38,596 nt of DNA from Parcubacteria group bacterium GW2011_GWE2_39_37 (GTDB taxonomy: Bacteria; Patescibacteriota; Patescibacteriia; Patescibacteriales; GWE2-39-37): contig LBWY01000006.1 in the NCBI GenBank assembly GCA_000995135.1, positions 1 through 38,596 of the forward strand, read 5' to 3'. Both the position numbers and the translations under genes were made by a program. Each line of letters starts with the position of its first letter. Position 1 is the first letter of the stretch. Shown piece after piece: positions 1 to 38,596 of this stretch. The notes under the pieces are model-generated. The model was given only the letters and a program-made list of their open reading frames with translations. It was not told where the DNA came from and did not search any database.

Positions 1-45
1 GCGAACTTGAAAAAATTCAGTCAGAATTCGAACGGAGGCCAAGGA

Positions 46-96
46 GAATGCGGCACTGTTTGACCCCGGGAGCACCCGGGGGAGTTTGCCGCATTC
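46..96. repeat. Nested inverted repeat (hairpin with inner G+C stem)
   Basis: GAATGCGGCA at 46-55 pairs with TGCCGCATTC at 87-96. Inside it, CCCCGGG and CCCGGGG flank a 4-base loop near 64-81, so the two stems form one long cruciform. There is no T-run after it, so it does not look like a simple terminator. It resembles the interspersed palindromic elements of CPR genomes. Confidence 0.55.
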
Positions 97-149
97 CCTG
101 TGGCTGGAGTGAAGAACTTCTGGTGAATTTTTTCTGTTCGATGTTTTTG

Positions 150-171
150 GTTACTTTTTCGAAAAAGTAAC
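150..171. repeat. 22-bp perfect palindrome
   Basis: GTTACTTTTT, then CG, then AAAAAGTAAC: the 22 bases equal their own reverse complement. A G+C-rich tract with CGCCGG and GGCGCC motifs follows directly (172-200). Together with the hairpin at 46-96 this is probably part of one compound interspersed repeat. Confidence 0.6.
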
Positions 172-263
172 CCCCGCCGGGTAGGCGCCGCCGGAGGCAA
201 GGGAGCAATGTTGTGTTATATTAATGGCTACTTTATTAGCTTAATTCGACGACTGATACACGA

Positions 264-290
264 TGGATTCCCGCCTTCGCGGGAATGACA
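264..290. repeat. TTCCCGC-CTTC-GCGGGAA hairpin repeat, copy 1
   Basis: A 7-bp perfect stem (268-274 with 279-285) with loop CTTC, flanked by TGGA before and TGACA after. A second copy is at 33477-33503 with a compensating base-pair change in the stem. Elements of this kind are familiar in intergenic DNA of several environmental bacterial groups; their function is unknown to me. Confidence 0.7.
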
Positions 291-301
291 GAAAGATTTA
301 T

Positions 302-1419
302 TTACAAACATTGGAAACGCAACCTAATGGAATATAACAATAGGGTTTTGATGAAGACTTGAGTGATAATGTAATAACCTTTGACCTCGGCGATGCCGAT
401 ACCGGCCTCGTCGTAATCCGGGGTAAGAATGTTTTGGCGATGGCCGGGGCTGTTCATCCATCCGGAAACGGCCTGCTTTTCCACTTCAAGGGAGCTGTTG
501 TAAAAAGTCTTGATAATATTTATTGAAGAAGAAAGATTTAACAGCTCTTTTCGGTTGCTAATTTCTTTAATTACCATTTGAATTTTTAATTGTTCGTCGG
601 TCGTGCTTTTCACTCTGGTTTGGAAACTGGAATTCAATTGGTTTAGCTGTTCTTGGCAATTCATCGAGGCAACATTGCCGGTGTATTCTGCTCCGCTGAT
701 ACCGGGGATTAAAGCAATGTTTTCTGCGCTGGCAGAAAAATAAAATCAATGCCTTCGTGGTGAATAAAAGGATAGCTACAAAGCTTGCTTTGATTGATCA
801 GCTCGGAATTCTGTCTGGCCTGGTCAATGCTGTGTTGTCTGGCTGAGACGGCAATTTCTTCATTCCATTTGAGCGGCTGTAATCCCCTGGAAGTTCGTTC
901 TTGGTTGATCAAGTCCGCAATGTTACGTTCCATCTGAGTGGATACGACCTGATTACTGCCGCCATAAATCGGCAGTTGAGCAAGGTTGTTTGAAGTAATG
1001 CCCAGTCCGAATCTGCGCATCAAAGCAAAAGCATCGGCAGGGCGGCCGAGGTAATGCATTTTTAGATCAAGCGGATTAACATAATACGCCTTACCCAGAT
1101 CTTCCGGTTTAAGTAAAATCTTTCCTGACAATCTGCTTGGTGCAGTGCCGGCAAAACTGTCGAAGTCTTTATTGGAAATACCCAGTCCGAGTTGATGCAT
1201 GATAGAAAAAGCATCGGAAGGTCGGCCAAGATAGTATCGTTGCAGATTGCTTGGGTTTACATACCAAGCCTCACCATGACTCTCGACATCAATCAAGATG
1301 CGACCGCGTAATTTGCTAGCCAAACTTTCTGCCATTAACAAAGTTTGTGGCCAGAGGGAAGTTAAGCTAAGTATAAAAAACAATATTAAAGATTTATTTT
1401 TCATTTTTACAATTTTCAT
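302..1419 (-). pseudogene. Secreted CAP-domain protein, broken by a frameshift
   Basis: The first part (709-1419) has a signal peptide (MKIVKMKNKSLILFFILSL), then two repeats of about 50 residues built on YVNP..YYLGRP.DAF...LGLGI, a pattern common in secreted CPR proteins. The N-terminal half of a CAP/SCP domain follows (DLINQERTSRGLQPLKWNEE). After HHEGIDF the frame is lost. The other frame continues at once with ASAENIA, the usual (G)ENIA motif of CAP domains, and reaches the C-terminal motif SGWMNSPGHRQNIL and stops at 302. One base lost or gained at the A-run 736-740 explains the break. Known CAP proteins are extracellular and of varied function. It could be a pseudogene, a slippery site or a sequencing error. 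Start chosen at the ATG before the signal peptide; 1404 is an alternative. Confidence 0.8.
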
Positions 1420-1561
1420 TAAACTGAGTTTATAGTAGTTAGAACTAGAAGTCAACTTTTAAATTAAAGAAAATTATTTCGCTTTAACATAAGTGAATAG
1501 AATTAAAGTAATCAAAGTAATTTTTTAATTTTTATTACTTATACAAAGGTGTTTTTACGCC

Positions 1562-1585
1562 CCCTCCTCTAAGTTTAGAGGAGGG
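1562..1585. repeat. CCCTCCTCTAA hairpin (intergenic element, left arm)
   Basis: CCCTCCTCTAA pairs with TTAGAGGAGGG with only a 2-4 base loop, followed by ACAGGGTGGATGAGG. It lies in the 288-base gap between the CAP gene and mgtA, together with a related hairpin at 1656-1679. No gene is visible in the gap. This form of hairpin is typical of interspersed repeats in CPR intergenic DNA. Confidence 0.6.
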
Positions 1586-1655
1586 ACAGGGTGGATGAGG
1601 AGGAATTTGATAAAGATTAATATATAAATTTAATCCCAATCAAACTCCATCCTTT

Positions 1656-1679
1656 CCTTCCTCTTATCCAAGAGGAAGG
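1656..1679. repeat. CCTTCCTCTT hairpin (intergenic element, right arm)
   Basis: CCTTCCTCTT, loop ATCC, AAGAGGAAGG: a 10-bp perfect stem. It is preceded by ACTCCATCC, which mirrors GGTGGATGAGG after the hairpin at 1562-1585, so the two seem to be halves of one inverted, diverged element. There is no clear T-run on the minus strand to make it the end signal of another gene. Confidence 0.55.
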
Positions 1680-1743
1680 GACAAGTTGGCAAGTTTAATA
1701 AAAAAATTACTTATTCCAGCCCGTGGCGTCAGCTTACTTTAAA

Positions 1744-4212
1744 TTAAAGCGAAGTTTTTTTGTAGAGGTGTTTGTAAAAAAATTGTTTTACGATTTCTAC
1801 CAGCACCAGGTAAATAGCGACCAATCCAAAAATAACGAAGATTATTTTCCAAGGGAGTGGCGTGAAGCCGAAGACATTGCCAAGGAAAGTTTGGATGAGA
1901 ATCAGTCCTAGAGTGATAACGGCAACAGTAGAAAATAGCAGGTATTTGCTAGGAGAGGATTGTAGAAACGGAATCTTTCTGGTGCGGATAATATAGATAA
2001 CCAAAGTTTGTGTAGCTAATGATTCAATAAACCAGCCGGTTTGGAAGGCCGAGCTAGATAAACCAAAAAAAGCGAAGAGCAGATAAAAAGTCAGAAAATC
2101 AAACAAGGAGCTGATCGGTCCAAAGATCAACATAAAATTTTTGATGAACTTGATATCCCAGTGCTTCGGTTTTTTTAGATATTCATCATCCACCTTGTCC
2201 AGGGGGATAGCAACTTGTGACATGTCATAAAGAAAATTGTTTACCAGAATCTGCCCTGGCAGCATCGGGAAAAAAGGCAGGTAGATTGCGGCGCCGATCA
2301 TACTGAACATATTGCCGAAATTGGAGGACAAGCCCATCATTAAATATTTCATCGTATTGCCAAAACTTTTTCTGCCCTCGATTACGCCATCCATCAACTC
2401 TTTCAGGCCTTTTTTCATCAAGATGATATCAGCTGTTTCCTTGGCCACCTCGACTGCATTTTCAACCGAGATGCCGACATCGGCGCTCTTTAAAGAAGGG
2501 GCGTCATTGATGCCATCTCCTAAATAGCCGACTACATTTCCGGCTTTTCTAAGAGCGATTATTATGCGCTCTTTTTGGATGGGAGACAGCCGAGCCAGAA
2601 TAGTGGCGTTAGCAACTTTAATCGCCAAGCTGTTGTCGTTCATCTTGTTGATGTCGATCTCGTCACCTGAAATTATGCCCTTGATCGGCAGACCCAGATC
2701 TTCGCAAATTTTTTTGGTGACCAAGGCGCAATCGCCGGTTAGGATTTTAATTTCCACGCCATGTTTTTCCATGAAGATCAGGGTTTCTTTGGCGCTTTGT
2801 TTCGGCGGATCCATAAAAGCTATAAAGCCGGCTAGAGACATTTCACTTTCTTCTGTGTGGTGGTAGGTAGTTTCTTTATCCGCCACGTCTTTGAAAGCCA
2901 CCGCCAAGACTCGATAACCTTGATTGCTTAAATCTTCATAAACTTGATTGAAATTTTTTAAAAGCGCGGGAGTTATTTTCGTAGCTCCATTTTTATCGAG
3001 ATAAGAAGTGCAGATTTTAAAGATCTCTTCCGGCGCGCCTTTGGCGGACATCACTCGGTTGCCATTTTCTTCATAGATAATAGAAGAGCGTTTGCGGGTG
3101 AAGTCATATGGTATTTCGTCAATCTTTTTTAAATTGCCGATGTTGATTTTTTTAAAATCCAGCAATGCTTTGTCGAGTAAACTTTTTATGCCGGTTTCAA
3201 AGGTGCCGTTGATATAGGCGAGGCGCAAGACCGCCTCATCCTGCTGTCCTTGCACATCAACATATTTAACTACGGTGATCCTATCTTCGGTCAGCGTGCC
3301 AGTCTTGTCAGTACAGAGGATATCCATGCTGCCAAAGTCCGGGATGGCATTCAATCTTTTGACCAGCACGCCCTTTTTTGCCATTCTCACTGATCCCTTG
3401 GACATGTTGACGCTTAGGATCATCGGTAGCAGTTCGGGGGCGATGCCAACGGCAATGGCAATGGAGAAAATCAAGGACTCGATTATGTCTTTTTTGTAAA
3501 AGGCATTGATCAAAAACACTAACAGCACAACACCGACAATCGCCTTGATTATCAGATAGCCAAAACTTTTTATACCAATTTCGAAAGCGCTCGATTCCTC
3601 CTCGGTGGCAAGCGTCTTGGCGATCTGGCCATACTCTGTATTACTACCAGTGTTTACCACCAGAAATCTGGCGAAGCCGGAGACAACATTAGTACCTGAA
3701 TATATTATACTGTTGGTTATATCGCCTTCCGGGCTTTTTTTGTTGGGGAAACTTTCCCCGGTTAGAATCGATTCATTAACAAAAAAATCATCAGCTTGAA
3801 TCAAGCGTCCATCTGCCGGCACCTTGTCACCAGCGGACAGGGAGATGATGTCGCCGGGCACCACGTCTTTGGCCAGAATTTCAATCAGCTTTCCATCTCT
3901 TAAGGCCGTAGTCTTGGTAGCTAATTTTTTAGCGATTTCCAAAGCGGATTTGCTTGATTTATGCTCTTGGTAAAAATTAAGTATGACGCTTAATAGCACC
4001 ATAGTAATAATGATTATTGCGCCGCGGTTTTCTCCGGTAATGCCAGAAATTACAGCAGCAACTATCAATATTAATACCAATGGATCTTTGAAATAAGAAA
4101 GAAATTTCAGTAAGGGAGAAATTCTTTTCTTTTGGGCTATCTCGTTATGGCCATAAAACTTCAGTCGTTTTTCAACCTCAGCCTTTTCAAGACCATTGCG
4201 GCTACTAGACAA
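1744..4212 (-). CDS. mgtA: MgtA-type P-type ATPase (Mg2+ import)
   Basis: A P-type ATPase of 822 residues. It has the actuator motif TGES at 151-154, the transmembrane motif APELLPM near 258-264 and the phosphorylation site DKTGT with Asp302. A hinge GDGINDAPSLK follows, then several C-terminal membrane helices. The stretch VNMSKGSVRMAKKGVLVKRL before the DKTGT is characteristic of the MgtA/MgtB magnesium group, which brings Mg2+ into the cell driven by ATP. The start codon is TTG at 4212, an in-frame stop lies just upstream, and the protein begins inside the usual cation-ATPase N-terminal domain (SSRNGLEKAEVEKRL). It therefore lacks the first residues seen in relatives (E. coli MgtA is near 898 residues). 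It stands alone on the minus strand. Family is sure; the exact ion is inferred. Confidence 0.9.
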   Translation of the reverse strand: MSSSRNGLEKAEVEKRLKFYGHNEIAQKKRISPLLKFLSYFKDPLVLILIVAAVISGITGENRGAIIIITMVLLSVILNFYQEHKSSKSALEIAKKLATKTTALRDGKLIEILAKDVVPGDIISLSAGDKVPADGRLIQADDFFVNESILTGESFPNKKSPEGDITNSIIYSGTNVVSGFARFLVVNTGSNTEYGQIAKTLATEEESSAFEIGIKSFGYLIIKAIVGVVLLVFLINAFYKKDIIESLIFSIAIAVGIAPELLPMILSVNMSKGSVRMAKKGVLVKRLNAIPDFGSMDILCTDKTGTLTEDRITVVKYVDVQGQQDEAVLRLAYINGTFETGIKSLLDKALLDFKKINIGNLKKIDEIPYDFTRKRSSIIYEENGNRVMSAKGAPEEIFKICTSYLDKNGATKITPALLKNFNQVYEDLSNQGYRVLAVAFKDVADKETTYHHTEESEMSLAGFIAFMDPPKQSAKETLIFMEKHGVEIKILTGDCALVTKKICEDLGLPIKGIISGDEIDINKMNDNSLAIKVANATILARLSPIQKERIIIALRKAGNVVGYLGDGINDAPSLKSADVGISVENAVEVAKETADIILMKKGLKELMDGVIEGRKSFGNTMKYLMMGLSSNFGNMFSMIGAAIYLPFFPMLPGQILVNNFLYDMSQVAIPLDKVDDEYLKKPKHWDIKFIKNFMLIFGPISSLFDFLTFYLLFAFFGLSSSAFQTGWFIESLATQTLVIYIIRTRKIPFLQSSPSKYLLFSTVAVITLGLILIQTFLGNVFGFTPLPWKIIFVIFGLVAIYLVLVEIVKQFFYKHLYKKTSL

Positions 4213-4351
4213 TAATATTTAAAATAATAAGACTTTAATAAAACTGTCATAAGATTAATTATAGACTTTTTTTGCTTATCTGAGAAGAAAAGCTTCATCA
4301 TGAATTTTTAAACTATCCATGCTACAATAAGGAATGAATAAAGCAGTATTT

Positions 4352-4912
4352 ATGAACAAAAAATTAATTCACAATAACCGAGAAATCACTTACCGATTGA
4401 ATAAAAGCCGGCGGGCAAAGCGGTTGACCTTGTCGGTACGTTGCAATTCCGAAGTGGTTCTTACCTTGCCTTACCGCTTTACGGAAAACTTGGCCGAAAA
4501 TTTTTTGAAAGAAAAATTCGATTGGATCTTGAAACAGCTCCAGCATTATAAAAAAGATAACAGGCTTGAGATCGGTAGCGGACTTTTTGGCTACCGGAAA
4601 CACAAAGAGCTGGCCAGAGCAATCATTCATAATAAGTTGACTGTTTTTAATAACTATTATAATTTTATCTACAAAAGAGTGGCGGTTAAAAATCAGAAAC
4701 GCTGCTGGGGTAGCTGCTCCAATGACAAGAATCTGAATTTCAATTATCGGTTGGCTTTATTGCCGGAGCCTTTATGCGATTACGTAATCGTCCATGAATT
4801 ATGTCATTTGCGGGAACTGAATCACGGCAAGAATTTTTGGGCGGAAGTAGCCAGGACGATTCCCGATTACCAGCTGAGAAAAAAAGAATTAAGAAAATAT
4901 ACTATTAAATAA
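4352..4912 (+). CDS. YgjP-type (DUF45) zinc metallopeptidase-like protein
   Basis: A 186-residue protein with the zinc motif HELCH at 148-152, then a third ligand His158 in LNHGKNFW, and the conserved RCWGSCS before it. This is the pattern of the YgjP/M48-like family often encoded near restriction or housekeeping genes. The substrate is unknown. The N-terminal half is basic (SRRAKRLTLSV), also typical. An upstream ATG at 4334 would add six residues, but its AAGGA sits directly against the start codon and a TACAAT box lies only five bases before it, so I prefer 4352. Divergent from mgtA. Confidence 0.85.
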   Translation: MNKKLIHNNREITYRLNKSRRAKRLTLSVRCNSEVVLTLPYRFTENLAENFLKEKFDWILKQLQHYKKDNRLEIGSGLFGYRKHKELARAIIHNKLTVFNNYYNFIYKRVAVKNQKRCWGSCSNDKNLNFNYRLALLPEPLCDYVIVHELCHLRELNHGKNFWAEVARTIPDYQLRKKELRKYTIK

Positions 4913-4918
4913 ATATAG

Positions 4919-5084
4919 TGCGAATCTGCGAATTTATGCGAATGCTGCAAATTGGTGCAGTGTTGAATATTATTCGCATGTGTCAAATTTGCTTTACGGT
5001 TTTACGAGCTAAAAAACACTTAATCGCATATTCCCCATTTGCCTGCCTGCCGGTAGGCAGGTAGCGGGCTTTCGCGAAGCGAAA
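4919..5084. repeat. Intergenic repeat cluster: TGCGAAT repeats and two hairpins
   Basis: TGCGAAT occurs at 4919, 4927 and 4937, with the inverse ATTCGCA at 4972-4978. A hairpin CCTGCCT/AGGCAGG follows (5042-5061), then a hairpin TTTCGC-GAA-GCGAAA (5070-5084) ending eight bases before the dedA start codon. These are common motifs of CPR intergenic repeats. The last hairpin would lie in the leader of dedA and could affect its translation. Confidence 0.5.
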
Positions 5085-5091
5085 TAACAAT

Positions 5092-5739
5092 ATGATTGAA
5101 AAAATTATTGGTTTGATAATATTTTTTGTGACGGCGACTATTTCCAAATACGGCAGTTTGGCAGTTATGGTTTTGATGGCATTGGAATCAGCAAACATCC
5201 CTATTCCCTCGGAGGTGATTTTGACCTATGGCGGCTTTTTGGTTGCTCAAGGTAAATTGAATTTTCATCTGGTGGCCTTTGCTGGTGCATTCGGTTGCCT
5301 CTTAGGGTCGATCGTTTCCTATTATATCGGTCTTAAACTGGGCCGACCCTTTCTATGGCGCTATGGTAAATGGCTTTTGGTTTCGCAAAAGGATATTCTA
5401 AGAGCGGAAAAATTTTTGGAAAAATATGGTGAGCTGACTTATTTCGTCTCACGGCTTTTGCCGGTGGTTCGGACCTTTATTTCTTTAGTGATCGGCATCT
5501 CCAAGGGTAGTTTTATCAAATCAAATCTCTATGGTTTCTTGGCTTCCTGGATTTGGAGTTATGTTCTGGTTTATGTGGGGGTGAAGCTTGGAGCAAATTG
5601 GGAAATCATCCGTCCCTGGTGGGACAAGTTCAGTTATTTGATCGTCGCTATTATAATCGGGGGCATAGTCTGGCATGTGGTGCGAGTATTCCGGGACAGC
5701 AAGTTGACGACAGAAGACTTGATAATTGACAAGGCTTAA
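5092..5739 (+). CDS. DedA family membrane protein
   Basis: A 215-residue integral membrane protein of the DedA/SNARE-associated (VTT) family. It shows the signature ESANIPIPSEVIL at about 29-41, the small-residue stretch AGAFGCLLGSIVSYYIG in the next helix, the re-entrant loop motif FVSRLLPVVRTF and a final hydrophobic helix. Members are thought to move phospholipids or undecaprenyl phosphate across the membrane; here this is family knowledge, not proof. There is no clear Shine-Dalgarno before the ATG, and repeat hairpins fill the leader. A promoter for the next gene overlaps the 3' end. Confidence 0.9.
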   Translation: MIEKIIGLIIFFVTATISKYGSLAVMVLMALESANIPIPSEVILTYGGFLVAQGKLNFHLVAFAGAFGCLLGSIVSYYIGLKLGRPFLWRYGKWLLVSQKDILRAEKFLEKYGELTYFVSRLLPVVRTFISLVIGISKGSFIKSNLYGFLASWIWSYVLVYVGVKLGANWEIIRPWWDKFSYLIVAIIIGGIVWHVVRVFRDSKLTTEDLIIDKA

Positions 5740-5753
5740 GAAAAAGTTAATAT
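5726..5753 (+). promoter_or_regulatory. Candidate sigma-70-type promoter for the 69-aa gene
   Basis: TTGACA at 5726-5731, a 16-base spacer, and TAATAT at 5748-5753. It overlaps the end of dedA and points to the small gene at 5803. Confidence 0.5.
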
Positions 5754-5802
5754 CTTTTATTCTAAATATATAAAAATGTTTTTTTAAAAAATGGAGGTTG
5801 CG

Positions 5803-6012
5803 ATGCGAAATTGCGATAGTATCATTTTTATTTCCTGGCCGCGCAGTGATGAAGAACCAGGATTAATGTTGATCATTTTTCCTTCTTTTAAGGGCCATGG
5901 CTTATTGACTATTGTTTTGCCCAAAAGAGAAAGCCTGAACAAGCTTCTTGGGATAATCAAGCAGCTTAGTGAAATAACAGCTGCAGATAATTATCACTAC
6001 AAAGAAGTATAG
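5803..6012 (+). CDS. Hypothetical 69-aa protein
   Basis: A small protein (MRNCDSIIFISWPRSDEE to KEV), unknown to me. It has a hydrophobic core (GLLTIVLP, LMLIIFPSF) and a charged C-terminal third, which could be a small alpha/beta fold. The ATG at 5803 is chosen because GGAGG at 5793-5797 lies five bases before it; the ATG at 5791 overlaps that site. It has its own promoter-like sequence and a strong terminator, so it is a single-gene unit. No conserved motif is visible. Confidence 0.65.
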   Translation: MRNCDSIIFISWPRSDEEPGLMLIIFPSFKGHGLLTIVLPKRESLNKLLGIIKQLSEITAADNYHYKEV

Positions 6013-6018
6013 CTATCG

Positions 6019-6043
6019 AGCGACTTGCAAAGGTCGCTTTTTT
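6019..6043 (+). terminator. Rho-independent terminator
   Basis: AGCGAC (6019-6024) pairs with GTCGCT (6033-6038), followed by a T-run, seven bases after the stop codon of the 69-aa gene. Confidence 0.8.
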
Positions 6044-6055
6044 ATTAAATAGGTT

Positions 6056-6697
6056 TTAGAATTGATTATAGAAAGTATCGAAAATCAATTTAACATTTTT
6101 CTGATCCACGTAGATTATTACTTCGGTAAAAGTGGAGGTGATCTCACGAATGCTGACGCCCTGTAGAAAGACTTGCTGTAATAAATAATAGAGGAGCCCC
6201 GGAGTGTCGTAATATTTCTTTTCGAATTTAATGCATACCGCCCCAAGATTGCGAGCAACATTGATGGGCTGGTCTTTGATTTGTTTTTTTACGATCGCTT
6301 CCGACTCGTCATTAATTATTATGGTTAACTCGTTTGTGCCCTGAGTCAGGGCGATGTAGCCGTTATTTTTTTGGATTTCATTGTATATCTGATCGATTTT
6401 ATTGACCACTTCTTGAGTGCGAGAGTAGGTTAGAGTAATCAGGCGGGAATAGATGGTTAGGTTCTTGATTTTGTAATGCTCCATTTTAAGGATTTTTTTT
6501 GCCTTCTCTTTTTGCAGGCGGGATAGCGCCATCACCAGAGCCGAAGAGCTTTTCAGGTCCTTTTTTGTTTTGATCTGGACGAGAGGGCGGATAAAATTTG
6601 CAAGCTGGGTCAGGTTAAAAAGATGATGATAGAAGCCGAACTGGATAAAGGTGTTGTTGTTGATGGTTTCCAAAAGTGAATCAGATATCTTTTTCAT
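6056..6697 (-). CDS. ACT-domain protein, probably regulatory
   Basis: 213 residues. The N-terminal half is basic and helical. The second half resembles two ACT-type repeats such as those at the C-terminus of aspartate kinase: one around YIALTQGTNELTIIIND, and one GLLYYLLQQVFLQGVSIREITSTFTEVIIYVD. There is no kinase domain. ACT domains usually bind amino acids, so a sensor or regulator role is likely. It is divergent from dapA, with which it shares the intergenic space, and aspartate-kinase-like ACT repeats beside a lysine-pathway gene suggest a link. This is inference only. Confidence 0.7.
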   Translation of the reverse strand: MKKISDSLLETINNNTFIQFGFYHHLFNLTQLANFIRPLVQIKTKKDLKSSSALVMALSRLQKEKAKKILKMEHYKIKNLTIYSRLITLTYSRTQEVVNKIDQIYNEIQKNNGYIALTQGTNELTIIINDESEAIVKKQIKDQPINVARNLGAVCIKFEKKYYDTPGLLYYLLQQVFLQGVSIREITSTFTEVIIYVDQKNVKLIFDTFYNQF

Positions 6698-6847
6698 ATG
6701 TTATATTTATAACAAAAATATATATTTTTGTATTATTTATATTTTTAATGTACTCTTTTCTTGGTATTTAGTAAAGTAGAATGGAGACTGGCGCAGATAA
6801 CCGTCTATCGCATTTTGTGCGGTAATGACGAATTCCAGGGAGGATTT

Positions 6848-7735
6848 ATGTACGGTTTAACAGGAAGTATCGTTGCAATTGTAACGCCGTTCAGGAGTGG
6901 AAAGGTTGATTACCACAAACTGCGTGAACTGGTGGAGTTTCAGCTTGAAAACGGCACTGACGGAATCGTTGCCTGTGGCACCACAGGGGAGGCATCAACG
7001 CTCATTTTTGAAGAGCACCTACGTGTGATCAAGGTGATCATCGAGCAGACTCGGAGAAGGGTTCCTGTAATAGCCGGCACTGGTGCCAATTCAACTTCTG
7101 AGGCGATCGAATTGACCAGGGAAGCAAAAGTTGCCGGTGCCGATGGGGCTTTGCTGGTCACCCCCTACTACAACAAGCCGACCCAGGAAGGGCTTTATCG
7201 TCACTACATGGCGATCGCCGATGCCGTGGCCCTGCCCCAGATTCTTTACAATGTTCCGGGACGAACAGGCGTTAATCTGTTGCCGGAAACCGTGGCTCGA
7301 CTGGCGTATCACAAGCAAATAATCGCCATTAAAGAGGCGACCGGTTCGCTTCAGCAGGCCTCAGAGGTATTGGCCCTTTGCGGTGAAAAGCTTGATGTTT
7401 ACTCCGGCGATGACTTTATCACCTTCCCGATGATGGCCTGCGGTGCCAAAGGAGTGATTTCGGTCCTAGCCAACATTATGCCGAGAGAGGTAGGCGACCT
7501 AACCGACGCCTTCTTTGCCGGCGATCTGGAGAAAGCGCGCCAGCTTCACCTCCATCTTCTCAAAATTGCCAACGCCATGTTCATCGAGAGCAACCCCGGC
7601 CCGGTTAAGACCGCTCTCAACCTGATGGGCAAGTGCTCCGGCGATCTGCGTCTGCCGCTTTGCGAGATGAGCAAAGCGAACCAGGTGAAATTGGCCAACA
7701 TCATGAGGGATTACCGGCTCATCGAGGAAAAATAG
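6848..7735 (+). CDS. dapA: 4-hydroxy-tetrahydrodipicolinate synthase (DapA)
   Basis: 295 residues, close to the usual 292. DapA condenses pyruvate with aspartate semialdehyde in the lysine/diaminopimelate pathway, in the cytoplasm. Key residues are all present with a shift of one from the E. coli numbers: Thr45-Thr46 (CGTTGEAS), Tyr107, Tyr134 (ILYNVPGRTG), Arg139 and the Schiff-base Lys162 (AIKEATGS). The start at 6848 is supported by GGGAGG at 6838-6843. No other lysine gene is seen in the window. The gene looks clearly richer in G+C than its neighbours and resembles proteobacterial or Firmicutes forms, so it may be acquired. A related aldolase (such as an N-acetylneuraminate lyase-like enzyme) is possible but less likely given the residues. 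Confidence 0.92.
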   Translation: MYGLTGSIVAIVTPFRSGKVDYHKLRELVEFQLENGTDGIVACGTTGEASTLIFEEHLRVIKVIIEQTRRRVPVIAGTGANSTSEAIELTREAKVAGADGALLVTPYYNKPTQEGLYRHYMAIADAVALPQILYNVPGRTGVNLLPETVARLAYHKQIIAIKEATGSLQQASEVLALCGEKLDVYSGDDFITFPMMACGAKGVISVLANIMPREVGDLTDAFFAGDLEKARQLHLHLLKIANAMFIESNPGPVKTALNLMGKCSGDLRLPLCEMSKANQVKLANIMRDYRLIEEK

Positions 7736-7752
7736 CTCAGGCCAAAAATAAC

Positions 7753-7782
7753 AACCACAGGTTTTGAATCTGTGGTTTTTTT
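7753..7782 (+). terminator. Rho-independent terminator after dapA
   Basis: AACCACAG (7753-7760) pairs with CTGTGGTT (7770-7777), then a run of T. It lies 18 bases after the dapA stop. Confidence 0.85.
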
Positions 7783-7813
7783 ATTCGATAATATTTTAAA
7801 AAATTTGTAATTT

Positions 7814-8545
7814 TTATTTTGCCAACACCCACATGGTTTCAAAAATGCTTTTTAGACTTTCATAGATTTTTGGACTTTCAATTATCAAGGCAAATTTTTC
7901 TTCAAAAGAAATAATGCCAATTTTACTACTGCCATAAATCATTATTTCAATTTTGATATTAAAAAGCTCCGAAGATATTAATTTGGTCTGGCGCAATGAT
8001 TGAGGATTGGTGGCAGCATGTTTTCGCATCAGTTCATTATCCGGCAAAATTGATCGTGCTAAAATTTTTCTTTTGATTCTTTCTGGTACATAGTAATCGG
8101 AAAAAAACTTTTCATCAAAATCACTGATATAGGTTTCAGAGTACATCATGCATAGTTCTCTATTTGGATAATTCAAAGCATCCTTAAGCACTTCTTTAAG
8201 TCCTTCTGTGCCTTCGAAATAACGTATCTCTGGTTTTCTGTCTATCAAATTGGTAAAGGTTAGTAGTTGTGGAACTAGTTTGGCGATACGCTGAGTTTTT
8301 TCTTCCATTAATCTTTCTAAATTTCTTGGGTCCTCGGCAAAGAAAAGGGTTTTGTGTCCTTTTTTAATCATACTAATCAGACCTTTTAATTTTAGGTTGT
8401 CCAAAGAAAGATAAACAGTTGTTCTTTTGATTCCAGACTTAATCGCTATCCGGCTAACATTGGTTTCTCCAAGTTCTAAAACAGCTAAATAGATTTTAGC
8501 TTCGTTTTCATTTAAGCCCGCATCTTGTAGTTGATTGTATAGCAT
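7814..8545 (-). CDS. TrmB family transcriptional regulator
   Basis: 243 residues from the ATG at 8545. A winged helix-turn-helix occupies roughly residues 5-65 (LNENEAKIYLAVLELGETNVSRIAIKSGIKRTTVY split over the recognition helix), then a coiled linker (EEKTQRIAKLVPQL). A C-terminal domain begins at RYFEGTEGLKEVLKDAL, as in TrmB-like regulators. This family, common in archaea and CPR, often responds to sugars; the ligand here is unknown. An in-frame TTG at 8578 would add 11 residues, but the promoter at 8579-8607 puts the transcript start downstream of it. Divergent from the methyltransferase gene, which it may control. Confidence 0.85.
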   Translation of the reverse strand: MLYNQLQDAGLNENEAKIYLAVLELGETNVSRIAIKSGIKRTTVYLSLDNLKLKGLISMIKKGHKTLFFAEDPRNLERLMEEKTQRIAKLVPQLLTFTNLIDRKPEIRYFEGTEGLKEVLKDALNYPNRELCMMYSETYISDFDEKFFSDYYVPERIKRKILARSILPDNELMRKHAATNPQSLRQTKLISSELFNIKIEIMIYGSSKIGIISFEEKFALIIESPKIYESLKSIFETMWVLAK

Positions 8546-8578
8546 AATTATTTTGTCATTAGAAATGTCAACAATCAA

Positions 8579-8607
8579 ATTATAGCCTATTTTTGAAAAT
8601 AAATCAA
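8579..8607 (-). promoter_or_regulatory. Promoter of the TrmB-type gene
   Basis: On the minus strand: TTGATT (8607-8602), 17-base spacer, TATAAT (8584-8579). It sets the start of the gene at ATG 8545 rather than TTG 8578. Confidence 0.7.
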
Positions 8608-8676
8608 AATATTAGCCAAATATATTGATAAAATTCCATTTTATATCTGTCCAATTTACGCTTATTGGCATTAGTA

Positions 8677-8705
8677 ATGACAATTTATCCTTTTTCTGTT
8701 ATAGT
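8677..8705 (+). promoter_or_regulatory. Promoter of the methyltransferase / barrel-like operon
   Basis: ATGACA (8677-8682), 17-base spacer, TATAGT (8700-8705), followed by the short palindrome GGCTTAAAGCC at 8713-8723, which might be an operator. It lies about 80 bases before the start codon. Confidence 0.55.
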
Positions 8706-8786
8706 ATTTTATTGGCTTAAAGCCGGCACATTGAAAATTAATACACCCGCGGATGCAACATGGCATCGGGGATAGGAGATTTTAAG

Positions 8787-9593
8787 ATGAACTTTTCTGT
8801 AAAAGAGGCGTATGAGTACAATCACCGAATGTGGACTGGCAAAGGCGACCGTTGTACCACTATCGGAGATTTTCTTGGCAGAATTCCCAGTCTTGATTTA
8901 ATCCACCCAAGCAGAGATGAAACAATTCTTGATGCTGGATGCGGTGCCGGATTTTGTACTCGGCGGATTGCACGGATGGGAGGAAAAAAAGTTTACGGCT
9001 GTGATCGAGCGGAAACGATGCTTAGCCAGGCAATCAAGCATGAGAAAGAAGAGGTGCTAGGGATAAACTATCAATTGGCGGACATAACAAAACTTCCATA
9101 CTCCGAAGAAACCTTTGATACAGTAGTCTGTATCGCGGTGTTGATTCACAGTTCACCGCAAGAATGTCTGGCGTTTTTTAGAGAAGCATTGCGAGTTTTA
9201 AAACCAGGAGGGATGCTAATTGTCAGCACCATGCATGAGGCGCTATACAAGCTTGGAAGCGCTAACCGAACCGGCCAGTCAAGCTGGGCTCAATATCGAC
9301 CGCTGGAAAACAAGTGGCTTGCTTGGCTAAAAGATAAAAACATTCTTTGGTCCAAGAGCCGGCAGTTCGAAGAAATTTACCGCGACGCTGATGGCAACCT
9401 ATTTGTCTCACCTGTCTGGTCTCATTCCATGAACCTGCTTATGCAGCTTATGAAAAAGGCAGGGTTTGGGATGATGAATTCACAGGAACAATATGTGACA
9501 GAGGATGTGCTCAAGGCTTGCAATCAGACTGGTAAAGTCGGCTATCCGGCTTTTCAGCAGGTTATAGCGTGGAAGGCAAAAAAAAGGAGATGA
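8787..9593 (+). CDS. Class I SAM-dependent methyltransferase
   Basis: 268 residues. Motif I is ILDAGCGAGFCTRRIA, followed by the acidic motif VYGCDRAETML. The post-motif regions are LPYSEETFDTVVCIAVLIHS and LRVLKPGGMLIVST, placing it in the Methyltransf_11 group that also includes UbiE-like enzymes. The methyl acceptor is unknown. The start at 8787 follows AGGAG at 8774-8778 with eight bases between; an ATG at 8760 lacks such a site. It ends in TGA one base before the next gene starts, so the two are translationally coupled. Confidence 0.85.
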   Translation: MNFSVKEAYEYNHRMWTGKGDRCTTIGDFLGRIPSLDLIHPSRDETILDAGCGAGFCTRRIARMGGKKVYGCDRAETMLSQAIKHEKEEVLGINYQLADITKLPYSEETFDTVVCIAVLIHSSPQECLAFFREALRVLKPGGMLIVSTMHEALYKLGSANRTGQSSWAQYRPLENKWLAWLKDKNILWSKSRQFEEIYRDADGNLFVSPVWSHSMNLLMQLMKKAGFGMMNSQEQYVTEDVLKACNQTGKVGYPAFQQVIAWKAKKRR

Positions 9594-9594
9594 T

Positions 9595-10269
9595 ATGAGA
9601 TACTTTTTGGTGTTTATTCTGATGAGCGTTTGTTCGGTAGTAATTCCCCTAAGTTCTAATGCAGCTGAAATCACACTTGCCGAAACCTTTTCGACCGATT
9701 ATATAACAAAGTCGGGCAGCCAAATCGGCACAGGTCCGGTCAGCCAGACCTTGTTCAAGGCAGGACATGCTGGTTGGTATGGTTGCGTCTGGAACAATTA
9801 CGATTTTCAAATGGGAAAAACTACCGAGACCGATTTATCCATTGGAAAGATTTTCCAAACAGAAAATCATTACGGAAAGTTTTTTTTCGATCTCAGCTAT
9901 CAGTATTGGCTGGAGGAGAAAGCTTTTGAACATGTCTTGGAAGTTGCCATCAAACACCAAGGCACGGTAAACACATCAGTTGTCTGGACTAAACTCATTA
10001 CTGACGGACCAGACTTTGACCGCAACAGATTTTACCTGGAGCTCTCCAAGCCGTTGGTCGTGAATAGTTTTCTAATCACGCCTTCTGTCTCTACTGCCTA
10101 TCTTGATAATTTTTTTGGTAGTCGTGGACTGGCGCATGTGACTGTGAGGTTGAAAGGCGAGTATCAGATCAACAAAAACCTTTCAGTCTTTCTTCAGGTA
10201 AATGGACAAAAGGGAATTATTAAAAAAGACCTGCTCTATGGCGGGACAGGTTTAAAGTGGATCTTTTGA
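9595..10269 (+). CDS. Secreted protein with outer-membrane beta-barrel-like features
   Basis: 224 residues with a clear signal peptide (YFLVFILMSVCSVVIPLSSNAAE). The mature part shows alternating hydrophobic/polar strands with many aromatic residues (KFFFDLSYQYWLEEKAFEHV and KPLVVNSFLITPSVSTAYLD) and ends in Phe (GGTGLKWIF), as outer-membrane barrels do. A ribosome site AGGAGATGAT overlaps the stop of the methyltransferase gene. I do not recognise a named family. In a CPR cell, usually thought to lack an outer membrane, such a protein is unexpected; transfer, or a soluble beta-rich secreted protein, are alternatives. Confidence 0.7.
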   Translation: MRYFLVFILMSVCSVVIPLSSNAAEITLAETFSTDYITKSGSQIGTGPVSQTLFKAGHAGWYGCVWNNYDFQMGKTTETDLSIGKIFQTENHYGKFFFDLSYQYWLEEKAFEHVLEVAIKHQGTVNTSVVWTKLITDGPDFDRNRFYLELSKPLVVNSFLITPSVSTAYLDNFFGSRGLAHVTVRLKGEYQINKNLSVFLQVNGQKGIIKKDLLYGGTGLKWIF

Positions 10270-10278
10270 TAATTTTTT

Positions 10279-10308
10279 AAGGTTGGCAGTAATTTGCCAA
10301 CCTTTTTT
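10279..10308 (+). terminator. Rho-independent terminator of the methyltransferase operon
   Basis: AAGGTTGGCA (10279-10288) pairs with TGCCAACCTT (10295-10304), then TTTT. A minus-strand terminator stands back to back with it at 10316-10344. Confidence 0.9.
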
Positions 10309-10315
10309 CTTTGAA

Positions 10316-10344
10316 TAAAAAAAGCGGCTTCTGACGAAGTCGCT
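10316..10344 (-). terminator. Rho-independent terminator of the zinc-ribbon gene
   Basis: Read on the minus strand: AGCGACTTC (10344-10336), loop GTCA, GAAGCCGCT (10331-10323), then a run of T. One mismatch in a 9-bp stem. It lies seven bases past the stop codon at 10351. Confidence 0.8.
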
Positions 10345-10350
10345 GAAGAA

Positions 10351-10596
10351 TTAAAGGCGATGGCACGAAGTGTGACGGCGTATGGAATCATGAATGGTGC
10401 TTCTGGAAGCGCCTTTTTTTCTTCCTATTTTCACACGGCCGGAACCTTTGCATTTTTTGCAGGTACATTTTTCCGGCTTTTTGTCTCTGCATTTCGGACA
10501 CTCCAGATATTTCTTTTTGACAAAACTCCGCCACCAGAGTTGTTTGCCCAAAAGGCTTATTTTTACTTCACAATAATCAAATATACTCCTTCGCAT
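10351..10596 (-). CDS. Small zinc-ribbon protein (DnaJ-type Cys motifs)
   Basis: 81 residues with CPKC, then CTCKKCKGSGRV, a zinc-binding pattern like the DnaJ central domain (CxxCxGxG), and a strongly basic C-terminus (KIGRKKGASRST). The start at 10596 is supported by GGAGG seven bases before the ATG; a TTG at 10611 would overlap that site. A basic zinc-ribbon of this size may bind RNA or DNA, but no function is known to me. A TTGACA box at 10666-10661 on the minus strand may be part of its promoter. Confidence 0.65.
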   Translation of the reverse strand: MRRSIFDYCEVKISLLGKQLWWRSFVKKKYLECPKCRDKKPEKCTCKKCKGSGRVKIGRKKGASRSTIHDSIRRHTSCHRL

Positions 10597-10727
10597 ACGG
10601 ATTCCTCCCAATGAACAAGATATTGTAATCTAACAATATATTTTCATATTTAGCGGAGAGTGTCAATCTGCTTTGGAAAGCTCTTTAATATTGAAAAATA
10701 AAAGTTGAGGTTAAAAATTAAAAAGTA

Positions 10728-11774
10728 TTAAGTTAAATCTTTTAAGTGATTAAAAAATTTACCTTTTTCATTAAATAAAAATTGACGCCCACCATCATTA
10801 ATTTGACTAAGAATTATCTCCTCATCCTTTTCTTTTTTAAACATATCTTTACATAAGTTAAATAAAATATTACCCCTGGTTATTGTTTCATTGGAAAGAC
10901 TTACTTTTTTGGGGATTTTTGCTTCGATAAAATAATTATTATTTTTAAATTCTGAATAATATGTAGGTCTTTCTGCCAGGTGCATGTTTATATAAATTAA
11001 GTGAGAAAACATATCACGTAATTGCAAGGGTGTTAAAGGACCATTAATCTTTTTGACAAAATCTTTAGCAATACTAAATGTTCCACAAGAATCATTTAAT
11101 ATTGCCATTACACAAATTTGATTCATTCGTATCATAATTCCTTTACCATGTAGACTATCAACAAAATCAAAGGGCTCAATTGATTGGTGCTCTATTGCAG
11201 GGAAAATAAAGATGGATCCAATAACATTTGAATTTACAATTGCCTTTGTAAAATGACTTCTAATAATACAATGTAAGTGGTGCATCTCAGACCACTCTAG
11301 GTTATCAGAAATTTTCCTTTTTTCTTTTCTTTTGTCTAAATGCCAATTAAGAGATGAATCTTTAAAATAAGTTTTAAAATATATTAATGAAAGCCATTTA
11401 AATAATGCAAATAAATTTTCATTACTGTTAGCAAGTATATTACAAAAATCTTTATAGGGCAGTTTCCATAGTCTACTGATTGGTTCTTCGATGACTTTGC
11501 CTAATTCTGAATTGCATGACTTGCAACAGGATATTTTATACTGTCCATATTTTAAATGAGCTGTATTTGTTAATACTATTTGCTGATTATATAGATTGTA
11601 CTCCTTAAGAAGCCATTTCGGTAAAATATGCTCTTCATTAAAAATTTTAACATTTTTATCCACGCCACATATAAAACAATTATTATTTTTTACAACTTTG
11701 TTTTTAAATTCCTCAACGCTAAACAAAACAACCTTTCCACCTTTGACAATTGTTTTTGCTTGTACTGTGTACAT
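10728..11774 (-). CDS. HNH-type nuclease-like protein
   Basis: 348 residues. Near the N-terminus it has the zinc/HNH layout: CFICG, then EEHILPKWLLKEY (the His-containing centre), then SCCKSCNSELGKVIEEPI. The rest is helical and Lys-rich with no motif I know. Proteins with this layout are often found in defence or mobile regions and may cut nucleic acid; the target is unknown. It lies just outside the left repeat of the putative island. The ATG at 11774 has no good ribosome site. A TTG about 16 codons inside, preceded by GGTGGAAAGG, is another possible start. Its 5' context is partly duplicated (11770-11839). Confidence 0.7.
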   Translation of the reverse strand: MYTVQAKTIVKGGKVVLFSVEEFKNKVVKNNNCFICGVDKNVKIFNEEHILPKWLLKEYNLYNQQIVLTNTAHLKYGQYKISCCKSCNSELGKVIEEPISRLWKLPYKDFCNILANSNENLFALFKWLSLIYFKTYFKDSSLNWHLDKRKEKRKISDNLEWSEMHHLHCIIRSHFTKAIVNSNVIGSIFIFPAIEHQSIEPFDFVDSLHGKGIMIRMNQICVMAILNDSCGTFSIAKDFVKKINGPLTPLQLRDMFSHLIYINMHLAERPTYYSEFKNNNYFIEAKIPKKVSLSNETITRGNILFNLCKDMFKKEKDEEIILSQINDGGRQFLFNEKGKFFNHLKDLT

Positions 11775-11839
11775 TTTCTTTAGTAATTTTTATTCTTTAA
11801 TTTATCAATCTATAAATTTTAATACATTTTCTTTAGTAA
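11770..11839. repeat. 17-bp direct repeat spanning the start of the HNH gene
   Basis: TACATTTTCTTTAGTAA occurs at 11770-11786, covering the ATG of the HNH gene, and again at 11823-11839, 53 bases upstream in its leader. The second copy also contains an ATG on the minus strand but stops almost at once. It looks like a local duplication. Confidence 0.5.
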
Positions 11840-11947
11840 ATCTAGACAAAGTTCACAAAACTATATGCTCACTTGAACTCATTTGTATATAAGGAGGTAA
11901 TTAGAACTCTAGAAAAACCAATAATAATTATTGATTTTGGCCACAAT

Positions 11948-12148
11948 ATGGCCACAGTCAATAATCAAAAAGAAAAAGAGGTGATAAGTGTAAGACAAAA
12001 ACAAAAAATTTTCTCTAACAATAAAACAAAAAACAGACAATTAAGTCTGTTTGATGTAAAACTCTCTAAGCGGGCATCTCAGGTTCAGTACCCAGTCTTA
12101 TCAATTACCTTAGGGCTTATTTGGACATCAGTTGAGATGGCAATTTGA
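11948..12148 (+). CDS. Possible 66-aa hypothetical protein across the left repeat
   Basis: An open frame MATVNNQKEKE to WTSVEMAI. The N-terminal half is basic with RQLSLFD, while the C-terminal half (YPVLSITLGLIWTSVE) is hydrophobic. The 17-bp repeat at 12057-12073 lies in the middle, so the frame may be a chance fusion across an integration junction. A strong AAGGAGGT at 11890-11897 has no ordinary start codon at the right distance. No family is recognised; the gene is doubtful. Confidence 0.25.
   Translation: MATVNNQKEKEVISVRQKQKIFSNNKTKNRQLSLFDVKLSKRASQVQYPVLSITLGLIWTSVEMAI
12057..12073. repeat. Direct repeat, left copy (candidate attachment site)
   Basis: TAAAACTCTCTAAGCGG is repeated exactly at 33244-33260, where it reaches the 3' end of tRNA-Asp. 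In both copies a GTCTG lies exactly 12 bases before the repeat (12045 and 33232). This would be the distal end of an element integrated downstream of the tRNA. Confidence 0.5.
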
Positions 12149-12205
12149 GGCTCTCGGGTCGGGGTAAAATGAGACAAATGAGACACTATAAAAAGAATAT
12201 TATAT

Positions 12206-12272
12206 TTGACAAAATTGGCTAATTTAGCATAAATAATCAAATAAAGTATTTTTGTGTATTTTATGCTAAATT
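12206..12272 (+). promoter_or_regulatory. Promoter region with a perfect 13-bp inverted repeat
   Basis: TTGACA at 12206-12211 is followed 17-18 bases later by an AT-rich box (TAAATA). The box overlaps the left arm of a perfect inverted repeat, AATTTAGCATAAA (12221-12233) with TTTATGCTAAATT (12260-12272). This suits an operator or an mRNA hairpin in the leader of the gene at 12293. Confidence 0.5.
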
Positions 12273-12292
12273 ATAAGGAACAAACAAAAAAA

Positions 12293-13000
12293 ATGACGGA
12301 AATAGATGTAGTAAAAAAGATTGCCAAAATCAACAAGGACATGATGACCGCTGTCACTTTGCGGCCTGATTTTATTAATCAAGTAAAAGAGATTCGATTG
12401 AAATATGGCATAGACTCGGGAAAATTTACTGATGATGAAACAGTAATTGAATCATGGTTGATGAATCTGTATAAAAACAGAAGTGAGTTTGATAATTTCA
12501 ATAAAGAGATAGAAAATCTACTCCTAGACTTTAAGTTGCCCAATAATTTCAACCGCACCATGAATTCATATGTAGTAGTTAATCAGATACAACACATTCC
12601 CGGCAACAACTGTGTGATGGAATTTAGTAACAAGGAAATTAAGTTAGTTATCTACCAGAAGCCAATGAAAGAAGAGTGGCTATTCATAAAGAAACGGATT
12701 GATAAGTTTTTGGAGTTTTCTCAACAACAGAAATTCAACTTTTTAAAACAATATAATTATCCGCAAGGTAGGCGGACTCTTAAGCCGAAGCCGAAGCTAG
12801 GTCGGGATGTCGAAATACTAGAGTTGTCAAAAAAATTGGGCGAAAAAGTTAAGGGCTTTGACTATGAATATAAATATTCTGATAAGGATATTGAGGCAGA
12901 GATTTTTAACACTACATCGAAAAATGCTCGAGCTAAAAAACATATAAATATAATTAAACAGGCCAGGGTGAAGGCTAAGAAAAGACAAAAATTATACTAG
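12293..13000 (+). CDS. Hypothetical protein of the island, 235 aa
   Basis: A mostly helical, very basic C-terminal protein (RAKKHINIIKQARVKAKKRQKLY) with an acidic middle. I recognise no family. The ATG at 12293 is used because the earlier ATG at 12254 lies inside the inverted repeat and promoter region. It is followed by DNA methylase genes and a terminase-like HTH gene, so a phage or plasmid origin is likely. A 14-bp hairpin begins at its stop codon. Confidence 0.6.
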   Translation: MTEIDVVKKIAKINKDMMTAVTLRPDFINQVKEIRLKYGIDSGKFTDDETVIESWLMNLYKNRSEFDNFNKEIENLLLDFKLPNNFNRTMNSYVVVNQIQHIPGNNCVMEFSNKEIKLVIYQKPMKEEWLFIKKRIDKFLEFSQQQKFNFLKQYNYPQGRRTLKPKPKLGRDVEILELSKKLGEKVKGFDYEYKYSDKDIEAEIFNTTSKNARAKKHINIIKQARVKAKKRQKLY

Positions 13001-13031
13001 GTTATATCTTGTAGTCCACAAGATATAACCT
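12999..13031. repeat. 14-bp perfect hairpin at the stop codon
   Basis: AGGTTATATCTTGT (12999-13012), loop AGTCC, ACAAGATATAACCT (13018-13031). There is no T-run, so it is not a simple terminator. It could be an mRNA processing or stability element, or a protein-binding palindrome. Confidence 0.65.
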
Positions 13032-13053
13032 GTAGAAGAAGCGTGTGTGTTTT

Positions 13054-13080
13054 AATGATACTTATTAAGTATCATTTTTT
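13054..13080 (+). terminator. Rho-independent terminator between 12293 gene and ParB-methylase
   Basis: AATGATACTT (13054-13063), loop ATT, AAGTATCATT (13067-13076), then a T-run to 13080. It ends only 12 bases before the next start codon, so the methylase gene needs read-through or a promoter not seen. Confidence 0.75.
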
Positions 13081-13092
13081 AATTTAAACAAA

Positions 13093-14367
13093 ATGCACAC
13101 AAAAGCAAACATTGAAATCGTGCAAGTCCCGATTTCACAACTCAAGCCTGCCGACTACAACCCAAGAAAATGGGACGAATTAGCGGAAGAAAAATTAACG
13201 GAAAGTATTAAAGAGTTCGGCTTAGTCGACCCGATTATCGCGAATGGTGCCGATAACCGAAAGAATGTGGTTATCGGCGGACATTTTAGATTGCACATCG
13301 CCAAAAAATTGGGTTTTCAAGAAGTGCCTGTGATTTACCTAGACTTGCCAGACTTAAACAAGGAAAAAGAATTGAATTTACGTTTGAATAAAAATACCGG
13401 TTCATGGGACATAGACTTATTAAAAAATTTTGATACAGAATTATTGTTGGATATCGGCTTTACTGATGTTGATCTGGGCGATATGTGGAATGACATGCTG
13501 ACCATCGAAGATGACGAGTTTGATGAAATCAAAGAGTTAAAAAAAATTACTGAAACAAATATTAAAGCTGGCGATATGTTTAAGTTGGGTCGTCATAGAT
13601 TGATTTGTGGAAATTCAATGGACAAGAAAATAATTGAAAGATTAATGGGTGATGAGTTGGCTGATATTGTCTATAACGATCCTATTTATAATATTAATTT
13701 GGATTATAATAAGGGCTTGGGCGGCGGACAGAATTATGGAGGCACTACAAATGACAAGAAGTCTGATGCGGAATATAAAGAGTATCTGAAAATAGCATTA
13801 ATTAATGCTCTGGCGCATGCCAAAAAAGACCTGCATGTATTTTCCTATTGCGATCAAAATTTTATTTGGTTGGTACAGGAATTATTTAAAGAGTTAGGCA
13901 TTAAAAATCAACGCGTCTGTCTTTGGATAAAGAATGGTTTGAATTTGACGCCCCAGGTCGCCTTCAACAAGAGTTTTGAGCCAATAGTGTACGGCACCGT
14001 TGGGAAGCCTTACTTAGCTCCAATCAAGAATCTAACCGAGATAGTCAATCAAGAAATAGGCACTGGCAATCGAGCTATAGATGATATTTTGGACATGCTA
14101 GATGTCTGGCTAGAAAAAAGACTGGCCGGTCAAGATTATTTGCACCCAACTTCTAAGCCACCGACGCTTCATGAAAAACCCTTACGTCGTTGTTCAAAAA
14201 TTGATGACCTAGTATTGGATTTGTATGGAGGATCCGGAAGCACGATGGTCGGATGCGAGCAATTAAAAAGGCGGGCCTATCTAGTGGAGATCGAGCCAAT
14301 TTTTTGCCAATTAATTTTGAATAGGATGGAACAATTAACTGGTCTTAAAGCAGAATTAATAAACTAA
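13093..14367 (+). CDS. ParB-domain DNA methyltransferase (N6-adenine/N4-cytosine type)
   Basis: 424 residues. An N-terminal ParB/sulfiredoxin-like domain (about 6-95: ISQLKPADYNPRKW and the phosphate motif GGHFRLHIAKKLG) is fused to a DNA methylase of the N6_N4_Mtase family. Motif IV (near 196-199) reads NDPIY instead of the usual DPPY, and motif I comes late (VLDLYGGSGSTMVGCE), the order of the beta class. Such proteins are typical of phages and mobile elements and probably protect or mark their DNA. The Asp, first Pro and Tyr of motif IV remain, so activity is possible. It is closely followed by a second methylase, separated by only 10 bases. Confidence 0.85.
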   Translation: MHTKANIEIVQVPISQLKPADYNPRKWDELAEEKLTESIKEFGLVDPIIANGADNRKNVVIGGHFRLHIAKKLGFQEVPVIYLDLPDLNKEKELNLRLNKNTGSWDIDLLKNFDTELLLDIGFTDVDLGDMWNDMLTIEDDEFDEIKELKKITETNIKAGDMFKLGRHRLICGNSMDKKIIERLMGDELADIVYNDPIYNINLDYNKGLGGGQNYGGTTNDKKSDAEYKEYLKIALINALAHAKKDLHVFSYCDQNFIWLVQELFKELGIKNQRVCLWIKNGLNLTPQVAFNKSFEPIVYGTVGKPYLAPIKNLTEIVNQEIGTGNRAIDDILDMLDVWLEKRLAGQDYLHPTSKPPTLHEKPLRRCSKIDDLVLDLYGGSGSTMVGCEQLKRRAYLVEIEPIFCQLILNRMEQLTGLKAELIN

Positions 14368-14377
14368 TCTTAATTAT

Positions 14378-15142
14378 ATGAACATAGAAGAAGTGCAAGA
14401 CGGTGATATTTTCATCTTGGGCGATCATCGATTGGCCTGTGGCAATTGTCAAGATGAGAGGCTACTTTCAAGATTGATTGCCAAAGTTAAAATCTCCGTC
14501 GTTCTAACTGATCCCCCCTATGGAGTGGAATATACTGAGAGCAAAAATGGTTTTAAGCAAAATCTTTCTTGTGCGATTCCGATTGCTAATGATGATATTA
14601 CAAGCGATGACCAGTATAAAGAATTCAGTGCGACTTGGTTAACTGTGCTAAAGAAATATTTGGCAGAAAAAAACTCTATCTATATTTTTAATAGCGACAA
14701 AATGATTTTTGCACTTAAAAAATCACTGGATGAAACAGGGTTTAAGTTGTCGCAGTTATTGATCTGGGTCAAATCGCAAGCTGTGGTAGGGAGATTAGAT
14801 TATTTGCCTCAACATGAGTTGATCGCTTATGGCTGGTATGGCAGGCATCAATTCAGAAAAGCCAAAGACAAAAGTGTGTTATTTTTTCCAAAGCCAAGCA
14901 AGAGTAAATTGCATGCAACCATGAAACCAGTGGCGTTGCTTAGAAATTTGATTCTTAACAGCACAAAACTGGGTGAAGTTGTATTTGATGGCTTTGGAGG
15001 AAGTGGATCAACACTTATCAGTTGCGAGCAGTTAAAAAGAAAATGCATTATAGTAGAAACTGAAAAACAACATTGTTTGACGATTATTAAACGATGGGAA
15101 AAATTAACAGGGGAAGTCGCTAAAAAATATGAGTTTGCCTAA
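14378..15142 (+). CDS. DNA methyltransferase, N6_N4_Mtase family
   Basis: 254 residues. It starts with the same short motif as the methylase part of its upstream neighbour (GDIFILGDHRLACGN, compare GDMFKLGRHRLICGN). It has the canonical catalytic DPPY at 45-48 and a late motif I (VVFDGFGGSGSTLISCEQLKRK), again beta-class order, but no ParB domain. The pair looks like an old duplication or a two-subunit arrangement. It overlaps the next gene by 14 bases, so the three genes form one operon. No partner restriction nuclease is evident nearby except the unrelated type I system downstream. Confidence 0.88.
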   Translation: MNIEEVQDGDIFILGDHRLACGNCQDERLLSRLIAKVKISVVLTDPPYGVEYTESKNGFKQNLSCAIPIANDDITSDDQYKEFSATWLTVLKKYLAEKNSIYIFNSDKMIFALKKSLDETGFKLSQLLIWVKSQAVVGRLDYLPQHELIAYGWYGRHQFRKAKDKSVLFFPKPSKSKLHATMKPVALLRNLILNSTKLGEVVFDGFGGSGSTLISCEQLKRKCIIVETEKQHCLTIIKRWEKLTGEVAKKYEFA

Positions 15143-15596
15143 AGCTAGATTGAAAAAGAAGTTTATTGAGAAAGCCAAAGAAAATCCTTTGGTCAGTTCG
15201 TTGTGCCGTCAACTTGGCATAGGCCGGGCAACTTATTATCGATGGTTAGAAGAGGATAAAATCTTCAAGGCAGACTTCTTGAAAGCTCAGAAGATTGGGC
15301 AATTAGGCATCTGCGATTTAGCTGAATCAAAGATTATAAGCTTGGTTAAAAGCGAAAAGGAAAATGTGGCATTTGGCGCTGCCAAGTTTATTCTTCATAA
15401 CAACAGCCCTGCTTATAAAGATTTTAGCTTAAGTCATCAGCGACTTAAGTATGAGCAAAGAATCAAGCATTTGGAGAATGAAAACAAAGAGATTATCAAT
15501 AATGCATTGGACAAGATCGAGGTAATTTTTAGAGATTTTAGTAAACAAACTGAAGAAGAATTACCGACTGATAAAAGCGAACCTAATCAGACATGA
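15129..15596 (+). CDS. HTH protein resembling phage terminase small subunits
   Basis: 155 residues. A helix-turn-helix is seen at about 20-45 (PLVSSLCRQLGIGRATYYRWLEEDKIF). It is followed by the pattern AESKIISLVKSEKENVAFGAAKFILHNNSPAYK, typical of small-terminase-like phage proteins of the phBC6A51 type. A coiled coil follows (YEQRIKHLENENKEI), with an acidic tail. DNA recognition is likely. No large terminase is seen in the window, so this may be a remnant or reused DNA-binding protein. It overlaps the methylase gene before it. Confidence 0.7.
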   Translation: MSLPKARLKKKFIEKAKENPLVSSLCRQLGIGRATYYRWLEEDKIFKADFLKAQKIGQLGICDLAESKIISLVKSEKENVAFGAAKFILHNNSPAYKDFSLSHQRLKYEQRIKHLENENKEIINNALDKIEVIFRDFSKQTEEELPTDKSEPNQT

Positions 15597-15707
15597 TCAA
15601 TGCAGAAATATTTAAATAATTCAGCTTATAATTTTTTATAATTGTGATTTAATAAAAACATTTTATACTTTAGAAAGATCATCTTTATTTTTAATAAACT
15701 CGAATTG

Positions 15708-18569
15708 TTATTGTTTGTTTTCATCGTCTAAAAAACCACGCTTAATAAGAAACGACTTCAGGGTAGTGTTGCTATCCTTTATAAGGGACAGCTCTTTTAA
15801 TCGTGGATCATCTTTAATGCTTCCCCAAAAAATTACCTTTGCCTGAATTTCCGTATCCTTGATTTTGGATTGTTTGGTTTTTGTTATAAGCGTTTCTAAA
15901 GGCATAAACAATGAATTACTACCACTGTAGCTTGAAAAAGACCTGTCATTCTCAATAACGTCGTTAAAATTTTCCCAGTCTTTTCCTGCTGGGCTTGGAT
16001 ATCTATCCCAGTATAATTTAATTGCTTGTGGGTAGTTCTCCAAACCATTCTTAGCAACGTTTCTGATTTTTCTAATTTCTGTTATGGCATCTTTAGATCC
16101 ACTCCACCATTGATATAGTGTATAAAAAAAATTTTCTTCAAATTTATATAAAACTTTATTTTCTGCACTATATTTATTATCTGCTTCTTGGAAAACAAAT
16201 TTTATTAATTTCCTAATTTCTTCATTGTAGTATCGAAGTAATTTTTCAAAAGTTTTCTCTAGGCGAAAGTGAATAGAACTACCGCTACCTCTTTCATTGT
16301 TTACAAGCGAGCTCAATACTGTATATTTTAGTCCTGTGCTTACAACAGAAGAAGATAAAATTGAATTTAATTCATTGAAGCAGGTTTGAATATTTTCGCT
16401 TGGTGTGTCTGTTTTTTTATCCTTTTCTGCGACAGCAACAATCTGGAAAACAAATTGGTATATTGCTTCATCAAGGGCGGTATCGCCAGCATTCATAGGG
16501 TCAAGCTCAATTTTTTGGGTGACAATTCGGTTAGAAATTTCTTTTACCAAGCTTATATTTAATTGAACAGGAGAATTTGGAACATCAAAAAGAAATCGAG
16601 AATAACTCAGTAGGCTATTATTATCTAATGAAACCATTAAATCTAGCGGAGCTAATTTATGTTTTTGATAGATTCTATTGTTCTTCCTGTGGCTTGTTTC
16701 CATCCCCTCTGCTATTAAAGTGAGATAATCATACATGACTTCAGGATATGACGTAGTGCCAAAATATTTATCCTTGGTTTTTGTTTCATAGTTTTTGTCT
16801 AAAAAATCAAAATAGTAATACATTACCAGGCCAACAATTTTTAAAACATCAGATTTTTCAGATTCTGGTATTTTTTTGCTAGTTTTTAATTCTATCCAAC
16901 CAATAAGATCAAGTTTAGTTTTCTCAATTTCTTGCTTAGTGAGATAGGCATCAATATTGTGTCTTTCTGCTTGGTTTATGAGAACATGAATTGTCTTTAT
17001 AAAAAAGTCAATTAAATAAGGGTATTTTATTTTTACATATTCAAGCGCAACTATATCGTTAAAACGTATAGAATTTTTTTGTAATTCGCCCATTCGATTT
17101 TTGAAGGAACCATAGAAGGAATCAAGTGCAATTATAATACGATCTATCGTTCTGGGTGTGCTTTCATTAAGCAGAGCAACAATATATTCTGTTGCGTCTT
17201 TATTATTCATGAACGACCTCGACGGATCGCTAATTGCATGGGGATTGATGTTCTCTGGGGTATCAAGATTTTCTCGTTCAATGACTTTATTTAGTTTTTC
17301 GAGTACGTATTTTTGTTTAATGGCAGGGTCTATCGGTGGTAAAAATATTTTGAGAGTTATGCTTTTTGTGTCTTCATAAAAAAAAGTTTTTAACAATCTT
17401 GCACGAGGGTCTGTGGTTGAAAATGCATCCAAGTAATTATTCATGTCTGGCTCAGAAATGCAAAACAAAAAAAGCAGTTTAGTGGGCAAGCCTGATCTGC
17501 CCTCATTTTTAAATCGTTCAACTATTTCAACTAATCGATATATTTCATCAAACTGCGCCCTTTCAATTTCATCTACCATTATTATCCATGTAGACTCTTT
17601 AATATTTGTAATATTTCCGAAAAGTTTAGCTACGGAAGTGGAAGTGAAAAAGGATTTATTTTTAAAATAAAATTTATCAAAATGAAGTGCTTTTGTTCTT
17701 GCCAAACCTCGGTTTAATGCAGAAATTATCTTTAATACCTCTGAAAGAAAACCATTGCCAGATTCTCTAAGTATTGAATTCATGAATGGTAAATATGAAG
17801 TGACATCAATTTTTGGGTATCTTTCTGAAAGGGTTTCTAGCCAGCGCTCAGAAAATAATTCTGAAAAATCTTTTGCTTCGTTTGTTTCAGTTAGGGAAAT
17901 GTAGGTGTATAGGGTTTTTTTAGCTTCAAAATTTTCTATAATCATTCTTGCGTAAGAAGACTTTCCTAGGCCAAGTCCCCCATACAGACCAATGACATTT
18001 ACGTAACCATTTAGACTCATTAGGCCATCAGTTATGTTTTTTGCCGAAAATTTAAAATTAAATTGATCATCTTCTATTCCTACTGAGCCAGATGCAAAGC
18101 GTTTGGCGGATAAATCAATTTTTTCACCAACAGATTCAATGAACCATTTAATAATAATTATTATTAATGGCACAAGTAAAAGATTCCACCAGAAATCTTT
18201 AAATCTATGCAAAAAAAAGTAATCAAATATAGATGCATTAATTATTCCCCAATAAGAATAAAAAACCCAAGATGGCTGGTTGTGAATGCTTTGCTTCTTA
18301 ATTTGCTTTATCGGATCTACAACAAAAATGAAAAATCCAAATAAAATGGCCAGGGTGATTGTGCCGATAAAGATAAAAAAGGTAGGATTAAGAATGTAAA
18401 AGTATTGTATATTCTGGATAATATTTTCTCCGAAATTCAATGCCACGTAGGAAAAAGCAGTAGATATAATAAATAACCAAAAGACACACCACAAAAAGAA
18501 AGACTCTTTTAAAAAATCCTTCAAATTATTCCACTTATCGCTAAAGATTTTATAGATTTTCAATACCAT
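15708..18569 (-). CDS. KAP-type membrane P-loop NTPase
   Basis: 953 residues. Three or four hydrophobic segments lie within the first 145 residues (about 24-46, 62-84, 127-144). A P-loop domain follows: Walker A GLYGGLGLGKSS at 194-205 and Walker B WIIMVDEIER at 328-337, then the sensor-like stretch KLLFLFCISEPD. The long C-terminal part (about 480-950) is helical with no motif I know. This matches KAP family NTPases, which are membrane-bound and often plasmid- or phage-linked; some relatives block phage growth. It lies on the opposite strand to nearly all island genes, convergent with the methylase operon and divergent from the recombinase. A defence role is inferred, not shown. Confidence 0.75.
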   Translation of the reverse strand: MVLKIYKIFSDKWNNLKDFLKESFFLWCVFWLFIISTAFSYVALNFGENIIQNIQYFYILNPTFFIFIGTITLAILFGFFIFVVDPIKQIKKQSIHNQPSWVFYSYWGIINASIFDYFFLHRFKDFWWNLLLVPLIIIIIKWFIESVGEKIDLSAKRFASGSVGIEDDQFNFKFSAKNITDGLMSLNGYVNVIGLYGGLGLGKSSYARMIIENFEAKKTLYTYISLTETNEAKDFSELFSERWLETLSERYPKIDVTSYLPFMNSILRESGNGFLSEVLKIISALNRGLARTKALHFDKFYFKNKSFFTSTSVAKLFGNITNIKESTWIIMVDEIERAQFDEIYRLVEIVERFKNEGRSGLPTKLLFLFCISEPDMNNYLDAFSTTDPRARLLKTFFYEDTKSITLKIFLPPIDPAIKQKYVLEKLNKVIERENLDTPENINPHAISDPSRSFMNNKDATEYIVALLNESTPRTIDRIIIALDSFYGSFKNRMGELQKNSIRFNDIVALEYVKIKYPYLIDFFIKTIHVLINQAERHNIDAYLTKQEIEKTKLDLIGWIELKTSKKIPESEKSDVLKIVGLVMYYYFDFLDKNYETKTKDKYFGTTSYPEVMYDYLTLIAEGMETSHRKNNRIYQKHKLAPLDLMVSLDNNSLLSYSRFLFDVPNSPVQLNISLVKEISNRIVTQKIELDPMNAGDTALDEAIYQFVFQIVAVAEKDKKTDTPSENIQTCFNELNSILSSSVVSTGLKYTVLSSLVNNERGSGSSIHFRLEKTFEKLLRYYNEEIRKLIKFVFQEADNKYSAENKVLYKFEENFFYTLYQWWSGSKDAITEIRKIRNVAKNGLENYPQAIKLYWDRYPSPAGKDWENFNDVIENDRSFSSYSGSNSLFMPLETLITKTKQSKIKDTEIQAKVIFWGSIKDDPRLKELSLIKDSNTTLKSFLIKRGFLDDENKQ

Positions 18570-18622
18570 AGTTTAATTGAAGACATGGGTTTAGCTAATT
18601 TTGGTATTTTTCACTTAGAATA

Positions 18623-18693
18623 TAGCCTAGAAAAGGCTAAAAGTAAAGCATAAGTTACTAACAGTTTATCTACTTCAAGGGGCTAGACGCCCC
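18623..18693. repeat. Two short hairpins in the KAP-recombinase divergent gap
   Basis: TAGCCT/AGGCTA at 18623-18639 and GGGGC-TAGAC-GCCCC at 18679-18693, in the 175-base gap between the divergent genes. They could be control sites or part of a recombination site of the neighbouring serine recombinase. There is no direct evidence for either. Confidence 0.4.
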
Positions 18694-18744
18694 GAGAAGG
18701 TTGCGTCATCAATGTGGTTGTAAGTAATAATTTTAAAGAAAATT

Positions 18745-20094
18745 ATGCAACTATATGAAACGGCATTGATGCCTAAAACGACAACCCAAGGGCAAAATCA
18801 GGGCACTCCAGAGATTATTGAGCCGATTTCCATTAACTATGTCCTTTACGCCAGAAAATCAACGGAATCAGAAGAACGGCAAGTCCTTTCTATTGATTCA
18901 CAGATTAAAGAGATGCTTCAGCTGGCTGAGAAAGAAAACTTGAACGTGGTGGAAATTAGAAGAGAATCACATTCGGCCAAGGATACTGGCCAAAGAAAAG
19001 TGTTTAATGAGATAGTGATTGATATCAGAAAAGGCATGTTTACAGGCATCCTGACGTGGGCACCGGACAGGATTGCCAGGAACGCTGGCGACCTCGGTGC
19101 AATCGTAGACTTGATGGACCAAAAACTGTTATTAGAAATAAGAACCTATGGCCAGAAGTTTTCAAATAATCCGAATGAGAAATTTTTACTGATGATCTTA
19201 GGCAGTCAGGCTAAGCTGGAAAATGACAATCGAGGAGTGAATGTTAAGCGAGGTCTACGGACTCGAGTAGAGATGGGCTTGTGGCCAACCGTGCCGCCCC
19301 TGGGCTATTTGAGCCAGAACAGAATAGATAAAAAATGCCAAGTGATATTGGATCCAATTAGGGCGCCAATTGTTAAACAGATATTTGAAAAAGTAGCCAA
19401 TGAAAAATACAGCGGTAGAAAAATATATCACTGGTTAAAACATGATCTCAATTTTTACACTAAAGGCAACAAGACTTTAAGTTTAGGTCGAATCTTTAGA
19501 GCGCTTGATAACCCATTCTACTATGGGGTGTTTGAATATCCAAAAGATAGCGGTAATTTTTATCAAGGTAAACACAAACCGATTATAACTCAGGAGTTGT
19601 TTGAAAAAGCCCAGGCGCAAATCAAGCGAGACAATATTGTGAAAAATAATAAAGAGTTTACCTTCACCAAATTGATAACCTGCGGATTATGTGGCTCCAG
19701 TATCAGCGCAGAAGAAAAGTTTAAATTACTTAAAGATGGCACGACGGCCAGATATGTGTACTATGGCTGTTGCCGGGCTAAAGATCGGTGGTGTAAAAAT
19801 AAATATATTCGGGAGGAAGATTTGATTATTGAGCTACTTAAAATTATTGACGAGGTGAATATAAACGAGCTGGGCATGAGAGCCAAGCTCGAAGAAGAGA
19901 TTGGTCGATTTAATAAATTTCAAGGCATGGTGCTGGGAAGCGATATTAAACAAAATCCCGAAGAGGCCGAAGTTAATATTAGAAATTATGCCAAGTATCT
20001 ACTAAAGGAAGGCAGTATAATTGAAAAGCGAGAGTTGTTAGGGAATCTACGGAGTAGGCTGGTTTATAAAGAAAAGAGTGTTGCCTTAGTCTAG
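18745..20094 (+). CDS. Large serine recombinase (integrase/resolvase family)
   Basis: 449 residues. The N-terminal resolvase domain has the catalytic serine at position 39 (YVLYARKSTESEERQVLSIDSQ) and the arginine-rich WAPDRIARN. A recombinase domain follows (RGLRTRVEMGLWPTVPPLGYL) with a helix-turn-helix-like region. A zinc-ribbon comes next (CGLCGSSIS to YYGCCRAKDRWCKNKYI), then a coiled tail. Such enzymes integrate or excise mobile elements. This is the only integrase seen inside the 17-bp repeats, so it is the likely mover of the island, although large serine integrases seldom use tRNA ends. ATG at 18769 is a possible later start. Confidence 0.9.
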   Translation: MQLYETALMPKTTTQGQNQGTPEIIEPISINYVLYARKSTESEERQVLSIDSQIKEMLQLAEKENLNVVEIRRESHSAKDTGQRKVFNEIVIDIRKGMFTGILTWAPDRIARNAGDLGAIVDLMDQKLLLEIRTYGQKFSNNPNEKFLLMILGSQAKLENDNRGVNVKRGLRTRVEMGLWPTVPPLGYLSQNRIDKKCQVILDPIRAPIVKQIFEKVANEKYSGRKIYHWLKHDLNFYTKGNKTLSLGRIFRALDNPFYYGVFEYPKDSGNFYQGKHKPIITQELFEKAQAQIKRDNIVKNNKEFTFTKLITCGLCGSSISAEEKFKLLKDGTTARYVYYGCCRAKDRWCKNKYIREEDLIIELLKIIDEVNINELGMRAKLEEEIGRFNKFQGMVLGSDIKQNPEEAEVNIRNYAKYLLKEGSIIEKRELLGNLRSRLVYKEKSVALV

Positions 20095-20116
20095 TAAAAT
20101 AAATTGTTATAAAAAA

Positions 20117-20144
20117 GCCTCACGGTAAAGTGAGGCCTTTTTTT
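20117..20144 (+). terminator. Rho-independent terminator of the recombinase gene
   Basis: GCCTCAC (20117-20123), loop GGTAAA, GTGAGGC (20130-20136), followed by a T-run and preceded by a run of A, so it may work in both directions, also for the small gene at 20161 on the minus strand. Confidence 0.85.
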
Positions 20145-20160
20145 CGATTAGGGCACGACG

Positions 20161-20295
20161 TTATTTTTTTCCAATTCTGATCCGCTCTTTTTCAACTTCT
20201 CTTGCTGGTCTTTGTTCGGCCTCACGTCTTGTGATGAATCGACCATCGCCAGAGTCTCTGAAAGCAGTTCTTTTTGGTTCGTTTTTGCTACTCAT
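20161..20295 (-). CDS. Small 44-aa protein with RDSGDGRFITRREAE motif
   Basis: ATG at 20295 to TAA at 20161. The peptide reads MSSKNEPKRTAFRDSGDGRF and then ITRREAEQRPAREVEKER, ending IRIGKK. It resembles the widespread short proteins with (R)D(S/A)GxGRFVTkxyAexxPxtT, whose function is not known to me. AAGAAGAG before the ATG is a weak ribosome site. The gene is divergent from the XRE regulator and backs onto the recombinase terminator. The plus-strand frame across it is a shadow. Confidence 0.65.
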   Translation of the reverse strand: MSSKNEPKRTAFRDSGDGRFITRREAEQRPAREVEKERIRIGKK

Positions 20296-20427
20296 ACTCT
20301 TCTTTGCTTGGTTTATTAAAATGCAGTATAATCATAATGTACCTTTGATAGACAATCGACCTCCGACTCTGCCACGAGTCGCGTCAAATAAATTGTGGTT
20401 TTACTGCCACTTTTTATTTTAGCACGA

Positions 20428-20509
20428 TGTTCGGTTTAAGTCAACACTGTTCGTTATGGCTTGACATTAATTTATATCTAAACTATAGTATTTATATATA
20501 ACTGAACAT
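20428..20509 (+). promoter_or_regulatory. Promoter with candidate operators for the XRE-ImmA-hsd operon
   Basis: TTGACA (20461-20466), exactly 17 bases, TATAGT (20484-20489): an almost ideal promoter. Around it lie similar half-sites: TGTTCGGTT (20428), TGTTCGTTAT (20448) and, inverted, ATAACTGAACA (20498-20508). The last two form an imperfect inverted repeat that brackets the promoter. This suits autoregulation by the XRE repressor encoded just after it. Confidence 0.7.
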
Positions 20510-20515
20510 AATAGT

Positions 20516-20812
20516 ATGCTTGATAAAACTAATTTTTACATAAATTTAGGGAAAAATATAAAAAATGCGAGAGGTGAAAAAAAATTTTCAATGGATAAGT
20601 TCATTGAGGTAGCCAATTTAGATATGAGTAAAAGCACCTTGTCTGCCATTGAGAATGGCAAGCAACAGGTATCAGCTTTCCAGCTCTATCTAATTACCGA
20701 GACTTTAGATTTAAAAATCACTGAACTTCTCCACGGACTTGAAGCTATGCACGGTGACAATCAAGAAGACTTATTAAATAAGAATGATTTAAATAAATTA
20801 GAGAATTTATAA
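20516..20812 (+). CDS. XRE-family HTH repressor
   Basis: 98 residues with an XRE-type helix-turn-helix at about 8-70 (LGKNIKNARGEKKFSMDKFIEVANLDMSKSTLSAIENGKQQVSAFQL split across the helices) and an acidic tail. It is the first gene after the promoter with GTTC half-sites and is followed after one base by an ImmA-type peptidase gene. The pair is the classic repressor/anti-repressor-protease arrangement. It probably controls the whole operon, including the restriction genes. The ATG starts about 20 bases after the likely transcript start. Confidence 0.88.
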   Translation: MLDKTNFYINLGKNIKNARGEKKFSMDKFIEVANLDMSKSTLSAIENGKQQVSAFQLYLITETLDLKITELLHGLEAMHGDNQEDLLNKNDLNKLENL

Positions 20813-20813
20813 T

Positions 20814-21359
20814 ATGGCTGATTTTATCAATGAAAAAGTTAAGTTAGCTGTTGAGAGCGCGGAAAAGATTTTGAGTAAACATAAAATTACTAAAGCACCA
20901 GTTAATATTGAAAAGATTGCTGAGTCTATGGGGATTGATGTGGCAAAGATTAAATTTTCTACGGATGAGATCTCCGGCGCAATCAAGATGAGAGGCAAGG
21001 AAGGCAGGCCGGTAATCGCGGTCAATCAAGATCATTGCGCTGAACGCCAAAGATTTACTATCGCTCATGAGATTGGGCATTTTGTGTTGCATAGTATTGA
21101 TAATCTACACGTTGATTCTAATAGTGTTTATTTCCGAGACTCCAACGCCTTGCATACTACAACTAATGTTAAAGAAGTACAGGCCAATCAATTTGCAGCT
21201 GAGTTGTTAATGCCACGGGATATGGTTATTGCAGATTTGCGTGGTAAATTTAAATTAATCAATAAAGATGAGGATGTTAAAACTGTTGCTGGGTTGGCAA
21301 AGAAGTATAATGTTAGCCAGCAAGCGATGATGATCCGCATTGGGGGGTTAGTAATATAA
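20814..21359 (+). CDS. ImmA/IrrE family metallopeptidase
   Basis: 181 residues. The zinc-peptidase motif HEIGH is at 85-89 (RFTIAHEIGHFVLH), and the downstream glutamate helix is KEVQANQFAAELLMP (about 120-134). ImmA enzymes cleave a partner XRE repressor upon a signal such as DNA damage; this is known for ICEBs1 and inferred here. One base separates it from the repressor gene, and hsdR follows 20 bases later. This places the restriction genes under a relief-of-repression switch. Confidence 0.9.
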   Translation: MADFINEKVKLAVESAEKILSKHKITKAPVNIEKIAESMGIDVAKIKFSTDEISGAIKMRGKEGRPVIAVNQDHCAERQRFTIAHEIGHFVLHSIDNLHVDSNSVYFRDSNALHTTTNVKEVQANQFAAELLMPRDMVIADLRGKFKLINKDEDVKTVAGLAKKYNVSQQAMMIRIGGLVI

Positions 21360-21379
21360 TAAATTTATTTGAAATAAAT

Positions 21380-24300
21380 ATGGCATTCAATGAAAACACA
21401 AGAGTGAAAATACCGGCGATTTTGCACCTCTGTAGGCTTGGTTTTAACTACTTACCACTTTCAAAAGCAAAATGGGATGAAGGCACAAATATATTCACTG
21501 AAATCTTCCTTGAAAGTATTGCAAAAATTAATCTAGATTTGGAGACTGATGACGCAAAGAGGGAATTTGAAAGAGTGTTACTGACTCTTGATAATGAGGA
21601 TCTTGGCCAAGAATTCTACAGAAGGTTGACTTCAACTTCAGACATTAAACTTATTGATTTTCAAAATTTTGAAAATAATTCTTTTCATGTCGTCACTGAG
21701 CTTCCTTGCAAAAATGGAGAGGATGAATTCAGGCCAGATATTACTCTTTTGATTAATGGGATGCCACTTGCCTTTGTTGAAGTTAAAAAGCCAAATAATC
21801 GAGAGGGTATATTGGCGGAAAGAAATCGTATCAATGTTCGTTTTCAAAATGAGAAATTCAGGAAATTTATCAACATTTCTCAGCTTTTAGTTTTTTCCAA
21901 CAACATGGAATATGACAACGAATCAATTGATCCAATTCAGGGTGCTTTTTATGCTACCTCGTCATATCATAAGGCAATTTTTAATTGCTTCAGAGAAGAA
22001 GATGTTGAAATTTCAAAGAGTTTGAAAGCTGAAGATGATCAATTAGAGAACTTGGTTTTGGTGGACAATAATCTTTCAGCTATCAAGCACTCACCTGAAT
22101 TTATCACGAATAAAAATCCAAATACTCCAACCAACAGAGTCTTAACTTCTTTGTTTAGCAAGGACAGGTTGGTAATGTTTCTGAGGTATGGCATTGCTTA
22201 TGTGAATGAGGAAAGCGGAATTGAAAAACACATAATGCGGTATCCTCAATTTTTTGCAACCAAGGCTATTGAGAAAACCATAGACAAGGGAATTAAAAAA
22301 GGAATCATTTGGCACACTCAAGGTAGTGGTAAGACTGCATTGGCATTCTATAATGTGCATTTTTTGACGGATTATTTTCAGAAACAGAGTATTATTCCGA
22401 AGTTTTATTTTATCGTTGATCGGATTGACTTGATGATTCAGGCAAGGCGTGAATTTACAAGTCGAGGATTGGTTGTGCATACTGTTAATTCAAAAGATGA
22501 GTTATTGCGAGATTTCAAGAGTCAAGCTGCTATTCACAATTTAGCTGGTCAAAGAGAAATCACTGTTGTTAATATTCAGAAATTCAAAGATGATGACAAC
22601 GTTTTGCATGTCGCTGATTATGATATAAGTTCGCAACGGATTTATTTTTTGGATGAAGTGCATCGAAGTTATGATCCTGAGGGGAGTTTTCTAGCAAATC
22701 TGATAGCTTCAGATCGTAACGCTATTTTGATTGGGCTTACTGGCACGCCTCTGATTGGCGAGGGTAGAAATTCTAAGGGTATTTTTGGTGATTATATTCA
22801 CAAGTATTACTATAATTCGTCAATTGCAGATGGCTACACACTAAAGCTTATTCGCGAGGGAATTGAAACGAATTATAAAATTCAATTGGCAGAGGCTTTA
22901 CGACAAGTGGAAATTCTAGAAGGAGATGCTGACCGCAGAGTTATTTATGCGCATCCAAAATTTGTCGAGCCGATGTTGGATTATATCGTGGATGATTTTT
23001 TGAAAAGTCGAATGATGCATGGCGATGATACTTTCGGCGGAATGGTGGTTTGTGATAGTTCGGAACAGGCGAGGGAAATGTCTAGAATTTTTGCAAGAAA
23101 ATATTCCGAGAAGCTTAAATATTATTTTGAAAAAACAGGCAATTATTCGTTGAATAGTAGTCCTGATATTTCAATTATAAACGATAGCACCGGTGGTTTG
23201 GGCGGAGCTTTGATTTTGCATGATTCAGGAAGTAAGGATGATCGAAAACAAGCCACGGAAGATTTCAAGGCAGGAAAAATTGACTTGTTGTTTGTCTACA
23301 ATATGCTCCTTACTGGCTTTGATGCTAAAAGATTGAAGAAGCTATACATTGGCAGAATCATCAAAAAACACAATCTTTTACAAACTCTCACGAGAGTAAA
23401 TCGTCCATACAAGGATTTCCGTTTTGGTTATGTGGTGGATTTCGCCGATATTCGTAAAGAATTTGATGCAACCAATAAAGCATATTTTGACGAATTGCAA
23501 TCTGAACTGGGGGATGAGATGCAGAATTATTCCAACTTGTTTATGTCCAAGGAGGAAATAGAAAAAGAAATTGAAAATATCAAAGAGACACTTTTTCATT
23601 TCGACCTTCAAAATGCTGAGATATTTTCTCAACAAATTACTCAAATTGAGGATCGCAAAAAAGTTCTTGATATCAAAAAGGCATTGGAAAATGTGAAAAA
23701 TCTATATAACACTATTCGCTTGTTGGGATATTATGAGCTTTTAGATAAAATAGATTTCAAAAAGTTGAATGAATTGTTTAATGAAACGGCGCATCATTTG
23801 GAATTGCTGAATCTTAAGGAGTCTATTCAAAATAGCACTGATACGACAAACCTTCTCAATGTAGCTTTGGAAAATGTTTTGTTTATGTTTCGCAAAGTTT
23901 CAGAGGAGGAATTGGTGATTGCCGATAAGTTGAAAAATATTCTTAAGAAAACTCGAGAGGAATTGGCGAAAAATTTTGATCCAAAAGACAAAGAATTCAT
24001 TTCTCTTTATGACGAACTGAAGCGCTTGTTTGAAAAGAAGAATCTTGATGAGATAACACAAGAGGAAATGAATCAAAATATTGGCTCTTTGCAAAAAATT
24101 TATGATGAAATAACTGAGCTTAATCGCAGGAACAATTTGCTCAAAGCGAAATATGAAAATGACGCAAAATACGCAAGAATTCACAAGCGAGTATTGGAAG
24201 ATGGGGGTGTATCAAAGCGTGAAAGTGATATTTTCGCATCATTAATGGAAATCAAAAAGCAGGCTGATAAAAAAGTGATTGAAAATCAGCGAATGCTTAG

Positions 24301-24451
24301 CAACGAAGGATATTTTCTGCAGTTTATGAGTCCTTTGGTGATTGGCGGTTTTGAAGAGCATGGAATGAAGCTTGATGCGGAATCAGCAAGGCATATTAAT
24401 GGTGCGGTAGTTAATGAATATGTTAATGAATATAGCGGAAAAAATATATGA
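21380..24451 (+). CDS. hsdR: Type I restriction enzyme, R subunit
   Basis: 1023 residues. The N-terminal PD-(D/E)XK nuclease has Asp120 (FRPDIT) and EVKK at 134-137. A helicase motor follows with Walker A TQGSGKT at 313-319, DEVH at 425-428, LTGTPL, and the late motifs LLTGFDAKRLKKLYI and LLQTLTRVNRPYKDFRFGYV. The C-terminal part is coiled and meets the HsdM/HsdS complex. The subunit moves DNA and cuts far from the unmethylated site. Its stop codon overlaps the hsdM start (ATGA at 24448-24451). Length is normal, with no frameshift. Confidence 0.95.
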   Translation: MAFNENTRVKIPAILHLCRLGFNYLPLSKAKWDEGTNIFTEIFLESIAKINLDLETDDAKREFERVLLTLDNEDLGQEFYRRLTSTSDIKLIDFQNFENNSFHVVTELPCKNGEDEFRPDITLLINGMPLAFVEVKKPNNREGILAERNRINVRFQNEKFRKFINISQLLVFSNNMEYDNESIDPIQGAFYATSSYHKAIFNCFREEDVEISKSLKAEDDQLENLVLVDNNLSAIKHSPEFITNKNPNTPTNRVLTSLFSKDRLVMFLRYGIAYVNEESGIEKHIMRYPQFFATKAIEKTIDKGIKKGIIWHTQGSGKTALAFYNVHFLTDYFQKQSIIPKFYFIVDRIDLMIQARREFTSRGLVVHTVNSKDELLRDFKSQAAIHNLAGQREITVVNIQKFKDDDNVLHVADYDISSQRIYFLDEVHRSYDPEGSFLANLIASDRNAILIGLTGTPLIGEGRNSKGIFGDYIHKYYYNSSIADGYTLKLIREGIETNYKIQLAEALRQVEILEGDADRRVIYAHPKFVEPMLDYIVDDFLKSRMMHGDDTFGGMVVCDSSEQAREMSRIFARKYSEKLKYYFEKTGNYSLNSSPDISIINDSTGGLGGALILHDSGSKDDRKQATEDFKAGKIDLLFVYNMLLTGFDAKRLKKLYIGRIIKKHNLLQTLTRVNRPYKDFRFGYVVDFADIRKEFDATNKAYFDELQSELGDEMQNYSNLFMSKEEIEKEIENIKETLFHFDLQNAEIFSQQITQIEDRKKVLDIKKALENVKNLYNTIRLLGYYELLDKIDFKKLNELFNETAHHLELLNLKESIQNSTDTTNLLNVALENVLFMFRKVSEEELVIADKLKNILKKTREELAKNFDPKDKEFISLYDELKRLFEKKNLDEITQEEMNQNIGSLQKIYDEITELNRRNNLLKAKYENDAKYARIHKRVLEDGGVSKRESDIFASLMEIKKQADKKVIENQRMLSNEGYFLQFMSPLVIGGFEEHGMKLDAESARHINGAVVNEYVNEYSGKNI

Positions 24452-26070
24452 CACAAGATTTCACAATCAAAACAAAACAATTGATCGACAATCTCAAGGG
24501 CATTTGCGCTCAATATGGATTGGGAAATGATGGGAATGAATTCAAAATCATTACTCAGGTTTTTTTGTATAAGTTTATGAATGACAAGTTTGGCTATGAG
24601 CTGAAACGCTTGGATTCAAAACTGAAAAACGCTGAAAATTGGGAAAAGGTCATTGCTGAATATTCTGACAAAGATTATGAGTTGCTTCTTTTAAAGATGA
24701 GCGCCGATAGTGCCAAGCTTAAGCGAGAGCATTTTTTGTCTAATCTTCACAATCGTCAAAATCAAGAGGAATTTGCCAAGTTGTTTGATGATACTTTGCG
24801 AGATATTGCTATTTTTAACAATGATATTTTTTCAGTTAAAACAGGCACAGGAGCAAAGATTGTTTTGTTTGATGAATTGAGTCAATATATTTCGGATAGT
24901 TCCCAGCGAGACAATTTTTGCAAAGCGCTTGTGAATCAGTTGGTGAATTTTAGTTTCGAGGATATTTTCGAACAAAAGTTTGATTTCTTTTCCACGATCT
25001 TTGAATATCTCATTAAAGACTATAACAAAGATGGAGGCGGAAAATATGCCGAATATTACACGCCTCATGCGGTTTCCAAGATTATGGCTTCAATTCTTGT
25101 AAATGCGCCAGTGAGTAATGTGACTTGTTATGATCCTGCAGCCGGATCTGGCACCTTGCTGATGAATCTTGCGCATGCAATTGGAGAGGATAAATGTACG
25201 ATTTATTCTCAGGATATTTCACAAAAATCATCGGGAATGCTTCGACTTAATTTGATTTTGAATAATCTTGTCCATTCAATTTCCAACATTATTCAGGGTG
25301 ATACTTTAAAATTACCATATCATAAAACTGGAGATCAACTGATGAAGTTTGATTATGTTGTTTCAAATCCTCCATTCAAGCTTGATTTTAGTGAGGCACG
25401 AAATGATCTCGACACCAAAACAAATAGCGAGCGGTTTTTTGCTGGAATTCCTAACGTCCCTAATAAGAAGAAAGAGTCGATGTCTATTTATTTGTTGTTT
25501 ATTCAACACATTATGTTTTCGCTTGCGGAAAAAGGCAAGGCAGCCATTGTTGTGCCGACTGGATTTATCACAGCTCAAAGTGGAATTGAGAAAAAGATTC
25601 GTGGAAAATTGATCGAAAAGAAAATGCTTCGCGGGGTTGTGTCTATGCCAAGCAATATATTTGCTACTACTGGCACTAATGTATCGGTGCTTTTCTTGGA
25701 TAAGGAAAATACAAAAGGGAAGATTGTTTTGATGGATGCTTCAAAATTGGGAACAACAATTAAGGATGGGAAAAATCAAAAAACTCTGCTTTCGTCAGAA
25801 GAGGAGAAGAAAATTATTGATACTTTCAATAAACGAGAGGGGATTGAAAATCTTTCAGTGGTGGTTAGCTATGATGAAATTAAAGAAAAAAATTATTCTT
25901 TCAGCGCCGGACAGTATTTTGAAGTAAAAATTGAGTATACAGATATTACGCCAGAACAGTTTTCGCAAAAAATGAGCGACTACAAAAAGAATTTGAATAC
26001 TCTTTTTGCGGAGTCAAAAGACTTGGAAAGTGAAATTCAAAAGCAACTAAATAGATTGAAATATGATTAA
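24448..26070 (+). CDS. hsdM: Type I restriction-modification, M subunit (adenine methylase)
   Basis: 540 residues. An HsdM N-terminal helical domain (about 5-130) is followed by the N6-adenine methylase domain with motif I DPAAGSG at 229-235 and catalytic NPPF at 307-310. A C-terminal coiled segment contacts HsdS. It transfers methyl from SAM to adenine in the target site as M2S and serves in the R2M2S nuclease. It overlaps hsdR by 4 bases and hsdS by 8 bases. Confidence 0.95.
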   Translation: MTQDFTIKTKQLIDNLKGICAQYGLGNDGNEFKIITQVFLYKFMNDKFGYELKRLDSKLKNAENWEKVIAEYSDKDYELLLLKMSADSAKLKREHFLSNLHNRQNQEEFAKLFDDTLRDIAIFNNDIFSVKTGTGAKIVLFDELSQYISDSSQRDNFCKALVNQLVNFSFEDIFEQKFDFFSTIFEYLIKDYNKDGGGKYAEYYTPHAVSKIMASILVNAPVSNVTCYDPAAGSGTLLMNLAHAIGEDKCTIYSQDISQKSSGMLRLNLILNNLVHSISNIIQGDTLKLPYHKTGDQLMKFDYVVSNPPFKLDFSEARNDLDTKTNSERFFAGIPNVPNKKKESMSIYLLFIQHIMFSLAEKGKAAIVVPTGFITAQSGIEKKIRGKLIEKKMLRGVVSMPSNIFATTGTNVSVLFLDKENTKGKIVLMDASKLGTTIKDGKNQKTLLSSEEEKKIIDTFNKREGIENLSVVVSYDEIKEKNYSFSAGQYFEVKIEYTDITPEQFSQKMSDYKKNLNTLFAESKDLESEIQKQLNRLKYD

Positions 26071-27313
26071 GACAAAATTAAGACCATTGAGCGGATCCAC
26101 TATACAACTTGTTGATGGAGACAGGGGTGTTAATTATCCTAATAAAAAAGATTTTAGTGATAATGGATTTTGTGTTTTTCTTGATTCCTCCAATTTAACA
26201 AAAAATGGCTTTGATTTTTCATCAAAAGTATTTATATCAAAGAATAAGGATGAGGCCATGGGAAATGGCAAATTAAAACGCGGCGACCTTGTTATGAATA
26301 CACGCGGCACGATAGGAAATATGGGGGTTTATAAGGAGAATGTACCTTACGAAAATATTAGAATTAACTCTGGAATGTTAATAATTCGTGGTGGATCTGA
26401 TTATGATAATGGTTTTCTGTATGGTTTTTTTAGAAGTAATCTATTTTATAAGCAAGTTGAAAACATAATGTCTGGGTCGGTACAAAGTCAATTACCAATT
26501 TGGATTTTCAATTTTATACAGGTTCCTGAATTAAGTATTCCAGCCCAACAAAAAATTTCTACTGTTCTTTCAGCTCTTGATTCCAAAATCGAACTCAACA
26601 ACCGCATTAATGCTGGATTGGAACAAATGGCAAAAACTTTGTATGACTACTGGTTTGTGCAGTTTGATTTTCCTGATGAAAATGGCAAACCCTACAAAAC
26701 AAGTGGCGGAAAAATGGTTTGGTGCGAAGAATTGAAACGAAATATTCCGGCGGGATGGGAGGTTAAAGAAATGAATAAACTTCTAACTAAAAATACTACT
26801 AAATTTGATTTTATTGATGATAAACACGATATTGACACGCTTGATCTGTCAGTATTGCCAAGTGCTACGATGTGTTTGAATGAAAAAAATAGTAGCAGTG
26901 CGTTTGGAACAAATTTATTCAAACTAAGTAAATTCGATATTCTGTTTGGTGGAATACGACCCTATTTATTAAAAGCCGGATTTTCACCTTTCGATGGGTT
27001 GGTTACTGGCACAGTACATTCTTTTAGAGTTAAAAATGACGACGAATATAATTTTGCGATTTTGACAATGACGCATAAAAGCATGTTCAATTTTGCAGTT
27101 GCTAATTCAAAGGGAACGAAAATGCCTGTGATTGGCGCTGATGATTTATTGACTTACAAAGTTGCACACAACGAAGATATAATAAAGACATTTAACGAAT
27201 TCATACAATTTAGAGACATAATCGCCCATAATATTATTGAAAATCAAACACTCGCCGAACTTCGCGACTGGCTTTTGCCAATGCTTATGAATGGACAGGT
27301 AGCAGTAAAATAA
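26063..27313 (+). CDS. hsdS: Type I restriction-modification, specificity subunit
   Basis: 416 residues with two target recognition domains. The first (about 1-165) ends in the conserved helix QKISTVLSALDSKIELNNRI and the central conserved region MAKTLYDYWFVQFDFPD. The second begins at VWCEELKRNIPAGWEV and ends with the distal helix NIIENQTLAELRDWLLPMLMNGQV. Each domain reads half of a split target sequence. No second, silent hsdS or inverted repeat is seen nearby, so no phase variation by inversion is suggested. It starts within the hsdM end. Confidence 0.92.
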   Translation: MIKTKLRPLSGSTIQLVDGDRGVNYPNKKDFSDNGFCVFLDSSNLTKNGFDFSSKVFISKNKDEAMGNGKLKRGDLVMNTRGTIGNMGVYKENVPYENIRINSGMLIIRGGSDYDNGFLYGFFRSNLFYKQVENIMSGSVQSQLPIWIFNFIQVPELSIPAQQKISTVLSALDSKIELNNRINAGLEQMAKTLYDYWFVQFDFPDENGKPYKTSGGKMVWCEELKRNIPAGWEVKEMNKLLTKNTTKFDFIDDKHDIDTLDLSVLPSATMCLNEKNSSSAFGTNLFKLSKFDILFGGIRPYLLKAGFSPFDGLVTGTVHSFRVKNDDEYNFAILTMTHKSMFNFAVANSKGTKMPVIGADDLLTYKVAHNEDIIKTFNEFIQFRDIIAHNIIENQTLAELRDWLLPMLMNGQVAVK

Positions 27314-27318
27314 TAAAT

Positions 27319-28002
27319 ATGAATCCACTCAAAACAAATGGTCTGATAATACAGAATTTTCCACAAGAGAAATATGAATCTATCCACCATATTTTGAGTA
27401 GCAAATATGCAGAAAAAAAAGAATACGAACATTTTTCAGGAGCGTGGAATGCTATAGCTTATCGGTACAAAGCTACAATTGACCATGGAAGTGATTTCGT
27501 CAAATTATTAAAATTATATGGAACGGCACCACAGCCAGAAAAAAGATATTTACAAGAACAAGCGCTATTTAATCATTTCAGTTCGTACTTTTCAGTTTTT
27601 GAATCAATGTGTTATGGATTTTTTGCGATAGGCTCAATTGTTAGTCCAGAATTTTTTTCTATTAACGACCCGGCAGATCAACGAAAAATATCTCCAGAAA
27701 CAACAAAAAGAACTTTTCAAAAAGCTTTTCTTAATGAACAAATCACTAAAACATTAATTGAGTTAATTAACGATTCTGAATTTGAAAATATTAGGAATAC
27801 TAGGAACATTCTTACTCATCGAACAGCACCAGGAAGGAAGATTTATTTAAACATAGGAGAAGATGAATCACTCCCGACAGAATGGAAATTGAACAATAAG
27901 CCCTTAAATGAATTGATAGTTAAATCAAACGAGGATAATATGAAAAGGCTTTTAAACAATTCACTAACTGCAGGAGAAGTGTTTTGCAAATCTCATCTAT
28001 AA
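27319..28002 (+). CDS. HEPN-like protein of unknown function
   Basis: 227 residues, mostly helical. The segment IRNTRNILTHRTAPGRK contains R162-N-I-L-T-H167, an RX4H motif as in HEPN ribonuclease domains, and the preceding part (ALFNHFSSYFSVFESMCYGFFAIG) is a helix of the kind seen in such folds. No named family is recognised. It starts 6 bases after the hsdS stop and is followed 5 bases later by an unknown gene, so it sits in the restriction operon. It could be a toxin-like or defence RNase; this is inference from one short motif. Confidence 0.6.
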   Translation: MNPLKTNGLIIQNFPQEKYESIHHILSSKYAEKKEYEHFSGAWNAIAYRYKATIDHGSDFVKLLKLYGTAPQPEKRYLQEQALFNHFSSYFSVFESMCYGFFAIGSIVSPEFFSINDPADQRKISPETTKRTFQKAFLNEQITKTLIELINDSEFENIRNTRNILTHRTAPGRKIYLNIGEDESLPTEWKLNNKPLNELIVKSNEDNMKRLLNNSLTAGEVFCKSHL

Positions 28003-28006
28003 TTAT

Positions 28007-28972
28007 ATGGCAAGAAAAAATATTTTTAAAATACCCGCTAAAATAAAGAAGCAAATTGAAACATTTGGTCAGGATGACGTTGTTGTTGCTTGTGTAAAAT
28101 ATGTTTCAAACGAAGAAATCGATAAATACAAACACTTAAAGATGCGCTATATTAATGGCGAGCTTGTTCTTCCACCTTCAAAAACTCCAAATCCCAATTC
28201 TGGTAAATTTTCTCGTGCGAACATTGAAGGTATGGACAAAAAAAGAACTGATTTACCAAAAATTTCAAAAGAATTTAGCGCAGAAGCTCCAAATTGGAAT
28301 GGCAATGGTACTCATGCTGTTTCCTATTCGCGAGATGTATATCAAAAAGATTTTTATCCACCCAAAGAAGTTGAATTAAAAATTGAACAAGTAGAAAAAA
28401 GAGAGAACGGTTTTAAAATAAAATTTTTAATTGATCAGGTAATTAATCGTAATACTTCAAATTTTGAAAAAGAATTATTGTATAACTTGAATTTATTACA
28501 AGAAAACATTGGGATGATAGATGTCTTTCCGAGTATGGCAACTTTGGCTGATTATGCAAAAACAGTTTATATTGATTGGGAAATATTACCGCCAGGAACT
28601 GTTGATGAGATTGTCGAGGCTTTGTTAAAAAACCAAAAAACAGGAAGTATTACTCCGGATCAAGTAAAAGTAATGAGGGAAAGAATAGGTGTCATGTCAA
28701 AATTAAAGCCCGTTGTGTATATAAAAGGGACAAGTGGTTTTTTAAGATATTTTGGGGCAAAATTCGGAGACGATTTTGTTGTTTTTGAAAATATAAAATA
28801 TGGGAACGCTTTATATGTAATGTATAATTCATGGGTGGAGCTAAGTAAAAAAAGCAGGACAGAATTACTAAATGGACTAAGGGAAGATTTTGATCGTATA
28901 GAGCATAGAGATGGGTGGGAATATCTTTTACAAAAACTTGTTAGAGAATATAGATGTAAAACCAAAAAATAA
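28007..28972 (+). CDS. Unknown 321-aa protein of the restriction operon
   Basis: No family recognised. The N-terminus is basic (ARKNIFKIPAKIKKQIETFG). The middle has mixed strands and helices, and a C-terminal part FLRYFGAKFGDDFVVFENIKYGNALYV (two stretches) then SRTELLNGLREDFDRIEHRDGWE looks like a compact domain found in other uncharacterised proteins. No catalytic motif can be named. Its tight packing with the HEPN-like gene suggests a two-gene unit acting together, perhaps an effector with its sensor or antidote. The 3' neighbour tspO starts 3 bases after its stop. Confidence 0.6.
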   Translation: MARKNIFKIPAKIKKQIETFGQDDVVVACVKYVSNEEIDKYKHLKMRYINGELVLPPSKTPNPNSGKFSRANIEGMDKKRTDLPKISKEFSAEAPNWNGNGTHAVSYSRDVYQKDFYPPKEVELKIEQVEKRENGFKIKFLIDQVINRNTSNFEKELLYNLNLLQENIGMIDVFPSMATLADYAKTVYIDWEILPPGTVDEIVEALLKNQKTGSITPDQVKVMRERIGVMSKLKPVVYIKGTSGFLRYFGAKFGDDFVVFENIKYGNALYVMYNSWVELSKKSRTELLNGLREDFDRIEHRDGWEYLLQKLVREYRCKTKK

Positions 28973-28974
28973 AT

Positions 28975-29490
28975 ATGAAAATTAACAACATCCTTCGACT
29001 AAGCTCAGGACAAACATTCAAACTCATCATTGCTATTGTTATTTCCGAGCTTGCCGGCATTATTGGCTCGGTATTCACGACTCCATCAATTGCCGGCTGG
29101 TACGCGGGAATTGTCAAACCCGCTCTCAATCCCCCAGCATGGGTTTTCGGTCCGGTCTGGACGACATTGTTTGCGCTGATGGGTATTGCGGCATTTTTGG
29201 TTTGGGTCTCCTATGCCGAAGCTTCGGCGGATAAAAAGAAAGTGATCAAGGTCGCGTTAATATTGTTCGGTGTTCAGCTGGTACTGAACACGCTTTGGTC
29301 AATTATTTTTTTCGGTCTGCACAATCCTGGTGGGGCGTTGATTGAGATTGTGATTCTCTGGCTCGCTATTCTTGCCACCGTTATTGCCTTTGCAAAAATC
29401 TCTAAACCAGCCGCTTGGTTGCTACTGCCATATATTCTTTGGGTTAGTTTTGCGATGTATTTAAACTATGCCATCTGGGCGTTAAATTAG
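28975..29490 (+). CDS. tspO: TspO/MBR family protein
   Basis: 171 residues, five hydrophobic helices. It has the family core GWYAGIVKPALNPPAWVFGPVWTTLF, then GAL.EIVILWLAILATVIAF and YILWVSFAMYLNYAIW. TspO is a membrane protein linked to tetrapyrrole binding or transport and stress responses. Codons 6-14 or so (ILRLSSGQT) are encoded by an interspersed repeat (28991-29014); without them the N-terminus would read like other TspO proteins. Its place inside a defence operon is unusual. Confidence 0.92.
   Translation: MKINNILRLSSGQTFKLIIAIVISELAGIIGSVFTTPSIAGWYAGIVKPALNPPAWVFGPVWTTLFALMGIAAFLVWVSYAEASADKKKVIKVALILFGVQLVLNTLWSIIFFGLHNPGGALIEIVILWLAILATVIAFAKISKPAAWLLLPYILWVSFAMYLNYAIWALN
28991..29014. 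repeat. CTTCGACTAAGCTCAGGACA interspersed repeat inside tspO
   Basis: This motif is a familiar short interspersed sequence in many environmental bacterial genomes. Here it lies in frame near the start of tspO and adds the residues LRLSSGQT. Confidence 0.6.
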
Positions 29491-29544
29491 TTTTAAGAAT
29501 CCAAAAAGAAAACAAGAAATTTGGCAAAAATATTGGCAAAAACT

Positions 29545-30297
29545 ATGTCAGAATATTATAAATCAAAAAGGACAAGGAATATCTTTGATCCAAAATCAGT
29601 TGAGCCATTTAAGATTAGTCGATCTAAGATTGATATGTTTTTGAATTGTCCGAGATGTTTTTATGTTGATAGGCGGCTAGGAGTTGGCCAGCCACCTGGT
29701 TATCCCTTTAACCTAAACTCAGCTGTTGATGCCCTATTAAAAAAAGAATTTGACATACATAGAGCCGGAAGCACAGCTCATCCGCTGATGAAGGCCTACG
29801 GCTTGAATTTGGTGCCATTCCAGCATGAGATGATGGATGAGTGGAGAGAAAATTTTAAGGGAGTGCAGTTTTTACATAAATCAACCAATTTTATTGTGAC
29901 TGGAGCAGTTGATGATCTATGGGTTGATAAAAAAGGTTTAATTCATATTGTTGATTATAAGGCTACCAGCAAGACCAGCGAGGTAAATCTAGATGCTGAT
30001 TGGCAGATCGGTTATAAACGTCAGATGGAAGTATATCAGTGGTTGATGAGGCAAAAAGGCTTTGAGGTTTCTGATACCGGCTACTTTGTTTATTGTAACG
30101 GTCAAACTGATCGCAAGGCGTTCGACGGTAAGCTGGAGTTTGATATTAAAATCATTCCTTATGTCGGCGATGATTTTTGGGTTGAAAAAGAAATTATTAA
30201 AGCGCACAAATGTTTGATAAGTAATAAAATTCCAAAGTCAGGAGAGAGTTGTGATTATTGCAGTTATGTCTCAGCTGTAAAAAATTATCATAAATAA
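29545..30297 (+). CDS. PD-(D/E)XK nuclease, Cas4/AddB-like
   Basis: 250 residues from ATG 29545. There are Cys residues near the N-terminus (FLNCPRCFYVDRR) and at the C-terminus (GESCDYCSYV), like the iron-sulfur Cys of Cas4 and AddB nucleases. Between them are the nuclease residues GAVDDLW, HIVDYKATSK (D-x-K) and QMEVYQWLM. The family is 5'-3' exonuclease-like. No Cas1, Cas2 or CRISPR array is seen, so this is not a CRISPR gene here. A TTG at 29521 is also in frame. Similar solitary genes occur widely in CPR, so it may be chromosomal rather than part of the defence unit. Confidence 0.82.
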   Translation: MSEYYKSKRTRNIFDPKSVEPFKISRSKIDMFLNCPRCFYVDRRLGVGQPPGYPFNLNSAVDALLKKEFDIHRAGSTAHPLMKAYGLNLVPFQHEMMDEWRENFKGVQFLHKSTNFIVTGAVDDLWVDKKGLIHIVDYKATSKTSEVNLDADWQIGYKRQMEVYQWLMRQKGFEVSDTGYFVYCNGQTDRKAFDGKLEFDIKIIPYVGDDFWVEKEIIKAHKCLISNKIPKSGESCDYCSYVSAVKNYHK

Positions 30298-30298
30298 C

Positions 30299-30640
30299 AT
30301 GATCAATTATAAAAATTGGGAAAATGAATATAAAGAAGGTAAAACTTCTGAATGTCCACATTGTAGTAGTGAGGACAATGTGCATGTTTGTAGAAATTGC
30401 TACAAAGACATAAGCATGGATATTTGCTGGCAACACAAAGGAGTTTGCGAGAAGTGCCGTAATTATATTGATATTGAAATTCCAAAAATTGAGCAGATAA
30501 AAAAAGATTTGGGAGTTAAGTGCACCTGTAATGATGAACATTGCGCAAAGTGTTTACTGGTAAACTGTAAGGATGAAAATTGCACAGTCCATACAAATGA
30601 GCGAAAAGAAAATTTTAGAACCAAATATAAAAATAGATAA
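30299..30640 (+). CDS. Cys-rich putative zinc-binding protein, 113 aa
   Basis: Contains many Cys/His pairs: CPHC, CRNC, CWQHKGVCEKC, CTC, HCAKC, CKDENCTVH. This suggests three or four zinc sites in a small protein. No family recognised. It starts one base after the stop of the nuclease gene and overlaps the next nuclease-like gene by about 44 bases. This tight order suggests one unit with the two PD-(D/E)XK proteins. Confidence 0.6.
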   Translation: MINYKNWENEYKEGKTSECPHCSSEDNVHVCRNCYKDISMDICWQHKGVCEKCRNYIDIEIPKIEQIKKDLGVKCTCNDEHCAKCLLVNCKDENCTVHTNERKENFRTKYKNR

Positions 30641-31721
30641 TAACAATAATATGTCAGTAAATTTTTTTGAATCTATCGGGATTGCGGGTATTGAGAGAAT
30701 ACACTCACAAATGATTTATTGGATTTTGAAATCCGATGTTCTTTTGTTTTCGCAAAAGAATAAAATTATTAATGAACTATTTAAGAAAGAACAGGGTTAT
30801 AAGAACATTGAAATAGTAACCGAGCACAAAAGTATAGATATATTAATTAAAGCTGACAACTGCGTATTTATAATTGAAAATAAGCTAAAGACATCCGAGC
30901 ATAGTAGTCAACTAGAAAAATACAAAGAGGTTATGACAGACGATGAAAATTTTAGCGGGCATGATAAATATTACTATTATTTAAGTTTGGTCAATGAAGA
31001 TAAAACAGGGACAGGATGGCAAAACTTGTCTTATGTTAATTTTTATGAAGCCCTACGTAAGTTTAAATTCAATAATCCAAACAAGGCCGAACAATTTATT
31101 TTTAACGAATATCTAGTTTCACTTGAGAGGTTGATTAGCGTTTATGGTTCTTTTGATTTAAATCATAGAGCCTTTGCTAATGTGTTTACCGATGGCAGTA
31201 AGACCAAAGACGAAAAATATAAAATTTCTAAAAATTATAGTCTCGACCAGCTTTATGTTCTAGACAATCAGCTGGAAACAATATTTCAGAAATATTTTAT
31301 AGAAAAGGTTGCAAAAAAATTAAATTTAAATGGAAATAAGTACAAGATAGATGAAAGTAACGGCACGGCATTATTACAAATAACATTTGAAGGGTTAAAT
31401 ATGGGCGATGCGACATTTATTGTTGGTCTGCAATTTCAAGGAAGAGCCGTAAAGTTAAACTGTGCCTCGGATGATTATAAAAACTCCAAAAAAGAAGACC
31501 TGCCGAAAAAAATATGTGACATTTTCGAAGTAATGGCGGAATGTGATGACTTCAGATTAAATCATTCAAAAACCAAGGCCTATATTTCAATTTCTGAAAA
31601 AGAAAAAATGGATAGTGATTTATGGCAAAAACCTTTTGATGATATTTGTAAGATTTTTAATGATAAAATTAAAAAATTTGAGCCAATTGCTAAGAAATTT
31701 TGTCAAAGTTGTAAAAATTAA
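30597..31721 (+). CDS. PD-(D/E)XK nuclease superfamily protein (PDDEXK_4-like)
   Basis: 374 residues from ATG 30597; ATGs at 30573 and 30651 are also possible. The N-terminal region has FFESIGIAGIERIHSQMIYWIL, typical of the PF14281-like group, then the nuclease core HKSIDILIKADNCVFIIENKLKTSEHSSQLEKY with D, E-x-K. The C-terminal part is of unknown fold. Members are usually found near restriction and defence genes; the target is unknown. Confidence 0.72.
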   Translation: MSEKKILEPNIKIDNNNNMSVNFFESIGIAGIERIHSQMIYWILKSDVLLFSQKNKIINELFKKEQGYKNIEIVTEHKSIDILIKADNCVFIIENKLKTSEHSSQLEKYKEVMTDDENFSGHDKYYYYLSLVNEDKTGTGWQNLSYVNFYEALRKFKFNNPNKAEQFIFNEYLVSLERLISVYGSFDLNHRAFANVFTDGSKTKDEKYKISKNYSLDQLYVLDNQLETIFQKYFIEKVAKKLNLNGNKYKIDESNGTALLQITFEGLNMGDATFIVGLQFQGRAVKLNCASDDYKNSKKEDLPKKICDIFEVMAECDDFRLNHSKTKAYISISEKEKMDSDLWQKPFDDICKIFNDKIKKFEPIAKKFCQSCKN

Positions 31722-31732
31722 TTTATTAAGAA

Positions 31733-32494
31733 GTGAAAAAAATTATACTTCACATCCCCCACTCTTCAACTAATATCCCAATCAAAGATGGCTATGTTGT
31801 TTCTGATGTTGAACTTAGGAGCGAGATGATAAAACTGACCGATTGGCATACAGATGATCTTTTTCAGCACAAAGAGGCAATGCAAATAATTACACCGTTC
31901 TCTCGACTATTTTGTGATGTAGAAAGATTTCCAGAGGATAAGGATGAAGTAATGGCCAAGGTGGGGATGGGCATGATTTATACAAACCTTGATAATGGAA
32001 AAGTTCTAAGAAGCATTAATGCTGAGCTAAGAAATAAAATCTATAAACAGTTTTATCAAGAGCATCACAGTAAATTTTTACAAAGAGTAGAAGAATTTCT
32101 AGGACGTAACGACAGGTGTTTAATAATCGATTGCCATTCATTTTCCAGTATTCCATTTGAACGGGATTTAAACAAAACTCTGCCAAGGCCAGATATTTGT
32201 ATTGGCACTGATGATTTTCATACGCCAAAAACTTTGGTTGACGCTACTGTTAAATATTTTGAAAATAATAAATTATCTTGCAAAGTAAACATGCCTTATG
32301 CCGGAACAATCGTTCCGCTAAAGTATTATTTGAAAGATAAATGCGTGCAATCAATAATGATAGAAGTGAACCGGAATTTGTACTTAGAAAAAAACTCTAA
32401 TGAAAAAAATAAAAATTATAAAGAAATAAAGGAAATTTTAAATGGTTATATCGATGAAGCGGTTAGAATTTATAAAGAAGGGTGCAAAAAATAA
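31733..32494 (+). CDS. N-formylglutamate amidohydrolase-like protein
   Basis: 253 residues, start codon GTG. Motifs of the FGase family (PF05013) are ILHIPHSSTNIP, TDWHTDDLF, DVERFPEDKDEV, IIDCHSFSS and a late IMIEVNRNLYL. Known members split N-formylglutamate in histidine breakdown, but no histidine genes are present, so the substrate may differ. Relatives with zinc-dependent amidase activity exist. It is encoded in the plus-strand train 11 bases after the nuclease gene. Confidence 0.85.
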   Translation: MKKIILHIPHSSTNIPIKDGYVVSDVELRSEMIKLTDWHTDDLFQHKEAMQIITPFSRLFCDVERFPEDKDEVMAKVGMGMIYTNLDNGKVLRSINAELRNKIYKQFYQEHHSKFLQRVEEFLGRNDRCLIIDCHSFSSIPFERDLNKTLPRPDICIGTDDFHTPKTLVDATVKYFENNKLSCKVNMPYAGTIVPLKYYLKDKCVQSIMIEVNRNLYLEKNSNEKNKNYKEIKEILNGYIDEAVRIYKEGCKK

Positions 32495-32495
32495 T

Positions 32496-33071
32496 ATGAA
32501 AAAAATTCTATCATTATTAATAAGTAACAAATTTCATATTATTTTATTTTTTACAATAATTTTATTAGTAATTATTATTGGAATTTTTGGCAAGAAGATA
32601 GATGATAGCACGACTAAGGAAGGTTATTTTTCTTCAATACCCAGTAATTTAACCTACGACAAAGTTGTTAATTCAAAATTGGAGCAAACCAATACGCCAG
32701 AGATATATAAAAGTAAATATGACGGAGAAATAATTAGGTGGCAGGGAAAGATCAGTGCCTATCATTCCCAAATTACTGGGATTAAGTTTTGCGTGATTGA
32801 TGAAGAGCATCAAAATGTTGATATTGATAAGCCATGCGATTGGTTCTGGGCTTTTTCTGATGATGTTATGAATGCAGACAATCTTGAAGTAAATCCAAAT
32901 TGGGATGGTTATTGGGTTAACTATATTTTGAGGTATTATAAAGTTCCTTTTAATGAAAAGGATTATTTTTATAACGACATATACACATTAGAAGGAAGAA
33001 TTAATCGTATTGATTGTGGGGTGGACAACAAGTGCGTCCCTAATATTGATATTTTAGGGATAACAAAATAG
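32496..33071 (+). CDS. Membrane-anchored hypothetical protein
   Basis: 191 residues. One N-terminal membrane segment (SNKFHIILFFTIILLVIIIGIF) is followed by an outside domain of strands with pairs of Cys (KFCVIDEE, KPCDWF, IDCGVDNKC). It has no known family. ATG 32496 directly after the previous stop is chosen over the earlier in-frame ATG at 32442, which would add basic residues overlapping the upstream gene. Confidence 0.6.
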   Translation: MKKILSLLISNKFHIILFFTIILLVIIIGIFGKKIDDSTTKEGYFSSIPSNLTYDKVVNSKLEQTNTPEIYKSKYDGEIIRWQGKISAYHSQITGIKFCVIDEEHQNVDIDKPCDWFWAFSDDVMNADNLEVNPNWDGYWVNYILRYYKVPFNEKDYFYNDIYTLEGRINRIDCGVDNKCVPNIDILGITK

Positions 33072-33117
33072 ATTAACTGAGCATTTTTAGCGACTATAAA
33101 ATCTAATAGAAAATAAT

Positions 33118-33141
33118 AAAAGCCTCCAAACGGAGGCTTTT
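33118..33141 (+). terminator. Terminator of the long plus-strand train
   Basis: AAAAGCCTCC (33118-33127), loop AAAC, GGAGGCTTTT (33132-33141). A perfect 10-bp stem with T-run, usable in both directions. Confidence 0.9.
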
Positions 33142-33243
33142 ATAATGTCTATTAGTTCGGTGTCCCGTCGGGGTTGTGGATAAGTGCCAAAGGTCAATTA
33201 ATGAAATTTGGCCAATCTTAAAAGCCCTCGGGTCTGCCGATAA

Positions 33244-33260
33244 TAAAACTCTCTAAGCGG
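33244..33260. repeat. Direct repeat, right copy (candidate attachment site at tRNA-Asp)
   Basis: Exact copy of the 17 bases at 12057-12073. Its last 3 bases are the discriminator and the last acceptor bases of tRNA-Asp. This places the island just past the tRNA 3' end, the usual site for integrating elements. Confidence 0.5.
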
Positions 33261-33331
33261 AGCGGACGGGACTCGAACCCGCGACCTCTGCCGTGACAGG
33301 GCAGCGCTCTAACCAACTGAGCTACCGCTCC
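33258..33331 (-). tRNA. tRNA-Asp (GTC)
   Basis: Read on the minus strand: acceptor GGAGCGG/CCGCTCC, D arm GCTC/GAGC, anticodon stem CTGCC/GGCAG with loop CTGTCAC (anticodon GTC), T arm GCGGG-TTCGAGT-CCCGT, and discriminator G, as expected for tRNA-Asp. The 3' CCA is not encoded. Confidence 0.97.
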
Positions 33332-33347
33332 AGTATTAACTATTAAC

Positions 33348-33377
33348 AATTTACCCTCGGGGGAGGCTATGTGTCAA
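33348..33377 (-). promoter_or_regulatory. Promoter of tRNA-Asp
   Basis: On the minus strand TTGACA (33377-33372), 18-base spacer, TAAATT (33353-33348), some 17 bases before the tRNA. Confidence 0.6.
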
Positions 33378-33379
33378 AC

Positions 33380-33405
33380 AAAAATAGCCGAAAACGACTA
33401 TTTTT
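33380..33405 (-). terminator. Terminator after the phosphomannomutase gene
   Basis: AAAAATAGCCG / CGACTATTTTT with one mismatch and loop AAAA. Bidirectional in form; on the minus strand it follows the gene ending at 33521 and precedes the tRNA promoter. Confidence 0.7.
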
Positions 33406-33476
33406 ATCTGAATTTATGTTAACAGAATGCTTTCTGTTAGTCAAGATTGGGTGCTTTATGTACTACTGGGATTTTC

Positions 33477-33503
33477 TGGATTCCTGCCTTCGCAGGAATG
33501 ACA
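33477..33503. repeat. TTCCTGC-CTTC-GCAGGAA hairpin repeat, copy 2
   Basis: Same as the element at 264-290 except C to T in the left arm and G to A in the right arm, a paired change that keeps the stem. Flanks TGGA and TGACA are identical. Confidence 0.7.
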
Positions 33504-33520
33504 CATAGAAAAGGAGGTGT

Positions 33521-34876
33521 TTAGGAACGTATCAGTTTTAGTAGTTCTCTGGTTTTTTCTTTTACCAATAATTTGGTTCTAGCCTCGACGTTTAGTCGGA
33601 GCAATGGTTCGGTGTTGGATTTTCTGATGTTGAAACGAAAATCTGGGTATTCAATCGAGAGGCCGTCCAGCTTATTCTTTTTGCCGCCCTTGAAAAGTTT
33701 TTCAATCTTTAAGAGGGTCTTGTCTGGATTTTCAACGATTGAATTTATTTCACCTGAAATCGGATATTTTTTTATTATCGGTGCAATAAGTTGAGAGAGC
33801 TTTTTTTGTTCGGTTGCTAGAAGGTTGATAAGTATTAATACTGGAATCAGCCCAGTATCGGCATACCAAAAATCTCGGAAATAAGTATGGCCGCTTGATT
33901 CGCCTGAAAAAATAGCATTTTCTTTCCGCATGCATTGTTTGATATAGGAATGGCCGACACGTTCTAAAACTGCCTTACCTTTCATTTCTTTTGTAGCATC
34001 AACGAGGGCCCAGGTGTAGCGAGGATCATAAACAATTTTTTCGCCCTTTTTACCAATCAATAACGATCTTATTAATAGATGATTGGTGTAATACGATTCA
34101 ATAAAATTTCCCTTGTCATCACAAAAGAAAACACGATCAGCATCAGCATCCCATGCTACGCCAAAATCTGCCTGTGATGTTTTTGTCAGCTTCACAAATT
34201 CCGGGCGGTTTTCCGGTACGAAAGGATCAGGCCGGCCTTTAGGGAAGGTGCCATCTGGGACGTCATTCAATCCGATTAATTGCCAAGGCAGGTTATTTAA
34301 TTTTACAAAACGCTTTACAACTTCTCCTTCATAACCGAAGTTTGGATTGATAACTATCTTAAAAGGCTTAATTTTTGCTTGGTCTAAAAACTTTGTAGAA
34401 AAATTGCAAAAAACATCTAAGACATTTTTCTTTTCTACCTTACCAGGTTTTTCTGCTTTAATTTTTTGCCAACCAGTTGCAACCATATCCCGTAAATTTT
34501 CAATGCCGTTTTCTTTACTGATTGGTTGTACTTCCTTCTTTACTAGTTTCAAGCCATTATATTCTTTTGGATTATGAGAGGCGGTAACTTGTATCCCCCC
34601 TGCTAGTTTATAGTGGCCAACGGCTAAATAATACATTTCTGTTGAACACAAGCCGATGTCTAAAACGTCACAACCGGCCTCAGTAAGTCCTTTGATGATT
34701 GCTTTTTTAAGTTGCGGTGAGCTGATACGCACGTCCATACCGACGGCGATCCTACCTTTCGGTTTAAAAAATTTTACATATGCCTGGGCGATTTCAAAAA
34801 AATTTTGGTCATCGAAATCTTCATTATAAATACCGCGGATATCATAGGCTTTAAAAATGGCAGGGTTTATTTTCAT
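33521..34876 (-). CDS. manB: Phosphomannomutase/phosphoglucomutase
   Basis: 451 residues, alpha-D-phosphohexomutase superfamily. The phosphoserine is Ser100 in TASHNPKEYNGLK, the metal loop is DADADRVFF, the sugar-binding loop is GESSGHTYFRD, and the C-terminal phosphate loop is RKSNTEPLLRLN. It interconverts mannose (or glucose) 1- and 6-phosphates for polysaccharide precursors; which sugar is preferred cannot be told. The length fits the family. It is a single minus-strand gene with its own terminator. Confidence 0.93.
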   Translation of the reverse strand: MKINPAIFKAYDIRGIYNEDFDDQNFFEIAQAYVKFFKPKGRIAVGMDVRISSPQLKKAIIKGLTEAGCDVLDIGLCSTEMYYLAVGHYKLAGGIQVTASHNPKEYNGLKLVKKEVQPISKENGIENLRDMVATGWQKIKAEKPGKVEKKNVLDVFCNFSTKFLDQAKIKPFKIVINPNFGYEGEVVKRFVKLNNLPWQLIGLNDVPDGTFPKGRPDPFVPENRPEFVKLTKTSQADFGVAWDADADRVFFCDDKGNFIESYYTNHLLIRSLLIGKKGEKIVYDPRYTWALVDATKEMKGKAVLERVGHSYIKQCMRKENAIFSGESSGHTYFRDFWYADTGLIPVLILINLLATEQKKLSQLIAPIIKKYPISGEINSIVENPDKTLLKIEKLFKGGKKNKLDGLSIEYPDFRFNIRKSNTEPLLRLNVEARTKLLVKEKTRELLKLIRS

Positions 34877-35077
34877 AATTTTTCAGTTAATTTTCTTTTC
34901 TTTAGAGCTTAATGAACTCTTCATATAACTATTATATAGATTATTGATAAATTGACAACGGCAACGGCTATTAATTATTAATAAATAAAATCATATGGCA
35001 CCGATTCCAACCAGCATAGTGGAGGAGATTTTTGGCCAAATTTTTGGCGGCTAGCGCATTTATTTTATCAGCACAAA

Positions 35078-35112
35078 AAAAACCGTCTCAAGTTGATGAT
35101 GAGACGGTTTTT
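35078..35112 (-). terminator. Terminator of the bactofilin-like gene
   Basis: AAAAACCGTCTCA (35078-35090) and TGAGACGGTTTTT (35100-35112) form a 13-bp stem with T-runs in both directions. It is in the 256-base gap 34877-35132, which holds no supportable gene. Confidence 0.85.
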
Positions 35113-35132
35113 ATTATTCAGTTTGAGAGAAG

Positions 35133-36266
35133 CTACGATCTTTTAAAGAAAAGAAAGATGCCGCCCAGGCCCCAGAGGATGGCGAAGAAACAAAGTAGCC
35201 AGCCGAGAACGGGGATGGCGAAAATGAATCTAGTTAAAATAACGCCGAGAATTAATGCCAGCATCATATTGCTTTTTTGGTTGGCAAAGAGTTTTTCTAG
35301 AATGACCCGCCCGATCAAGATTCCGACAATAATTTTACTTATCCAGATCATAATCAGCCAGAGTGCCATCAAGGTAAGGGCTAGAGGGATGCCAATCAAG
35401 GTGATCATTAAAACTAGAGCGACGAGAGGGGTGAGGAATAAAATGATCAACCCCCAGCCGAGTGCAGGACCAAAGTGTTCAAGCATTTCGTCGGTTATCT
35501 CCCTGACCTGGTCTCTGAACAAGCCGATCAAAACCAAACCGCCGATGATAGAGGCAAATATTGAAAAAATCACACCCCAAAGCCAATCGATGGGCGATTC
35601 TTTTTGATAATTTTCTTTCCATTCATTTCTTTTTACCTCTCCGCCGATTGAGCCCTCGCCCTCAAAGCGGGCATCTTTGTTGGCTGTGTAAAGCAGACTG
35701 CCACCGACTTGCGCATTATTGGAAATGGTTAAGCCTGGCTGATTGGTTTTTTTATCATCGATCCAAAGCTTAACATTCTTGCCTATTTCTCCGTTTAAAT
35801 TTATGACCGAACCGGCCCCGGTCAAATCGCCGGAAATTTTACCTTTTATATTTGTTGCTGCGGCCGCCATCAACATTTCTCCACCGATGGTTGAATTGTC
35901 ATTAGTGTTTATACTCGCTGCGGCTACTGTTAAATTTTTGCCGATTGAGCCGTTTACCGAAAGTGCATTAGTAAGCACGCGCACGCTGCCAACGACTTTG
36001 CCATTGATGTTGATGCTTTGACCGGCGCAGATGACATCACCGCCCACCTCTCCATTTACATTGATTGACTGACCGGCACAAATCAAGTCGCCGGTGATTT
36101 TGCCATCGATGTTCAAGTTGCTGCCGGCCGCATAGTAATTGTCATCGATAGTTTGGTCTTGATTTACAGCAATATTTTCGCCGCTCTTGGCGGTTAGAGC
36201 CGATGCTCCAAGAGGCAGTAGAAGCAAGGCAAAAATCGCGAGTAACAGTTTGCTTGTTTTTGTCAT
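35133..36266 (-). CDS. Bactofilin-like (polymer-forming) membrane protein
   Basis: 377 residues. A signal peptide (KLLLAIFALLLLPLGASA) leads to regular repeats such as GDLICAGQSINVNGEVGGDVICAGQSININGKV at about 55-200, the beta-helix of bactofilins. A C-terminal part with four or so hydrophobic segments follows (IIGGLVLIGLF, LIILFLTPLVALVLMI, LMALWLIMIWIS, IPVLGWLLCFFAILWGLGG). This domain order is common in CPR. The repeats probably face outside and the protein may help shape the envelope. Divergent from elp3. Confidence 0.85.
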   Translation of the reverse strand: MTKTSKLLLAIFALLLLPLGASALTAKSGENIAVNQDQTIDDNYYAAGSNLNIDGKITGDLICAGQSINVNGEVGGDVICAGQSININGKVVGSVRVLTNALSVNGSIGKNLTVAAASINTNDNSTIGGEMLMAAAATNIKGKISGDLTGAGSVINLNGEIGKNVKLWIDDKKTNQPGLTISNNAQVGGSLLYTANKDARFEGEGSIGGEVKRNEWKENYQKESPIDWLWGVIFSIFASIIGGLVLIGLFRDQVREITDEMLEHFGPALGWGLIILFLTPLVALVLMITLIGIPLALTLMALWLIMIWISKIIVGILIGRVILEKLFANQKSNMMLALILGVILTRFIFAIPVLGWLLCFFAILWGLGGIFLFFKRS

Positions 36267-37504
36267 AAAATTATGGTTTAATAAGTTTTACTAAAACTTT
36301 ATAGAATTATTATAATCATTTTAAGTAATGACAGCAATAAATAGATTGTTTACTATATGTTAAATGCTACTGAAAAAGCGATTAAGGAACTATTAACCTT
36401 ATCTATTCAAACCAGGGAGGAGTTGTTGGCGCAAAAAAGAGTTATTGCCAAAAAGCATGGCTTGAAAATTTTGGCGAACTCGGAAATTTTGAAATTCTTG
36501 TCACGGCCGGAAATCAGCGAAGACTTGCCCTTGCAAAAAATCTTGCGCAAGCGGGCAATCCGTACGCTTTCCGGTATTGCGCCGGTGGCGGTTTTGACTA
36601 AGCCCTTTGCCTGTCCCGGAAAATGCGCCTATTGTCCCACAGAAAAAGACGTGCCGCAAAGCTATTTATCCAATGAACCGGCTGTGATGCGGGCGATCCG
36701 TTGCGGTTATGACGATCGAATTAATCGTTATCGGTGGTACTTGGAGTGTTTTGCCGATCGAGTATAAATATTGGTATATAGTAAACTGTTTTAAAGCAGC
36801 GAATGATTATCGTAAAACACGTAAGGCACAAGGCGTAACACAAAAAGCTATCAGTAAAAAATTATCAATCAAAAAACTCAAGACTGTTTTACTTGAGGAG
36901 CAAAAGAAAAATGAGAAGGCGAAATATAATATTATTGGCCTGACTCTGGAAACACGACCGGATTATATTGATGAAAAAGAATTGTTGGAGATGCGAGAAT
37001 TGGGGGCGACGCGAGTGGAGTTGGGCGTACAGGCGATTGATGATGCGATTTTAAAATTGAATAAGCGTGGGCATGGAGTTGATAAAATAATCGAGGCGAC
37101 AAAATGGTTGCGCGATTTTGGATTCAAGATTACCTACCACCTAATGCCTGGGTTACCCGGGGCAACGGCGGCTAAGGACTTGAAGATGTTTAAACAGCTG
37201 TTTACGGATGAGAATTTCCAACCGGATCAGATCAAATTTTATCCTACCGTAGTGACGCGCGGCAGTCTTTTGTATAAGTGGTGGAAAGCGGGTAAATATA
37301 AACCTTATTCCGATAAAGTTTTGCAGAAATTGATTATTGATTGTAAAAAATTTATTCCGCATTATGTGCGCATCATCCGTTTGATCCGTGATATCCCTGG
37401 CGAGTCGATTGTGGCTGGCAATATCATTACTAACTTGCGCCAGGTAATGCAGCAGAAGGGTGTGGAGTGCAATTGTATCCGTTGTCGCGAGGTGAAAGAA
37501 AAAT

Positions 37505-37538
37505 CAATTACCAATTATCAATTAAGAATTACGAATTA
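37505..37538. repeat. CAATTA-rich repeat inserted in elp3
   Basis: Variants of CAATTACCAATTATCAATTA and GAATTACGAATTA encode ITNYQLRITNY in the linker between the radical-SAM and acetyltransferase parts. Interspersed repeats of this form are common in CPR and other genomes. Confidence 0.6.
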
Positions 37539-37630
37539 TAAGGCGAATGGTGGCAAGGAATATTTTATTGAGGTATGTAGTATGGATGAGAAAGTTTTGT
37601 ATGGTTTTTGTCGGTTGAGATTGCCATCAT

Positions 37631-37661
37631 CGCATAACGCACAACGCATAACGCACAACGC
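37631..37661. repeat. Two tandem GCATAACGCACAAC units inserted in elp3
   Basis: Two exact 14-base units (37632-37645, 37646-37659) encode HNAQRITHNA between the RLRLP strand and the LIRELHVYG strand of the acetyltransferase domain. Confidence 0.7.
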
Positions 37662-37920
37662 TTTAAATGATGCTGCTTTGATTCGGGAATTGCATGTTTA
37701 TGGCGTGTTGGTGGCAGTGGGGAAAGATAAGAAAATTCAGCATGCTGGTTTTGGCAAAATGCTTATGGCTGAGGCGGAAAAGATTGCTAAAGAAAATGAT
37801 TTTGAAAAGATGGCAGTTATTTCCGGAGTGGGTGTGCGGGGGTATTATAAAAAACTGGGATATAAACTCAAAGACACCTATATGGTGAAAAAGTTATAGT
37901 CAAAAGAATTAAGTTTTTTG

Positions 37921-37947
37921 AAAAGTCCGCGATTTGGCGGACTTTTT
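37921..37947 (+). terminator. Terminator of elp3
   Basis: AAAAGTCCGC (37921-37930), loop GATTTG, GCGGACTTTT (37937-37946). Perfect 10-bp stem plus T. Confidence 0.9.
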
Positions 37948-38037
37948 GCTTTCATTTAAACTTAATCATTTTCTCTTAAAATGTTATAATTATTTTGTGA
38001 ACTGCGAACTTTAAATGCGGTAATATAAGGAGTTCCC

Positions 38038-38412
38038 ATGCGAGTATTGAAGATTTTAAAGATTAACAAAGATTTTCGGGATTGGATGTACCAACGACTG
38101 TGTTTTGCAGACAAAGAAGATTGTGAACGATTTATATTGTTCTGTCGGGCTTTCCAAGGAGCTGGCGGTTCCATTAGGAACAGCTTTGTCTACTGGATTG
38201 ATCCGGAGTCAGAATCAGGCGCCCTCCTCGAAGGCAGCTTGATCAAAAAACTTGACCCAAAGGTTGTTGCCACCATGCAGCAATTTATAAATTTTCAAGG
38301 AAATCCTTTGGTGGTCAGCCACAGAACAACAAAAGATGGAATAAAATTCGAAGTTTTAAATCCATCTTTTGCGGGAGTTGAAAAAATGCCAAACATGCAA
38401 GCGCATACCTAG
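38038..38412 (+). CDS. Hypothetical 124-aa protein
   Basis: No family recognised. It begins MRVLKILKINKDFRDWMYQR, contains a Cys-rich turn (LCFADKEDCERFILFC) and a central GGSIRNSFVYWIDPE, and ends in a polar tail. The start follows AAGGAG with five bases between. A TATAAT at 37985-37990 about 48 bases upstream, with a weak -35 (TTAATC, 37962), may be its promoter. The stop codon TAG lies inside the first stem bases of the terminator. A small soluble protein is likely. Confidence 0.7.
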   Translation: MRVLKILKINKDFRDWMYQRLCFADKEDCERFILFCRAFQGAGGSIRNSFVYWIDPESESGALLEGSLIKKLDPKVVATMQQFINFQGNPLVVSHRTTKDGIKFEVLNPSFAGVEKMPNMQAHT

Positions 38413-38433
38413 CGGTGTATCCCACCGCTTTTT
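38411..38433 (+). terminator. Terminator of the 124-aa gene
   Basis: AGCGGTG (38411-38417), loop TATCC, CACCGCT (38423-38429), then T-run. The first stem bases overlap the stop codon. Confidence 0.85.
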
Positions 38434-38444
38434 ATTATCATGGA

Positions 38445-38473
38445 TTGACATAATTAATCATTAAATATAAATT
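38445..38473 (+). promoter_or_regulatory. Promoter of the right-edge gene
   Basis: TTGACA (38445-38450), 17-base spacer, TAAATT (38468-38473); TATAAA at 38466-38471 is an alternative -10. Confidence 0.5.
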
Positions 38474-38538
38474 GTATGAGTCCATTCGGAAAATTTAATT
38501 CAGCCGAATCGATAATAACGTCAAAGGAGGAAAAAGAG

Positions 38539-38596
38539 TTGAGTGAAAAACCAACGGAAATATTTGACAGGATCCTTGCAGAAGATGGTCCCGAGA
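38539..38596 (+). CDS. Start of a gene cut by the right edge
   Basis: Open to the end of the window. The TTG at 38539 is preceded by AAAGGAGG with eight bases between, an ideal ribosome site, and gives MSEKPTEIFDRILAEDGPE. An in-frame ATG at 38476 would start 21 codons earlier (MSPFGKFNSAESII), but it lies so close to the promoter that the transcript would begin about there. The product cannot be named from 19-40 residues. Confidence 0.5.
   Translation, partial: MSEKPTEIFDRILAEDGPE

Follow-up and report, generated by a model that had tools for sequence, protein, structure and literature searches.

The Elp3 family described by the profile TIGR01211 is that of the tRNA uridine(34) 5-carboxymethylaminomethyl modification radical SAM/GNAT enzymes. 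A different kind of described system, relevant to genes that look broken in draft genomes, is the local assembly error: in the passages of Chen et al. 2020 (PMC7111523) dealing with them, metagenome genomes are reported to contain such errors, recognised as places without read support; IDBA-UD assemblies are suspected to be the most prone to them, and 13 were counted in one CPR genome of 1.13 Mb. We compared with both the elp3 gene of Parcubacteria group bacterium GW2011_GWE2_39_37, found in the window, i.e. the whole stretch of 38,596 nt that was analysed. The gene is laid out as follows:

36357 to 36767, + strand: first elp3 frame, ORF1, 136 residues (profile and domain searches)
36709 to 37899, + strand: second elp3 frame, ORF2, 396 residues, ATG at 36709 (profile and domain searches)
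36713 to 36715, + strand: junction, at which 62 nt known from relatives are missing (spacing, and comparison with the related genomes G002 and G012)

ORF1 contains the N-terminal domain and the radical-SAM CxxxCxxC motif, here CPGKCAYC, as far as the residues CGYD, and then runs through unrelated out-of-frame residues until its stop; in the profile search it matched TIGR01211 positions 3-116 (E 9e-25). The residues IELIVIGGTW and everything downstream are read in ORF2, i.e. in another frame. ORF2 comprises the remainder of the radical-SAM domain, the radical-SAM C-terminal domain and the GNAT acetyltransferase domain; it matched TIGR01211 positions 137-522 of 522 (E 2.3e-133, 445.4 bits against a cut-off of 350), as well as PF16199 (Radical_SAM_C, 75.2 bits) and PF00583 (GNAT acetyltransferase, 24 bits), each above its cut-off. 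Judged by sequence, the matches in both frames are more than chance, and they bear out the preliminary description, which had placed elp3 at 36357-37899 in two frames, with CGYD in one and IELIVIGGTW in the other. Compared with TIGR01211 Elp3, the two ORFs together span nearly the whole profile and share its cysteine motif, radical-SAM C-terminal domain and GNAT domain; they differ in that no single continuous reading frame crosses the profile as assembled, and in that about 20 profile positions (117-136) are gone. The ORFs overlap by 59 nt, and one base at the join can be assigned to neither side.

The size of the gap was obtained from the distance between the first Cys of CxxxCxxC and the GG of GGTW. 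Of 46 distinct segments from relatives, 45 gave 61 residues (183 nt) in a motif search; in the 46th (L060) one letter of the search motif is changed and the spacing is identical by eye. Since the same distance is 121 nt in the window, the gap amounts to 62 nt, that is 21 codons minus one base, which puts the two parts in different frames. Comparison of ORFs gave the same deficit, 62 nt, against G002 and likewise against G012. The loss had earlier been put at 25-30 codons (75-90 nt), which is too large. No gap of the same kind was found in the 46 segments measured, and in every one of them the frame runs unbroken across the junction place. An AlphaFold2 model of the Elp3 of an intact relative, built from three sequences (mean pLDDT 59.7, and about 54-63 around the missing part), suggests with modest confidence that the missing part would correspond to helix 122-135 and to the loop preceding strand 143-150, a strand which in the model leads into the GGTW motif. 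The earlier statement that the radical-SAM domain has lost a helix may thus be kept at that modest level of confidence, with the loop to be added to it. Loss of a helix at that place would be expected to harm Elp3 function.

Outside the gap the gene is well preserved. At the level of at least 95% conservation among 23 full-length relatives there were 173 columns, with 8 inside the gap and 165 outside; the 23 are the distinct relatives from 75 loci, the others being duplicates, partial sequences, the window itself or sequences failing the motif filter. The elp3 of the window departs from the relatives at 1 of the 165 columns, and in a leave-one-out test on the 23 relatives themselves 0 to 46 conserved columns differed per relative. 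The conserved columns downstream of the gap are retained, in agreement with the claim that all later motifs are intact. As nothing else has decayed in elp3, a true deletion would need to be recent. A second elp3 was not found in the draft genome (970 kb in 49 contigs, with an estimated completeness of 82.57% and contamination of 1.11%); the preliminary description had noted that Elp3 is usually kept as a single copy. The elp3 of one relative, G064 (L070, on G064:C88), is also frame-broken, at a different place; its break adjoins a repeat-like stretch which lies in frame within an elp3 of the same genus (L010).

Another feature of this elp3 is the presence of two types of dispersed heptad repeats:

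37503 to 37542, + strand: A+T-rich heptad repeat, read in frame within the elp3 loop that follows CIRCRE
37628 to 37661, + strand: second heptad repeat, of the CGCATAACGCACAA type, in frame, in another elp3 loop
L093, L078, L097, L101 and L089: heptad-repeat loci outside the window, same genome

The A+T-rich repeat was found at 17 places of the genome (some overlapping) with up to 3 mismatches, and the CGCATAACGCACAA type at 10 places with up to 2 mismatches; the reversed-pattern control gave 0 in both cases. When all copies were inspected, internal in-frame copies of either repeat were seen in elp3, mnmA, an mtaB, miaB, trmD and a TIGR01177-like methyltransferase gene, all of them known or likely RNA-modifying genes; the remaining copies are found between two ORFs or at the end of one. 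Among relatives, internal copies were present in 6 of 29 loci, and two of the six are by eye likely to be tRNA-modifying (MiaA-like, and of the TIGR01177-like methyltransferase type). Since only these 2 of 6 fit, the association of heptads with RNA modification is not a general one.

A frame screen was carried out in which ORFs of G002 (600 kb, 42,781 of these 600,000 bases being N), G012 (374 kb) and G040 (400 kb) were compared, in both directions, with 420 kb of the genome under study. That sample is about 43% of the genome, window included, and is non-random: the window was included because the finding was made there, and the contigs of miaB, rpoB and mnmA were chosen from pointers given by an earlier search. 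With the genome under study as subject, a collinear second frame without Ns was flagged for 5 of 124 G002 ORFs, 2 of 78 G012 ORFs and 1 of 77 G040 ORFs, i.e. in 8 of 279 comparisons, corresponding to six distinct genes (elp3 and miaB being counted twice). When the subject was one of the other three genomes, the nine comparisons flagged 0 of 746. The pooled difference (8/279 versus 0/746) gave a Fisher p of 2.8e-5, to be read with the reservation that the comparisons are not independent and that elp3 and miaB enter twice; the mirror test (5/124 versus 0/124) gave p 0.06. The breaks in elp3, in a CAP-domain gene and in miaB were already known before the screen. Without them the values become 3/274 versus 0/746 (p 0.019) and 3/122 versus 0/124 (p 0.12), which is weaker, with three genes only. 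Two of the six genes are in the window:

36357 to 37899, + strand: elp3, 62 nt short
302 to 1455, - strand: CAP-domain gene, read as 709-1455 plus 302-664, join near 745, deficit of about 43 nt relative to G002

The other four, all out of frame, are murC (65 nt short, its P-loop region gone), a gene for an FAD oxidase-like protein (61 nt short), an aminotransferase gene (49 nt short, plus an unaligned stretch) and miaB, which is 74 nt short against G040 and 110 nt against G012, whose version is longer. A P-type ATPase gene, named by eye, was a seventh candidate: it contains 27 Ns, yet comparison with G002 still leaves it about 50 nt too short. For the CAP-domain gene, a slip of one base in a run of Ts had been considered, but the deficit of about 43 nt ruled this out. 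Elsewhere in this contig, the end of the window at 38596 directly precedes a run of 15 Ns; the contig continues to 40564, with a 414-residue ORF taken by eye for glyA.

An in-frame loss was revealed by a gap scan in rpoB, a gene which, with its open frame over 1109 codons, had served as an intact control and was dropped from that role once the loss was seen:

L149 (G000:C30), join near 6745, - strand: loss in rpoB (gap scan against G040)

The protein is 14 residues (42 nt) short, in frame, and on either side of the gap 12 of 12 flanking residues are identical to those of G040; G040 was used for this comparison, the sampled stretches of G002 and G012 containing no rpoB. The gene was matched on a single contig of the genome. 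Among the five alignments to solved polymerases shown, that to the cyanobacterial RNA polymerase 8gzg_C runs across the place and has the residues that the protein lacks; the other four are split there. Requiring 5 or more identities among the 12 flanking residues of each side, this gap scan gave two gaps in the genome under study, that of rpoB and a 24-residue one in L135 with poor flanks. Its controls were not empty (a single gap in G012, two in G040), and the G012 gap and one of the G040 gaps were found against proteins of the genome under study and resemble inserts there. This screen is therefore weaker evidence than the frame screen. Both rpoB and murC are generally essential, so that the losses seem to include some that no cell would readily survive.

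The gap in elp3 is thus, in our opinion, most probably a local assembly error. This reading is favoured because similar short losses, of about 42-74 nt, affect seven conserved genes within a single draft, with rpoB among them; they recur across unrelated conserved genes of this assembly, and the frame screen was empty in the three related assemblies. The scenario would be that 62 nt were dropped when two sequence pieces were put together with no Ns between them, and that a complete elp3 came to be read in two frames as a result; the step responsible would most likely be the linking of contig ends across a short part that had not been sequenced. The resemblance to the errors treated in the relevant passages of Chen et al. 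2020 (PMC7111523) is that those too are short, come several to a genome and corrupt protein-coding sequences, a CPR genome being among those affected; the difference is that the criterion used there is missing read support, whereas the present case is built on comparison with relatives alone. Against an assembly error, it can be said that the join carries no Ns and that the estimated losses vary in length; they thus bear no common k-mer signature, and a loss of constant length matching a k-mer size was ruled out. Collapse of a repeat, a common type of error, appears not to be the cause, because in 7 relatives, whose sequence stands in for the missing stretch, no string beyond 4-7 nt is shared near the two gap ends. 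Repeat-mediated collapse or slippage at the site was accordingly discarded: neither these relatives nor the join region of the window showed a long direct repeat. The preliminary description had called the loss 'recent, or an artefact': recent fits the absence of erosion, and artefact is the better-supported half, given six more conserved genes with short losses. For the same reason, the change in wobble-uridine modification that it had derived from the loss is not supported.

The distribution of the wobble-uridine enzymes in the order bears on whether elp3 could be lost. Elp3 was matched at E 1e-30 in 98 of 111 genomes and unmatched in 13, which makes a natural loss possible and counts against an assembly error. 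For MnmG a single match was obtained among 109 genomes, a fragment at a contig edge, and a profile search found MnmE above cut-off in none of the 109. Weaker MnmE matches were obtained in 101 of the 109; those listed cover only about positions 146-411, and the ORFs holding them, often with two matches each, are mostly about 480 residues long, so these are probably the GTPase Der. MnmA was matched in 97 of 109 genomes and is whole in the genome under study. The order thus seems to be without MnmE and MnmG, and as neither was found in full, Elp3 is apparently its main route to the C5 modification of U34. The loss of Elp3 looks possible in the order. A literature term search found, among the papers covered, none combining 'Elp3' and 'Candidate Phyla Radiation'.

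Short deletions do happen in nature, and the foremost rival to an assembly error is that a real and recent 62-nt deletion inactivated elp3 in this strain, leaving it without cm5U-type wobble uridine modification. It would have removed the only elp3 found in the genome, and the Elp3-less state seems to be tolerated: the 13 genomes without a match include G070, a one-contig genome, and the four members of genus g34 that were seen, and 12 of the 13 have an MnmA match (two being fragments under the cut-off). G064 moreover provides a second relative with a frame-broken elp3, elsewhere in the gene. As direct repeats that could have flanked a true deletion, only shared strings of 4-7 nt were seen in the 7 relatives. 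Against it, there is no other decay within elp3, and the other short losses of the same assembly, two of them in genes thought indispensable, call for a common cause. We hold such a deletion to be unlikely, though it is the least so of the alternatives. Were it real, the only recognised C5 route would be removed, which would matter somewhat.

The common cause could itself be biological, if all seven losses were real and some process in this Patescibacteria lineage excised about 42-74 nt from conserved genes, rpoB, murC, miaB and elp3 included, the cell surviving through restoration at the RNA or protein level or through dependence on a host. The sole recognised C5-uridine-34 enzyme would then be among the losses; we regard this as very improbable. 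Just as little probability is given to the idea that Elp3 is made in two pieces from the two ORFs, or as one chain by ribosomal frameshifting in the 59-nt overlap, and works without the helix. The ATG of ORF2 does lie inside ORF1 and conserved residues are kept in both parts, but the frame is continuous across the place in each segment measured in relatives, and the missing stretch holds, besides the predicted helix, 8 of the columns conserved in at least 95% of the 23 relatives. Strain mixing, finally, is a source of wrong consensus, and an assembly mixed from strains might have chosen a minor allele bearing the deletion. The genome is indeed a 49-contig draft with some estimated contamination (1.11%); however, the same mixing would need to apply to rpoB and murC as well, and this explanation seems to us the least probable of all.

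To conclude, if the gap is a local assembly error, as we think most probable, the cell would own an ordinary Elp3, predicted to make a cm5U-type modification at tRNA wobble position 34. Read as biology, the assembled sequence would instead describe a bacterium deprived of its only recognised wobble-uridine C5 enzyme. Several conserved genes of this draft are probably broken on paper only, so that claims of gene loss drawn from it need a check against the reads.
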